NCBI GenBank assembly: GCA_020846935.1 | Contig: JADLCY010000001.1 | Span: 806,001-870,000, forward strand | Reading direction: 5' to 3' | DNA length: 64,000 bases | DNA from: Gemmatimonadaceae bacterium | Lineage (GTDB): Bacteria; Gemmatimonadota; Gemmatimonadetes; Gemmatimonadales; Gemmatimonadaceae | Shown here: positions 1 through 64,000 of the stretch, in pieces | Layout of the letters: every line of letters starts with the position of its first letter | Position numbering within the stretch: position 1 is the first letter of the stretch | Notes under the pieces: generated by a model | Databases searched by the model: none | The model's input: only the letters and a program-made list of their open reading frames with translations | What the model was told of the DNA's origin: nothing | Position numbers and translations under genes: made by a program

Positions 1-1
1 C

Positions 2-172
2 CATGAAGTCCTGCGCCGGCAGGGCCTGATGCGGGGGACGTGGTGCCTCGACATACACGAGACGCTGTCCCCGGGTCAGGCGCGCGAGCTCGATCGTGTC
101 TCGCGCGCCTACCCCGAACTCGCCGACGACGCGTTCGTGGCGGATCACCTCGACGAGTGGCTCAATGGGTAG
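2..172 (+). CDS. C-terminal fragment, possibly a dihydrodipicolinate synthase-family aldolase
   Basis: An open frame enters from the left edge and stops at the TAG at 170-172, giving the last 56 residues of a protein. The fragment carries the segments RRQGLM, WCLD, LSPGQA, IHE/LDRV and DDAFVADHLDEWL. From memory this resembles the C-terminal tail of actinobacterial-type proteins annotated as dihydrodipicolinate synthase/N-acetylneuraminate lyase family (class I aldolases). No catalytic residue lies in the visible part, so the product is a guess. The coding reading itself is supported by the frame staying open with high third-position GC. Confidence 0.45.
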   Translation, partial: HEVLRRQGLMRGTWCLDIHETLSPGQARELDRVSRAYPELADDAFVADHLDEWLNG

Positions 173-358
173 CCTCCCGCGCGAAGGCGCAGCGTCCACA
201 TGCCCCTCGTCCTGGGCACGTGCTCTGGGGTAGCTACCCACGCGAGGGCGCGGGGGTCGGTCAGAGGTTCCGGCCTCGGTGAGGCAGGCCGGCAACGCAG
301 AAAGGCGTGGAGTCGTTCGTCGCCTGACGAGTGGGTGACGTCGAGCGCGCCCCTGCCT

Positions 359-1291
359 TTATGGCTTTGGCACAGGTAGCTGAATGAGCGGCGTGCCGCC
401 GCCGGCGACCTGCGGCATGGCTCCGTTCCATTTCTCGATCATGCGGTACTGCACGAGCGTCGGTGTCACGCTTTCCGCGAGCAAACGATTGGCGCGTGCC
501 TGCGCCTCGGCCTCGGCGAGGATCGCCTTGGCGCGGCCGGCCGCCTTGATGGAGTCTCCTCGCGCCTGAAACTCGTTCTTCTGCAACTCGTTCTGCGCGG
601 TGAGCGCCTGCTGCTGCATCACGTTCTTCACGTTGATGGCCTCGATCACGGTCTCCGGCGCGCGCGTTTCGCTGATGGTGAACTGCCGGACGACGATGCC
701 GTACGTGGCGAGGCGTTCGGTGAGCAGATGCTGCGATCGCGCAACGACTTCGGCCTTCTTGGGTCCGAGGATGTCGGCGATCGGTTCCCCGCCAACGACC
801 TCCTGCAGGGCCTGACGGATCGTCTGCTTCACGTAGCCGTGCTGGATCGTTTCGATGTCGGTGCGAAAGGTCTGATACAGCATGGGCACCTTTGACGCCT
901 CGAGCTCGAACGACATGGCGACGTCGAGGGAGAGCGGCTGTCCTTCCTGCGAGTTGACGTTGATCTCGTCGTTGGAGGGAGAACCCTCGGTGTTCCCCCG
1001 CGTCAGGACCAGCGTCTGCATGAACACGGGGTACTCCTCGATGGCGCTCAGGAGTGGGTTCCGCACCTGAAAGCCCGGGCCGAGTGGCTTGGGGTCCACG
1101 CCGCCGCCCGCGCGATGGATGAGGATGCCGACGTGTCCCGGCTCGACGTAGGTGACGCACTGCGGCATGAGCACGGCGATGATGATCAACACGACGACGA
1201 TGCGCAGGAGCCGGAAGAACCCGCTCCCCCCACCGGTACTCGGCGTGCGACCACGGATCGACCCCAGCACCTCACTCATCGAGTTTGCCAT
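359..1291 (-). CDS. SPFH/band 7 (prohibitin-family) membrane protein
   Basis: This 310-residue protein has one N-terminal membrane helix at about residues 26-46, followed by an SPFH/band 7 domain (EPGHVGILIHRAGG, LGPGFQVRNPL, GYVKQTIRQALQEVV) and a long alanine/glutamate-rich helix (about 220-275, AILAEAEAQARANRLLAES). This is the usual prohibitin layout: an inner-membrane anchor, a band 7 domain and a coiled coil that forms rings. Family members scaffold membrane microdomains or modulate membrane proteases such as FtsH; no specific partner is visible here. The start could also be the ATG four codons downstream. Its first codons overlap the 3' end of the small membrane gene upstream by 16 bp, so the two are probably co-transcribed. 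Confidence 0.88.
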   Translation of the reverse strand: MANSMSEVLGSIRGRTPSTGGGSGFFRLLRIVVVLIIIAVLMPQCVTYVEPGHVGILIHRAGGGVDPKPLGPGFQVRNPLLSAIEEYPVFMQTLVLTRGNTEGSPSNDEINVNSQEGQPLSLDVAMSFELEASKVPMLYQTFRTDIETIQHGYVKQTIRQALQEVVGGEPIADILGPKKAEVVARSQHLLTERLATYGIVVRQFTISETRAPETVIEAINVKNVMQQQALTAQNELQKNEFQARGDSIKAAGRAKAILAEAEAQARANRLLAESVTPTLVQYRMIEKWNGAMPQVAGGGTPLIQLPVPKP

Positions 1292-1536
1292 ACCGTCTCC
1301 TTGAAGCAGTGCGGACAGACGCGATCGCCCGATGGGAGGCGAACCATCTCGTCCTCTCGAAACTCCCCGTGGATGGGACAGTGGTTGGCCGCGGCGCGCT
1401 CGATATTGCGGCGATTGCGCGTTTCACGCATGCGACGGCCAAGCGGCGTGAACGTCGTGACGACGAAGAACAAAAGGGCACCGCCTGCCGCGACCAGCGC
1501 GACGAACAGCACCCCTTCCATGATGATGGCGATCAT
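1276..1536 (-). CDS. Small membrane protein with a C-terminal zinc-ribbon-like motif
   Basis: An 86-residue protein with one hydrophobic helix at residues 1-27, a basic stretch (RRMRETRNRRN), then a CPIH segment and a CPHC segment about 22 residues apart that could bind zinc. The arrangement of one membrane helix followed by a cytoplasmic four-ligand zinc knuckle is seen in many uncharacterised small bacterial proteins. It overlaps the downstream SPFH gene by 16 bp, so a shared transcript and perhaps a shared membrane role are likely. I do not recognise a named family. Confidence 0.7.
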   Translation of the reverse strand: MIAIIMEGVLFVALVAAGGALLFFVVTTFTPLGRRMRETRNRRNIERAAANHCPIHGEFREDEMVRLPSGDRVCPHCFKETVWQTR

Positions 1537-1613
1537 TGGTGTTGCAGCGCTCTACGTGACAGGCGTCGGGAAAGTTTCGATCGGCTCAAACTACGGCGCC
1601 GCGGGCACATGCG

Positions 1614-2507
1614 TCACACGGTAGCGACCATCGCCTGTTCCAGCGCCGTCCGAATGGTCGGGTACCGGAAGCTGAATCCGGCGTCGACCAACCGGGTGAC
1701 CGAGGCGCGCTGGCCGCCGAGCAGCGTCTCCGCGCCCATCGCACCAAATAGCAGCCGGATGGCGAACGCCGGAAGTGGAATGACCGCCGGCCGACCGAGC
1801 ACCTGACCCAGGGTGCGGGTGAACGTCGCGTTCCTTACCGGCTCCGGACCGACAAGGTTGTACGGACCACTCGTATGCGGCGACTCCACGAAGAACTGCA
1901 GCGCACGGAGCAGGTCTGCGAGGGCCACCCACGGCATCCACTGCTGCCCGGACCCGATCGGTCCGCCGACACCTAACGAGAAGGCGGGCAGCATCTTCGC
2001 GAGGGCGCCGCCGCTCCGGTGCAGCACGACTCCAAGCCGCGGATGCACCACACGAATGCCGGCTTCGCGCGCCGGGAGCGCGGCGGCTTCCCAGGCCTGC
2101 GCCACTTCGGCCAGGAAGCCGCGCCCCGCCGCGTGCGTCTCATCGACCAACTCGTCGCCACAGTCGCCGTAGATGCCGACCCCCGAGACGCTGACGAGCA
2201 CTCGAGGTCGCGGATCGAGGTCGGCCATGGTTCGGGCGATCAGCGCGGTCGTGTCCACGCGGCTGTCACGAATCTCGCGCCGAGCCCTCTCGGTCCACCG
2301 CTGCGCGATGTTGGCGCCCGCGAGATGAATCACCGCGTCGATGCCGCGGAGCCTCGTCGCGTCGATCGCACCGGTCCCTGGATCCCACGCCACGTCAGTC
2401 GCGGCGGCGGCGCGCCCGATCGTGCAGACGGAGTGTCCGGCTTCGCGAAGGGTTCGCTGCAGCGTCCGGCCGACGAACCCTGACGCGCCGGTGATCGCGA
2501 TCTTCAT
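1614..2507 (-). CDS. TIGR01777-family NAD(P)-dependent epimerase
   Basis: A 297-residue extended short-chain dehydrogenase. The start is the ATG at 2507, which places the Rossmann signature ITGASGFVGRTL at residues 4-15; an upstream extension would overlap the glycosylase gene. Other family landmarks are VIHLAGANI, SVSGVGIYGD (the usual catalytic Tyr region), GGQQWMPW-like SGQQWMPWVALAD and the C-terminal LLGGQRASVTRLVDAGF. This matches the TIGR01777/YfcH group of putative sugar-nucleotide epimerases, whose substrate is generally unknown. It lies 13 bp downstream of the AlkA-type gene on the same strand, probably in one operon. Confidence 0.88.
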   Translation of the reverse strand: MKIAITGASGFVGRTLQRTLREAGHSVCTIGRAAAATDVAWDPGTGAIDATRLRGIDAVIHLAGANIAQRWTERARREIRDSRVDTTALIARTMADLDPRPRVLVSVSGVGIYGDCGDELVDETHAAGRGFLAEVAQAWEAAALPAREAGIRVVHPRLGVVLHRSGGALAKMLPAFSLGVGGPIGSGQQWMPWVALADLLRALQFFVESPHTSGPYNLVGPEPVRNATFTRTLGQVLGRPAVIPLPAFAIRLLFGAMGAETLLGGQRASVTRLVDAGFSFRYPTIRTALEQAMVATV

Positions 2508-2520
2508 CGGTGGCGCGCGA

Positions 2521-3132
2521 TCACGCGGCGTCACCGTCGAGATAGCGCCAGAGATACCAGGTGGCCACCGATCGGTGCGGCGCCCACTTCGCACCGATCC
2601 TCCGTACGCGCTCCGGGGTCGGCCGCTTGCGAAGGCGATACGCGCGCTGCACGGCCTTCTGGATCCCGAGGTCGAGGTCCGGCAACACGTCTGGTCGACC
2701 AAGCCTGAACAGCAGGAACATCTGCGCCGTCCACACGCCGATGCCCTTCACCGCCGTCAGGTGGGCGAGGATCTCCTCGTCAGGCAGTGTGTGAAGCCGC
2801 TCGATGGGGAGCGCGTTCTCGTGGACCCGGGTGGCCAGATCGCGGACGTAGGTCAGCTTGGGACGCGAGAGGCCGACACCGCGGAGCGCCCCGTCGTCGA
2901 GGGTGAGGAGATGGGGCGCCGTCGGGCGACGAGCGGGGAACAACTCGGCAAAGCGCCCGTAGATCGTGCCGGCCGCCTTGCCGGAAAGCTGCTGGTAGAC
3001 GATCGCGCGCACGATCGACTCGAAGTGGGACTGCTCGGTGGTCGGCTGAAGCCGGCACGGGCCAACCTGCGCAATGAGCTCGGCGAGCACAGGGTCGGCC
3101 GCCTTGAGGTGACGGATCGCGGATCGGTGCAT
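2521..3132 (-). CDS. DNA-3-methyladenine glycosylase II (AlkA-type, HhH-GPD)
   Basis: The predicted protein of 203 residues starts at the ATG at 3132; a longer upstream reading has no recognisable homology and is rejected. Residues 38-50 (SIVRAIVYQQLSG) and the helix-hairpin-helix LTAVKGIGVWTAQMFLLF (125-142) followed by LPDLDLGIQ with the likely catalytic Asp154 identify the HhH-GPD superfamily of base-excision glycosylases. It has no N-terminal TBP-like domain or iron-sulfur cluster cysteines, so it is the short AlkA/MAG type that removes alkylated purines. It is transcribed ahead of the TIGR01777 epimerase. Confidence 0.9.
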   Translation of the reverse strand: MHRSAIRHLKAADPVLAELIAQVGPCRLQPTTEQSHFESIVRAIVYQQLSGKAAGTIYGRFAELFPARRPTAPHLLTLDDGALRGVGLSRPKLTYVRDLATRVHENALPIERLHTLPDEEILAHLTAVKGIGVWTAQMFLLFRLGRPDVLPDLDLGIQKAVQRAYRLRKRPTPERVRRIGAKWAPHRSVATWYLWRYLDGDAA

Positions 3133-3525
3133 GCTCCAAGCTAGCGCAACCGGTTGGACGCGCCGGCGAGGGCAGTGGCGCGCTGGCGCGGCCTGGGACG
3201 ACCGGGCTTGCGGACCAGGCGCTTCGCAACCGGGCGCTGCGTCGCGTGCTGATGACGCGACCGGAGGATCTCGATCGTCGACGAGGTCGTCGACCGGGCG
3301 TGGGAGTCGGGAGCAGCCGCGCGACCGGCGGCGAGCGATGCGGAGCGTCGCGCGCAGCCGCCCGCACCAGTGTCGCCGCGCCGGGCACCCGTGAGGCTGT
3401 GCAACGGCCGCCGTCGAGCGTGGTTGTGGGCCTTCTGCTCCCCTCCCCGGGTTCAGCAGGTGGCAACACACAGGGGCCGACGATTGGCCTGCCCCCTGGT
3501 CCGCGCGCCTTGCCCCTCGTTCGCC
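3133..3525. other. Intergenic stretch without a supported gene
   Basis: About 390 bp lies between the glycosylase start and the end of the FlgM-like gene. The frames that are open here on either strand have no recognisable motifs and no plausible ribosome binding site. The sequence is rich in CGACCGG/GCGACCGG-type words but I could not define a repeat unit. It must hold the promoter of the glycosylase-epimerase pair and the 3' end of the FlgM-like transcript. Confidence 0.5.
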
Positions 3526-3855
3526 CTACAGATCCCGGCTCTCGAGAATGCGACGAGCGACCTCTCGCACGACCGCGGGCGAAGCGTAGAAGCCCCGGTG
3601 CAGCCGACCGCGATATTCAGCGATCTGCGCTTCTGTCAGGCCGGTCGACGCGCAGTCGGCAAACGCCCGAGGGGTCGGGCAGTTGATCGAGGCCCCTTCC
3701 CCTCGCTCGGGCAAGGCGATGGGCATCGAGTCAAACGGCGGTTCGATGCGAGACTCGGGGACTGCTGTATCGAGGCGCGTACGCTGAGGCACGGGATCTC
3801 CGGACGGCGGTTCGACTGATTGTATCGGCACGTCCGCGGCCGACTTGAGCCCCAT
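3526..3855 (-). CDS. FlgM-like anti-sigma factor candidate
   Basis: A 109-residue protein starting at the ATG at 3855, five bases after an AAAGG ribosome-binding stretch on the minus strand. The N-terminal two thirds are proline-rich and probably disordered. The C-terminus (IAEYRGRLHRGFYASPAVV followed by REVARRILESRDL) has the FlgM-like pattern of a helix, then R-x-x-x-G-x-Y and a second helix ending in A-x-R-I-L, the part of FlgM that grips sigma-28. Its position, divergent from a FliA/WhiG-type sigma gene 245 bp away, supports this reading. The assignment rests on a short C-terminal match and on context, so it is moderate. Confidence 0.6.
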   Translation of the reverse strand: MGLKSAADVPIQSVEPPSGDPVPQRTRLDTAVPESRIEPPFDSMPIALPERGEGASINCPTPRAFADCASTGLTEAQIAEYRGRLHRGFYASPAVVREVARRILESRDL

Positions 3856-4099
3856 TGTTACCTTTTCCGCGCGTTTGGCCCGGAAAAGAGTGCCGAATCC
3901 GGCAGGAACTACCCGCCATCCGGCGTCGGATACGGCGCCAGAGCCGCCGGGTTGGACGCAGTCAACTGCTTGCCGCACAACGCGATAGCGCGCATCGAGT
4001 CCGCCGGACCTCGCGATGCGGGGCTGTGGAACACCCGTTGCCTTTTGAGGGAGAGCCGCGGAATCGCGCGGACCCGTACCTCGAACCGGATTCGACGCC

Positions 4100-4855
4100 A
4101 TGGCGCACGCAGCGGCAGCAGGGCCCAGCACACGGGTAGCCCACGATGAGCGACAGCAGCTGATCGGGGAGCACCTTGGCCTCGTGTACCACGTGGCCCG
4201 ACAACTCTGCCGGACGAAGCAGATGGACGTCGAACTCGACGAGCTGGTGAGCGCGGGAACGATCGGGCTCATCGAAGCGTGGGACCACTTCGATCGCGCG
4301 CGCGGACTCGCCTTCTCGACGTTCGCCGCGCCACGCATTCGCGGGGCCATGCTGGATGAACTCCGCCGGCAGGATCACGTCCCGCGCTCGGTGCGACGCC
4401 GCACGCGCGAACTCAACGCCGCCACCGAAGCGCTCACCCGCCAGCTCGGCCGCGCGCCAGATCAGGCACAGCTCGCCGAGACCATGGGGGTCGACCTCCA
4501 TGCACTGTTTCGCATGCAGGCTGAGAGCGACAACAGCCGCTTCATTCCGCTGGAACGCACGAGCGAGCGCACGCCGAGCGGTTCGCGCATCCCGATGGAG
4601 CACCTCATCGCCGCCACGGACTCGGACGTCGATGATCGGCTGACGCTGGCGCAGGAGATCGAACGCATGCACGATGCCCTGCTGGACCTGCCGGAACAGG
4701 AGCGCAACGTGCTCGGCCTGTACTACTTCGAGGAACTCAAGCTGGCCGAGATCGCGGCGATCCTTGGCGTGAGCGAGTCGCGCGTATCGCAAATCCGGGC
4801 CAAGGCGATCAGCCGACTGCGCGTGTCGATGGGCTCACTCCGCGAGAGTGCGTGA
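4100..4855 (+). CDS. RNA polymerase sigma factor, FliA/WhiG (sigma-28) type
   Basis: A 251-residue sigma factor of FliA length. Region 2 spans about residues 20-90 (VSAGTIGLIEAWDHFD, FSTFAAPRIRGAMLDELR, the last matching FliA/WhiG R-I-R-G-A-[MI]-L-D-E-L-R). Region 3 covers VPRSVRRRTRELNAATEAL, and region 4 ends with a helix-turn-helix (LKLAEIAAILGVSESRVSQI, about 215-235). It would direct RNA polymerase to sigma-28 promoters, classically late flagellar genes, but no flagellar gene is seen in this window. The divergent FlgM-like gene is a likely antagonist. The ATG at 4100 gives the expected N-terminus, although its ribosome binding site is weak. Confidence 0.9.
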   Translation: MAHAAAAGPSTRVAHDERQQLIGEHLGLVYHVARQLCRTKQMDVELDELVSAGTIGLIEAWDHFDRARGLAFSTFAAPRIRGAMLDELRRQDHVPRSVRRRTRELNAATEALTRQLGRAPDQAQLAETMGVDLHALFRMQAESDNSRFIPLERTSERTPSGSRIPMEHLIAATDSDVDDRLTLAQEIERMHDALLDLPEQERNVLGLYYFEELKLAEIAAILGVSESRVSQIRAKAISRLRVSMGSLRESA

Positions 4856-4899
4856 ACCCGGGGATGACGCAATGCCTGCGGGCCTCTGCCCGACGTGCG

Positions 4900-5682
4900 C
4901 TAGCGTAGTCCTTCGCGCTCCATGCGTCGCGCCTCGGCGAGCGAGGGCAGCGTGATCTCGTATCGCAGCCGCGGACACGGCGTGGCTGGCACCAGTTCGG
5001 CGGTCGCTGTCACGTGTGCGTGCGCGAGACCACTCTGCACCGCATGCACCAGGCTTCCGTCACCCGTGAACAACAGTTGTCCGGCGGGAGACGGCGCCTC
5101 GAAGCGAACGAACACGTGCTTTGCGTCGCCGCCGCAGCTGAGCTGCAGCGTGGCCTCGCATCCCGAACGCAGAGCGTTACCGGCCGCGCTCTCGAGGAGC
5201 ACGAGCAGGCACCGCAGCAGCGCCGACGGGCGTACGAGGACCGGCGGAATGTCGCCGGCAGCGGAGATGTCGATGGGAATGCCGCGCAGATCGCTGTGGT
5301 GCCCGTGCAGCTCCATGACCTGGGGTATCACGTCCTGCACCCGCACCGGTTCCGTGGTCACGAATGGCTCGGCCGGCATGAGCCGGAAGAGCATGAGCAG
5401 CTGGTTCAGGCGTTTGACTTCCTGGGCCAGCGACTGCACGAGCTGCGGATCCGGCAGTTCCTGATCGTCGTCGAACAACGCCGCGATGGCTTCGAGCGAC
5501 GCGACGCGATTGGTCAGCTGGTGATTCAGCCCCTTGAGGACCTTCTCGGAGACGCGCAGCCACTGGTCGCCCCAGACCCGCGCAGGGGTGGGCCCCTCCG
5601 TCTGGAGTTCCGAGGCTTCGGGACGTGGATCACTGATGCGGCTGGTCATCATTGGCAACGATCCGTGGTCGGTGCGGTCCAT
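4900..5682 (-). CDS. Histidine-kinase-like protein with DHp domain and degenerate ATPase domain
   Basis: A 260-residue cytoplasmic protein. I start it at the ATG at 5682 because an AGG lies five bases upstream; ATGs at 5652 and 5649 are alternatives. Residues about 45-110 form a dimerisation/phosphotransfer-like helical pair with a His in the H-box position (LKGLNHQLTNRVASLEAIA). The following region has the length of a HATPase domain, but the N-box position (LLRCLLVLLESAAGNAL) lacks the Asn residues and there is no D-x-G-x-G or G-T-G-L-G-L. It therefore probably cannot bind ATP in the usual way and may act as a phosphotransfer or scaffold protein. It is convergent with the sigma-28-type gene. 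Confidence 0.68.
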   Translation of the reverse strand: MDRTDHGSLPMMTSRISDPRPEASELQTEGPTPARVWGDQWLRVSEKVLKGLNHQLTNRVASLEAIAALFDDDQELPDPQLVQSLAQEVKRLNQLLMLFRLMPAEPFVTTEPVRVQDVIPQVMELHGHHSDLRGIPIDISAAGDIPPVLVRPSALLRCLLVLLESAAGNALRSGCEATLQLSCGGDAKHVFVRFEAPSPAGQLLFTGDGSLVHAVQSGLAHAHVTATAELVPATPCPRLRYEITLPSLAEARRMEREGLR

Positions 5683-5711
5683 CTGACCTATTAGGACGAC
5701 CGTGTCGGGGT

Positions 5712-5850
5712 GAGGGTACGGAACGTCGGCGCCCGCCACCGGGTCTCCGACGCTCCGATGCGCCGCCATGGGGTCGCCGACGCCCTGAACGCCGACCTGG
5801 GGTCTCGTACCCGCTGAACGCCATGATGAGGTCTCGTACGCCCCGATTGG
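5712..5850. repeat. Degenerate tandem repeat, about 30-bp unit
   Basis: Between the kinase-like gene and the amidohydrolase, the core GGTCTCSKAC-type word recurs at about 5715, 5742, 5772, 5801 and 5830, each in the context GCC...GGGGTCTC...GAAC. Spacing is 27-30 bp, so there are about five diverged copies. The stretch is not coding in any convincing frame. It may also hold the promoter of the minus-strand kinase-like gene starting at 5682. Confidence 0.6.
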
Positions 5851-6025
5851 ACGCCGGCCGCGAAGCCTGATCCCTGAAGAGCTCCACCGTTTGAGCGCGC
5901 CGGACCGGCCAGCACCGCGTCTCGGGCGCCAGGGACAGCCGAACACTCCACGCTGGTGCGCTCGGGACTCCGCGCCCACCGTCGGCGTCCCGCGTGACCG
6001 CGGCGTAAGATTGGGCACCCGAAGT

Positions 6026-6038
6026 GGAGTCAGACTCC
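6026..6038. promoter_or_regulatory. Perfect 13-bp dyad directly upstream of the amidohydrolase start
   Basis: GGAGTCAGACTCC is a perfect inverted repeat (6-bp arms around one A) ending two bases before the ATG at 6041. The left arm supplies the only GGAG near this start, so a protein bound here, or a 5-bp RNA stem, would cover the ribosome binding site. Chance occurrence of a dyad this short is possible. Confidence 0.3.
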
Positions 6039-6040
6039 CC

Positions 6041-7285
6041 ATGCACCCTTCCCTGATCCCCGCCATGCTTCGACCCCTCGCCGCTGTACTCGTCTTTGCC
6101 GCCGTCGCAGCGCAGGCGCAGGGTCGCACGCTCGTGATCACCCACGCCAACCTGATCGACGGCACGCGAGGCGCCTTTGCCAGTGACGCGTCGGTGGTCA
6201 TCCGAGACGGTCGCATTGCCGAGGTGGTGGCCGGCACCTACCAGGCGCCTGCGGGAGCAGAGGTCATCGATGCGCGCGGGCGCTACCTGCTGCCGGGGCT
6301 GATCGATGCGCATGCGCACGTCTCCAACTTTGCGGCGGCACGCCGCGCCCTTGAATCGGGCGTGACCACGATCCGCAGCGCGAGCACCTCCAACTACCAG
6401 GATGTCTCCCTGCGTGAGGCGGTGCGCAATGGCGTGATCCCCGGGCCGGACGTCCTGGCGGCGGGCGTGTTCGTTTCGCCGGACCTCGGCGAGTCGATGC
6501 TCGCCGATCCGCGCCTGACGAAGCTCGGCGGGCGCGTCACGACGGAAGCGGCGATGCGCGAGGTCGTGCGCGTGAACCTCGACCACGGCGTGGATGTCAT
6601 CAAGACGCGGGGCACCGAGCGCGCCGGGCTGCCGAACACCGATCCCCGCAAACAGACCTACACCACGACGGAGCTCGGCTGGGTGGTGAGCGAGGCCGCC
6701 ACGCGCAACGTCCCGGTGATGGCGCACGCGCACGGGGACGAAGGTGCGTATGCCGCGGTGCAGGCGGGAGTGCGGAGCATCGAGCACGGCACGTTCCTGG
6801 CGGACTCCACGCTGCGGCTCATGAAGGAGAAGGGCACGTTCTTCGTGCCCACGTACATCACGGTGGTCGACCTGACTCAGCCGGGCGGCGACTACGACGA
6901 TCCGGTGCTCACGCTGCGCGGCCGGTTCATGCTGCCGGTCCTTGGCGAGACGGTCCGGCGCGCCAGTCGGCTCGGGGTGCGCATCGCCACCGGTGCCGAC
7001 ACCAACTACGGCGAGGAGAGCCTTTCACGGATTGCCGGCGAGGTTGCGTCGTTCGTGGACCTTGGCCTGACGCCCCTCGAGGCCCTGCGAAGCGCGACGA
7101 CCACGGCGGCCGACCTCCTGGGGATCGGGGCCAGGGTCGGGCAGATCAAGCCCGGATTCGAAGCCGACCTGATCCTGGTCGAGGGGAATCCGCTGAGTGA
7201 TCCTCGCGCGCTGGGCGATGTGCTGGTCGTGGTAAGCAACGGGCGCGTCGCGCTCAATCGCACGCCGTTCGCCGCGAGCCGTTAG
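6041..7285 (+). CDS. Exported amidohydrolase (imidazolonepropionase-like metal-dependent hydrolase)
   Basis: A 414-residue protein. A signal peptide (MLRPLAAVLVFAAVAAQAQG) follows seven residues from the ATG at 6041; the second ATG at 6065 is an equally good start. The TIM-barrel amidohydrolase signature is complete: LIDAHAHVSN (first metal pair), a lysine in DVIKTRGTE, MAHAHGDEGAYAAVQAG, SIEHGTF and GADTNYG. The N- and C-terminal beta-sandwich parts (ITHANLIDGTRG and GFEADLILVEGNPL) are present. Such secreted enzymes hydrolyse amides, lactams or small dipeptides (Xaa-Pro or Xaa-Arg type in related groups), but the substrate cannot be read from sequence. Related enzymes are at 14834 and 22282. 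Confidence 0.88.
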   Translation: MHPSLIPAMLRPLAAVLVFAAVAAQAQGRTLVITHANLIDGTRGAFASDASVVIRDGRIAEVVAGTYQAPAGAEVIDARGRYLLPGLIDAHAHVSNFAAARRALESGVTTIRSASTSNYQDVSLREAVRNGVIPGPDVLAAGVFVSPDLGESMLADPRLTKLGGRVTTEAAMREVVRVNLDHGVDVIKTRGTERAGLPNTDPRKQTYTTTELGWVVSEAATRNVPVMAHAHGDEGAYAAVQAGVRSIEHGTFLADSTLRLMKEKGTFFVPTYITVVDLTQPGGDYDDPVLTLRGRFMLPVLGETVRRASRLGVRIATGADTNYGEESLSRIAGEVASFVDLGLTPLEALRSATTTAADLLGIGARVGQIKPGFEADLILVEGNPLSDPRALGDVLVVVSNGRVALNRTPFAASR

Positions 7286-7470
7286 GCTCGCACACCGGAT
7301 GGTCACCGCCAGTGCGAAGCCAGGTCGACTTGAGCGCGTCGCGCCGCCCGCGAGGGTCGTCAGGCTCGCAGGGCAGACAGTCAAACGCCAGCGCAAGGCC
7401 AGGTCGGCTCGAGCGCGTCGCGCAGCGCACGGCGTCGCCAGGCGCGCGCGTCACATCGTCGCGGTCCAGG
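7284..7470. repeat. Tandem repeat of about 78 bp (two sub-units of about 39 bp)
   Basis: Immediately after the amidohydrolase stop, AGGCTCGCA recurs at 7284 and 7362 and AGGCGCGCG follows at 7440, a spacing of 78 bp. The inner word CCAGGTCGrCTyGAGCGCGT recurs with 79-bp spacing (about 7320 and 7399). Each 78-bp unit looks like two roughly 39-bp halves that both begin CAGGYCG, so there are between two and three long units or about four to five short ones. The repeat starts on the stop codon of the preceding gene. Confidence 0.6.
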
Positions 7471-7477
7471 CACGATG

Positions 7478-8149
7478 TCAGGCGGGACTGAGCGTGTCGA
7501 GGAGCGCGCGCCCGGCCGCCAGTTCGTCGTTGTTGATCGTGTGCGGCATGCCGGGATAGAGCCGCAGGTCGACGCGCGCACCCATCTTCGCCAGCACCGT
7601 TGCCGTCTCCTGTACGCGGGCGGCCGGGATATGCGGATCCACATCGCTGCACCCGAGGAACACGGGCGTGTCATCGAGCGATCCCGGGTAGTCACGTAAC
7701 GTTCCCGGTGGCCCTATGAGGCCACCACTGAATCCCAGGACCGCGCCGTACGGTCGCGGGTGCCGCGCCACGAACTCCGTCGTCAGGCAGGCACCTTGTG
7801 AAAACCCAAGCAGCGCGATGCGCGACGCTGGAACGCCGTCCGACTCGACCTGCCTGACGAGTGACTCCAGGAGCGCGATCCCCGACGTGATGCCCGGTTC
7901 GTTCTGCGCCATGGGCGCCAGAAACGAGAAGGGATACCAGGTGTGACCGTTTGCCTGCGGGGCAAGGAGCAGCGCGTCGTCGAGGCCGAGCGGGGCGGCC
8001 AGCGTCAGGATGTCCTGCGCGCTGGCGCCTCGCCCGTGTACCATGATCACCGCCCGCGCCGCCGTGCCTCCCGGGGCACGGCGCAGGATCCGCGCGTCAC
8101 CGTGCGGCGGAATACCACCCGCCGTCGATGCGTCACGGTCGTCCATCAT
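7478..8149 (-). CDS. Alpha/beta-hydrolase, phospholipase/carboxylesterase type (MhqD-like)
   Basis: A 223-residue serine hydrolase of the PF02230-like carboxylesterase group. The oxyanion region VIMVHGRGASAQD, the nucleophile elbow LGFSQGACL, an acidic residue in GCSDVDPHIP and a His in YPGMPHTINNDE make the triad. The start codon overlaps the stop of the dioxygenase gene upstream (TGATG), so translation is probably coupled. In Bacillus subtilis, MhqD-type hydrolases are co-regulated with ring-cleaving dioxygenases by MhqR in response to quinones, and the same three partners sit together here. The exact substrate is unknown. Confidence 0.85.
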   Translation of the reverse strand: MMDDRDASTAGGIPPHGDARILRRAPGGTAARAVIMVHGRGASAQDILTLAAPLGLDDALLLAPQANGHTWYPFSFLAPMAQNEPGITSGIALLESLVRQVESDGVPASRIALLGFSQGACLTTEFVARHPRPYGAVLGFSGGLIGPPGTLRDYPGSLDDTPVFLGCSDVDPHIPAARVQETATVLAKMGARVDLRLYPGMPHTINNDELAAGRALLDTLSPA

Positions 8150-9225
8150 CAGACCGCCAGCGGCGTCAGACCGCCGGCAATCCGTTCACGATCCGGCTCG
8201 AGCCACGCGGGGAGCCGCAGTTCTCGACCCAGGGCCTCCGGCGCTTCATCCCTCGAAAAGCCCGGGCCGTCGGTGGCGATTTCGAGCAGGAGCCCGTCCG
8301 GATCGCGGAAGTAGATGCTCTGGAAGTAGGTGCGATCCATGACGGGAGACACGCTGACCCCCGACGAGAGCAGATGGTCGCGCCACGCAAGCTGCTCGTC
8401 GGCGTCCGCGGCCCTGAACGCGATGTGATGCGTCTGGCCGATGCCGGGACGCACGAGCCGACCGCGCGGCGGCCATCCAAAGAACGTAAGCGCGCTGTGC
8501 GGCGCGACGTCCTTGCCGTCGTACGATGCCCAGAACCAGTGCTTCACCGACGGATTGTCCTGGTTGAAGCTCTTCTTCACCAGGGCAAGCCCCAGCGCGC
8601 TGGAATAGAACTCGTCCAGGCGCGTGAGATCGGTCGTGATGGCGCTGATGTGATGGATACCCTGCAGCGCCATGTCCGCGGTGATCACCGGCACCGGCTC
8701 GGCGTGCGTTAGGCTGGCAATCGCAGCTTCGTCGCGATCGCCGCGGATCTGCGCGCCCGGTGGCAGCAGTTCCGTGCGGCCAAGCGCGTCTGCGGGTTCG
8801 TCCAGAGCGTAGCCCGGACCTCGGGTCGCGATTTCCAGGATCTGACCGTCAGGATCGGCAAAGTAGATGCTGCGGAACCATCCTCGATTGAACGGACCGC
8901 TCACCGGTACACCGGCATCCACGAGGCGCCGCTTCCACTTGAGCTGCGCTTCTGGCGTTTCGACACCAAGGGCGAGGTGGTGCACGCCGCCGACTCCCGG
9001 GCTGCCGTGCGGGAGCCCCGTCCACTCGAAGAACGTGAGAATGGTGCCCGGCGCGCCGGTCTCGTCGCCGAAATAGAGGTGGTACGATCCCGGATCGTCG
9101 AAGTTGACGGTCTGCTTCACGAGGCCGATGCCGAGCACGCCGCGGTAGAACCCGAGCGTGCGGGCGGCGTTCGACGAAACCATCGTGATGTGGTGAAAAC
9201 CGGTCGTGCGGAAACGGGGTGTCAT
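8149..9225 (-). CDS. Ring-cleaving dioxygenase, glyoxalase fold (MhqA/MhqO-like)
   Basis: The 358-residue product starts at the ATG at 9225, after a GGAG seven bases upstream. It consists of two vicinal-oxygen-chelate (glyoxalase/dioxygenase) modules: the first opens with GFHHITMVSS and closes with FADPDGQILEIATRGPG, the second opens with GIHHISAITTD and closes with FRDPDGLLLEIATDGPG. His residues at the module starts, in VGGVHHLALG and TQTHHIAF-like QTHHIAF, and the Glu of LEIAT are the usual metal ligands. Family members open catechol or hydroquinone rings and help resist quinones and electrophiles. It is followed by the esterase and preceded by the MarR gene, which presumably controls it. 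Confidence 0.88.
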   Translation of the reverse strand: MTPRFRTTGFHHITMVSSNAARTLGFYRGVLGIGLVKQTVNFDDPGSYHLYFGDETGAPGTILTFFEWTGLPHGSPGVGGVHHLALGVETPEAQLKWKRRLVDAGVPVSGPFNRGWFRSIYFADPDGQILEIATRGPGYALDEPADALGRTELLPPGAQIRGDRDEAAIASLTHAEPVPVITADMALQGIHHISAITTDLTRLDEFYSSALGLALVKKSFNQDNPSVKHWFWASYDGKDVAPHSALTFFGWPPRGRLVRPGIGQTHHIAFRAADADEQLAWRDHLLSSGVSVSPVMDRTYFQSIYFRDPDGLLLEIATDGPGFSRDEAPEALGRELRLPAWLEPDRERIAGGLTPLAV

Positions 9226-9268
9226 GATCGATTCTCCTGCGGCCGCCTGATGACGGCTCACTCAGTCG

Positions 9269-9775
9269 CTATGGGTCCGGCGCCAGTTCCGCGGCGTGTA
9301 GTCCGAGCCGCTTGAGAAGTTCTGCCGCCTGCTTCTGCTCAGTCAGCGTCAGTCCGGCGACCGCGTCGACGATCCGTCGGGCATGTCGCGGGAAGATGCG
9401 ACGGAGCAGCTTCTCGCCGTCCTTCGTCAGGGCCGCGTAGCGTGCGCGGCGATCCGTCGGACACTCCCTCCGCTCGACGAGCCCCTTCTCCACCAGTCGA
9501 TCGACAAGGAACGTGATGCCGCCGCTCGACACCAGCACCCCGCGCTGGATTTCGCCCAGCAGCCTGGGTCCCTTGTGATAGAGGTACTCGAGGACGCCGA
9601 ACTCACCCTCGCTCAGGCCCTCCGAGCGGATGTCGTCGGTCGCGAGGACATTGATCGCGGCCTGGGCCCGTGTGAGAATGACCCAGAGCCGGAGTGCGGC
9701 GTCCGTGCGTTCGTCACCGGCATCAGTGCGAGACGCTGCCGTGGAGAGGGCGGAAGAGGTTGCGGTGCGCGGCAT
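9269..9775 (-). CDS. MarR-family regulator (MhqR-like)
   Basis: This gene encodes a 168-residue winged-helix protein. After a variable N-terminus comes the MarR core: LSEGEFGVLEYLYHKG, LLGEIQRGVLVSSGGITFLV (recognition helix), VERRECPTDRRARYAALT (wing with the usual D-R-R), then a C-terminal dimerisation helix. It is first in a same-strand run with the dioxygenase and esterase, and an 18-bp palindrome lies just upstream of its start. It is probably an autoregulated repressor released by quinone-like electrophiles. The only cysteine I see is in the wing segment (RRECPTDRR), a possible sensing residue. Confidence 0.88.
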   Translation of the reverse strand: MPRTATSSALSTAASRTDAGDERTDAALRLWVILTRAQAAINVLATDDIRSEGLSEGEFGVLEYLYHKGPRLLGEIQRGVLVSSGGITFLVDRLVEKGLVERRECPTDRRARYAALTKDGEKLLRRIFPRHARRIVDAVAGLTLTEQKQAAELLKRLGLHAAELAPDP

Positions 9776-9786
9776 GAGGTCGGGTA

Positions 9787-9804
9787 TATCTTAGTACTAA
9801 GATA
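9787..9804. promoter_or_regulatory. Perfect 18-bp palindromic operator for the MarR/MhqR-like regulator
   Basis: TATCTTAGTACTAAGATA is a perfect 18-bp inverted repeat in an otherwise GC-rich region. It sits 12 bp upstream of the MarR start codon and 73 bp upstream of the divergent cupin gene. The outer TATCT/AGATA arms match what I recall of the Bacillus MhqR box. It most likely binds the MarR protein and may control both directions. If the annotated MarR start is right, it also overlaps the 5' leader. Confidence 0.75.
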
Positions 9805-9876
9805 AGGCACCCGGCGTCCACTCGCAAGGGCGGGCGCGGCCAGCTATCGTCCCCGTCCTCACCACATCGGGAGAAC

Positions 9877-10263
9877 ATGTTCATGCCGTCGCCGTCTGTC
9901 ACGCACTACCGCTGGGATGCCATGCCGATCGAGGAGGTGACGCCGATGCTCGGTCGGCGACTCATCACGGGCGACCGCATGATGCTCGCGCACGTCTACC
10001 TGAAGAAGGGCTGCATCGTCCCGCGCCACAACCACCACAACGAGCAGCTCACCTACATCATCTCCGGTGCGCTGCGGTTCTGGATCGGGGAAGACGAACG
10101 CGAAATCATCGACGTGGCCGCGGGCGAAGTGCTGCACATCCCGTCCCTGGTGTTCCACAAGGCCGAGGCGCTCGAGGACACGCTCGACGTGGACATCTTC
10201 AGTCCGCCGCGCGAGGACTGGATCAACAAGACCGACGCCTACCTGCGCGCCGGCAACAAGTAG
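9877..10263 (+). CDS. Cupin-domain protein
   Basis: A small single-domain cupin of 128 residues preceded by GGGAG six bases before the ATG. The metal-binding motif is clear: CIVPRHNHHNEQLTYIISG (His, His, Glu) and, after the strand RFWIGEDEREIIDV, the second motif GEVLHIPSLVFHKAEALED with its His. Single cupins of this type include ring-modifying dioxygenases and sugar-binding proteins, and the substrate cannot be inferred. It is divergent from the MarR-dioxygenase-esterase cluster and shares the intergenic operator, so a role in the same stress response is possible. Confidence 0.82.
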   Translation: MFMPSPSVTHYRWDAMPIEEVTPMLGRRLITGDRMMLAHVYLKKGCIVPRHNHHNEQLTYIISGALRFWIGEDEREIIDVAAGEVLHIPSLVFHKAEALEDTLDVDIFSPPREDWINKTDAYLRAGNK

Positions 10264-10294
10264 TCACCGCAAGCGCAGCGGCCGGGGGATCGCG

Positions 10295-10385
10295 CGGAGG
10301 CGTTGACGCTCCGCGCTCAGTCGTGGAATCGCCGGCGGAGGCGGTGACGCTCCGCGCTCAGTCGTGGAACCGCCGGGCGGAGGCG
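10295..10385. repeat. Tandem repeat of 41-42 bp duplicating the 3' end of the adjacent gene
   Basis: CGGAGGCG begins units at 10295, 10336 and 10378. Units one and two are nearly identical over the whole length, sharing TGACGCTCCGCGCTCAG and then TCGTGGAAYCGCCGG. The third unit is partial and lies inside the minus-strand gene ending at 10358. The shared segment includes the stop codon and last codons (RRFHD) of that gene, so the tail of the gene has been copied twice downstream. Confidence 0.7.
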
Positions 10386-10666
10386 TGCTTGACCGCGGCA
10401 CCAACACAGAGGATCAGGCCGGCGCCGGCGATCATCGCCCCCCACCTGGTCTGTGCGTCGTGGCGTTCGGCGCGCGACACCCAGGTCACACCTTTGGGCG
10501 GCGCGTCGTACGTGTTGCCAGCGAGGGCAGCGAGTTGGGCGCGGCCAATCGCAAACAGGGCGAGTCCGCTGATCAGGGTCATCGCCGCGGCAAGATCGAG
10601 CAGTCGGTCCTGCGCACGAACGGCGCGTGCGCGTCTCGGCGGAATCGTGATGTTCGTCTGCGACAT
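10358..10666 (-). CDS. Small membrane protein with two predicted helices
   Basis: The reading frame of 102 residues has a basic N-terminus (PPRRARAVRAQDR), a first hydrophobic helix (about 24-46, AAAMTLISGLALFAIGRAQL), a loop with the segment YDAPPKGVTWVSRAERH, and a second helix (about 76-92, GAMIAGAGLILCVGAAV). It is an inner-membrane hairpin with both ends probably cytoplasmic. I do not recognise a family. The 3' end is tandemly duplicated outside the gene. It is divergent from the M15 peptidase gene across a 172-bp gap. Confidence 0.6.
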   Translation of the reverse strand: MSQTNITIPPRRARAVRAQDRLLDLAAAMTLISGLALFAIGRAQLAALAGNTYDAPPKGVTWVSRAERHDAQTRWGAMIAGAGLILCVGAAVKHASARRFHD

Positions 10667-10838
10667 GATGCCCTCGGAATCGGTCCTTCAGTCCGTAGAC
10701 GAGGGTGGCGGCTTGAGGGCACGCCCTCCGGAATCGTGACGGTCGTGCCGCGGCGACGCGGTGACCGGTCATGGTGACGTATCTCCATGGCAATGCACGC
10801 GTTACCACGAGGCGCCTGGCAGCGTCCGAGAGATACCC

Positions 10839-11927
10839 ATGCCCCGCCTGTCGCGCTTCCGTCCCCTGCTCTCGCTGCCGCTGGTGATCGCCCTCGTGGT
10901 GTTCGCTTCGCGTGCGGTGTCCGGGACTCCAGTGCGCCGCGGATTGCCGTCTCCTTTCGCGGTACCGGTGGTGCACGCGGAGCTGGTGAACATGCCCACG
11001 ATCGGTCGGCGACGGATGCCTGCCATTTCCCTCGATTCGCTCGTCGGGCGCAGCGGCGACCTGCGCGTGCGGATCATGGAAGCCGACGAAACGGCGTCAT
11101 ACCCGGGGCTGGGCCGCCAGTACGGTGACGAGGCCCGGCGAGCCGGCATCCGACCGATGGACGGAGTGAGCGAAGTCCCGTTCACCTTCGTCACGATGGC
11201 GTCGTGGAGACAAAAACTCGGCAGCCACATCAACGGCTACCACGTCGGGTACTGGCCCGGCGAAGGTCGTCGGGCGGCAGCAGGCTACGAAAACCCGGCC
11301 GGGTTCATCGAGGTCACGCGCGACAACGTCGATACGCAGCTTTCGACGCATTTTCGCCTGCGGGACTTCGTGACGCACGATCAGGGATGGGTCTGGCCCA
11401 AGTACGTCGTGCTGCGCGAGGATCTGCTCGACAAGCTCGAACTGGTGCTCGACGCGCTGCAGGAGGCGGGGGTGGAAACGCGGCACGTGGTGGTGCTTTC
11501 GGGGTTCCGCTCGCCCCAATACAACACGCGCGGCGTGGGCGAAGGGATGGCGCGCTCCTCGCGCCACCAGTTCGGCGACGCGGCCGACATCATCGTCGAC
11601 GCGAACGGTGATGGCCGCATGGATGACCTGGACATGGACGGTCGGGTGACGTTTGCCGACCTGCGCGTGCTGGATCGGGCGGTGCAGCGGATCGAGCAAC
11701 GCTATCCGGAGTTGGTGGGTGGCCTCGGGCTCTACCACGAGACGGGGCCAAGCGGGCCGTTCGCCCACATCGATGTCCGCGGCACGCGCGCCCGGTGGAC
11801 GAACGCGCAGCGGCGCGGGCCGTCGCTCGCATCGGCGCGCGGCGCCGCTCCGGCGGCGGTAGCCCAGGCATCAGGGCGCTGCCGGGCAGACGGCGCGATG
11901 GCGGTCCTCTGCGGCGGGGTGGAGTAG
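10839..11927 (+). CDS. Exported D-Ala-D-Ala carboxypeptidase-like M15 peptidase with EF-hand-like insert
   Basis: A 362-residue protein with a signal-anchor/signal peptide at residues 8-28. The C-terminal half is a zinc DD-peptidase of the M15/DUF882 type: SGFRSPQYN, then the zinc motif SRHQFGDAAD (SxHxxGxAxD, His243 and Asp250) and PFAHIDVRG with His310. Between the two zinc motifs, residues 254-275 read DANGDGRMDDLDMDGRVTF, a tandem EF-hand/dockerin-like calcium loop that ordinary members lack to my knowledge. It presumably trims peptidoglycan stem peptides in the periplasm. The last 40 residues are low-complexity Ala/Arg/Gly. It is convergent with the GNAT gene. Confidence 0.85.
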   Translation: MPRLSRFRPLLSLPLVIALVVFASRAVSGTPVRRGLPSPFAVPVVHAELVNMPTIGRRRMPAISLDSLVGRSGDLRVRIMEADETASYPGLGRQYGDEARRAGIRPMDGVSEVPFTFVTMASWRQKLGSHINGYHVGYWPGEGRRAAAGYENPAGFIEVTRDNVDTQLSTHFRLRDFVTHDQGWVWPKYVVLREDLLDKLELVLDALQEAGVETRHVVVLSGFRSPQYNTRGVGEGMARSSRHQFGDAADIIVDANGDGRMDDLDMDGRVTFADLRVLDRAVQRIEQRYPELVGGLGLYHETGPSGPFAHIDVRGTRARWTNAQRRGPSLASARGAAPAAVAQASGRCRADGAMAVLCGGVE

Positions 11928-11934
11928 CCTCGCC

Positions 11935-12483
11935 TTACGCCCCGTGCACCACGGCGCCCGAGGCGGCGCCGGGTCGCAGCCTGGCATAGCACCACTCATC
12001 GGCCGCTCGACCTTCCTTGACCGCGGCGCACTTCATGGTCGCCTCCCGCGTGAAGCCGCCGCGCTCCAGGGCGCGCGCCGAGGCAGTGTTCCAGGAAAAG
12101 ACGAAGGCATTGAACCGGATGAAGTTCCACTCGGCGAACGCCCAGTCCGTGAACCCAAGGATGGCTTCGGACGCGAAGCCGCGACCCCAGAACGGCCTGC
12201 CTAACCAGTAGCCGAACTCGGCAGAGAACCGGTAGATGTCCTCGCCCGGGATGATCCCGATGGAGCCGATGGGCGCCCCGTCGAGCGCAATCGCGTAGTT
12301 GACCTGCGGCTCGCGGCTCAGTGCGCGCGTGATGAACTCGTGCGCGTCGGCCACCGCATAGGGATGCGGGAAGCGATCGCGGAGGTTGCGCCACACCTCG
12401 TAATCATCCGCCAGTGGAGCCAGCGCGGCCGCATCGTCGGTGCGCCATGACCTGATGGTGAGGCGCGTGAGGGGAAGTTCCAT
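11935..12483 (-). CDS. GNAT N-acetyltransferase, RimJ/RimL type
   Basis: Its product, 182 residues long, shows the RimJ/RimL-like acetyltransferase pattern: an N-terminal LTRLTIRSWRTDDAAALAPL, an acceptor-side IGSIGIIPGED, EFGYWLGRPFWGRGFASEAI with the acetyl-CoA pyrophosphate-binding R-G-x-A/G, and the C-terminal FNAFVFSWNTASARALERGG motif. Members acetylate ribosomal protein N-termini, antibiotics or small amines, and nothing here fixes the acceptor. It is divergent from the Tat-type small subunit gene across a 102-bp gap. Confidence 0.87.
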   Translation of the reverse strand: MELPLTRLTIRSWRTDDAAALAPLADDYEVWRNLRDRFPHPYAVADAHEFITRALSREPQVNYAIALDGAPIGSIGIIPGEDIYRFSAEFGYWLGRPFWGRGFASEAILGFTDWAFAEWNFIRFNAFVFSWNTASARALERGGFTREATMKCAAVKEGRAADEWCYARLRPGAASGAVVHGA

Positions 12484-12527
12484 GCGTGCATGCTGTCGCG
12501 CCTACCACGCGGCGTCCAGCGGGTTCC

Positions 12528-12555
12528 TTGCCATGATCGCTCGCTGCTGTACATT
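12528..12555 (+). promoter_or_regulatory. Possible sigma-70-type promoter for the oxidoreductase run
   Basis: TTGCCA (12528-12533) and TACATT (12550-12555) are separated by 16 bp, and the second hexamer is 30 bp upstream of the ATG at 12586. It is the only AT-richer patch between the divergent GNAT and small-subunit genes. The match is ordinary, so it is tentative. Confidence 0.35.
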
Positions 12556-12585
12556 AGGCCGCCTTCCGCCGTACCGAGAGGGTCG

Positions 12586-13191
12586 ATGTTCCGTACGAGT
12601 CGCCGCGCGTTCGTGGGCTGGCTCGGGGCGCTTGGCGCCCTGCTGGGCACGCGGAGGGCGCGTAGCGCCGATGTCGTGCTCCGTCAGGAGCAGCCGGAGT
12701 CCCTGCCCGCCGTGTCACTCGCCGCCCTCGCCGGCGCGGTGCTTCCATCGACGCTCGGTCCCGACGGCGCGGGGCGCGCGGCGCGCGCATTCGCCACGTG
12801 GATCGCCGAGTACCGCACCGGGAGCGAAGTGCTTCATGGCTACGGCACGGAGCAGCTGGCGTTTCTCCCCGCGGTGCCGCTTCGCGCCTGGCGGTCGCAG
12901 CTCGCTGCGCTCGACCGGGCGGCACGGGCCGCCCACGGGCGACCCTTCGGCGCGTTAGGCACGGGCGAACGGCAGGCGGTGGTGCGACGCGAGCTGGACG
13001 GCGTGCGGCCCACGACGATGCCGTCGATCGCCTCCGCCCCGCACGTGGCCCTCGCCCTGCTGGCCCACTTCTACGAATCCAGCGAGGCCACCAACCTCTG
13101 CTACGGGGTGCAGCTGAACACCAGGTCGTGCCGGCCGCTGGTCCACAACAGCCGACAGCCGCTGCCCCTCGCGCGCGGGGGCCGGACATGA
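12586..13191 (+). CDS. Tat-exported small subunit (gluconate 2-dehydrogenase subunit 3-like)
   Basis: The ATG at 12586 gives a 201-residue protein whose N-terminus, TSRRAFVGWLGALGALLGTR, is a typical twin-arginine signal. The rest is helical with LAALAGAVLPSTLGPDGAG, LPAVPLRAWRSQLAALDRAA and a C-terminal HVALALLAHFYESSEATNLCYG. This layout matches the small, Tat-exported partner of GMC-type membrane dehydrogenases (gluconate 2-dehydrogenase subunit 3 family). Its last four bases overlap the start of the GMC oxidoreductase (ATGA), which strongly supports the partnership: this subunit would carry the flavoprotein across the membrane. Confidence 0.78.
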   Translation: MFRTSRRAFVGWLGALGALLGTRRARSADVVLRQEQPESLPAVSLAALAGAVLPSTLGPDGAGRAARAFATWIAEYRTGSEVLHGYGTEQLAFLPAVPLRAWRSQLAALDRAARAAHGRPFGALGTGERQAVVRRELDGVRPTTMPSIASAPHVALALLAHFYESSEATNLCYGVQLNTRSCRPLVHNSRQPLPLARGGRT

Positions 13192-14777
13192 CGCAGCCGC
13201 GCGTGTACGAATGCGACGTGTGCATCATCGGCTCGGGGATCTCGGCGGCGATGGTGGCCGAGTCGCTGGCGCCGACCAGCGCACGCGTCATCGTCATCGA
13301 GGCCGGCGCCGAGTCACCGGACCCGGCGCAGTTTCCCCGGCTGCGGCAGCGCTTTCTGCGCTACGGAGAAAGCCCCTGGCCCCGGGATCACATCGACGGC
13401 CTCGGTCCACCGGGCATCCAGTCGCGCTCGATGTGCGTGGGCGGACTCGCCATGCACTGGGGCGGCGTCACCCCCCGGTTCTCGCCCGAAGACTTCCGGA
13501 CGCACTCGCTCTTTGGCGTCGGCTCGGACTGGCCGATCACGTATGACGACCTGGATCCCTACTATCAGCGTGCCGAGGAGCTGATGGGGATCGCTGGCGA
13601 GCAGGGGCCGGCTGCCCTCGATCCACGGAGCAAGCCGTTCCCGCTGCCGGCCATTCCGCTGACGTGGAACCTGGAAAAGCTGAAGGGATGGGCGGCCAAT
13701 GCAGGCATCCCCACCTGGAGCCAGCCGTCGGCCAAGCTGACTGTCGCGCGTGATGGTCGCGGAGCGTGCTGTCGCAACGATACGTGTTTTCCGATCTGCC
13801 CTGTGGGCGCGAAGTACTCGCCCGACATGACGTGGCGAACGCTGCGGTCCCGACGGCGCGTCGAGCTGCATGCCATGACGCTCGTCAGGCGTTTGCGACC
13901 GGCGGCGAACGGCGCGAGGATCGAAGCTGCGGAGGCCGTACGGCGCGGATCCGGAGGCGAGAGCGCGGTCGAGTACCGGGCGAAGACCTTCGTGGTGGCA
14001 GCGGGCTACATCTGGAGTGCCTACCTGCTGTTGTTGTCGCGCAGTGGGCGCTTTCCCGACGGTCTGGCGAATTCCTCGGGTCTGGTGGGGAAATACCTCA
14101 CCGGGCATCGCAATGTGCAGGCGTTCGTCTCGCTGCCGATGCAGCTCTACCCCGGCATCAACGAACAGCATTCCCTGGTGACGAAGCACTTCATGCGCAC
14201 GCCGCGCACCTCGAAGTATGTGCGGCACGACCTGCGACTCTGGGAGTCCGCCGTGGGAAGGGCCCCGCGACTCACCGACGACACCGGCGCACTCATGCTC
14301 GGCGATGCGGTCATGGCCGACTGGCAGCAACGGACGCGGGAGGGCACGGCGCGGGTACGGGCGTACTACGACGTGGTACCGGATCGCGAGAGTGCGCTCA
14401 CGCTCGACGGCGCGAAGCGGACGCCATTCGGCGATCCGGCCCCGGTGATCACCATGCGCGACGACCCCGTATCCCGCGACCTGCGCGGCTTCACCGAGGA
14501 GCACGTGCGGGTCGTCTTTGACGAGCTGGCGCGGGCCGGCAATGGCCGCGTCCTGCGATCCAACGTGGATGCGTTCCAGGATCATCCCGGCGGCGGATGC
14601 CGCATGGGGAGCGACCCGGCGCACAGTGTGGTCGACAGCTGGGGGCGAACGCACGACCACGAGAACCTGTTCGTGACCGGCGCACCGACCATCGTTTCAT
14701 CGAGCAGCGCGAACGGAACGCTCACGTTCTGCGCGCTGTCGCTGCGCACGGGTGAGGCGGTCGCACGCGGCGCGTGA
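13188..14777 (+). CDS. GMC-family FAD-dependent oxidoreductase
   Basis: A 529-residue flavoprotein. The start ATG overlaps the previous stop by 4 bp. The dinucleotide-binding motif (CDVCIIGSGISAAMVAESL) is at residues 8-26, followed by VIEAGAES, an MCVGGLAMHWGGVTPR loop typical of GMC enzymes, and the C-terminal domain with HPGGGCRMG (active-site His) and NLFVTGAPTIVSSSSANGTL. It has no signal of its own, so export would depend on the Tat partner just upstream. Likely it oxidises sugars or alcohols in the periplasm and passes electrons to a quinone or cytochrome. Four Cys in one segment (GACCRNDTCFPICPVG) could bind a cofactor or form disulfides. Confidence 0.87.
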   Translation: MTQPRVYECDVCIIGSGISAAMVAESLAPTSARVIVIEAGAESPDPAQFPRLRQRFLRYGESPWPRDHIDGLGPPGIQSRSMCVGGLAMHWGGVTPRFSPEDFRTHSLFGVGSDWPITYDDLDPYYQRAEELMGIAGEQGPAALDPRSKPFPLPAIPLTWNLEKLKGWAANAGIPTWSQPSAKLTVARDGRGACCRNDTCFPICPVGAKYSPDMTWRTLRSRRRVELHAMTLVRRLRPAANGARIEAAEAVRRGSGGESAVEYRAKTFVVAAGYIWSAYLLLLSRSGRFPDGLANSSGLVGKYLTGHRNVQAFVSLPMQLYPGINEQHSLVTKHFMRTPRTSKYVRHDLRLWESAVGRAPRLTDDTGALMLGDAVMADWQQRTREGTARVRAYYDVVPDRESALTLDGAKRTPFGDPAPVITMRDDPVSRDLRGFTEEHVRVVFDELARAGNGRVLRSNVDAFQDHPGGGCRMGSDPAHSVVDSWGRTHDHENLFVTGAPTIVSSSSANGTLTFCALSLRTGEAVARGA

Positions 14778-14833
14778 GCGGCCGTCGCAGGAGCCAGGCA
14801 GTCCGGGAAGGATCACACCTTGGGAGGGACGCA

Positions 14834-16060
14834 ATGCTTCGTTTGTGTTTGCTCGGAGTCGGGCTGGGTCTCGCGGTCGCGAGTGTCGATGCACAGCCGG
14901 TGGCGATCACGGCCGCGCGGGTGTTTGACGGTGCCGGACGCTGGATACCCAACGGCGCGGTCGTGGTCGAGGGGAAGCGCATCACAAGCGTGGGAGCGCT
15001 GCCAGCGACGTTTCGCGGCGTGCGCTATGACCTGGGCGATGCGACGCTGATGCCGGGCCTTATCGATGTGCATGCGCACCTTGCCTGGTACTTCAACAAA
15101 CAGGACCGGCTGCATACCGCGAACGACGGCGACACGCCCACCGAGTCCATGCTGGCTATCGCGGGGAACGCATGGGAGACGCTGCGGGCCGGTGTGACGA
15201 CGATCCAGAGCCCGGGATCGCCTGAAGACGCGGAGGTGCGCGGCGCGATCGGTCGTGGCTGGATTCCCGGCCCGCGCGTGCTCACGTCGCTCGGCTCCAT
15301 CAATGAAAACGCCGGCACGCCGGCGCAGATCCGTGAGCGGGTGCGCACGTTCAGGCAGCGGGGAGCCGACCTGATCAAGCTGTTCGCCTCGAAGAGCATC
15401 CGGGACGGTGGCGCGCCGACGATGACGTTCGAGCAGGTGCAGGCGGCGTGCGATGAGGCCCACGCGCTGGGGCTTCGGGTGCTGGTGCATGCCCACGCCA
15501 GCGACGCGATGAACATCGCCTCGCGGGCGCGATGCGATCAGATCGAACACGGCATGCTCTCCGACCAGGCCGCGCTCGACGTCGCGGCGGCCAACGGCGT
15601 CTACCTGTCGCCGCAGTGCAGCCTGGTGATCGAGAACTACCTGCAGAACCGCCGCAAGTTCGAGGGCATCGGCAACTACAACGAGGAGGGCTTTGCCGCG
15701 ATGCGCAACAGCGAAGCGGCGCGCATCACCACCATCCGCAATGCGGTACGCACCAAGGGGCTCAAGGTGGTGTTTGGTACCGACGCCGTGGCCGGCGCAC
15801 ACGGGCGCAACGCCGAGGAACTGGTGTGCCGGGTGCAGCGCGGCGGGCAGTCGGTGGCTGACGCACTGGCATCGGCACAATCGGTGGCCGCCGAGTCGAT
15901 GCGGCTGGCAGATTCGCTGGGAACGTTGCGCGCCGGCCTGCTGGCCGACGTGATCGCGGTGCCTGGGGACGTGCGTCAGGACATCACTGCGCTCCTGCGT
16001 GTTCGGTTCGTGATGAAGGACGGTGTGGTCTACCGGAACGAGCCGGGAGCGCGGCGATGA
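14834..16060 (+). CDS. Exported amidohydrolase
   Basis: The 408-residue product starts at the ATG at 14834 behind a strong GGGAGGG ribosome binding site. A signal peptide (about residues 1-20, ending VDAQP) precedes the amidohydrolase fold: MPGLIDVHAHLAW, a lysine in ADLIKLFASKS, VLVHAHASDAMN, IEHGMLS and VFGTDAVAG. The metal ligands and closing beta-sandwich (AGLLADVIAVPGD) are intact. It follows the GMC gene by 56 bp and overlaps the PQQ dehydrogenase start, so it belongs to the same run. Substrate unknown; it is a distant paralogue of the genes at 6041 and 22282. Confidence 0.87.
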   Translation: MLRLCLLGVGLGLAVASVDAQPVAITAARVFDGAGRWIPNGAVVVEGKRITSVGALPATFRGVRYDLGDATLMPGLIDVHAHLAWYFNKQDRLHTANDGDTPTESMLAIAGNAWETLRAGVTTIQSPGSPEDAEVRGAIGRGWIPGPRVLTSLGSINENAGTPAQIRERVRTFRQRGADLIKLFASKSIRDGGAPTMTFEQVQAACDEAHALGLRVLVHAHASDAMNIASRARCDQIEHGMLSDQAALDVAAANGVYLSPQCSLVIENYLQNRRKFEGIGNYNEEGFAAMRNSEAARITTIRNAVRTKGLKVVFGTDAVAGAHGRNAEELVCRVQRGGQSVADALASAQSVAAESMRLADSLGTLRAGLLADVIAVPGDVRQDITALLRVRFVMKDGVVYRNEPGARR

Positions 16061-17994
16061 CGCGGGGCACGGTCGCCGTCGTTCTGGCGTTCGGCGCGTC
16101 GGTAGCAGGATCGCAGGGCACGAATCGTCAGATCGTCGAGTGGCCTACTTACGGCGGCGATGCCGGTGGCATGAAGTACTCACCGCTCACCGACGTAAAC
16201 CGGGACAATGTGCGCCGGCTGGCGCGCGCGTGGTCGTGGGACACGAAGGATCCGGCCAGCCCACCCGCCGACTCAGGGCGGCCGGCGCGCCCGGGGAACT
16301 TCCAGGCGACCCCGTTGATGATCAACGACACGCTGTACTTGCCGACAGCGCTCAATCAGGTGGTGGCGCTCGATGCGAACACGGGTCGGGAGCTGTGGCG
16401 CTTTGATCCACAGGCGTACCGCGCCGGACAGCCGTCGAACGGTACCGGGCTGGTGCACCGGGGCGTCGCGAGCTGGAGCGACGGTCGCCAGCGTCGGATC
16501 TTCATCAACTCGCGATGGCGACTCTTTGCGCTCGACGCCACCACGGGTCGGCCGATCCCCTCGTTCGGCGCCAACGGCGAGATCGATCTTACCGTTGGCC
16601 TTTCGCGGTCGGTGAATCGGCTGCACTACACCAACACCTCGCCTCCTGTGGTGTGGGGCGATCTCGTGATCCTCGGGAACGGCGTTGGCGATCGCCTCAT
16701 GTATCGCGGGGATCCGTCCGGCGACGTGCAGGCGATCGACGTGCGCAGCGGGAAGCGGGTCTGGCGCTTCAATCCCGTACCCGGGCCGGGCGAAGTTGGG
16801 CACGAGACCTGGGGCAACGACTCATGGAAGCACACCGGGCACACGAACGTGTGGGCGCCGTTCACGGTGGACAGCGCACGTGGCCTTGTCTACCTGCCGT
16901 TCGGTACGCCGAGCAATGACTGGTACGGTGGTCGACGCCCGGGCATGAACCTGTTTGGTGAGACCCTTGTCTGCCTCGACGCGCGCACCGGTCGTCGCGT
17001 GTGGCACTTCCAGACCGTGCACCATGGCCTCTGGGACTACGACCTCCCGGCGCCGCCTAACGTGATCACCGTGCGACAGGGCGGCCGGGCGATCGACGCC
17101 GTCGTGCAGGTGACCAAGATGGGCCTGCTGTTCGCGTTCGAGCGCGTGACGGGTCGGCCGCTGTGGCCCATCGACGAGCGGCCCGTGCCGGCGAGCGACG
17201 TGCCCGGAGAACAGGCCTGGCCGACGCAGCCCATTCCGCGACTGCCGGCGCCGTTCGCCCGCACCGGAATCAGCGAGGCGGACGCGGCGGACTTCACGCC
17301 CGCGATCCACCAAGCCGCGCTCGCCGCGTTGCGCAGGTACAGGCTCGGGCCATTGTTCACGCCGCCGTCGCTCGAGGGCACGGTGACCCTGCCTGGATCG
17401 ATCGGTGGGGCCGGATGGGGTGGCGCGATGTTCGATCCCGCGTCGAACACGCTGTTCGTGAAGGCCACCAACTCGCCATCGGTCTGGAGGATCCTGGCCC
17501 GGCCGACGCCGTCCGACACCAACGACATGGAATACGCGGCGGATCTCGCGAACTCGTCCATCACCGTGCGACTCGGCGACGCTGCGCCGATCCCGGTGAT
17601 CAAGCCCCCCTACGGCACGCTCACCGCCATCGACATGGCAACGGGGGCGCAGCGCTGGCAGGTTCCGCTGGGCGACACGCCGGGCGTTCGATCGCATCCC
17701 GCACTTCGCGGCGTGGCGATTCCACCCTACCTCGGCGTTGCTGGCGCGCCCGGTGGCGTGGTGACGGCGGGCGGTCTCGTGTTCATCACGGGAGGCGGGA
17801 GCGTGCTGTACGCCATCGATGTGCGCAACGGCACGGTCGCCTGGCAGGGGCAACTGGAGCAGGACGGGTACGCCAATCCCATGACCTACCGCACTCGTGC
17901 CGGGCGACAGTTTGTGGTGGTCGCCACCGGTGCAGGCGCCACGGCGCGCCTGGTGGCGTTCGCGATCGCGCAGGTTCCGGACGCGAGAGAGTGA
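16057..17994 (+). CDS. PQQ-dependent quinoprotein dehydrogenase (glucose/alcohol type)
   Basis: A 645-residue exported protein (signal peptide to about residue 23, ASVAGSQG) with the eight-bladed propeller pattern of quinoproteins. Blade repeats appear as VVALDANTGRELWRF, LFALDATTGRPI, VQAIDVRSGKRVWRF, LVCLDARTGRRVWHF, LTAIDMATGAQRWQV and LYAIDVRNGTVAWQG. The early WPTYGGDAGGMKYSPLTDVN and the HHGLWDYDLPAPPNV motif are characteristic of membrane/periplasmic glucose-dehydrogenase-like members. It would oxidise a sugar or alcohol with PQQ in the periplasm. Its ATG overlaps the preceding stop (ATGA). Confidence 0.9.
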   Translation: MTRGTVAVVLAFGASVAGSQGTNRQIVEWPTYGGDAGGMKYSPLTDVNRDNVRRLARAWSWDTKDPASPPADSGRPARPGNFQATPLMINDTLYLPTALNQVVALDANTGRELWRFDPQAYRAGQPSNGTGLVHRGVASWSDGRQRRIFINSRWRLFALDATTGRPIPSFGANGEIDLTVGLSRSVNRLHYTNTSPPVVWGDLVILGNGVGDRLMYRGDPSGDVQAIDVRSGKRVWRFNPVPGPGEVGHETWGNDSWKHTGHTNVWAPFTVDSARGLVYLPFGTPSNDWYGGRRPGMNLFGETLVCLDARTGRRVWHFQTVHHGLWDYDLPAPPNVITVRQGGRAIDAVVQVTKMGLLFAFERVTGRPLWPIDERPVPASDVPGEQAWPTQPIPRLPAPFARTGISEADAADFTPAIHQAALAALRRYRLGPLFTPPSLEGTVTLPGSIGGAGWGGAMFDPASNTLFVKATNSPSVWRILARPTPSDTNDMEYAADLANSSITVRLGDAAPIPVIKPPYGTLTAIDMATGAQRWQVPLGDTPGVRSHPALRGVAIPPYLGVAGAPGGVVTAGGLVFITGGGSVLYAIDVRNGTVAWQGQLEQDGYANPMTYRTRAGRQFVVVATGAGATARLVAFAIAQVPDARE

Positions 17995-18001
17995 GGCACG
18001 G

Positions 18002-18580
18002 ATGAATGATGTTGGCGCCACCCTCCTGGCGATCACGCTCGGGCTCGGACTGGCGACCGCTGCCGGGCTTCGCGTGTTCGTACCGTTGCTCGGAGCGGGC
18101 CTGGCCGCGCGCTTCGGCCTGATTTCGCTGCACGACGGGTTTGCATGGCTCGGCGAGCCGCTGGCGCTCGTGGCGCTCGGGACCGCGGCCTTGCTGGAAG
18201 TCGTTGCGTATCACGTACCCTGGCTCGATCACGCCCTCGACACCGTCGCCACGCCGGCCGCGCTCGTCTCGGGCATCATGGCGAGCGCCGCGGTGGTCGC
18301 CGACGTACCTCCGCTGGTGCGATGGGCGATTGCGATCATCGGCGGAGGCGGCGTGGCAGGCGTGGTGCAGGGCCTCACCGTGGCGACGCGGATCAAGTCG
18401 ACGGTCGCGACCGGTGGGCTGGGGAATCCGCTCGTGTCGACTGCTGAAACCCTCGGTGCGGTTGTCGTCGTAGTGATGGCCGTCTTCGTTCCCCTGGCGA
18501 GCCTTGCCCTCGTCGTGGCCACCGTGATCCTCACGTGGCGATGGCTGGGAAGGCTGGCGTGGCGGCGTCACGCACCCTAG
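18002..18580 (+). CDS. DUF4126-family membrane protein
   Basis: This short gene, 192 codons plus stop, encodes an integral membrane protein with about five hydrophobic helices. The motif AAGLRVFVPLLGAGLAARFG, the Tyr-His-Val-Pro-Trp-Leu-Asp-His segment (AYHVPWLDHALDTVATPAAL) and the late TGGLGNPLVSTAETLGA segment are, from memory, characteristic of the DUF4126 family. No function is known for the family. It starts 8 bp after the PQQ dehydrogenase stop and may be read through from it. Confidence 0.8.
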   Translation: MNDVGATLLAITLGLGLATAAGLRVFVPLLGAGLAARFGLISLHDGFAWLGEPLALVALGTAALLEVVAYHVPWLDHALDTVATPAALVSGIMASAAVVADVPPLVRWAIAIIGGGGVAGVVQGLTVATRIKSTVATGGLGNPLVSTAETLGAVVVVVMAVFVPLASLALVVATVILTWRWLGRLAWRRHAP

Positions 18581-18627
18581 GCGTCACCAACGCCCGGCAG
18601 CCACTCTCTCTCTCCGGAGTTGTTCTC

Positions 18628-18876
18628 ATGGGCCTCATCTTCGCAGCGTTGGCCGGTCTCCTCGTGGGCGGACTCGCCCGGTTCTTCTTCCCGGGGACGC
18701 AGGAGATGGGCCTGTTCAAGACCATGTTGCTCGGCCTGTTCGGCGGCTTTCTCGCCGGCGTGCTCGGCCGGCTCACCGGGTGGTACGGCCCGGGTCAGGG
18801 CGCCGGGATCATTGCGAGCGTGCTCGGGGCGATGCTGATTCTCTTCCTCCTCGGGAAGCGGAACCGAGTCACCTGA
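18628..18876 (+). CDS. GlsB/YeaQ/YmgE-family small membrane protein
   Basis: An 82-residue protein starting at the ATG at 18628, with CGGAG nine bases upstream. Three glycine-rich hydrophobic helices (FAALAGLLVGGLARFFFPG, KTMLLGLFGGFLAGVLGRL, GAGIIASVLGAMLILFLLG) match the transglycosylase-associated/YeaQ family. In other bacteria these are stress-induced inner-membrane proteins of unknown activity. The C-terminus is short and basic (GKRNRVT). Confidence 0.8.
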   Translation: MGLIFAALAGLLVGGLARFFFPGTQEMGLFKTMLLGLFGGFLAGVLGRLTGWYGPGQGAGIIASVLGAMLILFLLGKRNRVT

Positions 18877-18889
18877 ACGACGAAGCGCC

Positions 18890-20182
18890 ATGCGAGACGA
18901 GACACCGACATCCCCGTGGCAGCTGGTGGTCACGGGGATGTGGTTATTCGGGACGGTCGCCGGGGCACAGGCCCCGCGACAGACCGACGCGGACCACTAC
19001 ACGCGCTATGAACTCCTGGCGCCCGGCACGGCGAAGTTCCGCATCGTCTACGAGGTGTCGGCCACGACCTCCGGGGCCACGCGATACTTCAACCCCATCC
19101 GGCGCGGGAGCATCGCCACGGATGAACGGGTGACGGACCGCGCCACGGGCAGGCCGCTGCGCTTCTCCGTGGTCAAGGGATCCGAGGCGCGCGCCGGCGG
19201 CGTGCGCGGCGCCGACTCGACGATGGAATACATCGCGGTGGAACTCAGCCGGCCCGTCCCCGACAACGGGGAGCAACGCCTGCTCATCGACAAGACCTAC
19301 GAAGATGCCCGGAGCTATATCGCCGGCGGTGACACGCTGGTCTTCACGCGCCCGTTAGGCATCCGGCGCAACGCCGTGGTCCTGCCGGCTGGTTACGAGC
19401 TGGTCGGTGTGAACTACCCGTCGCAGGTTCGGACCGAGACCGACGGTCGCGTCCGCGTGTCGTTCATGAACATCGGACCGTCGGAGGTTCCGTACGTGGT
19501 GCGCGGTCGGCGGCTCGCCGCTTCCAGGTCGGCCACGAGCTCCGGGCGAGCCGCAGCGCCTGCGCCCACGAGCCCGGTCGTGGCGGCCGCGCCAGCTCGC
19601 GGCAACGTGCTCGACGATCCGCGTCTCTCGGAGCGCGCACGGCAGGACCGCGAGATCGTGTACTTCCTGCAGTCGCCGGAAACGAGCGCGTTCGACCTGT
19701 ACCACGACTACACCGAAACACGTCAGGGCGTCGGCACCTACCTCAACGTGGTGCGCGCCGGCTCGCGCGTGGCCAATCCCTCCGCGTACGTGCTCGACAC
19801 GGGGGAGCGGCTCGTGACGCAGACGCTCAAGGGGGCACAGATCGCGCAGGCGCAGGTCGACATCGGCCAGGCGGTCACGCCCGAAACGGAAGTCGTCGTG
19901 ATCCGGTTTCCACCACCCGGGGCCGGCGAGTCGGTTCGCCTGCGGATCGCCGAGACGTATACCGATCCGGCACGCTATCGTTTGGACGAGGGAGACTTGT
20001 TGGTGTGGGACCGCGCCTTTGGCCGACCGGTCAACGCGATGGTACTGCCGGCCGGGTGGTACGTGACCAACTGCTCGGTTCCAGCGGTGGTGACGCTCGA
20101 GCCCGACGGTCGCGTGCGACTCACGTTCGAGAACCCGCGTACCGACGAGGTGAGCGTCTTGTTGACGGGTCGCCGTCGCTGA
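18890..20182 (+). CDS. Exported protein with two copies of an unrecognised beta-rich domain
   Basis: A 430-residue protein with a signal peptide ending near residue 27 (LFGTVAGAQAP). The two halves repeat each other: RLLIDKTYEDARSYIAGGD, NAVVLPAGYELVGVNYPSQV and TDGRVRVSFMNIGPSEVPYV in the first, and RLRIAETYTDPARYRLDEGD, NAMVLPAGWYVTNCSVPAVV and PDGRVRLTFENPRTDEVSVL in the second. A linker rich in Ala, Pro and Ser (about 205-240) joins them. Each half reads as a beta-sandwich with an N-terminal extension. I do not recognise the family. It is exported to the periplasm or surface, and the stop codon region opens a tandem repeat. Confidence 0.7.
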   Translation: MRDETPTSPWQLVVTGMWLFGTVAGAQAPRQTDADHYTRYELLAPGTAKFRIVYEVSATTSGATRYFNPIRRGSIATDERVTDRATGRPLRFSVVKGSEARAGGVRGADSTMEYIAVELSRPVPDNGEQRLLIDKTYEDARSYIAGGDTLVFTRPLGIRRNAVVLPAGYELVGVNYPSQVRTETDGRVRVSFMNIGPSEVPYVVRGRRLAASRSATSSGRAAAPAPTSPVVAAAPARGNVLDDPRLSERARQDREIVYFLQSPETSAFDLYHDYTETRQGVGTYLNVVRAGSRVANPSAYVLDTGERLVTQTLKGAQIAQAQVDIGQAVTPETEVVVIRFPPPGAGESVRLRIAETYTDPARYRLDEGDLLVWDRAFGRPVNAMVLPAGWYVTNCSVPAVVTLEPDGRVRLTFENPRTDEVSVLLTGRRR

Positions 20183-20368
20183 CGCGCTGCGCACTCGCGA
20201 GCGAACAGGTCGTCGCCGCCAGGCGTACCGCGGACGACCGGCGAACGGGTCGCGGTTGCTGACACGGCGCGGATGAACGCCGCAGGGGTCAGCGTTTTCC
20301 ATTCGGTGGGTGCGGACAACCGTCGCAAGGGCTCGGCGTTTCCACACCGCGCGGACGAACGGCCGCGG
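20165..20368. repeat. Degenerate tandem repeat, 40-bp unit, about five copies
   Basis: Units beginning ACGGGTCGCCG, ACAGGTCGTCG, ACGGGTCGCGG, AGGGGTCAGCG and AGGGCTCGGCG start at about 20165, 20205, 20245, 20284 and 20327, and each ends with GCGGA-G-ACCGGCGA-like sequence. Spacing is 40, 40, 39 and 43 bp. The first unit lies in the last codons of the exported duplicated-domain gene and includes its stop. Later units are diverged but keep the GCGCGGA core. Confidence 0.62.
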
Positions 20369-20433
20369 CCCGCCGCGGGCGTGGCCCGGGCGACGTGCGC
20401 AGACCGCACGCCGCCGGGCCATCGGATCCGTGA

Positions 20434-21174
20434 CTAGCGCCGACGCGGCTTGCCGCGCTGGGACAGGTCGAACTCGAACGTTTCTCCGTTCACCGTCACG
20501 ACGGCGAACTGGGTGCCGTTGAACGTGATGGTGACCCCTCGTTCGACGAGTGAGCCATCGGGCCGCGTGGCAACGACGTGGCGGGTGATGGTGCCCGAGG
20601 TCGGCCAGCTCGTGGCGGTACGCGGTACCGGAATCATCACGGCATTGATGGTGCCCTTGCCGCGGATCGAATACGTACGCGTCTCACCGTCGCTCACGCG
20701 CACTCGGGTCGCGGTGGCCGAGTCCGTGCCGTTCCAGGTCATCGAGGTCTCGCGGCCGGCGAGTCCGCTGACCGTGAAATCACGCACCCGGTTCACGGTG
20801 GCGGTCCAGTGCGGGCGAGTGATCTCGCCGCTGATGACGGCGTGCATGGACACGCTGGCGGTGGTGAGCGAGTCGTAGGCGGGCTGGGTGACGCCCGCTG
20901 CATCCTTGTAGGTGCAAGTGCGTTCGACGTCCAGTCCGCCTCGGGCTTCGCGGTTGCACTCGAAGTGTCCGGGCCGCGCGAGAAGGCCGAGCCCGAAGGG
21001 GCCGGCGCCGGGGCCGCGCATCAGCTCGACGTCGGTCGCCGCGGCATCGGCCGCGATGGTAGCGACGTCGGCGCTGAGGACGGCGTCGGAACCGGTGATG
21101 GTGGTGGGGGCGTCAGTGCCGCAAGCCGCCAGGAGGGCAGCCGCGAGCACGCCCAGTGTGCGTGGGAATCGCAT
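20434..21174 (-). CDS. Lipoprotein of unknown function
   Basis: A 246-residue protein with a lipobox (LAAALLAACGTD, Cys at residue 19) that predicts lipid anchoring. The mature part is a Thr/Val-rich beta-strand succession (NRVRDFTVSGLAGRETSMTW, TRTYSIRGKGTINAVMIPVP, TGTITRHVVATRPDGSL-like, FNGTQFAVVTVNGETFEF). Two cysteines (HFECNREARGG, ERTCTYKDAAG) could form a disulfide. I know no family name, though similar short lipoproteins recur in this type of genome. A basic PRRR tail ends it. It stands alone between convergent and same-strand neighbours. Confidence 0.72.
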   Translation of the reverse strand: MRFPRTLGVLAAALLAACGTDAPTTITGSDAVLSADVATIAADAAATDVELMRGPGAGPFGLGLLARPGHFECNREARGGLDVERTCTYKDAAGVTQPAYDSLTTASVSMHAVISGEITRPHWTATVNRVRDFTVSGLAGRETSMTWNGTDSATATRVRVSDGETRTYSIRGKGTINAVMIPVPRTATSWPTSGTITRHVVATRPDGSLVERGVTITFNGTQFAVVTVNGETFEFDLSQRGKPRRR

Positions 21175-21373
21175 GGTCGGTGTCCGTTGTCAGTGATGGA
21201 CGAGAAAGCGCGCGCGGCAGGTACCGCGGGCGGGCCGCCCGTGTCGACGCAACGATGCCGGCTGGGGAGAGTGTGTAGCCGCGACACCATGACCCGATGT
21301 GCGCTCGTACGCGCGCGCACCGATCACGCCCTTGTGACGTTCGTGCTCCCGGAGCTGTTAAGGCGACCTGCGT

Positions 21374-22285
21374 TCAGAGCTGGAAGTGCGCGCCGAGGCC
21401 CATGTATTGGATCTTCTCGCGGAAGAACTGTCCGTACGGCGACGGACCAGTGTAGCTCTCGAAGAGCAGGCTCCATCGGCGTGACGGCGGGTCGGCGCCG
21501 CGCGTGCGCTCGAACTCGATGCCGGCGCGAATCGAGATGCTCGGCTTCCAGTCCTGCTCCTGCGAAGCCTTGAGGTCGATCGCGGCCACGGGCCGCAGTC
21601 CCCCGGCCGTCCCCAGGGAGATGAGCGAGCGCGTGGTCCGCAACTCGGCACCGCCGTGCGCGACCACCGGTTCGAGGTCGTCCGGTGACCGATTGAACAG
21701 CCACTCGCCGCCACCGTACAGGCGCAGCAGCGGCCCTTCGATCGACAGGATGGCCTCCGCGGCTTCGAACGAGAGGTTCACGCGTCCGGAGTCTGCGGCA
21801 CGGAGCAGGAACTCGTCGCCGAGGTGCGAACTCTGATGGTACACGCGAAGCCGCGTGGAGAACGCGTTGCGCCGAATGGTGAGCGGGACGCCGACAACAT
21901 AGTCGGCGTTCAGCAGGTCGAACGATGGCGCGCCGAGGTCAAACTGTGCGAACACACCACCAGCGAGCGAGAGCTGTACCCCGTTGCCCGGCGTCGCGCC
22001 GTTCCAGCGGGCGATACCGAATTGGTCGGCGATGCCTACCGATCCGATGGTCGACAGGGAGTCGTTCTCGCCGATGGTTCGCTGATAGCTGAGGAACGAG
22101 TGCAGCCCCTTGGGGTCGGCGAGCAGCGGGCAGAAGACGTCACCGGAGGGCAGCCCAACGTAGCCGCTTCGTTCCGTCGACGGGATGCGCAGTCCACAGC
22201 GGTCGATGGCTGTGGACTGCGCCGCGAGGTTGCCGGCAATGAGTAGTTGGAGCGGGAGCAACCACTTCGCGCCGCCGAGCGTCAT
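21374..22285 (-). CDS. DUF1207-like outer-membrane beta-barrel protein
   Basis: This 303-residue protein has a signal peptide ending at about residue 22 (LIAGNLAAQ). The segment GDVFCPLLADPKGLHSFLSY is what I recall as the DUF1207 signature (F-x-P-L-L-A-D-P), and the rest alternates hydrophobic and polar residues as in a barrel (NGVQLSLAGGVFAQFDLGA, AFSTRLRVYHQSSHLGDEFL, AGIEFERTRG). It ends in F-Q-L preceded by aromatic strands (IQYMGLGAHFQL), the usual outer-membrane C-terminal strand. The start overlaps the upstream amidohydrolase stop by 4 bp (ATGA), so the two are translated together; it might export or bind that enzyme's substrate, which is inference. Confidence 0.72.
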   Translation of the reverse strand: MTLGGAKWLLPLQLLIAGNLAAQSTAIDRCGLRIPSTERSGYVGLPSGDVFCPLLADPKGLHSFLSYQRTIGENDSLSTIGSVGIADQFGIARWNGATPGNGVQLSLAGGVFAQFDLGAPSFDLLNADYVVGVPLTIRRNAFSTRLRVYHQSSHLGDEFLLRAADSGRVNLSFEAAEAILSIEGPLLRLYGGGEWLFNRSPDDLEPVVAHGGAELRTTRSLISLGTAGGLRPVAAIDLKASQEQDWKPSISIRAGIEFERTRGADPPSRRWSLLFESYTGPSPYGQFFREKIQYMGLGAHFQL

Positions 22286-23898
22286 GGAATGATCGTGCCT
22301 TTTGGCTGGAACGGCGCACGCACCGCATCCGTCTTTGGCGCCTTCTCCTTTGACTTCGCCACCATCTTCTCGACCTCCTCCATGAGGCGCACGTTGTTCA
22401 TGACGACGCCGTCCTTGATGGTATGCACGATGCCCTGTGTGCGAAACATCTTGCCGTCCTTGTCGAGCGCCAGGTCGCCGAACGAGTACAGATACTTGAG
22501 GTTGGCAGCGGGATTGCCGTCGACGAGGAGCAGGTCCGCCTTGTAGCCGGGGCGTACCAGCCCGAGTCCGGGCTCACCGAGGGTGATGGCGCTGTTGAGC
22601 GTGGCCGACTTGAGGACATCGAGCGTGCTCATCCCGGTTTCGCGCGTCAGCTGCAGCTCACGAATGGTCGAGAAGCCCGGGGTAGCCCAGATGTAGTTGT
22701 CGTCGGTACCGAACGCCACGCGGCCGCCCCGGCGGTTGAACTCGTTGATCATGTCGCCCCAGAGCCGGAACGCCTGCGTCCAGTTGTATTCGTCGTCGCT
22801 CGTCCAGTCGTAGTGGAAGGCCCCGTGCCAGGCCGGGTCCGGCAGGTTCCAGCCCCAGAGCGAGGCATGCGTGTACTTCGCGTGCCAGGGCAGCGACTCC
22901 GCGCGCAGTATGTCGCGGTTGGCTTCATAGACCACGCGGGTGGGCAGCAACGTGACGCCGCACTTGAGCATCGAGTCCACGACCGTGGTGAGCAGGCGTT
23001 CCTTGTTGGTGTAGGTCCACACGCGGCCGGCTTCGCGGAAGCGATCGTTTTCGTTGCCGTAGCTGTAGTTGCGCGGGAAGTCCTGTGACTGGTTGTCGAG
23101 CGCGGACTCGGCGTAGCCGTAGTGGTGTTCGATCATCGTGATGCCGGCGCACGCCGCCCGCACCGCATTGGTGACCGCGGTATTGGACGGCTGGAGGTGG
23201 AACGAGGTGATCATCCCGTTCTCCTTTGCCGCTTTCGCGATGGCTGTCACGAGTTCGAGCGACCAGCCTAACGGGTCCATCGAGATCACGCGGAGGCCCG
23301 CGCCCTTCATGGCCTTCACCACTTCGGGCGCCTTGGCGGGATTGTCGAGGTCGAGCCGCGAGAAGCCCGTGACGCCCGTACCGTAGCTCGTGAGCGGGTA
23401 CATGCGCGGCGCGATGATGCTGTTCGCCTCGCTCTTCCGCGCTTCGTCCATCGCACTCTGGAACCCGCGATCGGCGGCATTGACCATGGTGGTCACGCCC
23501 ATGGCGAGCTTGAGATAGTAGACGTACTCGATCTCCTCGGGCAGCGTGCGAAGGTGCGTGTGGAGGTCGATCATGCCGGGCATGACGTACTTTCCGGCGG
23601 CGTCGATGACGCGGTCACCGGTCAGGCGCTGTCCTGCTCCGCGGCGTTCGGCGCTCACCGGGTCGAACGGCACCATCTGCGTGATGGTGTTGCCTTCGAT
23701 GAGGATGTCGTACGGACCGGCCGGCGGCCCGCCGTGACCCGGGATGACCATCGCGTTGCGAATGACGAGCCGGTTGTAGGGGCCGGCGGCAAGGTCGCCA
23801 AACTGGCGGGTGGTGATGTTGGCGGGCGTGGCGGGGCGCTGGGCAGCGAGCGGGAGGGCGAGGGCGAGGCTCGCGCAGGCGAGGGGGAGGCGACGCAT
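22282..23898 (-). CDS. Exported amidohydrolase, large type
   Basis: A 538-residue enzyme with a signal peptide to about residue 19 (SLALALPLAAQ). The amidohydrolase signature is complete: VMPGMIDLHTHLRT, MITSFHLQPSNTAV, MIEHHYGYAES, AFGTDDNYIW and the closing PGYKADLLLVDGNP. An unusually long insert (about residues 280-390, rich in Trp and Tyr, including LPWHAKYTHASLWGWNLPD) distinguishes it from the two shorter amidohydrolases in the window. The C-terminus is basic and lysine-rich. The substrate is not predictable. It is the first gene of a two-gene unit with the DUF1207-like barrel. Confidence 0.87.
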   Translation of the reverse strand: MRRLPLACASLALALPLAAQRPATPANITTRQFGDLAAGPYNRLVIRNAMVIPGHGGPPAGPYDILIEGNTITQMVPFDPVSAERRGAGQRLTGDRVIDAAGKYVMPGMIDLHTHLRTLPEEIEYVYYLKLAMGVTTMVNAADRGFQSAMDEARKSEANSIIAPRMYPLTSYGTGVTGFSRLDLDNPAKAPEVVKAMKGAGLRVISMDPLGWSLELVTAIAKAAKENGMITSFHLQPSNTAVTNAVRAACAGITMIEHHYGYAESALDNQSQDFPRNYSYGNENDRFREAGRVWTYTNKERLLTTVVDSMLKCGVTLLPTRVVYEANRDILRAESLPWHAKYTHASLWGWNLPDPAWHGAFHYDWTSDDEYNWTQAFRLWGDMINEFNRRGGRVAFGTDDNYIWATPGFSTIRELQLTRETGMSTLDVLKSATLNSAITLGEPGLGLVRPGYKADLLLVDGNPAANLKYLYSFGDLALDKDGKMFRTQGIVHTIKDGVVMNNVRLMEEVEKMVAKSKEKAPKTDAVRAPFQPKGTIIP

Positions 23899-24304
23899 GG
23901 GGCGATGGACGAAAGGAGGGGAGCCGGCCCGGGGTGGCCGCGCTCCTCATTCTAGAGCGCGGTACCGCGCCCTGTCGATTGCTCCGCCGACTCAGCCCAC
24001 GTACACGGCGCTGCGGTACGAGGCATCGCCGTATCTCGCGCCCTTTCGGCACAAGGCGGACTCGCGCGTGCGGTCCGCCAACCCTCGGCGAGACGAGGCG
24101 CACGAGGTCTCCGAGTCGACGAGCGCGCGCCGTGGGAAGGCGCTCGTCGTCGCAGAGGACGCCGGTGGAGCGGCGACCGGGACGCAGATCCATGACGTTG
24201 GGTCGGCGTCCGCGGAGAGCTCCTCCGTCGGCTTACCCATTCACCGCGTGTTCGGATCTGGTCGACTTGCCGTTCGTCCATCTTTTCGCAAACAGGTCGC
24301 ACCA
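23899..24304. other. Intergenic stretch at the left edge of the accessory-looking island
   Basis: About 400 bp between the amidohydrolase start and the end of the AAA ATPase gene. A frame of 82 codons on the minus strand (23992-24240) is open but has no ribosome binding site and no recognisable motif. There is a small dyad, GAGCGCGGTACCGCGC, near 23955-23970. I see no integrase, direct repeat or tRNA that would mark an insertion boundary. Confidence 0.45.
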
Positions 24305-25525
24305 TCAACGCTTCTTGCCTTGCTTCTTTCGCGAGTCGGCGAAGGCCGTTGGCGGTTTCCATTGCGGCATGACGCGCTTCATGTAGTCGTCGAACATCGG
24401 AACAGTGAAGGCCGTGTCACCGAATGCCGGGCTGTAGATCATCCCTTTGCGAATGAGCCCATCGCGGAGCGGTCCAACCTGTGAAACCCTTGCATCCAGC
24501 GCCGCAGCGATGTCACCGGAACGATGCGGGCCTGGACCAAGTGTCGCCATCGCGCGCAGGTAGTCGCGTTCACGCGGCGTGAGGCGATCGAGGCGGACAC
24601 GAAAGAAGCCGCCGTCGAGTGCCTTGATCGCGGCACCCGTGGCACGTTCCACGTCGGCCCTGGTGATCGGAGAGGAGGGGGCCTCGTTCCAGGCCTTGGA
24701 TCCCCATTCCTGAACGAAGTACGGATACCCTTTCGTCTGCTGCACAATCTCGACGAGCGCATCCGAGACGATGTCGGCGCCTTCGTGCCTGATGGGCTCG
24801 CGGATCGCGGCGATTGCGGCATCGCGGTCGAGCGGTCCTACCCCCGGAAAATCGAACAGGCGTTCGGCGTACGACTTGGCATCGCCAGCCAGGCCTGCGA
24901 GCAGCGGAAGGCCGGCTCCGAATACCACGATAGGGAGGCCGCGCTGCCCAATCTTGTGAACGGCAACGAGCAGGGCACTCAGGTCGTCCGACTTGAGGTA
25001 CTGCACCTCATCGATGAGGATGACAACTGGCCGTCCCGCGGCCTTGGCTGCGACAGCGATCTCGAGAAGAAGGTCCGGGAGATCGATTTCAAGGTTGCCG
25101 GATGCACCGATCGCGTCGGGGGTGACTCCGACTTCGACTTCGCCGACTTTCATCGTGAACGTCGAAGCGAAGGACCGGAGCGTGCCGAGTGCTCTCACGG
25201 CGAGGTTCCGGGCCCTTTCGACCGCGCTGAGCTTAAGGAGCACCTTCCGGAGCTCGGGCACTAGCATGTCGGCGAGCCTGCGGTTTTCGGGAGCTTCGAG
25301 TTGAACGGTGAGGTACCCTTCGGATTCGGCGACCTCGCGTAACTTGTTCAGGAGAACTGTCTTACCGACGCCACGCAGTCCAAGCAGCATCTGGCTCTTG
25401 GCTGACCGTCCGTCCTTGACTCGTCGCAGCGCCACCCAGGCCGCCTCGATGATTCCCGCCCGACCAGCCAGTTCCGGTGGCGGGGTACCAGCCCCGGGCG
25501 CAAAAGGGTTCTTGAAGGCGTCCAT
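24305..25525 (-). CDS. AAA/STAND-type ATPase with C-terminal winged helix
   Basis: A 406-residue ATP-binding protein of the archaeal-ATPase/AAA_16 style. It opens with NPFAPGAGTPPPELAGR, has Walker A LLGLRGVGKTVLL (about 47-59), Walker B VVILIDEVQYLKS (about 165-177) and a sensor-like VVFGAGLPLL. The last 120 residues (RLTPRERDYLRAMATL, DARVSQVGPLRDGLIRKGMI) form a winged-helix domain as in Orc1/Cdc6-like and MalT-like proteins, and the tail is Lys/Arg-rich. Such ATPases are widespread, often as single genes of unknown function, some in mobile or defence contexts. Here it follows a large helical protein on the same strand, and both have lower GC than the surroundings. Confidence 0.85.
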   Translation of the reverse strand: MDAFKNPFAPGAGTPPPELAGRAGIIEAAWVALRRVKDGRSAKSQMLLGLRGVGKTVLLNKLREVAESEGYLTVQLEAPENRRLADMLVPELRKVLLKLSAVERARNLAVRALGTLRSFASTFTMKVGEVEVGVTPDAIGASGNLEIDLPDLLLEIAVAAKAAGRPVVILIDEVQYLKSDDLSALLVAVHKIGQRGLPIVVFGAGLPLLAGLAGDAKSYAERLFDFPGVGPLDRDAAIAAIREPIRHEGADIVSDALVEIVQQTKGYPYFVQEWGSKAWNEAPSSPITRADVERATGAAIKALDGGFFRVRLDRLTPRERDYLRAMATLGPGPHRSGDIAAALDARVSQVGPLRDGLIRKGMIYSPAFGDTAFTVPMFDDYMKRVMPQWKPPTAFADSRKKQGKKR

Positions 25526-25860
25526 GGTTGCTGTGGGCCGGGGGCTGGCGAATGCCAGAGTTAACGGAGATTATGTGCGTTGCACGTAAACTGCCATAAT
25601 GTTCCTATATCCGGCAATACTGTCTCGACGGCTCTGTCGTGTCCGACCCACGACGGTCTCCTTCGGACTTCGCTGACGCCGGCCACGTGCGCCGCCGGCG
25701 AGCACGCTACCGGATGACTCATGTAGGCTGCCGAGTGCCACCGGCTGGGGAGTTGGTGGGTATCCGCGCGTTCGATGGCGTGGCGACGCGACCGCACGTT
25801 GCACGACGCCTCCCGATTGTGGAGCGATCCCGGTTCAGGCGCGCCTTGCTCACGAGTTCC
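25526..25860. other. AT-richer intergenic leader of the AAA ATPase gene
   Basis: About 335 bp separates the two island genes. The part nearest the ATPase start (about 25560-25625) is markedly AT-richer than the rest of the window (segments such as GTAAACTGCCATAATGTTCC) and carries an imperfect dyad, so a promoter is likely here. No hexamer pair with standard spacing stands out. The remaining 200 bp hold no convincing gene. Confidence 0.5.
25571..25589. promoter_or_regulatory. Imperfect 19-bp dyad upstream of the AAA ATPase gene
   Basis: On the minus strand the sequence reads TTACGTGCAACGCACATAA, an inverted repeat (TTA-x-GTGC / GCAC-x-TAA) around a 3-bp centre with one mismatch per arm. It lies 46 bp upstream of the ATPase start in the only AT-rich stretch nearby. 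It may be an operator, and no regulator gene adjoins it. Confidence 0.35.
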
Positions 25861-28689
25861 TCATACCCGCTTCCTGGCTGCGGGGCTGCCAAGGGCCGCC
25901 GTGACCGCCGCGTCGATCGCGCGAACGATGGATGCCTTGCCGGTACCGTGACAGCCGCGCCATGGCTTGGTGTCGCACATGCTCCTGATAGACCGTCCAA
26001 GCCCCGTTCGCATCATCGAGAGGACGACCACGGCATCAATACCCGGGAGGCGGCGCGCAAATTCATCGACGAACGAACCCCAGTTCGAAGACCAGCCGGT
26101 GTGCATGAAATCAACGGTCAGCCACGCTCGGTCACTGTAGCCGGCCCTGATCGATTCGTCGTATTGCGCTTGTGTCTCGTTGCCGCCCACGACAAGGATG
26201 GAAATCGGACGCAGCGACTTGGGCGGGGAGCTGCTCAGCCTTGGCGCGGCCGTCAATCGGCGCCTCAGCTCGTCGAGTCCGAGGGTTTCAGCGTGGGGGT
26301 AGGTTGCGAGTGTCTCGAGGATGTCCTCGGGCGAGGCGGTGGTCGCGCCGGAGCTGCGCGCCACGACCGCGTGAAACTGGCGAATCAGCAGTTGTGCGGC
26401 GTCGCGATATCGCCCTTGACCTTCAAGGGCCCGTATGCGCGCCGCGTCAACATCAGCGGTGGCCCAGAGCATCTCCAGTCTGGGCTCATTGGCGAGCAGG
26501 TATTCGAACTCCTCGAACAGCTTTGCCTCGAATGTCAGCTCCTCGAGCGCGTCAAGCTGTTGCGACGCCAGGTCAACCGTCTTCTCGCGCTCTTTCGGAT
26601 CAGCGCACCGTTCAGCCTGGAGAAGGAGCATTTGCAGGGCGGAGCGCCCATCCGTCATGCGTTGGATCGACGTGCGGTGCGGCCGCGCGCTGCGCTCCCT
26701 CAGTGCGCCGGCAATGGCGCGTGAGGGGAACACCGACTCCTCCTCACGGAGAATGTCCAGAAGGGACTCTCCACCGATGCCGAGCAGTGACTCAATGCCC
26801 TGTACCCCAAACTGGTGGTTGAGGGTGAGTCCTGCGATCACCTCGACCATGAACAGCTCGGGAATCCATGCGCCGGCGCCGACACCATGCACGAGATCGT
26901 CGATCGCTGCTTCGAGCCGCTGTGCACCAGCTTCCGTGCTCGCGCACCGGGCAATGGCGACATGCACCCGCGCCTGGGCGAGCAACCGATCGTACCTGCC
27001 AGGCTCCAGTTCAAACGACGCAACGGCATGATCGAGATCTCGCTCCGCGGCTTCGTAGTTCCGAGACAGGAGCGCGCGAAAGCCAAGCACGTAGTAGGCA
27101 TGGCTCGATGTCGTGACGTCGAGCTGTTTCGCCTCTGAGAACCGCACCATCGACGCGTCGAGCGCACGTGCGAGTCGTGCGCATTCGTCCTTGGTGGAGC
27201 CGAGGCGGAGGTCGGCCAGGCGCTTGAACCCGGCTTCGGTCAGTCCGATGTCGACGAGCACCATGGCGCGATGCACGTCGTCCGAATCCCTCAGGATAGC
27301 CTCCAGCAGGCGACGAGCGGCCTCGAGCTGTCCACCCTCGCGCAGACAGTGAGCGAAACGCCGACGAACGGTCGCCCATTCGTCGAGATCGAGCTCACCA
27401 TCCGTCGCCGACAGCGCCCGCATGAGCACCTCGAAGACGGGCATGGCATCGGAGAAGCGAAACTCCCGCTGCAGTGACGTACCATATTTCAGGACTTCCT
27501 TTCGCAGCTCTCCAAAGCGTGCGACGGCGGCGGGCTGTGCGAAGGCGACGATGTCGCTCGAACGACCTCTCCGGATGAGGGCCCGAAGAACGTGCATGGC
27601 GCCGTAGCGGGAAGGTCCGCGCCCCGAATCTCCGAGCGTCTTGACCTCCTCACGGGTGTCAAACAGTTCGAGGATGGCGTCGTACTTCTCGAGCCGTTCG
27701 AGTCCGGCGGCAAGGCCCGCATAGTACCATCTCCATCGCGAGGTATTCTGCGCGGGCAGCATTGGCCGTGCAGGTCGCGATCGGACCGCGTCGTGGAAGC
27801 CCAGGTGATAGAAGGACTGGTGTCGCTGGGCGTTCAGCGAGATCAGCTCATCAATGATGCTGTCGATCGTTGCCTCATCCGGGGCGGCAAGCGTGCCCTG
27901 CAGACTGTCCGCAATTCTCAGGATCAGCTGCTCGTCGAGCGGCGACAGGCGGGAAGTGTCGGCGCCAGCGCTGCGCGCGGGAGCCTGAGCAGCGCGCGCC
28001 GACTCCCCGTGGTCTTGCACCGGCGTTGCCACGCCAGGCGACCACGCGGTCGCAGCACCCTGAACAACGACTTGCGACGAGGGAACGCGGGGGTCTGGTG
28101 ACCGGTGCGTCGACGTTGTTACGAGTTCCAGCTCGTCCGCAACGGTTGGTAGCACCGAGTTGAGGGCGCTCCACGGGTCCGGTATCACCAGCGCAAGCGC
28201 AAGGAGGAACCGTCCCATCTCGAACGTCGGATGGGTCCGAAAAGCAAGCAACGCGGCCTGGGCCAGCTCATCTCGGGTTCGAGCTTGTGCGGCGGCCATC
28301 CCTTCGTCGCTGAGGCCTCCGTTTTCGTGCGATATCCCGAGATGATCGAGGATCGGCGCCTGCAGGACATCGAGCTGCGACGCAAAGTGAGCATGCGCCA
28401 TGTCCAAAACCACTTCTTTTGATTCCGGATAGGAGAGGCGGCCAACCTCGCTGCAGAGCCGTGGCACAGACCATCCACTTACGGTCCCCGGGCGGAAGCC
28501 GGACTTGTACTTGAGCAGCAGAGCGACCAACAGCTTTCGCCTGGCCCCGCTGGTAGCGGATTCCCGCTCACCCTGGATAGCGGCCAAGATCGCTGCTGCC
28601 CGTTCGCTCGGCTCGAACGTCGACCAGAGATCCCGCAGTTCGGCTGTCGCACCCTTCCGGAGCGCCCGAAGTATTCGTGAACCGTCCAC
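25861..28689 (-). CDS. Large TPR-like helical protein with C-terminal DUF2325-like domain
   Basis: I set the start at the GTG at 28689, eight bases after a perfect GAGGAGG; the frame stays open far upstream but that part is antisense to the SNF2 gene and lacks homology. The 942-residue protein is almost wholly helical, with repeats of the tetratricopeptide style (about 330-780: YYAGLAAGLERLEKYDAILE, EAARRLLEAILRDSDDVHRA, LSRNYEAAERDLDHAVASFE). Residues from about 830 read ISILVVGGNETQAQYDESI, then DAVVVLSMMRTGLGRSIRSM and a final helix, which fits the DUF2325 pattern of a Rossmann-like VGG start and a conserved cysteine-containing helix. It probably acts as a scaffold or sensor. Its GC content and codon use are lower than the flanks. 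Confidence 0.72.
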   Translation of the reverse strand: MDGSRILRALRKGATAELRDLWSTFEPSERAAAILAAIQGERESATSGARRKLLVALLLKYKSGFRPGTVSGWSVPRLCSEVGRLSYPESKEVVLDMAHAHFASQLDVLQAPILDHLGISHENGGLSDEGMAAAQARTRDELAQAALLAFRTHPTFEMGRFLLALALVIPDPWSALNSVLPTVADELELVTTSTHRSPDPRVPSSQVVVQGAATAWSPGVATPVQDHGESARAAQAPARSAGADTSRLSPLDEQLILRIADSLQGTLAAPDEATIDSIIDELISLNAQRHQSFYHLGFHDAVRSRPARPMLPAQNTSRWRWYYAGLAAGLERLEKYDAILELFDTREEVKTLGDSGRGPSRYGAMHVLRALIRRGRSSDIVAFAQPAAVARFGELRKEVLKYGTSLQREFRFSDAMPVFEVLMRALSATDGELDLDEWATVRRRFAHCLREGGQLEAARRLLEAILRDSDDVHRAMVLVDIGLTEAGFKRLADLRLGSTKDECARLARALDASMVRFSEAKQLDVTTSSHAYYVLGFRALLSRNYEAAERDLDHAVASFELEPGRYDRLLAQARVHVAIARCASTEAGAQRLEAAIDDLVHGVGAGAWIPELFMVEVIAGLTLNHQFGVQGIESLLGIGGESLLDILREEESVFPSRAIAGALRERSARPHRTSIQRMTDGRSALQMLLLQAERCADPKEREKTVDLASQQLDALEELTFEAKLFEEFEYLLANEPRLEMLWATADVDAARIRALEGQGRYRDAAQLLIRQFHAVVARSSGATTASPEDILETLATYPHAETLGLDELRRRLTAAPRLSSSPPKSLRPISILVVGGNETQAQYDESIRAGYSDRAWLTVDFMHTGWSSNWGSFVDEFARRLPGIDAVVVLSMMRTGLGRSIRSMCDTKPWRGCHGTGKASIVRAIDAAVTAALGSPAARKRV

Positions 28690-29049
28690 GCCAACCGCCT
28701 CCTCGTTCCTCGATTTGCGAGCTTCTGGCTGACACCTCGACGTGCCCGCGCAGAACCAGCGATGGAGCAGGTCACCAGCGTTGCTCCACGACGCGAGGCA
28801 GGCCAGGCGCGGCGCCGCCCCTATGTGCCGAACCCATCTCGCATGGCCGCGAACCACGGCGCCAAGAGCGTCGCACAAGGTCGCCGCGGTACACCGAGGC
28901 GTCGAGACCATTCCCGCGAGATGGCGGGCAGACTTTCTGGGTTCGCGCCAGGCCAGATCGAGGCCCCCTCCCACTATCATGTGAAGTTCGGACGCTGCGC
29001 GGGCGGCGCCCGGCGTCGTTGACACGCGGCCCGCCCTCCCCGGCACGTC
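28690..29049. other. Divergent promoter region between the island and the SNF2 helicase
   Basis: About 360 bp lies between the GTG start of the helical protein and the TTG start of the helicase. No convincing gene is present on either strand. A weak dyad (GGAGCA...TGCTCC, about 28763-28787) is visible. The GC content rises from the island side to the helicase side here, so the right edge of the lower-GC segment probably lies in this gap. Confidence 0.45.
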
Positions 29050-32000
29050 TTGGCGCTTCCCCCCGACATCGTCCGACAGTTCCCACCGCAGATCCGCGAG
29101 CGTGGCGATCGGTACTTCCATGCCGGACGCGTGACTCTCACCGAGCTCCTGCCCGACCGCATCGAGGCTCGCGTCCGCGGTACTGACGACTACCGCGTCC
29201 GCATTCGCCCAACGCAGGCGGGTGGCCTGGCCGTCGACTGCTCCTGCCTCTACGGTCGCGACCACGGGTGGTGCAAACACGTGTGGGCGACGCTGCTCGA
29301 GGCCGATGCAGCGGGCCTGCTGCCCGGTGCCCGACACGACGACGAGGAAGCGAGCGCGCGCGAAGATGGAACCTGGCAAACCCAGGTGCGTCGTCTGGGC
29401 GACCTGCTCGACCCGGCCCTGCCGACGCCTGACGAGTCCGGCGGCCGATGGCCAGCCACGCGCCGCATCGTCTACATCCTCGATGTACATGCCAGTTCGT
29501 ACCGAAGCGACGGACTCGTGGTGGAAGTTGCGCAGCAGCGGATGCGGGCCAATGGCGACTGGAGCCCCCCGGTGCCCCTGCGGGTCAATCCGGCGACCTG
29601 GCTCAACGCACCCGATGTGCTGGATCGCGAGGTCGCCCAGATGCTGCTCGGTACGAGGCCCGCCGACGGCTCGGCGCCCGGAACCATGGGGACGCGGCGC
29701 TACATCGTGCGCGCAGCGGCATTCGACACCACGCTCCGTCGCATGGTGGAGACCGGGCGCGCGAGGCTGCGCGTGCTCCCGGACGCGGAGCCTGCCACGG
29801 TGGCCTGGGATCCCGGAGAGCCCTGGCGGTTTCGGCTTCGCGTGGTGCCGCAAGGCCGCGGACGGCGCATGGCATACGTGCTGGACGGGGCCTTTGCGCG
29901 CGGCGAAGAGGTCGTCCCGGTGCATGAACCCGCGGTCCTGATGCGCGGCGGCCTGTTCGTCACGCACGACTGCATTCATCGGTTTGTCGATGCGCACGTC
30001 TTCGACGTGGCCTACGCCCTGCGCACCGCGGTGTCGGTGCGGGTTCCGCGCCGCGAGGCGGTGAGCCTGGTGGCCGAGCTGTTCAGGCTCCCGCAGCGGA
30101 TCGACATCGAGATCCCGCCCGACCTGGGGCTCACACACGTACATGAGCCGCCGGTGCCGTGCCTGACCGTGCGCGAGATCGTACTCCCGGGCGGCCAGCG
30201 CCGCGTCGAGGGACTGCTCGCGTTTGCGTACGGGTCGACCAGCGTGCCATGGACGAGCGCCGCCCAGTCATCGCTCGATCCGACGACCCTGCACGCCTAC
30301 GTCCGCGATGACGCGGCCGAGGCGCGGGCACAGGAGCAGCTGGTCGCGACAGGATTCCGCATGGACGTCGACGAGACGACGCAGGAGCGGACCTGGCGCA
30401 TCGCGCCGACGCGGAGTGAGCGCGCGATGCGCATCCTGACGCGTGAGGGCTGGCGGCTCGACGTCGAGGGTCGGCTGTTGCGGGACGTGGGTGAGGTGGA
30501 CCTGCGACTGAGCACGGGGATCGACTGGTTCGAGCTGGAGGGCGAAGTCACCTTTGGCGAGCAGCGCGCGCGTCTGCCCGAACTCCTCGCCGCCGTGCGC
30601 CGCGGAGATCATCGCGTGGCACTCGCCGACGGTTCGTTAGGCATGGTGCCTGACGAGCTGTTCGACCGCCTGGCGGTGCTCACCGCGACCGGTACGGCAC
30701 AGGGCGGGCACGTTCGCTATCGGCGTGCGCAGGCGGCGGTGCTCGACGCCCTCCTGGCGACCATGCCCGCGGTGCGCGTGGACGAGGCCTTCGAACGCGT
30801 GCGCGAGGCCCTGCACCGCTTCAGCGGCGTCGCACCGGCGAATGCTCCGCCCAGCTTCACCGGCGTGCTGCGCGAGTACCAGCGCGAGGGGCTTGGCTGG
30901 CTGCACTTCCTTCGGGAGTTCGGTTTGGGAGGCTGCCTGGCGGACGACATGGGGCTCGGCAAGACGGTGCAGGCGCTGGCGCTGCTGGACCAGCGTCGGC
31001 TCGACGGCGCCGGGCCGTCCCTCGTCGTGGTGCCGAGCTCTCTGGTGTTCAACTGGGAGCAGGAAGCCCGGCGCTTTGCGCCCGAACTTTCGGTGCACGT
31101 GCATGCGGGGCCCGCCCGGCGCCGCGCCCTTGCGCGCGCGGCCGGACACCACGTCATGCTCACCACCTACGGCACCCTGCGCCGCGACGCCCGTGAGCTG
31201 ATGGACATCGAGTTCGACTACGTGATCCTGGACGAGGCGCAGGCGATCAAGAATCCCGAGACCGATGCGGCAAAGGCGGCGCGACTGCTGCGCGCACGCC
31301 ATCGCCTCGCGATGAGCGGCACGCCGATCGAGAATCGACTCGCCGAGCTGTGGAGTCTGCTCGAGTTCCTCAATCCCGGAATGCTCGGCACCGCGGCCGC
31401 ATTCGCGCGTTTGACACGACCGGCGGACGACGGCGATGCCGATGCCCTGCGACGGGCAAGAGAGTCACGGGAACTGCTGGCCCGCGCCGTGCGTCCGTAC
31501 GTCCTGCGCCGGACCAAGGAGTCGGTAGCCCGCGACCTGCCCGACAAGGTGGAGCAGACGTTGTACGTCGACCTCGGCGAGACCGAGCGCAAGCGCTACG
31601 ATGAACTGCGCAATCACTATCGCGCGCAGCTCTTTCTGCGCGTGGACGACGACGGGCTTCCCGCGCGCGTACACGTGCTGGAAGCGTTGCTGCGATTGCG
31701 CCAGGCTGCATGCCACCCCGGGCTGATGGCTCCGGACCTGGTTGGCGCATCGAGCAGCAAGCTCGAAGTTCTGGAGTCGCATGTCCGCGAGGCCGTGGCC
31801 GAGGGCCACAAGGTGCTCGTGTTCTCGCAGTTCACGTCGTTTCTCGCGATCGTACGGCGCGCGCTCGACGCCGCCGGCATCGTCTATGAGTACCTCGATG
31901 GCCAGACGCGCGATCGCGCCGCGCGGGTGACGCGATTCCAGGAGGACGCTTCGTGCCCCGTCTTCCTGATCAGCCTCAAGGCTGGAGGGCTTGGCCTCAA

Positions 32001-32259
32001 CCTGACCGCCGCGGACTACGTGATCCTGCTCGATCCGTGGTGGAACCCGGCGGTGGAGTCGCAGGCGATCGATCGCGCGCATCGTATCGGCCAGTCGCGC
32101 GCGGTCTTTGCGACGCGCCTGATCGCGCGCGACACGGTGGAGGAGAAGGTGGTGCAGCTGCAGGCCTCCAAGCGCGACCTTGCGGAGGCGATCATCCGGG
32201 CGGACGCGGGGCCGGTGTCTTCGCTCACGAGGGAAGACCTGGAATTGCTCCTTTCCTGA
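29050..32259 (+). CDS. SNF2-family helicase with N-terminal SWIM zinc finger
   Basis: The predicted product has 1069 residues. The start is a TTG at 29050 (no ATG or GTG fits before the conserved PPDIVRQFPPQIRERG). Residues 58-78 form a SWIM zinc finger (VDCSCLYGRDHGWCKHVW, CxC...CxH). After a long variable region, the SNF2 motor starts near 605: ADDMGLGKTVQALALL (Walker A), DEAQAIKNPETD (DEXX box), SGTPIENRLAELWSLLEFL, and in the C-terminal half VFSQFTSFLAIVRRAL, LKAGGLGLNLTAADYVI and DRAHRIGQ. It is a double-stranded DNA translocase of the bacterial HepA/SWIM-SNF2 type, with a role in transcription, repair or DNA remodelling. It stands alone with its own promoter. Confidence 0.92.
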   Translation: MALPPDIVRQFPPQIRERGDRYFHAGRVTLTELLPDRIEARVRGTDDYRVRIRPTQAGGLAVDCSCLYGRDHGWCKHVWATLLEADAAGLLPGARHDDEEASAREDGTWQTQVRRLGDLLDPALPTPDESGGRWPATRRIVYILDVHASSYRSDGLVVEVAQQRMRANGDWSPPVPLRVNPATWLNAPDVLDREVAQMLLGTRPADGSAPGTMGTRRYIVRAAAFDTTLRRMVETGRARLRVLPDAEPATVAWDPGEPWRFRLRVVPQGRGRRMAYVLDGAFARGEEVVPVHEPAVLMRGGLFVTHDCIHRFVDAHVFDVAYALRTAVSVRVPRREAVSLVAELFRLPQRIDIEIPPDLGLTHVHEPPVPCLTVREIVLPGGQRRVEGLLAFAYGSTSVPWTSAAQSSLDPTTLHAYVRDDAAEARAQEQLVATGFRMDVDETTQERTWRIAPTRSERAMRILTREGWRLDVEGRLLRDVGEVDLRLSTGIDWFELEGEVTFGEQRARLPELLAAVRRGDHRVALADGSLGMVPDELFDRLAVLTATGTAQGGHVRYRRAQAAVLDALLATMPAVRVDEAFERVREALHRFSGVAPANAPPSFTGVLREYQREGLGWLHFLREFGLGGCLADDMGLGKTVQALALLDQRRLDGAGPSLVVVPSSLVFNWEQEARRFAPELSVHVHAGPARRRALARAAGHHVMLTTYGTLRRDARELMDIEFDYVILDEAQAIKNPETDAAKAARLLRARHRLAMSGTPIENRLAELWSLLEFLNPGMLGTAAAFARLTRPADDGDADALRRARESRELLARAVRPYVLRRTKESVARDLPDKVEQTLYVDLGETERKRYDELRNHYRAQLFLRVDDDGLPARVHVLEALLRLRQAACHPGLMAPDLVGASSSKLEVLESHVREAVAEGHKVLVFSQFTSFLAIVRRALDAAGIVYEYLDGQTRDRAARVTRFQEDASCPVFLISLKAGGLGLNLTAADYVILLDPWWNPAVESQAIDRAHRIGQSRAVFATRLIARDTVEEKVVQLQASKRDLAEAIIRADAGPVSSLTREDLELLLS

Positions 32260-32285
32260 GCGTCTCGCCTTTCCTCTCTCCAACC

Positions 32286-32939
32286 GTGACCGACCGTCGA
32301 CCACCCCTCTCCGCCCTCACCCCCCGCGAGCGCGCACTCGTCGCCAGACTGCGCACGCCCGTCGCCGTGCAGCGCTTCCTGCGGGAGTTCCCCTACAACT
32401 GGAAGGAGACACTCAGAACCTTTCGCGGCGTCGTGAAGCACGGGAGCGCCCACTGCCTCGAAGCCGTGCTCTTCGCCGCGACGGTGCTGGAGCAGCACGG
32501 CTATCCGCCGCTGGTGCTGGACATCGAGTCGCAGGACAAGCTCGACCACGTGGTGTTCCTGTACCGTCAGGACGGGCGTTGGGGAACGGTCGCGCGATCG
32601 CGCGACGAGGGATTGCACGGCCGCAAGCCGGTCTTTCGCACGGTGCGTGCGCTCGTCGACTCCTACATGGACCCGTTTGTCGACGGCGAGGGGCGTGTCG
32701 TGGGGTACGGGACGGCGGACCTGGATGTGATCGTGCGCACAAACTGGCGGCTCGGGACGACGAACCTGTGGTCGGTGGAGCAGGCGCTGATCCACATGCC
32801 GCACCATCGGGTGCACATGTCGGAGCGTCGATACGCCCGTACGCTCCGGCGCTTCCGCGCGTTCAAGGCGGCGCATCCAACGCCTGACAGCGAATCGTGG
32901 CGGGCTCACCTGCCGGACCAGGCGCGGCACTGGCTCTGA
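32286..32939 (+). CDS. Transglutaminase-like (papain-fold) protein
   Basis: A 217-residue protein from the GTG at 32286; a much longer upstream reading lies inside the helicase gene and is rejected. The core reads FPYNWKETLRTFRGVVKHG, then SAHCLEAVLFAATVLEQHG with a candidate catalytic Cys at the start of a helix, DKLDHVVFLYRQDGRWGTV with a candidate His, and SRDEGLHGR with an Asp shortly after, which is the Cys-His-Asp order of transglutaminase-like folds. It has no signal peptide. Substrate unknown. It starts 26 bp after the helicase stop. Confidence 0.65.
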   Translation: MTDRRPPLSALTPRERALVARLRTPVAVQRFLREFPYNWKETLRTFRGVVKHGSAHCLEAVLFAATVLEQHGYPPLVLDIESQDKLDHVVFLYRQDGRWGTVARSRDEGLHGRKPVFRTVRALVDSYMDPFVDGEGRVVGYGTADLDVIVRTNWRLGTTNLWSVEQALIHMPHHRVHMSERRYARTLRRFRAFKAAHPTPDSESWRAHLPDQARHWL

Positions 32940-33063
32940 TTTCCGTTCGTCCCCCACCTCTTCCGCCGCCTCCGGGTCCGGCACAGGTTTATGCGTCTGC
33001 TGGCGCAGCAGGGACGCCGCGCCTCGTACATCCCTCCCCGACGACGGTTCGCACCCCCTGCCC

Positions 33064-34692
33064 GTGCGAGTCGGCGTCCAACAATTCCGTCCCTTGCCTT
33101 CGCCGGCCGACACCGACGACCCGACGGGCACAGGCGCGCTCGCGCCAGCCCCAGTCTCGATGACCGATCCTGCATCGGATCGTTTGGCGCACTTCGCCAT
33201 GCAGCCGCCGATGCCGATCACGCTCGACGCCGAGGACCAGGTGGAACGGCTCCTGCGCGACCTGCGCCTCGTCGACTGCAACGACGCCCTCGCCGAGCAG
33301 TACGGCTTTCCGCGCGCGGAGGCGATCATCGGGCGCAACGTGGCGTTCCTGCTCGACGCATCGAACCCGACGCATCGAGACTACCTGCGCGCGTTCGTCC
33401 ACTCGGGCTACCGGCTCGAAGGCGTGGAGTACGCCCAGCGTTCCCCGGATGGCACCACGAGCCACTTCGTGACACACCTGGTGGGCACGGTGCGCGGTGG
33501 CCACCTCACCGGCGCCTGGGGTGTTCAGGTCGACGCCACCGCACGACGCCAGCTCGAGCAGCAGTCACGTCAGGCCGAAACCGTGGCGGCGCTCAATCGG
33601 CTCGCTGGCGGCGTGGCGCATGACTTCAACAACCTCCTTACCACGATCCTGACGTCGATCGAGATGCTGGAGGACGCGCTCGAACCGCACCACATCGGGC
33701 GACAGGATGCGGAGGAGGTGCGTCGAGCCGCCCGCCGCGGCGCGGAACTCACGCGGCAGTTGCTGGCGCTGAGCCAGCAGCAGGTACTCGCGCCGCGACC
33801 GAGCGACCTGAACGTCATCGTCAGGCGCGCGGTCTCGTCGATGCGGCGCACCTTGCGCCCCGACCTCGACATCCGCGCGCACACGACCTCGGTGCGCGCG
33901 ATCGCCAACGTCGATGGCGAGGAACTCGAGCAGGTGCTCGTGACGCTGGGCGCGTTCGCCGCCGATGCGATGGGCCGCGGTGGACAGCTCGACCTGCAGG
34001 TCGGGCGCGCCGACCTCGATGCACCGATAGCCGGCACGCCGGATTACCTGAGCCCCGGCAGCTACGCGACGATCACGGTGACCGACTCCGCGCCAGCGTT
34101 CGCGCCCGGAGCGGGCGCACGACTGTTCGAGCCGTTCTTCGGCGTGGAACTTCCCGACACTGGCTCAGGGCTGGCGCTCGCCACGTTGCGCGGATTCGTG
34201 CGCCAATCCGGTGGGTCCGTCCTGCTCGAGTCGCCCGAAGCGGGTCGCCGGCTCACGGTGTACTTCCCCATTGCGGTTCTGCCGAGCGGTGATGCAACCG
34301 CGGACGATCGTCATGCAACGGCCTCGAGCGGCACGGTGATCCTCGCGGAAGACGAGCCCACGGTGCGCCTGCTCATGAAACGCGTGCTGCAACGGGCGGG
34401 CTATGTGGTGCTCCAGGCCGCGTCGGGCGAAGAAGCGATCGAGATCTCTCGTACGTATCCGCACGAGGTGGACGCCCTCGTCACCGATGTCATCATGCCG
34501 GGAATGGGCGGCGGTGAACTGTCGCGACGCCTCCGGCAGGAGCGTCCTGGCATCCGCGTCCTGCACGTCTCTGGCTACACGGCCGGCGCACTGCGCCTGA
34601 GTGAAGCGCTCGAAGACGGCGCCGCATTCCTTCCCAAGCCATTTACGCCCAAGGCGCTCGTGGCCCGACTGCAGGAAGTGATGCGGCGCTGA
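33064..34692 (+). CDS. PAS-kinase-receiver hybrid with degenerate ATP-binding domain
   Basis: A protein of up to 542 residues; the start is uncertain, GTG at 33064 or ATG at 33160. A PAS domain (about 55-155, LVDCNDALAEQYGFPRAEA, LTGAWGVQVDATARRQLE) leads into a HisKA helix pair with an intact H-box (LAGGVAHDFNNLLTTIL). The ATPase region is degraded: the N-box reads LEQVLVTLGAFAADAM where family members have two Asn, the G1 box is VTDSAPAF instead of D-x-G-x-G, and G2 is GSGLALATL. A complete C-terminal receiver follows (ILAEDEP, phospho-Asp in VTDVIMPGM, LPKPFTPK). It is probably a pseudokinase that reads phosphoryl signals through its receiver. Confidence 0.8.
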   Translation: MRVGVQQFRPLPSPADTDDPTGTGALAPAPVSMTDPASDRLAHFAMQPPMPITLDAEDQVERLLRDLRLVDCNDALAEQYGFPRAEAIIGRNVAFLLDASNPTHRDYLRAFVHSGYRLEGVEYAQRSPDGTTSHFVTHLVGTVRGGHLTGAWGVQVDATARRQLEQQSRQAETVAALNRLAGGVAHDFNNLLTTILTSIEMLEDALEPHHIGRQDAEEVRRAARRGAELTRQLLALSQQQVLAPRPSDLNVIVRRAVSSMRRTLRPDLDIRAHTTSVRAIANVDGEELEQVLVTLGAFAADAMGRGGQLDLQVGRADLDAPIAGTPDYLSPGSYATITVTDSAPAFAPGAGARLFEPFFGVELPDTGSGLALATLRGFVRQSGGSVLLESPEAGRRLTVYFPIAVLPSGDATADDRHATASSGTVILAEDEPTVRLLMKRVLQRAGYVVLQAASGEEAIEISRTYPHEVDALVTDVIMPGMGGGELSRRLRQERPGIRVLHVSGYTAGALRLSEALEDGAAFLPKPFTPKALVARLQEVMRR

Positions 34693-34753
34693 CGCTCGTT
34701 CTCGAAGCCAGTGCCCAGCGCGTTACCTGCAGTTGCCGCTGCTGCGCCGCGCC

Positions 34754-36025
34754 CTACCTGGCGCCCGCGAGTGCGACGACGGTCAGCAGCACCCACTGCG
34801 GCCCCTTCCAGCCATCCGCGCCATCGTCGTAGGACTCGGTCAGCGAATGGGCACCGCGCCCCATCCCACCGCCGTCCATGGTGATGGCGGCAATGCCAAG
34901 GCTCATGGGGATATTGGCGTCGGTGCTGGACGCACTGGTCGGCGCCGTGAAGCCGATCGCCCTGGCCGCCGCCAGCGCCGTGCGCGCAATGTGCGACGCG
35001 TCGTTCACGGGCGCGGCCGGCCGCACGCCCATGTCGGTCCATTTCACGGTGACCTTCGCGCTGGACTGCGGCGCACGAGCGTTCTCTTCCTCGACCGCCT
35101 GCTGCACGGCCGCTTTGAGCCTTGCATCGATCGCCGCGAGTTCCTGCGGTGACTCCGAGCGCAGGTCGACCTCCATCGCGCCGAGCGGCGAGATGGTGTT
35201 CACCGACGTGCCACCGCTGACGATCCCCACGTTGAACGTCGTCTTTGGGTTGGCGGGCGGCTTGAAGTCGCTGATCTTCGCGATCGCGCGGCCCATGGCG
35301 TGGATCGGCGCCGGCATCCCAAAGGCGCCAAAGCTGTGGCCACCGGGGTTCTGGAACTCGACCTTGTATCGGTGACTGCCCACCGCGCCGGTAGTGAGGC
35401 CAAGTCCGGTGCCATCGACCGAGATGAAGAAGTCGATCTTCTCCGGCGGCGCCTTGAACAGTGCCCGGACGCCGCGGAGATTCCCGGGGCCTTCTTCGCC
35501 CACGGTCGCGACAAACAGGATCTTGCCGGGGAAGGGGACCTTCGCCTGGTCAACCGCCCGCGCCACCGCAAGCAACGTGGCGAGCCCGCGGCAATCGTCG
35601 CCGATCCCCGGCCCGCGAAACAACGTCCCTTCGCGCGTCACCTTCACGTTCGTCCCCTCCGGAAACACGGTGTCGAGGTGCCCGGAGACCACCACGGTCG
35701 GCCCGGACCCCGAGCCCGCGCGCTCGGCGATCACGTTGCCTTCGCCGTCGATGCGAACGTTTGTCAGGTTGAGCGACCGGAACCGTCGGACCATCTCCGC
35801 GGCCCGCACCTGCTCCTTGAATGGCGGCGCCGGGATTTCGCAGATCGAGACCTGCTGTTCGAGGGTCCAGGCATTGTCGCGCCTGACGATGTCCAGGGCC
35901 GCGGCGACGGCAGGGTTCGCGGTCGGCACGCTCGCCGTCTGGGCGCCGAGTGTCGGAGCGACGGCCGCAATGGCGGCCAACAATGCGCAGCGGGTCATGG
36001 TGACGAGTCGATTGCGTGAAGGCAT
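34754..36025 (-). CDS. Exported M20-family metallopeptidase
   Basis: This 423-residue protein has a signal peptide (MTRCALLAAIAAVAPTLGAQ from residue 10). The M20 zinc-ligand motifs are present: VVVSGHLDTVFPEG (His and Asp), GIGDDCRGLATLLAVARA (bridging Asp), VATVGEEGPGNLRG (catalytic Glu pair) and, late, GGGMGRGAHSLTESYDD with the His ligand. The middle dimerisation domain (SVDGTGLGLTTGAVGSHRYK, GTSVNTISPLGAMEVDLRS) is complete, as in tripeptidase/PepT-like members. It would hydrolyse small peptides in the periplasm. It starts three bases after the stop of the asparaginase gene, so they form an operon. Confidence 0.9.
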   Translation of the reverse strand: MPSRNRLVTMTRCALLAAIAAVAPTLGAQTASVPTANPAVAAALDIVRRDNAWTLEQQVSICEIPAPPFKEQVRAAEMVRRFRSLNLTNVRIDGEGNVIAERAGSGSGPTVVVSGHLDTVFPEGTNVKVTREGTLFRGPGIGDDCRGLATLLAVARAVDQAKVPFPGKILFVATVGEEGPGNLRGVRALFKAPPEKIDFFISVDGTGLGLTTGAVGSHRYKVEFQNPGGHSFGAFGMPAPIHAMGRAIAKISDFKPPANPKTTFNVGIVSGGTSVNTISPLGAMEVDLRSESPQELAAIDARLKAAVQQAVEEENARAPQSSAKVTVKWTDMGVRPAAPVNDASHIARTALAAARAIGFTAPTSASSTDANIPMSLGIAAITMDGGGMGRGAHSLTESYDDGADGWKGPQWVLLTVVALAGAR

Positions 36026-36028
36026 GGG

Positions 36029-37084
36029 TCAGCGGAGCTCCATGAGGCGGGCAATGTCGCCGGCGCGCAGGCCGGTGGCGAGGCCGAGCATGACGAGCAG
36101 GCGCGCCTTCTGCGGGTTGAGGTCGGCGGTCCCGATCATCGCGCCTTCACCGGCGCGAGCCGCGGACTCTCGCGGCCCACCGACGCCTACGCGTCCCGAG
36201 CCGGTGCGATTGGAGATGGCGACCACGACGCCGGCATCGCGTGCACGATTGAGCGCGCGCCCCATGGACGGCGTGCTGCCGCCGCGGCCGACACCGGCGA
36301 CCACGAGTCCGCGCGCTCCCGCCGCGACGGCGGCGTCCACCAGCACCGAGTCGGTACCGATCGCCGCGTAGACAATGTCTACCCGCGGAAAGTCGGTGAG
36401 CTTGCTGAGATCGATCGCGGCCCGACGGCACATGCTCCCGACCTCGGGTGCCGGGCGGTGAAAGACCACCACGTCGGGATCGGCGAGACCGAGGACGCCG
36501 GCGTCAGGCGCGGTGAAGGCATTGAGGCGCGTGGTGTTCGACTTGGTCACGTCACGCGCCGCAAAGACCTCGTCGTTCATGAGGACCATCGTGCCGCGCC
36601 CGCGCGCCGCCGGCGCCACGGCGACGCGCACTGCATTGAGCAGGTTGGCCGGGCCATCGGCGCCCACGGCGCTGGCCTGGCGCATGGCGCCCGTCACGAT
36701 GATGGGTGAACAGCCGCCAACGGTCAGCGAGAGGAAATACGCCGTCTCCTCCATGGTGTCGGTGCCGTGCGTGATCACGAAGCCGGCGGGCGCATCCGGT
36801 CCCGACTGCAGCGCGGTGATACGGCGCGCGAGGTCGCGCCACATCTCCTGCGTGATCGATCCGGACACGACGTTGCTGAACTGCTCGACACTGACGCGTG
36901 CCAATCCCTTGAGCTGGGGAATCGCGTCGACCAGTTCTTCGCCAGTGCGGCGTGCGTCGTTGCCGAGGTTGGAGATCGTACCACCCGTGGCGAGAACGTG
37001 AACCCGCGGCAGCGTCTGGGCACCCAGGGGTGCGGTGAACGCCAGCGTGAGCATGGCATACGTCGCGAAGAATCGAGCGGTCAT
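36029..37084 (-). CDS. Exported L-asparaginase (type II-like)
   Basis: A 351-residue protein with a signal peptide (about 1-22, LTLAFTAPLGAQ). The two asparaginase active-site signatures are present: VHVLATGGTISN (nucleophile Thr) and FVITHGTDTMEETAYFL (Thr-Asp pair), with a YAAIGTDSVLVDAAVAAG-type C-terminal domain. It hydrolyses L-asparagine, and possibly glutamine, to the acid and ammonia in the periplasm. With the M20 peptidase immediately downstream it suggests periplasmic peptide and amide catabolism. The final residues form an ARLLVMLGLATGL helix, common to type II enzymes. Confidence 0.9.
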   Translation of the reverse strand: MTARFFATYAMLTLAFTAPLGAQTLPRVHVLATGGTISNLGNDARRTGEELVDAIPQLKGLARVSVEQFSNVVSGSITQEMWRDLARRITALQSGPDAPAGFVITHGTDTMEETAYFLSLTVGGCSPIIVTGAMRQASAVGADGPANLLNAVRVAVAPAARGRGTMVLMNDEVFAARDVTKSNTTRLNAFTAPDAGVLGLADPDVVVFHRPAPEVGSMCRRAAIDLSKLTDFPRVDIVYAAIGTDSVLVDAAVAAGARGLVVAGVGRGGSTPSMGRALNRARDAGVVVAISNRTGSGRVGVGGPRESAARAGEGAMIGTADLNPQKARLLVMLGLATGLRAGDIARLMELR

Positions 37085-37215
37085 CAGCAGGACACCTGGC
37101 TCCTGACATTGGCAGGAGCGGCGAGAGGGAAGCCACGCTCCGGCGCAGGCCGGCGCGATGAATGAGTTGCGTCCGGCCCTGGTGAGCGCTCCAGGCGCCG
37201 CGAGCCTGTCACTGC

Positions 37216-38079
37216 CTAACGCGCCATCGCCGACGACCGGTACAGCCGGCCCGCCAGCGCCTCGTAGAGCTGGCGGGAGATCGGCCCTGGCGTGCCAGTG
37301 CCGACCCGCGAACCGTCGATCTCCACCACCGGCATGACGTCGGTCGTGGTGCCAGTGACGAAAAACTCCTCCAGTCGCGGAATGTCGGCCACGTGAAAGG
37401 CACGCTCGGCGACAGGAATGCCCAGCTCGCGCGCCAGCTCCAGCACCACGTCCCGCGTCACACCACCGAGGATGTAGTTGGACGCCGGGTAGGTGCGCAA
37501 TTCGCCGTTGATCACCCCGAAGGCGTTCGTGTGCGAACCTTCGGTGATCGCACTCCCGCGCACGAAGATCGCCTCGAAGACCCCGTGGTCCACGGCATAC
37601 TGCTTGGCCAGCACGGCGGGAATCAGGTTCACGGTCTTGATGTCGCAGCGGGACCAGCGGATGTCGGGGTACGTCACCACCGAAACACCAGTCGCCCGCT
37701 TGTCGTTCGGGACCGTGAACTTTGCCGCGGAGAGAAACACGGTGCAGCGGGTGCCAGCGGGAGGAAAGTGGTGGGTGCGCGGTGCGGCGCCGCGCGTGAT
37801 CTGCAGGTAGATCGTCCCTTCCCCCTCCTCGAGCCCGTTCTCGGCGATGAGTCGACGCGAGATGTTCTCGATGTCGGCGAGCGACTCCACCGGGTCAAGC
37901 TGAAGGTCGGCGAGGCCCCGGGCGAGGCGCGTCAGGTGGCGTCCGGATTCGAACAATTCACCGTTGACGACACGGGTGACTTCGTAGACGCCGTCGCCGA
38001 AGATGAAGCCGCGATCGTCGATCGAGAGCTTCGCCTCTTCGCGAGGCATGTAGGAGCCGTTCAGGTAAATGATGGGCAT
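37216..38079 (-). CDS. Class IV PLP aminotransferase, D-amino-acid transaminase type
   Basis: A 287-residue fold-type IV aminotransferase. MPIIYLNGSYMPREEAKLSI and DRGFIFGDGVYEV are typical of D-amino acid/branched-chain aminotransferases. The PLP lysine is Lys148 in CDIKTVNLIP and the phosphate-binding Glu180 is in ITEGSHTNAFGVING; VNLIPAVLAKQYA and TGTTTDVMPVVEIDG complete the signature. The DIKTxNLL/I and SxxTN patterns favour a D-alanine transaminase (dat) over BCAT, so it likely interconverts D-alanine and D-glutamate for cell-wall use or catabolism. It shares the strand of the asparaginase gene but is separated by 130 bp. Confidence 0.85.
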   Translation of the reverse strand: MPIIYLNGSYMPREEAKLSIDDRGFIFGDGVYEVTRVVNGELFESGRHLTRLARGLADLQLDPVESLADIENISRRLIAENGLEEGEGTIYLQITRGAAPRTHHFPPAGTRCTVFLSAAKFTVPNDKRATGVSVVTYPDIRWSRCDIKTVNLIPAVLAKQYAVDHGVFEAIFVRGSAITEGSHTNAFGVINGELRTYPASNYILGGVTRDVVLELARELGIPVAERAFHVADIPRLEEFFVTGTTTDVMPVVEIDGSRVGTGTPGPISRQLYEALAGRLYRSSAMAR

Positions 38080-38339
38080 GGCAGCCGAGGCGCGACTCAG
38101 GAGAAGTGGGCAGGTGCCGAGCGACGCGGATCGAAGGCGAGTCGTACGCCGTCTCCGCGCATCGCTGGAATGCTACCGCTGCGCGCGAGGGCGTGCCATG
38201 TGACAAGAGGTCGCGCGGTCCCGGCGTTCGACCAGGCGCAACGTGGGCGACGGATCGTGTTGACTGGCCTCGAGCCCGGCGCCGGGGGTGGGCCGGCGGC
38301 GCTCCGCGTGTCGCCAGCCGGCCCGCGCCCCGTTCGCCC
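38080..38339. other. Short intergenic region without a gene
   Basis: Between the aminotransferase start and the EAL-like stop, no frame on either strand is convincing. Small GC-rich inverted repeats (for example GGGCCGGCGGCGC) occur, but none is followed by a T-run. It must hold the aminotransferase promoter. Confidence 0.4.
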
Positions 38340-39014
38340 CTATCCCTCCGCTGGCCAGGCGGGGAATTGAAGGACGGTCGCCGTTCGGACACTTCCCGCG
38401 GGCCCGAAGTCCCGCAAGGGATCCGGGGTCGTTGATCCCGACTCCGTCACATGATAGAGCTCGAGCCCGGCGTTCCGCAGCACGGTGCGCTCTTCCGGTG
38501 ACTCTGCGCCGCGCACGACCATGGGCACACGGTTGTACTCGGCAAACGCAGCCAGTCGAAGCACGGAATGCAGCTGCTCGGGAATCACGTGGACGCCGCG
38601 CACGTGGTCCGGGCCCAGCCGGAGGTAAAGCGGCCGCAGCGCCCAGAGCAACTCGAGCGCCGAGGTACCCCATTCTCCGGCGATCTCGACGATCGTGCCG
38701 AAGCCCAGGCCGTGGCAGCGCTCCATGGCGACTCGCAGGAACCGAGCATCGAACGATGCCGCATGGACGACGAAACCGACGAGTACGTGTGAACGCGAGT
38801 ATCGCAACGCGCCGGCCACGGGCAATACGGTGTCTTCGAACGTCGCCACGTCGGGCGCCGCGCCATAGGCGACAAACGACGAGGAGACCAGCCGCTCAGG
38901 CGGGTAGTACGTAAGTTCGACGCGCTCGCGGGCGACCGGAGCCGGCGACCGCCAGATCGCCTCGCGACGCACCAGCACACGCGCCGACGGCACCCGGACG
39001 TTGCTCGCCGCCAT
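38340..39014 (-). CDS. EAL-like domain protein lacking catalytic residues
   Basis: A 224-residue cytoplasmic protein; the ATG at 39014 is preferred, but a GTG at 39041 that overlaps the receiver-like gene is possible. The order of segments follows an EAL phosphodiesterase barrel: a helix ERCHGLGFGTIVEIAGEWG where active enzymes read D-D-F-G, then ELLWALRPLYLRLGPDHVRG where they read K-I-D, then AEYNRVPMVVRGAESPEER where they read E-G-V-E-T, and LRNAGLELYH before the closing. The metal- and c-di-GMP-binding acidic residues are replaced, so catalysis is unlikely; it may bind a nucleotide or a protein. It ends a run of small regulatory genes that includes the GTPase and the OmpA-like protein. 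Confidence 0.62.
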   Translation of the reverse strand: MAASNVRVPSARVLVRREAIWRSPAPVARERVELTYYPPERLVSSSFVAYGAAPDVATFEDTVLPVAGALRYSRSHVLVGFVVHAASFDARFLRVAMERCHGLGFGTIVEIAGEWGTSALELLWALRPLYLRLGPDHVRGVHVIPEQLHSVLRLAAFAEYNRVPMVVRGAESPEERTVLRNAGLELYHVTESGSTTPDPLRDFGPAGSVRTATVLQFPAWPAEG

Positions 39015-39019
39015 GCGCA

Positions 39020-39391
39020 CTACCCGAGGAGTGAGGCGCACAGCACGGCTCCGAGGTGCATGATCGGCAGGTCGGCGCCGAGCACGAGGTCGGCCTCCGG
39101 CCAGCGCACGATTCGCGAAGGGGACGACTGCACGAGGGCCACGGTTCGCGGCCGCTCCGCTTCACGGTGCGCGTCGTCGATGAGCGCGACGAGGGGATCG
39201 GGATCGTCGAAGCCGAGATCGAAGGCAGCGACGACCCCACGATACGGCACCTGACCGAGCATCGCGCGGGCCTCGGCCACGTCGGGAACGTGATCGACGA
39301 CAAAGCCGCGGAACGTCAGATACCCAGTCAATACGGAAAGGCGGGGTGTCTCTCGTCCGGTGACGAGCACCCGCCGGGATCCAGCAGTCAC
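39020..39391 (-). CDS. Divergent receiver-like domain protein
   Basis: A 123-residue protein starting, by my choice, at the GTG at 39391, which has an AGGG seven bases upstream; earlier in-frame GTG or TTG codons are alternatives. The fold order looks like a response-regulator receiver (RRVLVTGRETPRLSVLTG, GFVVDHVPDVAEARAML, VAAFDLGFDDPDPLVALIDD, RTVALVQSSP, LVLGADLPIMHLGAVL). A possible phospho-acceptor Asp sits in AAFDLGF, but the acidic pair at the start and the conserved late Lys are absent. It probably acts as a protein-binding module. It ends just before the EAL-like start at 39014, in the same transcription direction. Confidence 0.5.
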   Translation of the reverse strand: MTAGSRRVLVTGRETPRLSVLTGYLTFRGFVVDHVPDVAEARAMLGQVPYRGVVAAFDLGFDDPDPLVALIDDAHREAERPRTVALVQSSPSRIVRWPEADLVLGADLPIMHLGAVLCASLLG

Positions 39392-39598
39392 GTAGCGCCC
39401 TGGCGTGGGAAACTTCGACACCAGAGTCAAAGCAACGCGCGTTCCATGCCGGTGCCTGTGTCGGCGAGCCGGAGCAAGTCGCTTTCCCGGAACAGGTTGG
39501 GCGCTCGCAGCGAGCGTCGGCGCTGCCGGAACCAAGGAGGAACGGTGGCGCCGATTCTGGAACGCGGATTGGCGCGTCCCGATTCCGGATGCGGCTGG

Positions 39599-40102
39599 CT
39601 AGGGCGCCTGCATCCGACGAACGAGGGCGGCAAACGCCGCTTCGACGTTGGCGCCGGTCCGTGCCGAGGTCGTGAACACGTCAACGCCCGCCGGCCCGCG
39701 GGCGCCCTGATCGGCGGCGGTGACCGCCCACTCGTCGGCAAGGTCCGACTTGTTCACGAACAGGAGGGAGGGGACGCTGCCGACCGCATCTTCGGCACCA
39801 CGCTGGATGGCGAGCGCACGATCGAGTGTGTCGGGACGCGTACCGTCGGCGACATAGATGAGGCCAGCAGCACCGCGCAGGTAGGTGGTCCGCACCTTCT
39901 GCAGGTCGTCTTCGCCCTGAAGATCCCACAGCAGCAGGCTCACCTGGCCGCCTTCGTGGTCGACCAGCTTGCGGTCGATCTTGACACCGATCGTCGCCTG
40001 GTACTTCTCGCTGAACATGCTCTCGACGTAGCGCCTGACGAGGCTCGTCTTTCCGACGCCGGTGGCGCCCAACATGCAGACCTTGCGCTGAATGACCGTC
40101 AC
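39599..40102 (-). CDS. Rab/Ras-like small GTPase
   Basis: The 167-residue protein begins at a GTG at 40102 that overlaps the upstream OmpA-like stop (GTGA), so translation is coupled. The GTPase motifs are in order: G1 CMLGATGVGKTSLVRRYV (residues 9-26), G2 Thr37 in YQATIGVKID, G3 LLLWDLQGEDDL (57-67), G4 FVNKSDL (115-121) and G5 TTSARTG. The residue after the G3 Gly is Glu rather than the Ras Gln, so hydrolysis may depend on a partner. There is no C-terminal lipidation cysteine. The Rab-like spacing matches bacterial small GTPases often linked to scaffold or Roadblock proteins. Confidence 0.85.
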   Translation of the reverse strand: MTVIQRKVCMLGATGVGKTSLVRRYVESMFSEKYQATIGVKIDRKLVDHEGGQVSLLLWDLQGEDDLQKVRTTYLRGAAGLIYVADGTRPDTLDRALAIQRGAEDAVGSVPSLLFVNKSDLADEWAVTAADQGARGPAGVDVFTTSARTGANVEAAFAALVRRMQAP

Positions 40103-41874
40103 TGACTGCTCGGCGAGATGGCTCGAATGGCGATGCGGAGCGACGCGGATCGTCGGCCCGGGGTGGAGTCGGGACTCGGCGTCATGACCGGGGCGGGCAC
40201 TCCGCTTGCCATCAGCATGTTGCGGACCACGCGAGCGCGCGCGATCCGGAGCGGCGCATTCGACGTTTCGGTGCCCACGGTGTCGGTCGTGGCCCTGATC
40301 TCCACGCCGACCGTTCGCCCCACACTCGCCGCATCGCGCAGCAGGTCGCGCAGGGCGACCGACATGGAGTCCACGACCCGCCGAAACTCGCCGCGAGGGA
40401 TGGCCGATCCGAGGCCGAAGGAGACGGTGAAGGTTTCCGCACGATCTGCCGCGGCACGGAGCGCGACCTCGGCCGAGTCGCGCACCGCGGTGAAGTCGGT
40501 CGCCGATACGCCGCCCAGCGCCAGTGCGAGTCCGCGCGCACGCGCCAGCCATGCCGCCGACGCCACACCGGTGGCCGAGAGCGTGTCGCCGTGCATCACC
40601 AATTGCACCGACGATGGCGGCGCCAGCGCCGCACCCGCGCGGCGCAAGACGAACTCGGGGCGCAAGGCGATGTACGGCTCCCAGTGCATCGTGATCCTGG
40701 ACGAATCGAGGCCGGCGGCAAGGATGGCCTGCGCAGGATCGCGGGCCAGGGGATCGCGCAGGCCGGTGAGGACGTAGCGACCGGCTGTACGGCCCGTACT
40801 CCCGACCACCACACCGGGTTCCTGCCTCAGGGCATCGACGGCCTTCCCGAATCGACGGGACTCGAGCGCGCGCGGCGCGGCGCACCAACCGATGCCAAGC
40901 AGCAGGGCGCCGGCGAGCGCTGCGACCTTCCATCGCCCCGCTCCGGGAGCTCGCGTCGCCACCTGCGAGACGAGACAGGACTCGATGATGCCGTCGCGAA
41001 CGATGAATGCACGCCCCGAGGTCGCGAAGGCATCGAGGTCGGTCGCGTGCACACGCTGCACCTCTTCCACGGCCTGCTGGAGCGTTTCGCGCAGGGCGAG
41101 CGGGGCGTGGCCACGGATGACGGCGGCGAGCATCACGGCTGGGCCCTGCTCCACCCACACGGTCAGGTCTCCGAGCGCGAACGAATCGAGTCCCTCCTGC
41201 ACCGACATCTCGAACGTGTCGCGTGCGAAGTCACCAAGCGCGGTGAGCATGCCGGCGACCATCTCCGGAGGAAGCGCCTTCACACCGGGCGCGGAGACGT
41301 GAGTGACCAGCAGGCCCGTCACGCGATGCACCAGAAAGACCTGCTCGACGCGAAACCTGAGGGAGTGCCTGAGCACCACCTCGGCGAACGACTTCCCCGT
41401 CCGCATGGCCTCGATGCGCCAGCCGATGCCGCGCGGGGAGAACGAGTGCTCGAGCGTGGTGTTGATCGACTGAACGAGCTCGCCGAATGCCGAGGAGATC
41501 GCGCGGCGGATCGCCGGCCCGATGACGGGGAAGATCGCATCGACGACGGGCTGCGGGTCCCGGCGTACCGACGCCTTGATCGCCTCGCCGACCACCGGAC
41601 CCAGGGCCGCGCCGAGCGCGGGGTCCTTCGCGCGACGATGGATGGCGTCAGGGAGCGCGTCGCTCACCGCATCGAGGCCGAGCGATGGATCGTCGAGGCG
41701 ACGCTCGACTCTCGTCAGGCGGTCGCGCTCTGCCCCGATGAGCAACCTGGTCAGCTCGGCCCAGCGCTCGGCGGGCGTGGGCGACGCCCGATGGTCCGCG
41801 AGCTCACGCACCGCGGGATCGACGGGCCGCGGCGATCCCGCGGGAGGGTCCGATAGGCGGACGGGGTCGGCCAC
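40099..41874 (-). CDS. Inner-membrane protein with N-terminal Roadblock-like region and C-terminal OmpA domain
   Basis: A 591-residue protein (GTG start at 41874). The N-terminus is cytoplasmic and helical (about 60-160, DAIFPVIGPAIRRAISSAF, FGELVQSINTTLEHSFS, RIEAMRTGKSFAEVVLRHS). Residues about 175-275 (VEQVFLVHRVTGLLVTHVSA, then GDLTVWVEQGPAVMLAAVIR) have the strand-helix order of a Roadblock/longin fold. One membrane helix lies at 315-333 (WKVAALAGALLLGIGWC). Two BON-like stretches (about 340-470) and an OmpA C-terminal domain (about 480-590, with IRATTDTVGTETSNAPL) follow in the periplasm, so it could bind peptidoglycan. Similar proteins exist, from memory, in cyanobacteria. It overlaps the GTPase start, and a coupled role is likely. 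Confidence 0.75.
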   Translation of the reverse strand: MADPVRLSDPPAGSPRPVDPAVRELADHRASPTPAERWAELTRLLIGAERDRLTRVERRLDDPSLGLDAVSDALPDAIHRRAKDPALGAALGPVVGEAIKASVRRDPQPVVDAIFPVIGPAIRRAISSAFGELVQSINTTLEHSFSPRGIGWRIEAMRTGKSFAEVVLRHSLRFRVEQVFLVHRVTGLLVTHVSAPGVKALPPEMVAGMLTALGDFARDTFEMSVQEGLDSFALGDLTVWVEQGPAVMLAAVIRGHAPLALRETLQQAVEEVQRVHATDLDAFATSGRAFIVRDGIIESCLVSQVATRAPGAGRWKVAALAGALLLGIGWCAAPRALESRRFGKAVDALRQEPGVVVGSTGRTAGRYVLTGLRDPLARDPAQAILAAGLDSSRITMHWEPYIALRPEFVLRRAGAALAPPSSVQLVMHGDTLSATGVASAAWLARARGLALALGGVSATDFTAVRDSAEVALRAAADRAETFTVSFGLGSAIPRGEFRRVVDSMSVALRDLLRDAASVGRTVGVEIRATTDTVGTETSNAPLRIARARVVRNMLMASGVPAPVMTPSPDSTPGRRSASLRIAIRAISPSSQ

Positions 41875-41891
41875 GCGCGTTGCCGTGCGAC

Positions 41892-42455
41892 CTAACGAGC
41901 GTCGGGTCCGCCGGCCAGGCGCTGCGCGAACTCGGCGAACATGGCCGCGATCGTGCTGCGGTCCGCCTTTGCCGATCGCAGATCGAAGGCTTCACGACGC
42001 AGCGCGTCGGAGATCTCGTCGTGCCGACGAGCCGTCTCCTCGGCGAGTGCGCGGTGCGTGTCCTGCAGCTGGGCACGCAGGTCACGCTGGGCCTGCGCCG
42101 ACTGCTCGGCCAGGGCGGCCACGCGATCGGAGAGCTCGCGATTGAGGGCGCCGATGGCGTCCATCGCATCGCGCACGCCCTGGAGACGCTCGCGCTCTTC
42201 GCTCCGCAGGCTCGAGCTGAGCGCTTCGAGTTCGGCGCGGAGGTATTGCTCGGTGGCGAGCATTCGCCGGCCGAGGTCCTCACGCAGGTTGGTGGATTCG
42301 CGCCCGAGTCGCTCTTCGGTCGCCGCGAACCGGCGATCGTAGTCCCGCATCTGGGACCCAAAGAGGATGTCGCGGATCTTGTCGACGTTGCCCGTGTCGT
42401 TGGGGCCGCCTTCGGCGCCGTTGGCTTCGGCGTGGGTCCAGATGGGGTCGCTCAT
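41892..42455 (-). CDS. Coiled-coil protein of the OmpA/GTPase cassette
   Basis: A 187-residue cytoplasmic protein that is almost entirely coiled coil from residue 40 onward (FAATEERLGRESTNLREDL, LEALSSSLRSEERERLQGV, AEQSAQAQRDLRAQLQDTHR). The conserved opening, NVDKIRDILFGSQMRDYDR, is a distinctive sequence that I associate with a family found next to OmpA-like and small-GTPase genes in other phyla. No enzymatic motif is visible. The gene ends 17 bp before the OmpA-like start on the same strand, so it is the first gene of that unit and probably assembles with the other two products. Confidence 0.72.
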   Translation of the reverse strand: MSDPIWTHAEANGAEGGPNDTGNVDKIRDILFGSQMRDYDRRFAATEERLGRESTNLREDLGRRMLATEQYLRAELEALSSSLRSEERERLQGVRDAMDAIGALNRELSDRVAALAEQSAQAQRDLRAQLQDTHRALAEETARRHDEISDALRREAFDLRSAKADRSTIAAMFAEFAQRLAGGPDAR

Positions 42456-42487
42456 GTCGGTTCGTCCTGGCGAATGCTCCGCCGATG

Positions 42488-43870
42488 TCAGGAGGCGGGC
42501 CTGGCGACCGCGATGCGCATCGCCTTGAGTTTTTGGTACAGGGTCGAGCGCGGGACACCCAATCGCTGGGCGGCCACCTCCACGCGCCCGTTGACGAGCT
42601 CCAGCACGCGAATAATGTGGCGCCGCTGGAGTTCTTCCAGAGTCAGGTGGTCCTCTCCGCCGATGATGGCCGTCGTGCCGCCGGCCGGGGTCAGCGCCGC
42701 GGGCGCATCAAATGTGAGGTCCGCGGCGCGTATAGACCCGCGCGCGGAGAGGAGCACGGCGCGTTCGAGCACATTGCGCAGTTCGCGCACGTTGCCCGGC
42801 CACGGGTGTCTGGCGAGAGCCTCGTCGGCCGAGGGTGTCAGTTCGATCGAAGCGCGGCCCAATTCCCCGGCCAGCCGTTCGAGGAGTCGGCGCGCGAGGA
42901 TCGGAATGTCTTCCTTTCGTTCCCGCAGCGGGGGCACGTGGAGCGGGATGGTGCTGATGCGGAAGTAGAGGTCTCCGCGGAACTTGCCGGCGCCAACGAG
43001 GTTGGGCAGATCCTGGTGCGTGGCAGCCACGAGCCGCACGTCCACCTGGCGGTCCTTGACCGCACCCACCCGCCGGAAGACCTGGTCTTCGAGGACCTTG
43101 AGGAGCTTGGGTTGGAGCGAAAGTTCGAGGTCGCCGATTTCGTCCAGAAACAGCGTGCCGCGGTGCGCCAGTTCGACCAGGCCCATTTTGGCGGTGACTG
43201 CTCCCGTGAACGCCCCGCGTTCAAAGCCAAAGAGCTCACTTTCGAGCAGTTCGCGGGGGAGACTAGCGCAGTTCAGGTCGACGAAGGCTTCGTCGGCGCG
43301 GGCCCCATGCGCGTGGAGCCATCGCGTGAGCACACCCTTTCCGGCCCCGGTTTCGCCGAGAATCAGGACTGGGCGGTCCGTAGCCGCGATGCGTTCCGCC
43401 TGTTCGCGGAGTCGGTGGATTGCCGCCGACTCTCCGACGAACGGGTCCGTTGTGGCCCTTTGCTGGCGCACAGCTCTCGCCATACTGCGCTGGCGCTCGC
43501 GCTGACGGTCTAGTGCGCGATCGAGCACGACCGCCAATGCCGGCAACGATACCGGCTTGGTCAGGAAGTCGTCCGCACCCTGGCGTATGGCCTCGACCGC
43601 CAGCTCGACCGACCCGTGGCCAGTGAGAACCAGAAACGGCACGACGGCGCTGAGCGCGCGGATGCGGGGAAGCAGATCCAGCGCCGTCCCATCGGGAAGC
43701 CGGTAGTCGCTCAGCACCAGGGCGGGCCGCTCGCGCTCGAAGGCGCGCTCGGCGTCGGCGCACGTCGCGGCTTCGGTGACCGCGTAGCCGTTGGTGCCCA
43801 GAAAATCACGCAGGGCGAAGCGGATCGCCGGGTCGTCTTCGACGAGGAGCAGGCGCCTGGTTGAGTTCAC
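42488..43870 (-). CDS. NtrC-family sigma-54-dependent response regulator
   Basis: This 460-residue regulator has the three standard modules. The receiver (1-120) has the phospho-acceptor Asp55 in LSDYRLPDG, and Thr83 and Lys105. The AAA+ domain has Walker A GETGAGKG (172-179), the sigma-54-contacting GAFTGA (219-224), the FLDEIGDLELSLQPKLLKVL segment and a sensor region. The C-terminal Fis-type helix-turn-helix (VEVAAQRLGVPRSTLYQKL) closes it. It would activate sigma-54 promoters when phosphorylated by the kinase gene whose stop overlaps its GTG start. No flanking target is obvious. Confidence 0.93.
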   Translation of the reverse strand: MNSTRRLLLVEDDPAIRFALRDFLGTNGYAVTEAATCADAERAFERERPALVLSDYRLPDGTALDLLPRIRALSAVVPFLVLTGHGSVELAVEAIRQGADDFLTKPVSLPALAVVLDRALDRQRERQRSMARAVRQQRATTDPFVGESAAIHRLREQAERIAATDRPVLILGETGAGKGVLTRWLHAHGARADEAFVDLNCASLPRELLESELFGFERGAFTGAVTAKMGLVELAHRGTLFLDEIGDLELSLQPKLLKVLEDQVFRRVGAVKDRQVDVRLVAATHQDLPNLVGAGKFRGDLYFRISTIPLHVPPLRERKEDIPILARRLLERLAGELGRASIELTPSADEALARHPWPGNVRELRNVLERAVLLSARGSIRAADLTFDAPAALTPAGGTTAIIGGEDHLTLEELQRRHIIRVLELVNGRVEVAAQRLGVPRSTLYQKLKAMRIAVARPAS

Positions 43871-44970
43871 TTCGGTCGGGAAGAGGTGGTCGGAAGCCGG
43901 ACGCGCACCACGGCACCGACGACCCGGCCGTCGGAACTGCGTTGGTTTTCGGCACTGACAGTACCCTGATGATCGTGCACCGTGCGGTGCACCAACGCCA
44001 GCCCGAGGCCAGTGCCTCCCGGTCGGCGACTATAGAATGGCTCGAAGACGCTCGCGATCGACGCCTCGTCGAACCCCGGGCCCTGATCGATCACGCTGAA
44101 TTCCACGTCGGCGTCGACCATGTGGGCCTCGAGCGTGACCGTGCTGCCCGCGGGGGCGTGTTGAATGGCGTTCGTGACGAGGTTCTGGAGTGCCTGCACG
44201 AATCGAAACAGGTCCACCGCGACCCAGGTCTCCGGCCGACACGAGCTGTGCGGCTCGACGGCGACGCGGGCCCGCTCGCCGATCGGCGAGCAGACCTCGG
44301 CAGTCGCGACGAGGACTTCGGTCACACGCACCGGACGAACCGCGAGCGCGGCCGGTCGGCCATAGTCGAGCAAGTCAGCCATGAGTGTGGACAGCCGCTC
44401 CACCTGGCTCGTGAGCAAAGGGGCGTAGCGCGCGAAGTGCTCGTTGTCCGCGAGGCGTTGGCGGAGCGCGTCGATGGCCGAGGAGAGCGCGAAGAGCGGA
44501 TTGCGCACCTCGTGAGCGACACCTGAGACCAGCTCGCCCATGCGACTGAACGTCTCCGTTCGCTGCAGGGCATCCTGTCGTGCGAGCTGACCCAGAAACT
44601 CGCGTTCACGATCGCGGGCCGCTTCGCGTTCGGTGATGTCGTGCAGGATGAGGTGGACGAGCTGCTGGTCGGGGCCGGCAAACGGTGTCCCGTACACTTC
44701 GGTGCGTCGGACCTCGCCGGAGGCGTGGCGTTGCGCGAGGCCCACGAGGTGGACCCCGACAGCGGCAGCGACTTCGAGGGCATCGCGCAGGCCGCCGGGG
44801 TCTTCGACGCCTAACGACGAGAGGGTCGTGCCCGTCAGCCCGTCGGGGGTGACGCCGTAGAAGTCCGCCGCCGCCCGGTTCGCCTCCACGATCCGGCCGT
44901 CGCGCCCGTCGACGACGAGTTGCGGTGCGGTACTGTCGTCAAAGAGTCGACGATATCTGTCCGTGCCCAC
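43867..44970 (-). CDS. PAS-domain sensor histidine kinase (NtrB-like)
   Basis: I take the GTG at 44970 (AGGA eight bases upstream) over longer frames, giving 367 residues. A PAS domain covers about 5-120 (DRYRRLFDDSTAPQLVVDG, NRAAADFYGVTPDGL, LHDITEREAARDRERE). The HisKA region has GVAHEVRNPLFALSSAID, and the ATPase domain is intact with NLVTNAIQHA (N-box), VIDQGPGFDE (G1) and GTGLGLALVHRTV (G2). It therefore looks fully active, unlike the hybrid at 33064. It overlaps the NtrC-type regulator by 4 bp (GTGA) and has no membrane helix, so it senses a cytoplasmic signal. Confidence 0.9.
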   Translation of the reverse strand: MGTDRYRRLFDDSTAPQLVVDGRDGRIVEANRAAADFYGVTPDGLTGTTLSSLGVEDPGGLRDALEVAAAVGVHLVGLAQRHASGEVRRTEVYGTPFAGPDQQLVHLILHDITEREAARDREREFLGQLARQDALQRTETFSRMGELVSGVAHEVRNPLFALSSAIDALRQRLADNEHFARYAPLLTSQVERLSTLMADLLDYGRPAALAVRPVRVTEVLVATAEVCSPIGERARVAVEPHSSCRPETWVAVDLFRFVQALQNLVTNAIQHAPAGSTVTLEAHMVDADVEFSVIDQGPGFDEASIASVFEPFYSRRPGGTGLGLALVHRTVHDHQGTVSAENQRSSDGRVVGAVVRVRLPTTSSRPK

Positions 44971-45215
44971 CCACGTCCTCGCGCCTGGTGACCGGCAGGA
45001 ATAGAACAGGCGCCGCCGACGCATGGATAGGGCGTGGGCCCCGACGTGCGAACCCCCATCCCGGAAGGCGGCTGTGCGGTGCTCGGCGTCGTGCCGGGGC
45101 ACACACGACAACCCGCGACGGCCTTTCCCCTGCGCACGCTCGCGTCACTGTCACGCGGGGATGCTGCGGGCGATTCACGCTCGCCTGCGGGCCTGCCCAG
45201 AGGTCGGATGCCGGG

Positions 45216-46073
45216 TCACCGCCTGGTGAGCAGTTCTTCGATCAGATCCACGGCGCGCGGGTCTCCGGATTGCCCGAGCCAGAACAGGGCCTTGCGGCGG
45301 ATCTCCGGGTCACGGTTCGTACGCACGACATTGATCAGGGACGGGACCCCTTCGTCCCGCGGTCGCTGCGACAGCGCGAAGACCGCCTGCTCCCGCACGT
45401 CACGATTGAGCGCTGCTTCGCCAACGAGCTCCGTGAGTCCGGCCGTGGCCGGGCCCTCGGCGGCCTGACCGAGCCAAAACACGGCCTGCTTGCGGGTCGA
45501 GGATGGCCGCGTGTCGTTGCGTGCTATCCGAAGCAGGTCGCCGTTGACGTCAACGCTGTCGATGAGCGTGAGAGGGAAGATCGCGCGCTCCGAGACGCGT
45601 CCCCCCTCGCCCTGGACGATGGCGAGCAGGATCTGCGACGTCTCGCGGGCGCCAACCGCTCCGAGGTCCGCGGCAGCAGCCGACGCACGCCAGCGGCCGC
45701 CGATGTAGAACCGCACGTCTGTGATGGCGCCTTCGTTCTTGTCGATCACGACGCGGCCGGGGCCGGAGTCGCATTCGACGTCATACTCCACGTCGCGTCT
45801 CTCGTCTGTATCCAACGTCGTGCGGGTCCGCGTGCGACTGACTCCGGTGCGCCAGACGTTCTGGCCCTGCCCGCAGACGCCGGGGCGGAGGGTAAAGGTG
45901 AAACGCACCTGACCATCGCGGACGGCGGCCAGCCGCGTGGCGGCCGACTGCGCGCGAACCGGCGTGGCACCGGCGCCCACGACCACGACGGCGAGCATTG
46001 CGGTGGCCGCGCAACGGACGCGCGCTCTGGCGTCAGCGAAACCCGGCGATGCGTCTCTCATGGAGATGATCAT
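45216..46073 (-). CDS. Exported HEAT-repeat protein, second copy
   Basis: A 285-residue protein with a signal peptide (about 20-43, TAMLAVVVVGAGATPVRAQ). Residues 45-165 form a domain with C-rich segments (RPGVCGQGQNVWRTG, VEYDVECDSGPGRVV, VRFYIGGRWRAS). Residues about 170-285 are HEAT-type helical repeats (TRKQAVFWLGQAAEGPAT, REQAVFALSQRPRDEGVPSL, RRKALFWLGQSGDPRAVDLI). The repeats are close relatives of those in the upstream protein. It overlaps that gene's stop by 4 bp. Likely it forms a periplasmic binding scaffold together with its neighbour; no enzymatic residues are visible. Confidence 0.75.
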   Translation of the reverse strand: MIISMRDASPGFADARARVRCAATAMLAVVVVGAGATPVRAQSAATRLAAVRDGQVRFTFTLRPGVCGQGQNVWRTGVSRTRTRTTLDTDERRDVEYDVECDSGPGRVVIDKNEGAITDVRFYIGGRWRASAAAADLGAVGARETSQILLAIVQGEGGRVSERAIFPLTLIDSVDVNGDLLRIARNDTRPSSTRKQAVFWLGQAAEGPATAGLTELVGEAALNRDVREQAVFALSQRPRDEGVPSLINVVRTNRDPEIRRKALFWLGQSGDPRAVDLIEELLTRR

Positions 46074-47602
46074 TTGTTGAGGAGCTCCTCCAGCAGCTTG
46101 ACGACGCGCGGATCCCGTGACTGCCCGAGCCAGAAGATCGCCTTGGATCGCATCGCCTTGTCGCGATCGTTGCGGGCGATATCGAAGATCTTGTCCACGG
46201 CCGCGGGGTCACGGCGCTGCGCCAGGACAAAGATCACCTGCTCACGCATTTCCTGGTTGGTCACGCGATCGTACATCGCCGCGATGGCCGCGACGTTGAG
46301 CGAGCGGTTCTGGCCGGCCCAGAACAGGGCCTTCTTGCGCATCTCCACGTCGGCCTTTTCGTCGGTCGCGAGGTCGAGCATGAACTTGTCGGTAGCGGGC
46401 GAACGCATCTGCGACAGCGAAAAGATGATCTTGTCGCGGATGTCCTCGTTGGACGTGCGGGCGAACAGCCCGATCAGCAGCTCCGCGTTTTCGCCCGAGC
46501 GCTGCTGGCCGAGCCAGAAGATGGCCTGTTCGCGCAGCCGCGTCGGCGCACTGTCACGCAGCGCGATGTCGCGCAGGATCGAGGCGGCGCGGGTGCTCTT
46601 CTGCTGCGACAGGGCAAAGATCGCCTTCTCCAGCACGGCCTCGTCCTGCTCGGTCCGCAGCAGGTTCTCGAGAATGGAGGTGGCGCGCTCGTCGCGAATC
46701 TGGCCGAGCCAGAAGACGGCCTGCGAGCGTACCTCGCGATCCGGGTCGTTTCGTACGGCGTTGAGCAGCATGTCGGCCGCCCGCGGGTCGCGTTTCTGCG
46801 CGATCAGAAAAATCGCCTTGCGACGCAGCGTCACCGAGCAGCGGTCGCGACGCTGCAGGGTCTTCTCCAGGAGCGGGAGCGCGCGATCGGCGTCCATCTG
46901 CAAGAGCGCGTTCAGCGCGGCAAGGCGCTCGTCGTCGTCTTCGTCGGGACAGCCCTGCGGCACCGGTGCGCTCCCGCGGTCCCCGCGCTCGGGCCGTTCG
47001 GGGCGCTCGACGCGGTCGGGCCGTTCCGGACGCTCCGGGCGCTCGGCGTTGGCCGCGGCCGCGATCTCGGCGGCGCAGCGCTCGTTGCCCTGTCGCGCGA
47101 GTTCGCCGCACACGCGGATGCGCAGATCGCGCGCGTCACCACTGATCGCCGCTCGCGGATGTTCGCTCGTGAGCGTGGTCAACGAAGCGAGCGCGTTCTG
47201 CAGGTTGCCGGAGCCGCCGGCGCGGTACATGGCGTACGCGTGCCAGTACAGCGCGTCAGCGGCGATCCGCGCCCGTGGATCGCGTTCCCGCAACTGCTGA
47301 AAGAGCGAGGCGGCGCGACCAAAGTCGCCACGGTTGAGCGCCTGACGCCCCAGGCGATACAGCGAGTCTGAGGCCTGGTCGCCACTCGACCAGCGTCGCC
47401 GAGCCAGGAGATCGGCATCGGTCCACATCGCCTCCTCCGCCTCAAACGCCCCGGGGTTCATCAACCCCAACTGTGTGCTGCCGCCGTCCACCGGCCGGGC
47501 AGCCGACGCGGGTGCCGGGGACGCCTGTCCGGCAAGGGGTGCCGCGCCCAGCGCGGCGAACCCGACAACGAAGGTGAATCGAAGGAAACGGCTCGAGGTC
47601 AT
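46070..47602 (-). CDS. Exported HEAT-repeat protein, first copy
   Basis: A 510-residue protein starting at the ATG at 47602, with GGAG six bases upstream. A signal peptide (about 1-28, FAALGAAPLAGQ) precedes a TPR-like part (DSLYRLGRQALNRGDFGRAASL, about 75-115) and a Glu/Arg/Pro-rich linker of repeated ERPERPERP-type units (about 190-210). From about 240 to the end there are nine or so HEAT repeats of 31-37 residues with the core REQAVFWLGQ-x-R-D-x-RA. Such arrays usually bind proteins. The array is followed without a break by the related second protein. Confidence 0.78.
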   Translation of the reverse strand: MTSSRFLRFTFVVGFAALGAAPLAGQASPAPASAARPVDGGSTQLGLMNPGAFEAEEAMWTDADLLARRRWSSGDQASDSLYRLGRQALNRGDFGRAASLFQQLRERDPRARIAADALYWHAYAMYRAGGSGNLQNALASLTTLTSEHPRAAISGDARDLRIRVCGELARQGNERCAAEIAAAANAERPERPERPDRVERPERPERGDRGSAPVPQGCPDEDDDERLAALNALLQMDADRALPLLEKTLQRRDRCSVTLRRKAIFLIAQKRDPRAADMLLNAVRNDPDREVRSQAVFWLGQIRDERATSILENLLRTEQDEAVLEKAIFALSQQKSTRAASILRDIALRDSAPTRLREQAIFWLGQQRSGENAELLIGLFARTSNEDIRDKIIFSLSQMRSPATDKFMLDLATDEKADVEMRKKALFWAGQNRSLNVAAIAAMYDRVTNQEMREQVIFVLAQRRDPAAVDKIFDIARNDRDKAMRSKAIFWLGQSRDPRVVKLLEELLNK

Positions 47603-47614
47603 GGCGATCTCCAA

Positions 47615-48244
47615 TCAGGTACCGCTGTAGGTGGACGGCACCGCGGTGCGAATCCGGGTGAGCAGCTCGCCGCGCTGCAGCGCGCGCTCGACGAGCTGTC
47701 GATCGTCAGGCGTGGTAGCGGCGGGAAGCTGGACGATCTGGGCGAGCGTGAGTTCGAGATCCTGCAGGAGTCGCCGGCGCAGGGCGTCCGTTGCGGCCGG
47801 TGAGTCGATCAGCAGTCGGGTGTCGGCCAGCAGGTCTCGCGCCCACGCCTGAAGAGCCGGGTCGATGTCGTCCGTGGCCGAGCGCATGGTCGTCAGCAGA
47901 GCATCGGCGCGGCCGAGATGCTGCTCAGCTGCCCTGGTGTAGAGTGCGTTGTCGGTGCGCGCTGTCGAGACCGCACTGGATGCATCTGGCGTGGTCGATC
48001 CACCGGCGCGGCTCCAGCGCCCGACTTGAAAGCTCACCACGACGAGTACGGCCGCGGCCGCAGCGATCGAGAGCCAGCGGATCGGCGTGACGCGGCGTCG
48101 ATGCGCCATACCAACGGTCGCGTCCGCGTCGAGTGATGCGCGAATGGCTTCCCACATGGGCTCGCGCGGCACCGTCTTCGGCGGCTCGTTGTACTCGCTT
48201 GCCCGCGCTGTCAGCCAGGTATCGAACTTTTCGTCGTCGGTCAT
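47615..48244 (-). CDS. Putative anti-sigma factor with one membrane helix
   Basis: A 209-residue protein starting at the ATG at 48244, which overlaps the ECF sigma gene's stop (ATGA). Residues 1-55 are cytoplasmic (KFDTWLTARASEYNEPP). One membrane helix is at about 56-76 (WLSIAAAAAVLVVVSFQV). The periplasmic part is helical (DALLTTMRSATDDIDPALQ, DALRRRLLQDLELTLAQI). It lacks the zinc-binding HxxxCxxC motif of ZAS anti-sigmas. The position right after an ECF sigma gene, in a coupled unit, is the main reason for the call. Confidence 0.65.
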   Translation of the reverse strand: MTDDEKFDTWLTARASEYNEPPKTVPREPMWEAIRASLDADATVGMAHRRRVTPIRWLSIAAAAAVLVVVSFQVGRWSRAGGSTTPDASSAVSTARTDNALYTRAAEQHLGRADALLTTMRSATDDIDPALQAWARDLLADTRLLIDSPAATDALRRRLLQDLELTLAQIVQLPAATTPDDRQLVERALQRGELLTRIRTAVPSTYSGT

Positions 48245-48816
48245 GCGGACCACGCTCCTGCGAAATCGGCCAGGACGTCGCGCAGCCGTGCGCGCGCCCG
48301 GAACAACTGTGCCTTGCTCGTCCCCGGCTGGATGCCGAGCGACTGTGCGATCTCCTCGTGCGTGAAGCCTTCCACGTCGTGCATCACGAACACCGTGCGG
48401 TACCCGGGTGGAAGGCCATCGATCGCGGCGTGGAGCCGTTGCCGGAGGTCGGGATCTGCCCGACGCGGCATGCTACCGAGCATCTCGGCATCTTCGAGCG
48501 GCAGTTCGCGCGACCGGAGTCGCTTGATCTTTCGCAGCCCGTTGAGTGCCACCGAAACGGTGATCGCGTGCAGCCAGGTTCCGAACGCCGAGTCGCCCCG
48601 AAAGTCCGAGAGCCGCTGGAAGGCCCGAACGAACGCGTCCTGCACGAAGTCCCTCGCCAGATCGTCGTCTCCGGCCAGCCGAAAGGCCAGCCGATACACG
48701 CGTTCGACGTGCGCGTCGTACAGCGCACGCTGCGACTCCGGATCACCCGCGGCCGCCCGAGCAATGAGCTCGCGTTCGTTCACACGTTCGAAGGGCCGAG
48801 GGAGGTTCGGGACCAC
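48241..48816 (-). CDS. ECF-family RNA polymerase sigma factor
   Basis: The gene encodes 191 residues (GTG start at 48816) with both ECF domains. Region 2 reads ELIARAAAGDPESQRALYD, VYRLAFRLAGDDDLARDFVQD and AFVRAFQRLSDFRGDSAFG, followed by WLHAITVSVALNGLRKIKR. Region 4 reads LPPGYRTVFVMHDVEGFTHE and EIAQSLGIQPGTSKAQLFRA. The linker contains a long DAEMLGSMPRRADPDLRQ stretch. It probably controls its own operon of a putative anti-sigma and two exported HEAT proteins in response to an envelope signal. Confidence 0.92.
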   Translation of the reverse strand: MVPNLPRPFERVNERELIARAAAGDPESQRALYDAHVERVYRLAFRLAGDDDLARDFVQDAFVRAFQRLSDFRGDSAFGTWLHAITVSVALNGLRKIKRLRSRELPLEDAEMLGSMPRRADPDLRQRLHAAIDGLPPGYRTVFVMHDVEGFTHEEIAQSLGIQPGTSKAQLFRARARLRDVLADFAGAWSA

Positions 48817-49139
48817 GAGGGCACAGTGCCATTCGCGATCGACCTTGGGACAAGATGAGTCTGAATTGGGTTGCGTGGATGGCCGTCGCGCCAGCCGAGT
48901 GGCGTCTGCGGGGGGCCTCGCCGGTCGGCGTAGCGCACGCCGCTCAGGCCGTACCCTCTAGGCGCGCAGGCCGTACCCACCTAGGCGCGCAGGACACCGG
49001 TCAGCCGGGGAGGGGCTCGGGCTCGTCGCCCTGCCGCATCGACGCGATTCGGCGTTGCGATTCAAGCACTTAGGGCACGCTCGGCGCGCAGGATATCACC
49101 CTCGCGGTCCTTCACGGGGGCGCCCATATTCGCCGACCC
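48817..49139. other. Divergent intergenic region with a short direct repeat
   Basis: About 320 bp separates the ECF operon and the DASS transporter gene. It contains a pair of 22-23-bp direct repeats and the segments CTTGGGACAAGAT and TCTGAATTGGGTTGCG. No open frame is convincing on either strand. The promoters of both neighbours must lie here, but no clear hexamer pair or ECF-type AAC motif is seen. Confidence 0.45.
48945..48993. repeat. Two-copy direct repeat of 22-23 bp
   Basis: The unit CAGGCCGTACCCWCTAGGCG, extended by CG, is present at 48945-48966 and again with one inserted base at 48967-48989, and a third CAGG follows. The copies abut and sit roughly 150 bp upstream of the DASS transporter start. 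They could be operator half-sites or a slippage product. Confidence 0.5.
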
Positions 49140-50579
49140 ATGACCGCGCCCGCGCCCACCACCCCGCAGCCCTTCGCCGAGCGCGTGTGGTGGAGGTGGC
49201 TCGTGACGCTGCTGGTGGCGGCGGCCGTCCTCGTCGTGGGCCCACCGGACGGGATCGCGCCGGATGGTTGGCGGCTCCTCGCGATCTTTCTTGCGACCAT
49301 CGTCGGGTCGATCCTCCGCCCGGCGCCAGCGGGAGCGATCGTCTTTCTGGGTGTGGTGGCCATCGCGGCCACCGGCACGATGACGCCCGCCGCGGCGCTC
49401 AAGGGCTACGCCGACCCGGTCGTGTGGCTCGTCCTCTGCGCCTTCTTCATTTCGCGCGGCGTCATGAAGACGGGCCTGGGGCGGCGCATCGCGTTCCTGT
49501 TCATTCGCGCGCTCGGGCACAAGTCGTTAGGCCTTTCCTATGCACTCGGCGCGACCGACGTGGTGCTTGCGTCGATCATCCCGTCCAACAGTGCGCGCGC
49601 CGGCGGCATCGTCTTCCCGATCGTACGGAGCCTGGCCGAGGCCTACGATTCGACCCCGGGCGCCACGCGGCGCCGGCTGGGCGCCTACCTGATGGTGACG
49701 GTCTATCAGGTGGACGTGATCGCGTGCGCGATGTTCCTCACGGGCCAGGCCTCCAACGTGCTGATCGCGAAGTTCGCGTTCGACGTCACGCAGATGGAGC
49801 TGACCTACTCCCGGTGGCTGATTGGCGGGCTGGTTCCCGGGCTCGTGGCGCTGCTGCTGGTGCCGTACGTGCTCTTCCGCGTGTTCCCGCCCGACGTGAA
49901 GGAAACACCGCACGCGGCGGAGCTGGGTCAGCGTGAGCTCGACCAGATGGGCCCGATGTCGCGGGGCGAGTGGCTGATGCTTGCGGTGTTCGCCGGCGTG
50001 GCGCTGCTGTGGATGACGCCGTCGCTGCATGGCATTCATTACGCGGTGGTGGCGATGCTTGGCGTGGCGGCGCTGTTGCTGGCCAAGGTGATCGGGTGGG
50101 ACGACCTGATCACGGAGCGGCAGGCGTGGGACGTGTTCATCTGGTACGGCGGGCTCGTCCGGATGGCCGAAGCGCTGGGCGAGACGGGGATCACGAAGGC
50201 GTTCGCCGAGGAGGCGGCGTCGTGGACGGCGGGCTGGGGGTGGGCGCCGGCGCTTGCGATCCTGGTGGTCGTGTACTTCTACGCGCATTACGCGTTCGCG
50301 AGCATCACGGCGCACGCGACGGCGATGTTCACGCCGTTCCTGGTGGTGTCGCTTGCGGCTGGCGCTCCGCCGCAGCTCGCGGTACTGTCGCTGGCGGCCG
50401 CGTCGAACCTCGACGCGTCACTCACGCACTATGGGACGACGACCGCACCGATCTATTTTGGCGCGCGGTACGTGACACAGCGCGAGTGGTGGCGGTTTGG
50501 GCTCATCGCATCCGTGTTGACACTGGGCACGTGGGCGATCGTGGGTGTGGGGTGGTGGAAGGTGCTGGGGTGGTGGTGA
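49140..50579 (+). CDS. DASS-family (SLC13) sodium/anion symporter
   Basis: A 479-residue membrane protein with about 12 hydrophobic helices. The family segments are LLAIFLATIVGSILRPAPAG, the first anion-binding loop VLASIIPSNSARAGGIVFPI (S-N-S/T motif) and the C-terminal VLSLAAASNLDASLTHYGTT loop. The second motif matches plastid-type 2-oxoglutarate/malate translocators (DiT1-like) more than sulfate transporters. It likely imports C4-dicarboxylates or 2-oxoglutarate with sodium. It is followed by the D-threonine-aldolase-like gene after 83 bp, but no co-function is evident. Confidence 0.9.
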   Translation: MTAPAPTTPQPFAERVWWRWLVTLLVAAAVLVVGPPDGIAPDGWRLLAIFLATIVGSILRPAPAGAIVFLGVVAIAATGTMTPAAALKGYADPVVWLVLCAFFISRGVMKTGLGRRIAFLFIRALGHKSLGLSYALGATDVVLASIIPSNSARAGGIVFPIVRSLAEAYDSTPGATRRRLGAYLMVTVYQVDVIACAMFLTGQASNVLIAKFAFDVTQMELTYSRWLIGGLVPGLVALLLVPYVLFRVFPPDVKETPHAAELGQRELDQMGPMSRGEWLMLAVFAGVALLWMTPSLHGIHYAVVAMLGVAALLLAKVIGWDDLITERQAWDVFIWYGGLVRMAEALGETGITKAFAEEAASWTAGWGWAPALAILVVVYFYAHYAFASITAHATAMFTPFLVVSLAAGAPPQLAVLSLAAASNLDASLTHYGTTTAPIYFGARYVTQREWWRFGLIASVLTLGTWAIVGVGWWKVLGWW

Positions 50580-50662
50580 GAGACGGGCGGTGGACGGATG
50601 AAGGTTGGACGGATGGACGATCTGGCGAGTCGAGGAATGGGACACCGACTGAACGCGCTTCC

Positions 50663-51802
50663 ATGTTGACGCTTCGCAGTCTCGATACGGCATCACGTCC
50701 GCAGCAGGTTCAGGAGCTCGAGACGCCGTGTGCGCTCGTGGACCTGGATCGGCTCGCGGTGAACCTCGACCGGATGGCATCCTATGCGGTGCTGCACGGG
50801 CTGTCGCTGCGGCCGCACATCAAGACGCACAAGTCGCCGCGGATCGCTGCGGAGCAACTGCGGCTTGGCGCGGTTGGGCTCACGTGCGCGACGCCGCGCG
50901 AGCTGGAGGTCATGGCGGACGTCTCCAACGACCTGCTGCTTGCGTATCCGTTGCTGGGCGCGTCGAAGCTCAGGCGCGTGATGGATCTGCCGCGCCCCGT
51001 GCGCGTCGCGGTGGGACTGGACTCGATGATCGCCGTCGATGCACTCGCGGAGGCAGCGGAGGCGGCGGACCGTGACGTGGACGTGCTCGTCGAAGTGGAC
51101 TTCGGCATGCATCGCGTGGGCGCACAGTCCCCCGAGGAAGCGCTCGCCCTTGCGTTGCACATCCGGTCGCGACCGTTGCTCCACTTCGCCGGTGTCATGT
51201 TCTATCCGGGTCACATCCGCGAACATGTGCAGCAGCAGGAGGCCAACCTCGACAAGCTGCGTGCGGACGTGCAGGGCCTGATCGAAGTGATGCGTCGCGG
51301 CGGCGTGAACCCGCGCGTGGTGAGCGGCGGTTCGACGCCCGCAGCCTGGCGGATGCACGAGATACCGGGCGTCACCGAAGTCCGGCCGGGCACGTATGTC
51401 TACAACGACCGCACGACGGCCGCGCTCGGTGCGTGCACGTGGGACGACTGCGCGTTCACGGTACTCGGCACGGTGGTGAGCACCGCGGTCGCGGGTCAGG
51501 CGGTGGTGGACTGCGGAACCAAGGCGCTTGGGCGCGAGCCGATGCGCGGCGTGGACGGCGAGGGCTTTGGCGCGCTGCTCGATCGTCCCGAGGTGGTCGT
51601 GTCGCGGATGAGCGAGGAGCACGGGGTGCTCGATCTCGGGAAGTCCGCGTGGCGCCCGAGCGTGGGCGAGCAGGTGCGCATCGTGCCGAACCACGTGTGC
51701 ATCGTCGTTCACCTCAACGACGTGATCCACGGCGTGCGCGGCGACCAGGTGGAGACGAGCTGGCCGGTGGCGGCGCGCGGGCGTGTTGCGCGGACTGGCT
51801 AG
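50663..51802 (+). CDS. D-threonine aldolase-like PLP enzyme (DSD1/D-TA fold)
   Basis: A 379-residue fold-type III PLP enzyme. The ATG at 50663 gives the expected TPCALVDLDRLAVNLDRM; a longer reading lies antiparallel in the transporter gene. The PLP lysine is in LRPHIKTHKSPRIAAEQ. Other landmarks are DVLVEVDFGMHRVGAQS, VSGGSTPAAWR, EVRPGTYVYNDR and the C-terminal metal site RIVPNHVCIVVHLND. This arrangement (alanine racemase N-domain plus D-Ser dehydratase C-domain) is typical of metal-dependent D-threonine aldolases or eukaryotic-type D-serine dehydratases. The stop overlaps the convergent YceI gene. Confidence 0.88.
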   Translation: MLTLRSLDTASRPQQVQELETPCALVDLDRLAVNLDRMASYAVLHGLSLRPHIKTHKSPRIAAEQLRLGAVGLTCATPRELEVMADVSNDLLLAYPLLGASKLRRVMDLPRPVRVAVGLDSMIAVDALAEAAEAADRDVDVLVEVDFGMHRVGAQSPEEALALALHIRSRPLLHFAGVMFYPGHIREHVQQQEANLDKLRADVQGLIEVMRRGGVNPRVVSGGSTPAAWRMHEIPGVTEVRPGTYVYNDRTTAALGACTWDDCAFTVLGTVVSTAVAGQAVVDCGTKALGREPMRGVDGEGFGALLDRPEVVVSRMSEEHGVLDLGKSAWRPSVGEQVRIVPNHVCIVVHLNDVIHGVRGDQVETSWPVAARGRVARTG

Positions 51803-52359
51803 CGGGCTGCGGCGAGCACTGGGACGAGCGGTGCAGCGGGCACCCGCAGACAGACGCTGATTCTTACGGCGTCGGCGATCGCCCTGAGCAACGGGTTCCA
51901 ACCGGCAATCCCCGAGGGAAAGCCAACATCACCGGCACGGCGGGAGACAGTAAACTCCGCCTCGAGATCGAGCAATGCATGCGCCCGGCGGGGCCCGATG
52001 GGCCACGTGGACCTGACGGAGGTCTCGCGCCCCCGCAACGCCAGCGTGCCGTCGACAACAACATCCTCGCCGCGGCGCACGATCGCCGTGCTGCGAAACG
52101 AGATGAACGGGTGCAGCTCGGCAAAGAGAAACCGGGGACCGCGAAGGTGCCGATCGCGGAGCGCGATGCCGGTGTCCAGGCTCGCCGCTTCGACGTCGAC
52201 GCTGACCTGGGCGCGCGTGATGCAGCCAGGATCCAGGTGCAGCGCCCCATGCACCCGTGTGAAGCGGCCCCGGACCGGAAACACGCCGAACCAGATCACC
52301 TCGAAGGTGATCGTGGTGTTGGTCGCGTCCAGGACCAGGTGCCGCTCACTCGTGTCCAT
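51799..52359 (-). CDS. YceI-like lipocalin-fold protein
   Basis: A 186-residue protein beginning at the ATG at 52359. The pattern (LVLDATNTTITFEVIWFGVF, RGRFTRVHGALHLDPGCITR, SVDVEAASLDTGIALRDRHL, FLFAELHPFISFRSTAI) is that of YceI domains, which bind isoprenoid or amide-like lipids. There is no signal peptide, so it is cytoplasmic. The usual early Asp-x-x-H-S motif is absent, so ligand handling may differ. It is convergent with the aldolase-like gene, with the two TAG stops sharing CTAG. Confidence 0.75.
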   Translation of the reverse strand: MDTSERHLVLDATNTTITFEVIWFGVFPVRGRFTRVHGALHLDPGCITRAQVSVDVEAASLDTGIALRDRHLRGPRFLFAELHPFISFRSTAIVRRGEDVVVDGTLALRGRETSVRSTWPIGPRRAHALLDLEAEFTVSRRAGDVGFPSGIAGWNPLLRAIADAVRISVCLRVPAAPLVPVLAAAR

Positions 52360-52465
52360 TGCCCGCTGAGAGAGAAAGGAGAGGACACCGCCGCCGATCA
52401 CTTGCCTGCTCCACCCCCACGATCGTCGACGGTGCCTCGGGTCTTTCCTTGTGTACCGCAATCCG

Positions 52466-53098
52466 TCAGGGAACGAGCACCGTCCCGGTCTGGTTGGCGT
52501 GCAGCGTGCAGAGGTAGCCGAACGTGCCGGCCGCGCCAAACGTGCGGGTGACCGAAGTGTTGCTCGACGCGCCGATGTTGCCCGGCGCGCCACCCGTGGT
52601 CGCGAACTCCACCGTGTGCACGCGCGCTCCAAACGTGTAGGTCACCGTGCCCCCGCGGGCGAGGGCGACGAAGTCCGGCGTGAAGTCATTGCTGTTGCCG
52701 CCGGCGGCGATGGTTGCGGTCGTCGGGAGCTGGCCCGTCACCTGCACCGCCACGGACGCGGTCTTGGTAACACCAGCCACCGTCAGCGAAATGGCGATGG
52801 TCGAAGATCCGGCGCCCACGCCGGTGACGACACCCGCGGTGGAGACCACCGCCACGGTTGGGGTCGCGGACGTAAAGGCGTAGCCGCTGGCCGTCATCGG
52901 CTGGTTGTTGGTGTCCAGGGCCTGTACGCTGATGGTCTGACGCTGGCCGGCGGTGAGGTTGATCGTCGTCGCGTTCGGCACGATGGAGCCGAGTGTGCGC
53001 CCGGCCGGCGGATTGACCACACCACCATCGTCGCCGCCGCCGCACGCGGCGGACATCACGCTCAGCACGAGCGCGGCGGTCGCGGGAAGAAGTCGCAA
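52466..53098 (-). CDS. Lipoprotein with Ig-like (Big_2) and cupredoxin domains
   Basis: This 210-residue protein has a lipobox near residue 19 (VLSVMSAACGGGDD). Residues 35-120 form a bacterial Ig-like domain (INLTAGQRQTISVQAL, VAVVSTAGVVTGVGAGSSTI). Residues 125-210 look like a plastocyanin-type cupredoxin: a His in ARVHTVEFATTGGAPG, then TFGYLCTLHANQTGTVLVP with the Cys-x-x-His pair. The fourth ligand, usually Met, would be Gln in HANQTG, as in stellacyanin-type sites. It may shuttle electrons in the periplasm, for example for the dehydrogenases elsewhere in the window; that link is inference. Confidence 0.8.
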   Translation of the reverse strand: MRLLPATAALVLSVMSAACGGGDDGGVVNPPAGRTLGSIVPNATTINLTAGQRQTISVQALDTNNQPMTASGYAFTSATPTVAVVSTAGVVTGVGAGSSTIAISLTVAGVTKTASVAVQVTGQLPTTATIAAGGNSNDFTPDFVALARGGTVTYTFGARVHTVEFATTGGAPGNIGASSNTSVTRTFGAAGTFGYLCTLHANQTGTVLVP

Positions 53099-53254
53099 GG
53101 GGACGGCTCCGGTCAGAGGTGTGGATCAGAGGCCACGGGATGACCCCGGTGGCACGCGGATACTGACACCCCAGGGCGGCCAACTCCAACGGCCGCACGA
53201 CCAATGCACCGGTGGAGACGACGAACGTACGGCCCCTGACGATGAAGTCGGCCG

Positions 53255-54013
53255 TCAGCCCTCCATCAGACTGCGTACCCGGGCGCGATAACTCTTGCCG
53301 CTCTGCAAGCGGGTGCCGTCGGCCAGCACGATGATCCAGTCACCCTGGAACCACGGCTGAAACTCGGCGATGCGATCGGTGTTGACGATCGTGGATCGAT
53401 GCACCCGCACGAACCGCTCGCGAGGCAGGCGCTGCTCGAGTTGCGTGAGGGTCGCACGGTGCTCGTAGACCTGGCGCCCGACATGGATGCGGGCGATGTC
53501 GCCGGCCGCCTCGATCCAGTCGAAATCAGCGACGCGGAGGTATAGCACTCGCTCGCCAATGCGCACGGCGAGTCGATCGGCGCCGGCGCGGGGTTCGCGC
53601 ATCGCTGCCACGGCCTCGGCGAGTCCGGTGCTTTGGCGGGCCGTGGTCGCCTGCCGGCGCACGTGGTCGATCGCCCGGGCAAAGCGCTGTCGATTGACGG
53701 GCTTGAGCACGTAGTCGACGGCGTGCACCTCGAACGCTTCGAGCGCGTGCTCGTCGAAGGCGGTGATGAAGATGGTCGGCGGCATGCGCTCGGGCCCGAC
53801 TTGGCGCACGACTTCGAGGCCGTCGAGCTCCGGCATCTGGACATCCAGGAGCACGAGGTCCGGCGCATCGGCGAGGATGCGCGCGACCGCACTGGTGCCA
53901 TCACCGCACTCACCGATCACCGTGGCATCGCCCCGCGCCTCGAGCATCGAGCGCAGGTGTGCGCGGGCGAGGGGTTCGTCGTCGACGATGAGGACCCGCA
54001 GGGACGCGGTCAT
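53255..54013 (-). CDS. LytTR-family response regulator
   Basis: A 252-residue regulator with a receiver (1-120; acidic pair in VLIVDDEPLARAHL, Asp57 in LVLLDVQMPELDG, Lys in DYVLKPVNRQRF) and a C-terminal LytTR DNA-binding domain (about 150-250: LAVRIGERVLYLRVADFDWI, GDIARIHVGRQVYEHRATL, RFVRVHRSTIVNTDRIAEF). It is AlgR/LytR-like. The ATG overlaps the kinase gene stop by 4 bp. It most likely regulates its own operon or membrane/solute genes on phosphorylation by the LytS-type protein. Confidence 0.93.
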   Translation of the reverse strand: MTASLRVLIVDDEPLARAHLRSMLEARGDATVIGECGDGTSAVARILADAPDLVLLDVQMPELDGLEVVRQVGPERMPPTIFITAFDEHALEAFEVHAVDYVLKPVNRQRFARAIDHVRRQATTARQSTGLAEAVAAMREPRAGADRLAVRIGERVLYLRVADFDWIEAAGDIARIHVGRQVYEHRATLTQLEQRLPRERFVRVHRSTIVNTDRIAEFQPWFQGDWIIVLADGTRLQSGKSYRARVRSLMEG

Positions 54014-55326
54014 CGTGGTGCGGCCGTGCGCGCGACCTGACGATCCGGCTCCACCTGGTGCGGAATCTCGATGACGACGCGAAAGCCGTTGACCGTCCCT
54101 CCGGCCTCGAAGCGATGGGCATCCCCGTAGAGCTGCCTGAGCCGCGCGCGCGAATTCGCGAGGCCAACGCCTTCGCGCCGCGACCCGGGATCGGCCTCGC
54201 CCACGCCGTCGTCGTCGACGGTGAGGACCAGCTGGTCGTACATCCGCCGCGCCACCACGGAGACATGACCCGCGGCCGCACGACCCGAGAGCCCGTGCTG
54301 AATCGCGTTTTCGACCAAAGGCTGCAGGATGAGGTTTGGCACGAGTGCGCGCTGGACGTCGTTCGGGGCGTCAACGGTGACGGTGAGGCGATCCTCAAAG
54401 CGGACCTGTTGGATCTCAACGTAGTGCTGCAGCACCTCGAGTTCACGGGCCAGCGTGACCAGCTGATCGCCCGCCGAGCCGAGCGAGACGCGGAGCAGCT
54501 CGCTCAACCCGGAAACCATGCGCTCCGCGCGTCCAGGGTCGCGGTGCAGCAGGGCCGTGATCGTATTGAGCGTGTTGAACAGAAAGTGGGGCTGCAACTG
54601 AAGTTTGAGGGCCTGCAGTTCGGTGCGCGTCAGCCGCGACTGCAGCCGCGCGCTCTGACCGGAGACAAAGGCATACCGGCCGGCCAGTCGCTCCTGCCAG
54701 TGCGTGGCATAGGTGGCCACCGCGCCGACGCACACGAGGAGGAGGATCTTGGCCCCCTCGTCGAGGGGCGACACTCCGGTGGCTCCGCTGGCCGCGACGG
54801 GATCCATGATGAGTCGAAGCCGCCCCGTGGACGCGAACCAGCCGAGCAGGGCGGCGTATTGCGTGGTCGCGAGGAGTGAGACGCTTGCGGCCTTGCGCGT
54901 GGACGAGGCGACCGGGAGGGCGGCGAGGATCACGAAGTAGGCGTCAAGAATCGGCGTCCGGAGCGCGAGCGCCGGCGACGCGACGATGCCATACCCGGCG
55001 ACGATGGCCGTGACCCCGGTGATGTCGACGATGGGGTTGGCCAGCCTCAGCCAGCCGGGGAGACGGGCGCGTCGATAGAAAATGGGATACTGGCCAACGG
55101 TCCAGAGCAGCATGACGAGCAGGACCGCGAGGTTCACGCGGTTGAGCGCCGGGCTCAGCGACGGCGCATAGGCGGCCGCGGAGATCGCCAGGGTCACGAG
55201 CACCACCGCACGCACGGCGTTCAGCACGCGCTCGGCGCGATCGCGCTCGGCATCCAGCACGCCGAGGCCCGCCTGGTGGTGACCGTCGGGACGCGCAGAT
55301 CCGTCCGCGGTCGGGCGCACACTCAT
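54010..55326 (-). CDS. LytS/YehU-type histidine kinase (His_kinase domain)
   Basis: A 438-residue protein from the ATG at 55326; a longer reading into the oxidase gene is rejected. About five membrane helices (residues 45-220, VLVTLAISAAAYAPSLSPAL, NLAVLLVMLLWTVGQYPIF, ILDAYFVILAALPVASSTR) precede the His_kinase domain: LQLQPHFLFNTLNTITALL, where the His is phosphorylated, and a HATPase region with LVENAIQHGL, DDDGVG and GVGLANSRARL. It senses a membrane-associated signal and pairs with the LytTR regulator, whose start overlaps its stop. Its own start overlaps the oxidase stop. Confidence 0.92.
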   Translation of the reverse strand: MSVRPTADGSARPDGHHQAGLGVLDAERDRAERVLNAVRAVVLVTLAISAAAYAPSLSPALNRVNLAVLLVMLLWTVGQYPIFYRRARLPGWLRLANPIVDITGVTAIVAGYGIVASPALALRTPILDAYFVILAALPVASSTRKAASVSLLATTQYAALLGWFASTGRLRLIMDPVAASGATGVSPLDEGAKILLLVCVGAVATYATHWQERLAGRYAFVSGQSARLQSRLTRTELQALKLQLQPHFLFNTLNTITALLHRDPGRAERMVSGLSELLRVSLGSAGDQLVTLARELEVLQHYVEIQQVRFEDRLTVTVDAPNDVQRALVPNLILQPLVENAIQHGLSGRAAAGHVSVVARRMYDQLVLTVDDDGVGEADPGSRREGVGLANSRARLRQLYGDAHRFEAGGTVNGFRVVIEIPHQVEPDRQVARTAAPR

Positions 55327-56468
55327 GCGTCGATCGGCTGACGTCCAAACCGTGACAGCCGGAAAGGGGAGAGGTCGAACGCGCACATGCCGGTCGTCAC
55401 GAGGTCGGCCACCACCTCGCCGATCACGCTCGAAAACTTGAAGCCGTGGCCCGAGCACGCGCTGACGGCGAGCACACGCGGCTCGCCGGGCAGCCGGTCG
55501 ATCAGGAAGTGCTGGTCTGGCGTATTGGTGTAGAGACACACCTGCGACTCACGTCTGGTGCCCTTGCCCGCCGGGACGAAGCGACGGAGCAGGTCCGTCA
55601 TCGCCGCGTGTTCGGCGCGAGACACGGTCCGGTCGACCGCATCGGGGTCCGCGCGCTCGCCATGGTGATGCCAACCTGTCTTCAAGCCGTGGCCCGTGTC
55701 CGGCATGGTGTAGAACATGGTGCCATCGTGGAGGGACCATAACGAGGCCGGCATGCGATCGGCGCGAAAAGCCTCGGGAGTGCGAGCCGGAATCCACCAG
55801 TGCAGCACCTGACGCTCCACCTCGAGTGGCAGCTGCGGGAGGAGGCCGGGCACCCACGCGCCGCAGGCGAGGACGAGCTGGTGCGCGCTGAAGCTGCCCT
55901 GATCGGTGTAGATCGTCACCCCGCCGTCCGCCGACTCCCACCGCTCGAGTCGGCATCCATACATGAGTGCGGCACCGGAGCGAGTGGCCAGTTCGAGATG
56001 GAGTGCGATGACGCGCTCCGGCTCCAGCAGGCCGGCACCGGGTTCATGCACGCCGATCATGTCGTCGAGCGGCGTGAACGGAGGAAAGCGCCGGTGGATC
56101 TCCTGCGCATCCAACCGTTCGTGGGGAACGGCGTGGTGCCGCGCGCTCTCCAGGGTGCCGGCAATCACGGCGGAGTCCGGGGTGCCGATCATGAGGGCGC
56201 CACACGGCTGGATCAGCGGCGAGCCGATCTCGGCGGACAGTTGGTGCCACAGCTCGTAGGCACGCCTGACGAGAGGGACGTAGAGCGGAGCTTCGAAGTA
56301 GGCTTCGCGGATGAGCCTGGTCTTGCCATGCGACGAGCCATGGTCGTGCGGTGGGGCGTAGCGATCGAGGGCGAGTACGCGGACGCCGCGCCGCGCGAGG
56401 TGCAGCGCGGCTGAGCTGCCCATGGCGCCAAGCCCTGCAATCACAACGTCATAAGGCGCATCGGCCAT
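55323..56468 (-). CDS. Sarcosine oxidase/N-methyltryptophan oxidase-type flavoenzyme
   Basis: A 381-residue monomeric oxidase of the MSOX/MTOX family. The FAD motif AGLGAMGSSAALHLARRG is at residues 11-28, followed by HDHGSSHGKTRLIREAYFE. The presumed covalent-flavin Cys is Cys311 in SQVCLYTNTPDQHFLIDRLP, and the closing SACSGHGFKFSSVIGEVVAD is typical. It oxidises N-methyl groups of amino acids (sarcosine, N-methyltryptophan or similar), giving formaldehyde, the amine and peroxide. It is the first gene of a coupled unit with the LytS/LytTR pair (ATGA overlap), an unusual combination. Confidence 0.88.
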   Translation of the reverse strand: MADAPYDVVIAGLGAMGSSAALHLARRGVRVLALDRYAPPHDHGSSHGKTRLIREAYFEAPLYVPLVRRAYELWHQLSAEIGSPLIQPCGALMIGTPDSAVIAGTLESARHHAVPHERLDAQEIHRRFPPFTPLDDMIGVHEPGAGLLEPERVIALHLELATRSGAALMYGCRLERWESADGGVTIYTDQGSFSAHQLVLACGAWVPGLLPQLPLEVERQVLHWWIPARTPEAFRADRMPASLWSLHDGTMFYTMPDTGHGLKTGWHHHGERADPDAVDRTVSRAEHAAMTDLLRRFVPAGKGTRRESQVCLYTNTPDQHFLIDRLPGEPRVLAVSACSGHGFKFSSVIGEVVADLVTTGMCAFDLSPFRLSRFGRQPIDA

Positions 56469-56821
56469 CAGGCGTTTCCTCGAGCAGCCGGACGAGACCC
56501 GGCGATGGAGTTATCCCCATTGGCCTGGAATCGCGTGATCATGGTCACGGACGCCGGCGACGCGCTCGTTAGGGTTGCGGCATCGCGCGACCAACGGTTT
56601 GCGGACACGTCTGAAAGGGTCGGGCACGGCGCTCGGTGTCGTACGTCTGGCGCGGACACACGGTCGTGCGGGGACGTCGAGTCTGACCCAGGCGTCGCGG
56701 AAAGTCGAGCCCGGGCCGCGAGGCCGAGCGATCCTTGCCCGGGGTCCCCGCGATGGGTTGCTTCCCTCTGCCGAGAGCCGTCAAGCGTGTGCCCCCCAAT
56801 CAATTGACGCGCCCGACCTAC
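56469..56821. other. Divergent intergenic region ahead of the secretion operon
   Basis: About 350 bp lies between the oxidase start and the GspH-like start. The centre contains TGGCGCGGACACACGG-type GC-rich words and a GTTATCCCCATTGG patch near 56510 on the plus strand. I find no convincing gene, no obvious hexamer pair and no clear terminator. Promoters for both flanking operons should be here. Confidence 0.45.
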
Positions 56822-57235
56822 ATGACCCCCCAACCCTCCGTGGCGAGGCTCCTCCGCGGTCGTTCGTCCGCGCTGCGGCGCGGGGTCACGCTCGTCGAGC
56901 TGGTCCTCGTGCTCGCGGTCCTCGGCGTGGGGGCCGCGCTGGTGCTGCCCACGTTTATCACGCCGCGACCCGCCCAGGCGACCCTGGCGTCCGTCGCGCA
57001 GCAGGCGCGCGCGCGCGCGATCGCCACGGCCCAGCCACTCACGCTGCGCCTCGCCGCGGACGGCCGGTGGCTGCTCGCGGCCTCCGGAGGGGAGAGGCAA
57101 ACGATGGACAGCGGCGCGATCGCCGAACCGGGGCCGGTGGTGCTGGACGTGTCGCCGCTCGGGGCCTGCACGATCCGCTTCGGCCGCGTCCTGCGCTGGG
57201 ACGCCGCCCGGTGCTCAGCCGAGGGCGCCCGATGA
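56822..57235 (+). CDS. gspH: Type II secretion minor pseudopilin, GspH-like
   Basis: A 137-residue protein with a type IV pilin-like leader, RRGVTLVELVLVLAVLGVGA (prepilin peptidase site G/V-T-L-V-E, with the Glu at +5), followed by one long hydrophobic helix. The rest is short, with a GACTIRFGRVL segment and few other features, consistent with GspH. The ATG at 56822 fits the usual leader length. Its stop overlaps the GspI-like start (ATGA). It is the first gene of the secretion operon in view. Confidence 0.8.
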   Translation: MTPQPSVARLLRGRSSALRRGVTLVELVLVLAVLGVGAALVLPTFITPRPAQATLASVAQQARARAIATAQPLTLRLAADGRWLLAASGGERQTMDSGAIAEPGPVVLDVSPLGACTIRFGRVLRWDAARCSAEGAR

Positions 57236-57576
57236 CCCTGCTCGAAGCGTTCGTCGCCCTCGTCATCCTCGGCCTCGCCGCGGTTGGATACCTCGACGTG
57301 TTTGGTTCCGGTGCGCGGTCCGCACAGCAGGCCGACGACTGGCAGCGACTCGTCGCGGTTGCGGAGTCGGCCATGGAGGGTGCGGCCCTCGGCGACGCCC
57401 GGCAGGCCGAGGAAGCCCTGGATGCGGGGCGGAGCGCAGGCTATGCGCCGCGCATCGCGGTCCAGCCCTGGAACGCGGACGTGTCCGACGTCGTGGTGAC
57501 GGTGACGTCGCCGCGCGGGACGGTCTTCACGCTGCATCGCCTCGTGCGGCGCCCGACACCGGCACGCCTGCCATGA
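57232..57576 (+). CDS. gspI: Type II secretion minor pseudopilin, GspI-like
   Basis: The protein, 114 residues, has a short N-terminus (MTLLEAFVALVILGLAAVGY) with the conserved Glu in a pilin-like helix but an unusually short leader and no classical Gly before it. The rest is a small soluble part (AEEALDAGRSAGYAPR, DVSDVVVTVTSPRGTVFTL). It sits exactly between GspH- and GspJ-like genes with 4-bp overlaps on both sides, which is the main support. Its length is close to other GspI proteins. Confidence 0.72.
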   Translation: MTLLEAFVALVILGLAAVGYLDVFGSGARSAQQADDWQRLVAVAESAMEGAALGDARQAEEALDAGRSAGYAPRIAVQPWNADVSDVVVTVTSPRGTVFTLHRLVRRPTPARLP

Positions 57577-58160
57577 CACGGCGAGCCGGGTTCACGTTGC
57601 TCGAGGTCATGATCGCGCTCGTGATCACGGGCCTCGTCGTCACGCTCGCTTATGCAGCCGTGCAAGGGGGGCTGGACACCCGCGAGCGACTTACGGCGCA
57701 GCGTGAGCGGCAGGAAGCGCTCGTCACCGTGCGAGCCATGATCCGCGATGCACTGCGTCATGGGCTTCCCGGGGTGCCTGGCGGTCCGGACGTGTTTGTG
57801 CTGGTGAGTCGCGTGCAGGGTGATGGCACGCCGGCGGACTCGGTGGAGTTCCTGACGCGTGGCGTGACTGCGCCCTATGGCACGTCAACCGCATGGCGTG
57901 TGAGCGTGAGCGTCGATTCCGTCGGGCTCCGCTTCGTGGCGACCCCGGGCGACGCTGACGACGCTCGGGCCTTCGTTGCCACCGTGCCGGGCGTGAACGG
58001 GCTGGACGTCCGCACCGTGGGACGTGGTGTGGTTGCCAGCTGGACGAGCGACTGGAGCCAGCGGTCCGTGGCTCCGCAGGCGGCAGCGTTCACGTTTGTC
58101 GGACCGGAAGGTCCGGTGCAGCCGCTGATCGCCCGACTCTTCCCGGAGCGCGCACCATGA
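57573..58160 (+). CDS. gspJ: Type II secretion pseudopilin, GspJ-like
   Basis: A 195-residue prepilin with a classical leader, MTRRAGFTLLEVMIALVITG (G-F-T-L-L-E), and a long helix. The soluble part (LVTVRAMIRDALRHGLPGV, TAWRVSVSVDSVGLRFVAT) is larger than in GspH and GspI, as expected for GspJ, which with I and K forms the pseudopilus tip. It overlaps the genes on both sides by 4 bp. Confidence 0.83.
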   Translation: MTRRAGFTLLEVMIALVITGLVVTLAYAAVQGGLDTRERLTAQRERQEALVTVRAMIRDALRHGLPGVPGGPDVFVLVSRVQGDGTPADSVEFLTRGVTAPYGTSTAWRVSVSVDSVGLRFVATPGDADDARAFVATVPGVNGLDVRTVGRGVVASWTSDWSQRSVAPQAAAFTFVGPEGPVQPLIARLFPERAP

Positions 58161-58933
58161 TCGCGCGACGTGGCGTGGCCCTCGTCCTCGTGCTTTGGCT
58201 CGTCGTGATCCTCGGCGGCATCGGCGCGTTGGTCGTGCGTGATGCGCGGACGTCGAGCGCGCTCGCCGGAAACGTGCGCGCAGCGGCCGTGGCGCGCTTC
58301 GCCGCCGAGAGCGGGCTCGAAGCGACCATCGCCGAGATCGAGCGGCGGCTGGCCGCGATGAGTGACACGGTGGAGGCGGGGACGTATCTCAACGGCCTGG
58401 CCGGCAGCCCGCGCGACTCGATCATGCTTGGCGACGGGCGCGCTGCCGTGGCGATCGACGACCCGTCGACGCGTCTCGATGTGAACGAGGCACCGGAGGC
58501 GAACCTGGCTGCCCTGCTGTCGCGAGTTGGGGAGCCCGGGAGGGCGACGGCGACGGCGCGCGCGATTCGTCGCTGGATCGAGCGAGCGCCCGCGTCGACC
58601 GGCGACGGTCGTCTGCAACCCGGCCCGACGCGATTCGTCACGCCGCTGCGCAGCCTCGATGCCCTGCGCGAGGTGCCGGGCGTGGACGTGGAGCTCGTCA
58701 CGCGGGCCGCCCCGTACCTCACCATCGACGGCGACGGAACGGTGAACGTGACGGCCGCCTCCGACACCGTGCTCGGCGCCGCCTTTGGTGAACGACGGAC
58801 GACGCCGTCAAGACTCCTGCTGATCTCCCGCGGGTGGTTCGCGGGCCATCCGCTCACCCACGAGATCCAGGGCGCGTACGCCATCTCGGGAACACGACTG
58901 GTGCTCGTGCACTGGCGGGAGCGTTCGCTGTGA
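58157..58933 (+). CDS. gspK: Type II secretion pseudopilin, GspK-like
   Basis: A 258-residue protein beginning with a short leader and helix (MIARRGVALVLVLWLVVILG). The position that is Glu in other pseudopilins is hydrophobic here, as is usual in GspK. The soluble part has paired helix-hairpin-helix-like elements (LDVNEAPEANLAALLSRVG and LDALREVPGVDVELVTRAAP), a GspK hallmark. It is the largest minor pseudopilin and caps the tip. It overlaps the GspL-like start by 4 bp. Confidence 0.85.
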   Translation: MIARRGVALVLVLWLVVILGGIGALVVRDARTSSALAGNVRAAAVARFAAESGLEATIAEIERRLAAMSDTVEAGTYLNGLAGSPRDSIMLGDGRAAVAIDDPSTRLDVNEAPEANLAALLSRVGEPGRATATARAIRRWIERAPASTGDGRLQPGPTRFVTPLRSLDALREVPGVDVELVTRAAPYLTIDGDGTVNVTAASDTVLGAAFGERRTTPSRLLLISRGWFAGHPLTHEIQGAYAISGTRLVLVHWRERSL

Positions 58934-60084
58934 GCCCGCGCGTGTCCCTGGAACTGACCGCGTCGTGCGTTCGCGGTGTGGTCATGCCGGCGTGGCGCGA
59001 CACGGTGGTGCGCACGTTCGAGGTGCCGTGGTCGCCGGCGGATCCGTCAGGCGCGATTCCGGCGCTGCGCGCCGAGCTACCGGCACCGGACGGCATCTCC
59101 GTGGCGATCGGGCTGGCCTTCCTGCACATCACGCGCGTGGAGTTGCCGCCGAGCACGGATGAGGTGCGTGACGCGATGGTGCAGCTCGAGCCGGAACGGT
59201 TCTTCCCGCTGACGAGGTTGTTGCGCGCGGCCGTGATGCCCGGGAGCGACGTGGCGTTCGCTGCAGATGCCACGTGGCTCGACGCGGTCTGCGTCGCGCT
59301 GGAGACCTGGGGACCGATCGCGCGCATCGAAGCGGGACCGGTCGCGCTGCTCGCCACGGTGGCACCGGGCGCCTCGGCCACGTGGCGCCTCCCCGCCGGC
59401 GAGGGAGAGACGGGCGTGCTCGTGCTGCGTGATGGACGCATGGTTTCGTTGCGAAGAATGTCGAGCCGTGAGGCGCCGGAGGCACCCGAGGTTCCCGATG
59501 GAGACGGGGTCCCTGGCCCCTGGCGCGTGGCGCGCGGGGCGGCCCGTCGCGAGGACGCGTCACTGGCCGGTACGCTGTTCACCGCAGCTCAACGCGTCGT
59601 CGCGGCGCGGCGCGGTCGTCGTGCCATGGCGACGGCGATCGTCGCGGCCGTCGCGGGGCTCACCGTGCTCTTCGCGAGCGTGGATCGCTCACGCGAGCGC
59701 ACGCTCCAGGCGCTCGAAGCCGAGGCGGTGCGCCTCACGGGCGAGGCGCGCGAGGCGCTCGACGCCCGGGCCCGGACGGTGCTCGCCCAGCAGGAGACGC
59801 GGCTGGTGCGGGCCACGCAGGCCGAGCGCGCCAATCCCGCCGCCGCCCTCGCCGCCATCGGTGCCACGCTGCCGAACGACGTGGTCCTGCTCACCGCGAG
59901 GGCGCGCGGCACGGAGTGGCAGATCGACGGCACGGCACGCAATGCCGCCACGCTGGTCCCGCTGCTCGATGCCGACCCGCGCTTCGACAACGTGCGATCG
60001 CTCGCCGCCAGTTCGCGTTTCCGCGATGGCGAGCGCACGCGCGAATCCTTCTCCATCGCGTTCCGTGTCCATCCGACGCCCTGA
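58930..60084 (+). CDS. gspL: Type II secretion assembly-platform protein, GspL/PilN-like
   Basis: The 384-residue protein begins at a GTG whose GTGA overlaps the GspK stop. Its N-terminal part is cytoplasmic (VALLATVAPGASATWRL, LVLRDGRMVSLRRMSS), then a membrane helix at about 235-255 (AMATAIVAAVAGLTVLFASV), a coiled region (RTLQALEAEAVRLTGEARE) and a PilN-like periplasmic domain (NPAAALAAIGATLPNDVVLL). This order corresponds to GspL, which recruits the GspE ATPase to the membrane. The call rests on topology and order more than on sequence motifs. Confidence 0.68.
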   Translation: MSPRVSLELTASCVRGVVMPAWRDTVVRTFEVPWSPADPSGAIPALRAELPAPDGISVAIGLAFLHITRVELPPSTDEVRDAMVQLEPERFFPLTRLLRAAVMPGSDVAFAADATWLDAVCVALETWGPIARIEAGPVALLATVAPGASATWRLPAGEGETGVLVLRDGRMVSLRRMSSREAPEAPEVPDGDGVPGPWRVARGAARREDASLAGTLFTAAQRVVAARRGRRAMATAIVAAVAGLTVLFASVDRSRERTLQALEAEAVRLTGEAREALDARARTVLAQQETRLVRATQAERANPAAALAAIGATLPNDVVLLTARARGTEWQIDGTARNAATLVPLLDADPRFDNVRSLAASSRFRDGERTRESFSIAFRVHPTP

Positions 60085-60610
60085 CCCGCGCGAGCGGCGC
60101 ACGCTTGTGATCGGGGCGACCGTGGCCGCGCTCGCGCTGCTTGGCGCGTTCGTGGTGCAGCCTGCTGCGCGGCGTTGGAGCGATCGCGAAGCAGCGATCG
60201 ACGCGGCGCGCGACCGCGTGGCGCGCCTGGCGGGACTGCGCGCGCAGGCACCGGAACTCATTGCGGCATCCGAGGCAACGCCTGGCGACGATCGGGTGCT
60301 CGCGGTGCGCGGCCGCACGGTGGCGCTGGCCTCGGCGGAACTGCAGGGCGCGCTGCAGGAGTTCGCACGCGTGAGCCACGTGAGTGTGGAGCGGCTCGAC
60401 CTGGTCGATATCGCGGACTCTTCGCTGGTGCGCGCCACGATGAGCGCGACCACGGACATCTACGGCGTGGCGGACCTGCTGACGCGCCTGCAGGCGTCGC
60501 GGCGGGTGCTCGCCATCGAAGACGTGCTCGTGACCTCCAACCCCGTGTTGCGGGGCCAGCTGCTGCAACTCGCACTGACCGTGCGGGCGCCCGTGGTGCT
60601 CGAGCCGTGA
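60065..60610 (+). CDS. gspM: Type II secretion assembly-platform protein, GspM-like
   Basis: A 181-residue protein beginning at the GTG at 60065, so its first 20 bases overlap the end of the GspL-like gene. A single membrane helix lies at about 15-34 (LVIGATVAALALLGAFVVQP), followed by a short coiled coil (DREAAIDAARDRVARLAGL) and a ferredoxin-like periplasmic domain (LQEFARVSHVSVERLDLVD, TTDIYGVADLLTRLQASRRV). The topology and position after GspL match GspM. Confidence 0.7.
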   Translation: MSIRRPDPRERRTLVIGATVAALALLGAFVVQPAARRWSDREAAIDAARDRVARLAGLRAQAPELIAASEATPGDDRVLAVRGRTVALASAELQGALQEFARVSHVSVERLDLVDIADSSLVRATMSATTDIYGVADLLTRLQASRRVLAIEDVLVTSNPVLRGQLLQLALTVRAPVVLEP

Positions 60611-61125
60611 CCATCCGCCCGAGCCTCCTGCGGCGCGCGTCCTGGCTCCTGAGCGCGCTCGGCGTCATCGTCGCCGCCGTCGTGTGGTGGATGCCGCCCA
60701 ACGTCTCTGCGGCGCCGCTCGCTCCCGCCGCGGCCGTGGATTCACCGGTTGCACCGGTGGCCATCGACCCGGCCATTGCCGAGGAGATCGCGGTGGCCAA
60801 CCTGTTCGCCGCGAGCCGCACGCCGCCCGCCAAGCGCTACAGTCCAGCGGATGCGCAGGCCTCGTCGGCCGACGGGATGGTCGAGCCCACGACCATCGTG
60901 GAGGCCGCGCCAGCCGACGGACCACGCTTGCTGGGCACCGTCGTCGGGCCCGCGGGGCCGATGGCGTTGCTGCAACTCGAGCCCGGCGGCACCGCACGGC
61001 TCTACGCGGCAGGAGAAGCCGACGCTGGCTATCGCATCATTTCGATCGCACCACGTGTGGTCGTGCTCCGGGGTCCCGGAGGGCGCACCACGCTTCGACT
61101 CGATCCCGAGGAGGATCGCCCGTGA
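60607..61125 (+). CDS. Type II secretion GspC-like (homology-region) protein
   Basis: A 172-residue protein; the GTG overlaps the GspM-like stop (GTGA). It has one membrane helix (about 9-29, ASWLLSALGVIVAAVVWW), a proline/alanine-rich linker, and a beta-rich domain at about 100-172 (RLLGTVVGPAGPMALLQLEP, GGTARLYAAGEADAGYRIIS). This is the layout of the GspC HR domain, which touches the secretin and the platform. No PDZ domain follows, so it is a short form. A PilP-like role is an alternative. Confidence 0.65.
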   Translation: MTIRPSLLRRASWLLSALGVIVAAVVWWMPPNVSAAPLAPAAAVDSPVAPVAIDPAIAEEIAVANLFAASRTPPAKRYSPADAQASSADGMVEPTTIVEAAPADGPRLLGTVVGPAGPMALLQLEPGGTARLYAAGEADAGYRIISIAPRVVVLRGPGGRTTLRLDPEEDRP

Positions 61126-62867
61126 GGCATCCCGTTCCTGTCGCCACGCCACGTCGCGCCCGCGCGCGCTGGCTCGCGACCATGCTGCTGGGTCTCGCCG
61201 CGACGGCGTCGCGGGCCGAGTCACAGACCCGGCTCGACTTCCGCGACGCGCCGTTGGCCGATGTCGTGCGCACGCTCGCCGCCACGATGGGCCTGAGCGC
61301 GATCGTGAATGACAGCGCCGGCACTCGCGTGTCGTTCTCGACGGCGGCGCCGGTGCCCAGCGCGGAGATTCCCCAGATTCTCGAGTCGATCCTCGAGACA
61401 CACGGACTCGTGCTGGTGGTGCAGGGCCGCGTGGCGCAGGTGTACCCCGTGTCGCAGGCGCCAAAGACAGGCCAGGTCGGGTTCGGATTGACGCTGGCCG
61501 AGCCCGCTCCCGTCGGTCTGGTGACGCAGCTCGTTCCCCTGCAGTCGATACGAGCCGACGAAGGCGCAGCCGCGCTCAAGGGAATGGTTTCCCCAGGCGC
61601 CACGATCGAGCCGGTGGCGCGATCGAACGCGCTTCTGATCACCGATCGGGCGGCGAACGTACGTCGCTATCTCGAGGTGCTGCGCCGTCTCGATGAACGG
61701 TCGCAGGGCGAGGCCGGGCTTCGCACCTACGTGGTGCCACTCAAGTACGCCACCGCCGACGATCTCGCGCAGTCGATGGGCCAGCTCTTCGGGATCACCG
61801 TGGCGGGCGGGAGTCAGCGTTCGCTCGACGACCTGAGTCTCTCGCGTTCCCTGCGCGACTATCGCGAGCGCGAGATGGACACGTTTCGGACGCGCCAGTC
61901 CATGACGCCGGCGCCGATCATCGTGAACCCGGCGGGCGGTGCGGGTGCGGCAGCGCGTGACAGTGCAGCGCCCGGCATGCTCGTCGGCCAGACCACCGTC
62001 GTGCCGCACGGGCCGACCAACTCGCTGCTGATCCGGACGTCGCCGCCAAACTTTCCGCTGCTGCAGGAAACGGTACAGTCGCTCGACGTGCGACCCGCGC
62101 AGGTGCTGCTCGAGGTCACCGTCGCGGAGGTGACGCTGGGGACGGGTGACCAGTTCGGCGTGGACTGGTCGAGCGTGGGTGGCAGCACGACGACTTCGTC
62201 CGGCAACCCGGCGGTCGCCGACTCCGGTTCGCTCCGCGACTTTGCCGTGCGGGTGGTCACACTGCGCAACGCGAACGTGCGCGCGATCCTCCGCGCGCTG
62301 TCCACGCGGTCACAGGTGCGGGTGCTCTCGACGCCGTCCGTGGTCGCGACCAACAACCGCGAGTCGCGCATCCTCGTCGGGAGTCGCGTGCCGTTCATCG
62401 CGTCGACGCGACTCGGCAACGATGTGGCGATCGATCGCAACGTGCAGTACGAAGAGGTCGGCACATCGCTCACCATCATCCCGACGATCAACCTCGACGA
62501 CTACGTGAGCGTGCAGATCCTCCAGGAGGTCAGCTCCCTCACCACGCAAACGGTGCAGGCGGCGCTCAACGCGCCGGTGATCTCCACGCGCGAGGCGTCC
62601 ACCCGTGCCGTGATGCGCGACGGCCAGACAGTGGTGATCGCGGGGCTGATCGGGACGTCGCGCGAGGACATCGAGAGCGGGATTCCGTTCCTCAAGGACA
62701 TCCCGCTCATGGGGAACCTCTTCAAGCGCCGCAGCGTGGCCCGCAACCGCACGGAGGTCGCGATCTTCGTCACGCCGTACATCGTGCGCACGGACGAAGA
62801 CGCCGATGCGCTGCGCGAGCGCGTGCGTCGCCGCATGGACGCCGACACGAGCGCGGTGCGTCGCTGA
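61122..62867 (+). CDS. gspD: Type II secretion secretin, GspD-like
   Basis: A 581-residue protein (GTG start overlapping the previous stop) with a signal peptide (about 18-35, MLLGLAATASRAES). The N-terminal domains include a short N0-like region (LDFRDAPLADVVRTLAATMG) and repeated secretin N domains (ALLITDRAANVRRYLEVL, SLLIRTSPPNFPLLQETVQS). The C-terminal secretin barrel has VLLEVTVAEVTLGTGDQFG, VRVLSTPSVVATNNRESRI, ILVGSRVPFIAS, YEEVGTSLTIIPTINLDDY and VVIAGLIGTSREDIESGIPF. It forms the outer-membrane channel of the secretion system. Length is typical. Confidence 0.92.
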   Translation: MRHPVPVATPRRARARWLATMLLGLAATASRAESQTRLDFRDAPLADVVRTLAATMGLSAIVNDSAGTRVSFSTAAPVPSAEIPQILESILETHGLVLVVQGRVAQVYPVSQAPKTGQVGFGLTLAEPAPVGLVTQLVPLQSIRADEGAAALKGMVSPGATIEPVARSNALLITDRAANVRRYLEVLRRLDERSQGEAGLRTYVVPLKYATADDLAQSMGQLFGITVAGGSQRSLDDLSLSRSLRDYREREMDTFRTRQSMTPAPIIVNPAGGAGAAARDSAAPGMLVGQTTVVPHGPTNSLLIRTSPPNFPLLQETVQSLDVRPAQVLLEVTVAEVTLGTGDQFGVDWSSVGGSTTTSSGNPAVADSGSLRDFAVRVVTLRNANVRAILRALSTRSQVRVLSTPSVVATNNRESRILVGSRVPFIASTRLGNDVAIDRNVQYEEVGTSLTIIPTINLDDYVSVQILQEVSSLTTQTVQAALNAPVISTREASTRAVMRDGQTVVIAGLIGTSREDIESGIPFLKDIPLMGNLFKRRSVARNRTEVAIFVTPYIVRTDEDADALRERVRRRMDADTSAVRR

Positions 62868-62868
62868 C

Positions 62869-64000
62869 GTGAGCGATCACCTTCGGGCCGCGGCCTCCGG
62901 GCCACTCGCCGCCGAGCTTCCGGCGCGGTTCATGGAGGAGCACGCCCTCCTGCCGCTCCGGGTGGAGCCGGACGGCGCCCTCGTGGTGGCCTGCGGACGA
63001 CCGCCGGATGCGACGATCGCCGACGAACTGCAGCGGCGCTTTGGCCGCACCGTGCGCTGGTACGAGGCCCCGCTCAACGACGTGCAGGCCGCCATCCTCG
63101 CCGCCCGTCGGGAAGCGACACCGGTCGCACCGGCCAGCGCGCTGGAAACCGAGGCCATGGGCGACCTGCGCGCCCAGGCGAATGACGCGCCCGTGGTGCA
63201 ACTGGTGAACGCCATGCTCGCCGACGCGCTGCGCACGGGGGCGAGTGACCTGCACCTCGAGACCGGGCGCGACGGCCTGCGGGCACGCCTGCGCCAGGAC
63301 GGCGTGCTGCGCGACGTCGCGACCTACCCGGCGCGGCTCGCCGCCGGAGCCCTGAGCCGCGTGAAGCTGCTCGCCGGGCTCGACATCGCCGAGCGTCGCC
63401 TGCCGCAGGACGGGCGCGCCCGGGTGCGGCTCGGCGACCGCGAGGTGGACCTGCGTGTGTCCACGCTGCCCGCGCTGCACGGCGAGTCGGTGGTGCTTCG
63501 CGTGCTGGACCACGGCGGCGGCGCGCGCGACCTGCCGGCGTTAGGCATGCCGGTCACCGTCGAGGCCGCGTTTGCCCGCGTGCTGGCCCGGACCAGTGGA
63601 CTCGTCCTGGTGACCGGACCAACCGGCTCCGGCAAGACCACCACGCTCTATGCCGCCCTCGCACGACTCAATCAGCCCGGCGTGAAGGTCGTGACCGTCG
63701 AGGACCCCGTGGAGTACCAGCTCCCCGGCGTTACCCAGGTGCCCGTGCATCGCAAGGCCGGGCTCACCTTCGCGACCGCGCTCCGATCGATCCTTCGCCA
63801 TGATCCCGACATCGTGATGGTCGGTGAGATGCGCGACCGCGAGACCGCCGACGTCGCCATCCAGGCCGCCCTCACCGGTCACCTCGTGTTCTCCACGCTC
63901 CACACGGGCGACGCACCCAGCGGCGTCACCCGACTCGTGGACATGGGGGTCGAGCCCTATCTCGTGGCCGCCACCGTGCAGGCCATCCTCGCCCAACGAC
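62869..64000 (+). CDS. gspE: Type II secretion ATPase, GspE-like (5' part, cut by the window edge)
   Basis: The frame opens at the GTG at 62869, two bases after the secretin stop, and runs to the window end without a stop (377 codons seen). The N-terminal domain is short (LPARFMEEHALLPLRVEPD). The motor has ASDLHLETGRDGLRARLRQD, Walker A LVTGPTGSGKTTTLYAAL (Gly250 onward), the Asp box VVTVEDPVEYQLPG, Walker B LRHDPDIVMVGEMRDRETAD and the His box AALTGHLVFSTLHTGDAPSG. It powers pseudopilus assembly from the cytoplasm. The zinc-binding region of GspE would lie beyond the edge. Confidence 0.92.
   Translation, partial: MSDHLRAAASGPLAAELPARFMEEHALLPLRVEPDGALVVACGRPPDATIADELQRRFGRTVRWYEAPLNDVQAAILAARREATPVAPASALETEAMGDLRAQANDAPVVQLVNAMLADALRTGASDLHLETGRDGLRARLRQDGVLRDVATYPARLAAGALSRVKLLAGLDIAERRLPQDGRARVRLGDREVDLRVSTLPALHGESVVLRVLDHGGGARDLPALGMPVTVEAAFARVLARTSGLVLVTGPTGSGKTTTLYAALARLNQPGVKVVTVEDPVEYQLPGVTQVPVHRKAGLTFATALRSILRHDPDIVMVGEMRDRETADVAIQAALTGHLVFSTLHTGDAPSGVTRLVDMGVEPYLVAATVQAILAQR

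Follow-up and report, generated by a model that had tools for sequence, protein, structure and literature searches.

Which protein might control a bacterial Rab-like GTPase whose gene overlaps that of a membrane protein with a predicted wall-binding end? The question is raised by five genes on the minus strand of the 64,000-nucleotide stretch of a Gemmatimonadaceae genome analysed here (the window). The original prediction had presented them as a single five-gene cassette (38340-42455). All five ORFs were confirmed on one strand at these coordinates, but only three of them form a core, i.e., a coiled-coil protein, a membrane protein with an OmpA end and the Rab-like GTPase, while the genes for a receiver-like and an EAL-like protein follow after a 177-bp gap. 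We read this core as a signalling module of the Group 1 Rup type, whose Rab-like GTPase would be controlled by the wall-anchored membrane protein, a reading to which we give a probability of about 0.58.

The core trio and Group 1 Rup systems

The coiled-coil protein (187 aa, 41892..42455, minus strand like all features below) includes NVDKIRDILFGSQMRDYDR and carries an N-terminal signature, VDKIRDILFGSQMRDYDRRF, with the family form [LVI]DKIRDILFGxQMRxxExRFxxLE, as well as a C-terminal signature close to KADRSTIAAMFAEFAQRL; the family is kept across phyla. It is followed at 17 bp by the gene of the membrane protein (591 aa, GTG start, 40099..41874) and then by the GTPase gene (167 aa, 39599..40102), which, as had been predicted, starts at the GTG inside a GTGA and overlaps its neighbour by 4 bases. 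Of 80 related loci (about 12 phyla) in other genomes, 62 hold the three genes side by side with their order unchanged, the non-collinear loci being mostly contig ends or cases with the GTPase on the opposite strand. The GTPase was present wherever the membrane protein was (60 relatives) and in one genome whose contig starts at the GTPase gene. A comparable row in Mesorhizobium reads hypothetical protein, OmpA protein, 'Rab family GTPase' and cyclase. A search of viral contigs with the membrane protein as query returned no matches. The pairwise distances of the three core proteins are correlated (r 0.70-0.84; permuted maximum 0.23), a pattern that common descent by itself would also produce.

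The GTPase matches Pfam Ras (2e-28), and its closest PDB sequence is Rab2A (E=6e-21), a member of the Rab switches by which our own cells steer their traffic. Its motifs read GATGVGKT, T37, DLQGED, NKSD and SAR, with Glu64 at the position of the catalytic glutamine (Gln61 of Ras). This substitution is general, Gln61 being found in none of the 75 GTPases compared, all of which have intact G1, G2, G4 and G5; switch Thr35 is a threonine in 72 and a serine in three. The G motifs of Rup GTPases are strikingly like those of eukaryotic Ras-superfamily GTPases.

A GTPase devoid of the G3 glutamine is a hallmark of Group 1 Rup systems, whose neighbourhood is this same trio (Wuichet and Sogaard-Andersen 2014, PMC4316618). 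The combination, for which the original prediction knew of no assigned function, had therefore been described already in 2014, with a small GTPase, a coiled-coil protein and a protein made of an unknown domain, an inner-membrane helix and an OmpA domain; our assignment to Group 1 rests on the GTPase motif and the neighbourhood. According to that survey, no Rup GTPase had been experimentally characterised, Rup GTPases were not predicted to act with MglB homologues, and the cytoplasmic part of the membrane protein was a domain of unknown function (PMC4316618).

Layout and predicted fold of the membrane protein

The membrane protein consists of a helical region, a domain modelled with a longin/roadblock fold (residues 173-306, 40957..41358), one transmembrane segment (residues 315-333, 40876..40932), a periplasmic part and a C-terminal OmpA domain. 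The transmembrane segment is its single hydrophobic segment, with a Kyte-Doolittle maximum of 1.59, slightly under our cut-off of 1.6, and exactly one such segment is found in 70 of 80 homologues. The predicted OmpA-type peptidoglycan-binding region (residues 520-562, 40189..40317) matches Pfam at E=1e-4 and 23 bits, under the 27.2-bit gathering score. The periplasmic OmpA domain announced by the original prediction is nonetheless supported by the homologues, 54 of 57 of which match the profile (best 3e-17), and by a TDxxG...NxxLSxxRA motif in which the wall-contacting Asp531 and Arg546 are both present (kept in 47/57 and 57/57 homologues, respectively).

The cytoplasmic part was modelled with AlphaFold2 from a 69-row alignment (mean pLDDT 78.1); pLDDT is about 80-97 across most of the domain and lower at model residues 191-200 and from 271. 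Residues 173-306 (model residues 144-277) aligned with VAMP7 (Z 12.7), Ykt6 (Z 12.7) and MglB (Z 11.2), and nearly all of the 50 best structural matches were longin or roadblock domains, including the GTPase regulators TRAPP, Mon1-Ccz1, Fuzzy-Inturned, MglB and Ragulator. The model contains the beta-beta-alpha-beta-beta-beta-alpha core of this superfamily (E146-154, E160-165, H174-192, E202-205, E208-214, E218-225, H230-246), followed by helix H248-257. The cytoplasmic part of the membrane protein is thus predicted to have a longin/roadblock fold. At the sequence level, no notable Pfam, NCBIfam or PDB profile match linked the domain to either family, and the profile of the Roadblock/LC7 family (PF03259, Robl_LC7), which matches two other genes of the window genome, gave no better than E=0.15, in 2 of the 69 sequences. 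The Roadblock-like region foreseen at residues 175-275 consequently stands as a modelled fold but is invisible to sequence profiles.

Longins are distinguished from roadblock domains by an extra helix at the C-terminal instead of the N-terminal end. The C-terminal helix 248-257 is present in the model, and the longin alignments reach about residue 277 while that of MglB ends near 253; there is also a short helix (134-142) before the sheet, and the longin and MglB Z values differ little. By Z value and topology, the modelled domain would be slightly nearer longin than MglB-type roadblock, and Rab exchange-factor platforms would therefore be no worse an analogy than MglB. The longin fold by itself shows no function, since it also occurs in SNAREs and in coat subunits without a GTPase-regulator role. 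The fold assignment for the Group 1 Rup domain is apparently new, the identity of the domain seemingly having gone unrecognised in 2014; a literature search, with most subscription journals outside its reach, found nothing on bacterial longins or later Rup GTPase work.

An unselected hhalign comparison between the coiled-coil protein and the membrane protein over their N-terminal motifs scored 27.7 (E 0.002, probability 14%), against 18.6 for the reversed control and 16.2 for the best of 15 shuffles, which is only suggestive of a relationship between these motifs; an earlier regex-selected comparison was circular and was discarded.

The locus resembles several known systems. MglA/MglB of Myxococcus and Thermus likewise encode a small GTPase together with a protein of roadblock-type fold; however, MglB is a small free Robl_LC7 protein, whereas the window domain, which is slightly nearer longin, sits in a membrane protein with a predicted wall anchor and outside the Robl_LC7 profile, beside a GTPase that is Rab-like rather than MglA-like. 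The actinobacterial conservon (CvnA-D) shares an operon with a small GTPase, a roadblock-fold protein and a signalling kinase, but its GTPase is MglA-like, its roadblock protein is free, and neither an OmpA anchor nor such a coiled-coil protein has been described for it. The longin-Rab platforms of eukaryotes and Asgard archaea (TRAPP, Mon1-Ccz1, Fuzzy-Inturned; PMC10933270) have a longin fold beside a Rab-like GTPase, as is modelled here, and the C-terminal helix of the model would correspond to the extra helix of longins. Unlike them, the window system is bacterial, is encoded in one tight operon and has a predicted peptidoglycan anchor; no sequence-level relation of its domain to these longins was detected.

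Neighbouring genes and candidate outputs

Two genes absent from the original prediction adjoin the trio upstream. A PAS-containing histidine kinase (43867..45111) and an NtrC-type sigma-54 response regulator with receiver, AAA+ and Fis-type HTH domains (42488..43870) overlap by 4 bases, and the NtrC gene ends 32 bp before the coiled-coil gene; in a congener these last two genes overlap by 4 bases. The NtrC gene is probably in the same transcription unit as the trio, and the packed genes have their upstream end at 45111. Scans for terminators and promoters gave no signal exceeding chance. In two further genera of the family (L015, L016), the trio lacks the kinase/NtrC pair next to it, and the pair is therefore no fixed partner. 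Elsewhere, the genes adjoining the trio encode signalling outputs (of 39, nine histidine kinases, seven sigma-54 activators, five nucleotide cyclases, four HD and two PP2C proteins), and in Acidobacteriota upstream hybrid kinases overlap the coiled-coil gene.

As their fourth hallmark, Group 1 Rup systems have a signalling output protein with an invariant glutamine in its N-terminal domain (PMC4316618). In relatives, the output domains show either QQxxN (17/17) or QxxR (24/24), and neither domain was found anywhere in the window genome (completeness 100%), which instead has the kinase/NtrC and pseudo-receiver/EAL pairs. The QLAR match of the window kinase was considered as an equivalent of QxxR and rejected, for it is not kept in the kinases of congeners. 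Because the usual output protein is missing from the genome, the locus is a variant that comprises the core of a Group 1 Rup module rather than the full published set.

Downstream, the receiver-like and EAL-like proteins, originally predicted to lack catalytic residues, do not belong to the core, and the EAL-like gene is restricted to the genus. The ORF of the former spans 39020-39535, but its start is probably the GTG at 39421 (133 aa, 39020..39421), judging from an N-terminal extension with no coding signal (third-position GC 0.55 versus 0.78) that homologues do not cover. Its model has a receiver fold (Z 14.8 to RR468), and in four relatives compared the position of the phospho-acceptor Asp is not kept, nor are the acidic pair and the Lys. 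The degenerate EAL-like protein (233 aa, 38340..39041) weakly matches the C-terminal half only of the EAL profile (E=1e-3); the EAL, DDFG, KxD and ExVE motifs were not found in it, the sites reading RLGPD and RGAE by eye, and a profile of its family matched no solved structure. Codon-position divergence from a congener indicates that both genes are real.

These two genes might be transcribed as a unit of their own and serve a function apart from the GTPase, leaving the trio, alone or together with the kinase and NtrC genes, as one system; we regard this as a serious possibility at somewhat less than even odds, and it is compatible with a wall-anchored Rup module. The 177-bp gap agrees with it, as do the confinement of the EAL-like gene to the genus (5/60 relatives searched), its faster evolution (63% versus 78% identity to a congener) and the occurrence of the pseudo-receiver gene without it in another genus (L015/L098). 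Yet each of the five searched genomes of the genus has the EAL-like gene next to the GTPase, and all pseudo-receiver genes found come after the GTPase.

A proposed GTP switch tied to the cell wall

The original prediction had named two findings that would refute it, a cytoplasmic part with no Roadblock/longin hit and core genes with no conserved adjacency; both points were examined, and neither spoke against it. Given the longin/roadblock fold of the model and the conservation of the trio, a GTP switch linked to the wall across the inner membrane, as originally proposed, is a fair reading. Longin and roadblock proteins set the nucleotide state of Rab, Rag and MglA. The role of the module is likely that of an envelope-tethered GTP switch controlling signalling; what binds what, which way control runs, what is sensed and what is driven are inferred as follows. 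The OmpA domain would bind peptidoglycan in the periplasm, and some envelope state would be signalled via the single transmembrane helix to the cytoplasmic longin-fold domain, which would bind the GTPase and set its nucleotide state. The coiled-coil protein may be a conserved adaptor linking the GTPase-longin complex to the output. The likeliest output in this genus is the neighbouring pair of histidine kinase and NtrC regulator, and hence sigma-54 transcription; the pseudo-receiver and the degenerate EAL protein would be accessory parts at the level of the genus.

In the membrane protein, Gln178 is nearly invariant (64/69), and Arg123 and Arg153 are kept throughout (69/69). A bolder and tentative proposal, which we consider rather unlikely, is that the domain is a true longin which, fixed to the wall, serves a bacterial Rab-like GTPase as its exchange factor or GAP, the catalytic glutamine coming from a partner, e.g., Gln178, and not only from output proteins. 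The coiled-coil protein was dismissed as a general donor via its ILFGxQ motif, several relatives carrying other residues there.

A positional system, comparable to MglA and MglB in the polarity of Myxococcus, is improbable. The wall-anchored protein would then mark an envelope site to which the GTPase recruits machinery, the output genes being downstream users rather than members of a stress pathway. The rank of MglB among the top structural matches, the fixed anchor supplied by the OmpA domain and outputs that differ widely among lineages, as befits a general positioning device, would all suit it; but the trio is closely coupled with histidine kinases, sigma-54 activators, cyclases and PP2C phosphatases, which indicates a signalling output, and none of the loci read ties it to a motility or cell-pole gene. 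Less probable still is a longin-fold domain serving only as a dimerisation or docking platform for a GTPase that stays GTP-bound as a structural part and does not cycle. The absence of Gln61 from all 75 GTPases favours it, as does the lack, in the window genome, of a protein with the invariant-glutamine output domain suggested to work in trans. Against it, every nucleotide-binding motif is kept, with the switch threonine among them, and Gln178, Arg123 and Arg153 of the partner could act in trans.

The wall-anchored signalling module that we favour would connect the cell wall directly with a GTP switch. The longin/roadblock fold predicted in their constant membrane neighbour provides a candidate regulator for Rup GTPases and opens the mechanism to direct tests. 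It has a bearing, too, on the origin of the Rab-longin pairing, which, if the bolder proposal of a true longin is right, would be a conserved operon in a dozen bacterial phyla and not a feature of Asgard archaea and eukaryotes only.

Gene neighbourhood and class assignment

The window belongs to a genome related to Gemmatimonadaceae, the relatives retrieved by name being Gemmatimonadota. Its minus-strand genes here, listed by descending coordinate, are a histidine kinase (43867-45111), an NtrC-type regulator (42488-43870), a coiled-coil protein (41892-42455), a membrane protein (40099-41874), a small GTPase (39599-40102), a pseudo-receiver (39020-39421, 177 bp after the GTPase gene) and a degenerate EAL protein (38340-39041). 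Intergenic distances from the kinase through the GTPase are -4, 32, 17 and -4 bp, and the GTGA overlap between the membrane protein and GTPase genes described in the original prediction was confirmed in the sequence. The last two predicted genes are genuine, as judged by codon composition and codon-position divergence against a congener, although the start of the receiver-like gene should probably be moved to 39421. Upstream of the kinase, minus-strand positions 45216-48816 tightly pack an ECF-type sigma factor (48241-48816), one protein that matches no Pfam family and two proteins with HEAT/TPR repeats. The HEAT pair also adjoins the trio of coiled-coil protein, membrane protein and GTPase at three loci from relatives (L013, L016 and L017), in L016 despite the absence of the kinase/NtrC pair. 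Downstream, on the same strand as the EAL gene, genes for a D-amino-acid transaminase-like protein, an asparaginase and an M20-type peptidase (34754-38079) hold the same place in L013, L014, L016 and L018; the whole block is thus syntenic within the family.

Wuichet and Sogaard-Andersen (2014, PMC4316618) reported that Group 1 Rup neighbourhoods consist of exactly this trio plus an output gene, called the domain of the membrane protein unknown and noted the absent catalytic Gln. They suggested that the proteins form a signalling complex at the membrane; at that date, none of the Rup proteins had been characterised. The system was rightly spotted in the original prediction and belongs to this existing class. 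A Mesorhizobium plasmid locus carries the same gene set, its GTPase being annotated as 'Rab family GTPase'.

Conservation of the trio and its GTPase

A single search of 84,980 species genomes, made with the alignment of the cytoplasmic part, yielded 185 relatives, and 80 of their loci were retrieved. By record title, these loci span roughly twelve phyla (Gemmatimonadota, Acidobacteriota, Cyanobacteriota, Verrucomicrobiota, Latescibacterota, Nitrospirota, Planctomycetota, Chloroflexota, Bacteroidota with Rhodothermota, Pseudomonadota, Desulfobacterota and Calditrichota), most being MAGs whose individual phylum assignments may be wrong. The trio is adjacent, in the same order and on the same strand, at 62 of the 80 loci. 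The remaining 18 mostly reflect contig ends, ORFs called with another start or a GTPase encoded on the other strand (L074, L082, L088 and L097, from Rhodothermales, Bacteroidota and Desulfosarcinaceae); in these four the GTPase points away from its two partners, with more genes behind it. Only at L066 and L071 was neither partner seen. Within Gemmatimonadota the system is patchy (16/295 genomes). The GTPase occurs in genomes with the membrane protein, plus once at an extreme contig start, where the membrane protein gene would be cut off. Two genomes have an additional GTPase without the membrane protein. At L103:7007-10346, the order is a coiled-coil protein whose N-terminal extension resembles a phosphotransfer (Hpt) domain, though without a Pfam match, then the second Rup-like GTPase, then a histidine kinase carrying both Gln-type domains described below. 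At L102:8829-10188, the second GTPase is accompanied only by a PP2C phosphatase, with neither coiled coil nor membrane protein.

The GTPase matches Pfam Ras (E=2e-28) and its closest solved sequences are Rab2, Rab1, Sec4 and Rab8. Nucleotide-binding positions G10, G15, K16, N116, K117, D119, S145 and A146 are each conserved in 75/75 family sequences and T35 in 72/75, while Gln61 is missing from all 75, mostly replaced by Glu. At the Gly12 and Gly13 positions of Ras, Phe (58/75) and Ala (54/75) prevail; the window GTPase has Thr and Gly, like Rab2.

A predicted longin/roadblock fold in the membrane protein

The membrane protein has a sole marked hydrophobic segment (residues 315-333) and an OmpA region (residues 520-562) with Asp531 and Arg546 in place. 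Its cytoplasmic part was modelled with AlphaFold2 from 69 sequences (mean pLDDT 78.1), and model residues 144-277 (window residues 173-306) are predicted to form a beta-beta-alpha-beta-beta-beta-alpha-alpha fold. VIA-align against the PDB matched this model to the VAMP7 longin (Z 12.7, rmsd 2.4, 117 aligned), Ykt6 (Z 12.7, rmsd 2.4, 120 aligned), Sec22b (Z 12.3), Fuzzy-Inturned (Z 12.0), Thermus MglB (Z 11.2, rmsd 2.3, 106 aligned), Asgard Roadblock3 (Z 10.8) and Ragulator (Z 10.5), with TRAPP subunits and Mon1-Ccz1 also among the matches; Foldseek by itself returned the same families (E about 1e-4). Such matches of a modelled fold are no proof of function. Sequence profile searches did not detect the relation to longin/roadblock; the Robl_LC7 profile itself works here, since it matches two other genes of the genome. 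These encode ordinary Roadblock/LC7 proteins on other contigs (G000:C13:36634-36897 and G000:C11:244086-244352), possibly partners of an MglA-type GTPase. Longins occur in Asgard archaea and are related to roadblock domains, the extra helix being C-terminal instead of N-terminal (PMC10933270; PMC3521125). Within a limited literature coverage, we found no published report of a longin domain in Rup partners.

Conservation peaks in the helical part before residue 173, at Arg123 and Arg153 (both 69/69) and Asn138 (68/69); Gln178, in the first strand of the longin-fold domain, is kept in 64/69. The N-termini of the coiled-coil (DKIRDILFGxQ) and membrane (ELRxLLxGPE) proteins resemble each other, and an unselected profile comparison aligns them in register with a score above those of reversed and shuffled controls; on this likeness they may perhaps share a docking segment.

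Outputs and proposed mechanism

Elsewhere, the gene directly 3' of the GTPase usually encodes a signalling protein, and in several Gemmatimonadota a PP2C phosphatase occupies this place. Recognisable N-terminal output domains are of two kinds, with invariant QQxxN (17/17) or QxxR (24/24), in agreement with the invariant Gln described by Wuichet and Sogaard-Andersen (PMC4316618). Neither kind was found in the whole window genome. The window instead has the kinase/NtrC pair beside the trio, 32 bp from the coiled-coil gene; at L087 the pair overlaps that gene by 4 bases. All five genomes of the genus carry the EAL-like gene, which was found in none of the others in a set of 60 relatives. The pseudo-receiver has a modelled receiver fold (Z 14.8) with no conserved phospho-acceptor.

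To these computed features (genes, order, conservation, predicted folds and motifs) we add an inferred mechanism, in our view the most likely one. The OmpA domain would hold the cell wall, the longin-fold domain would bind the GTPase and set its nucleotide state, and the coiled coil would connect this pair to the output, which in the window's genus would be kinase/NtrC transcription. With the Gln-bearing output domain absent from the genome, hydrolysis may be slow here, or the residue may be supplied by a core partner; Gln178 would be our guess, as the best-conserved candidate. The window system is a variant of the class without one published hallmark, and the predicted fold, which is new here, gives the class a candidate regulator.
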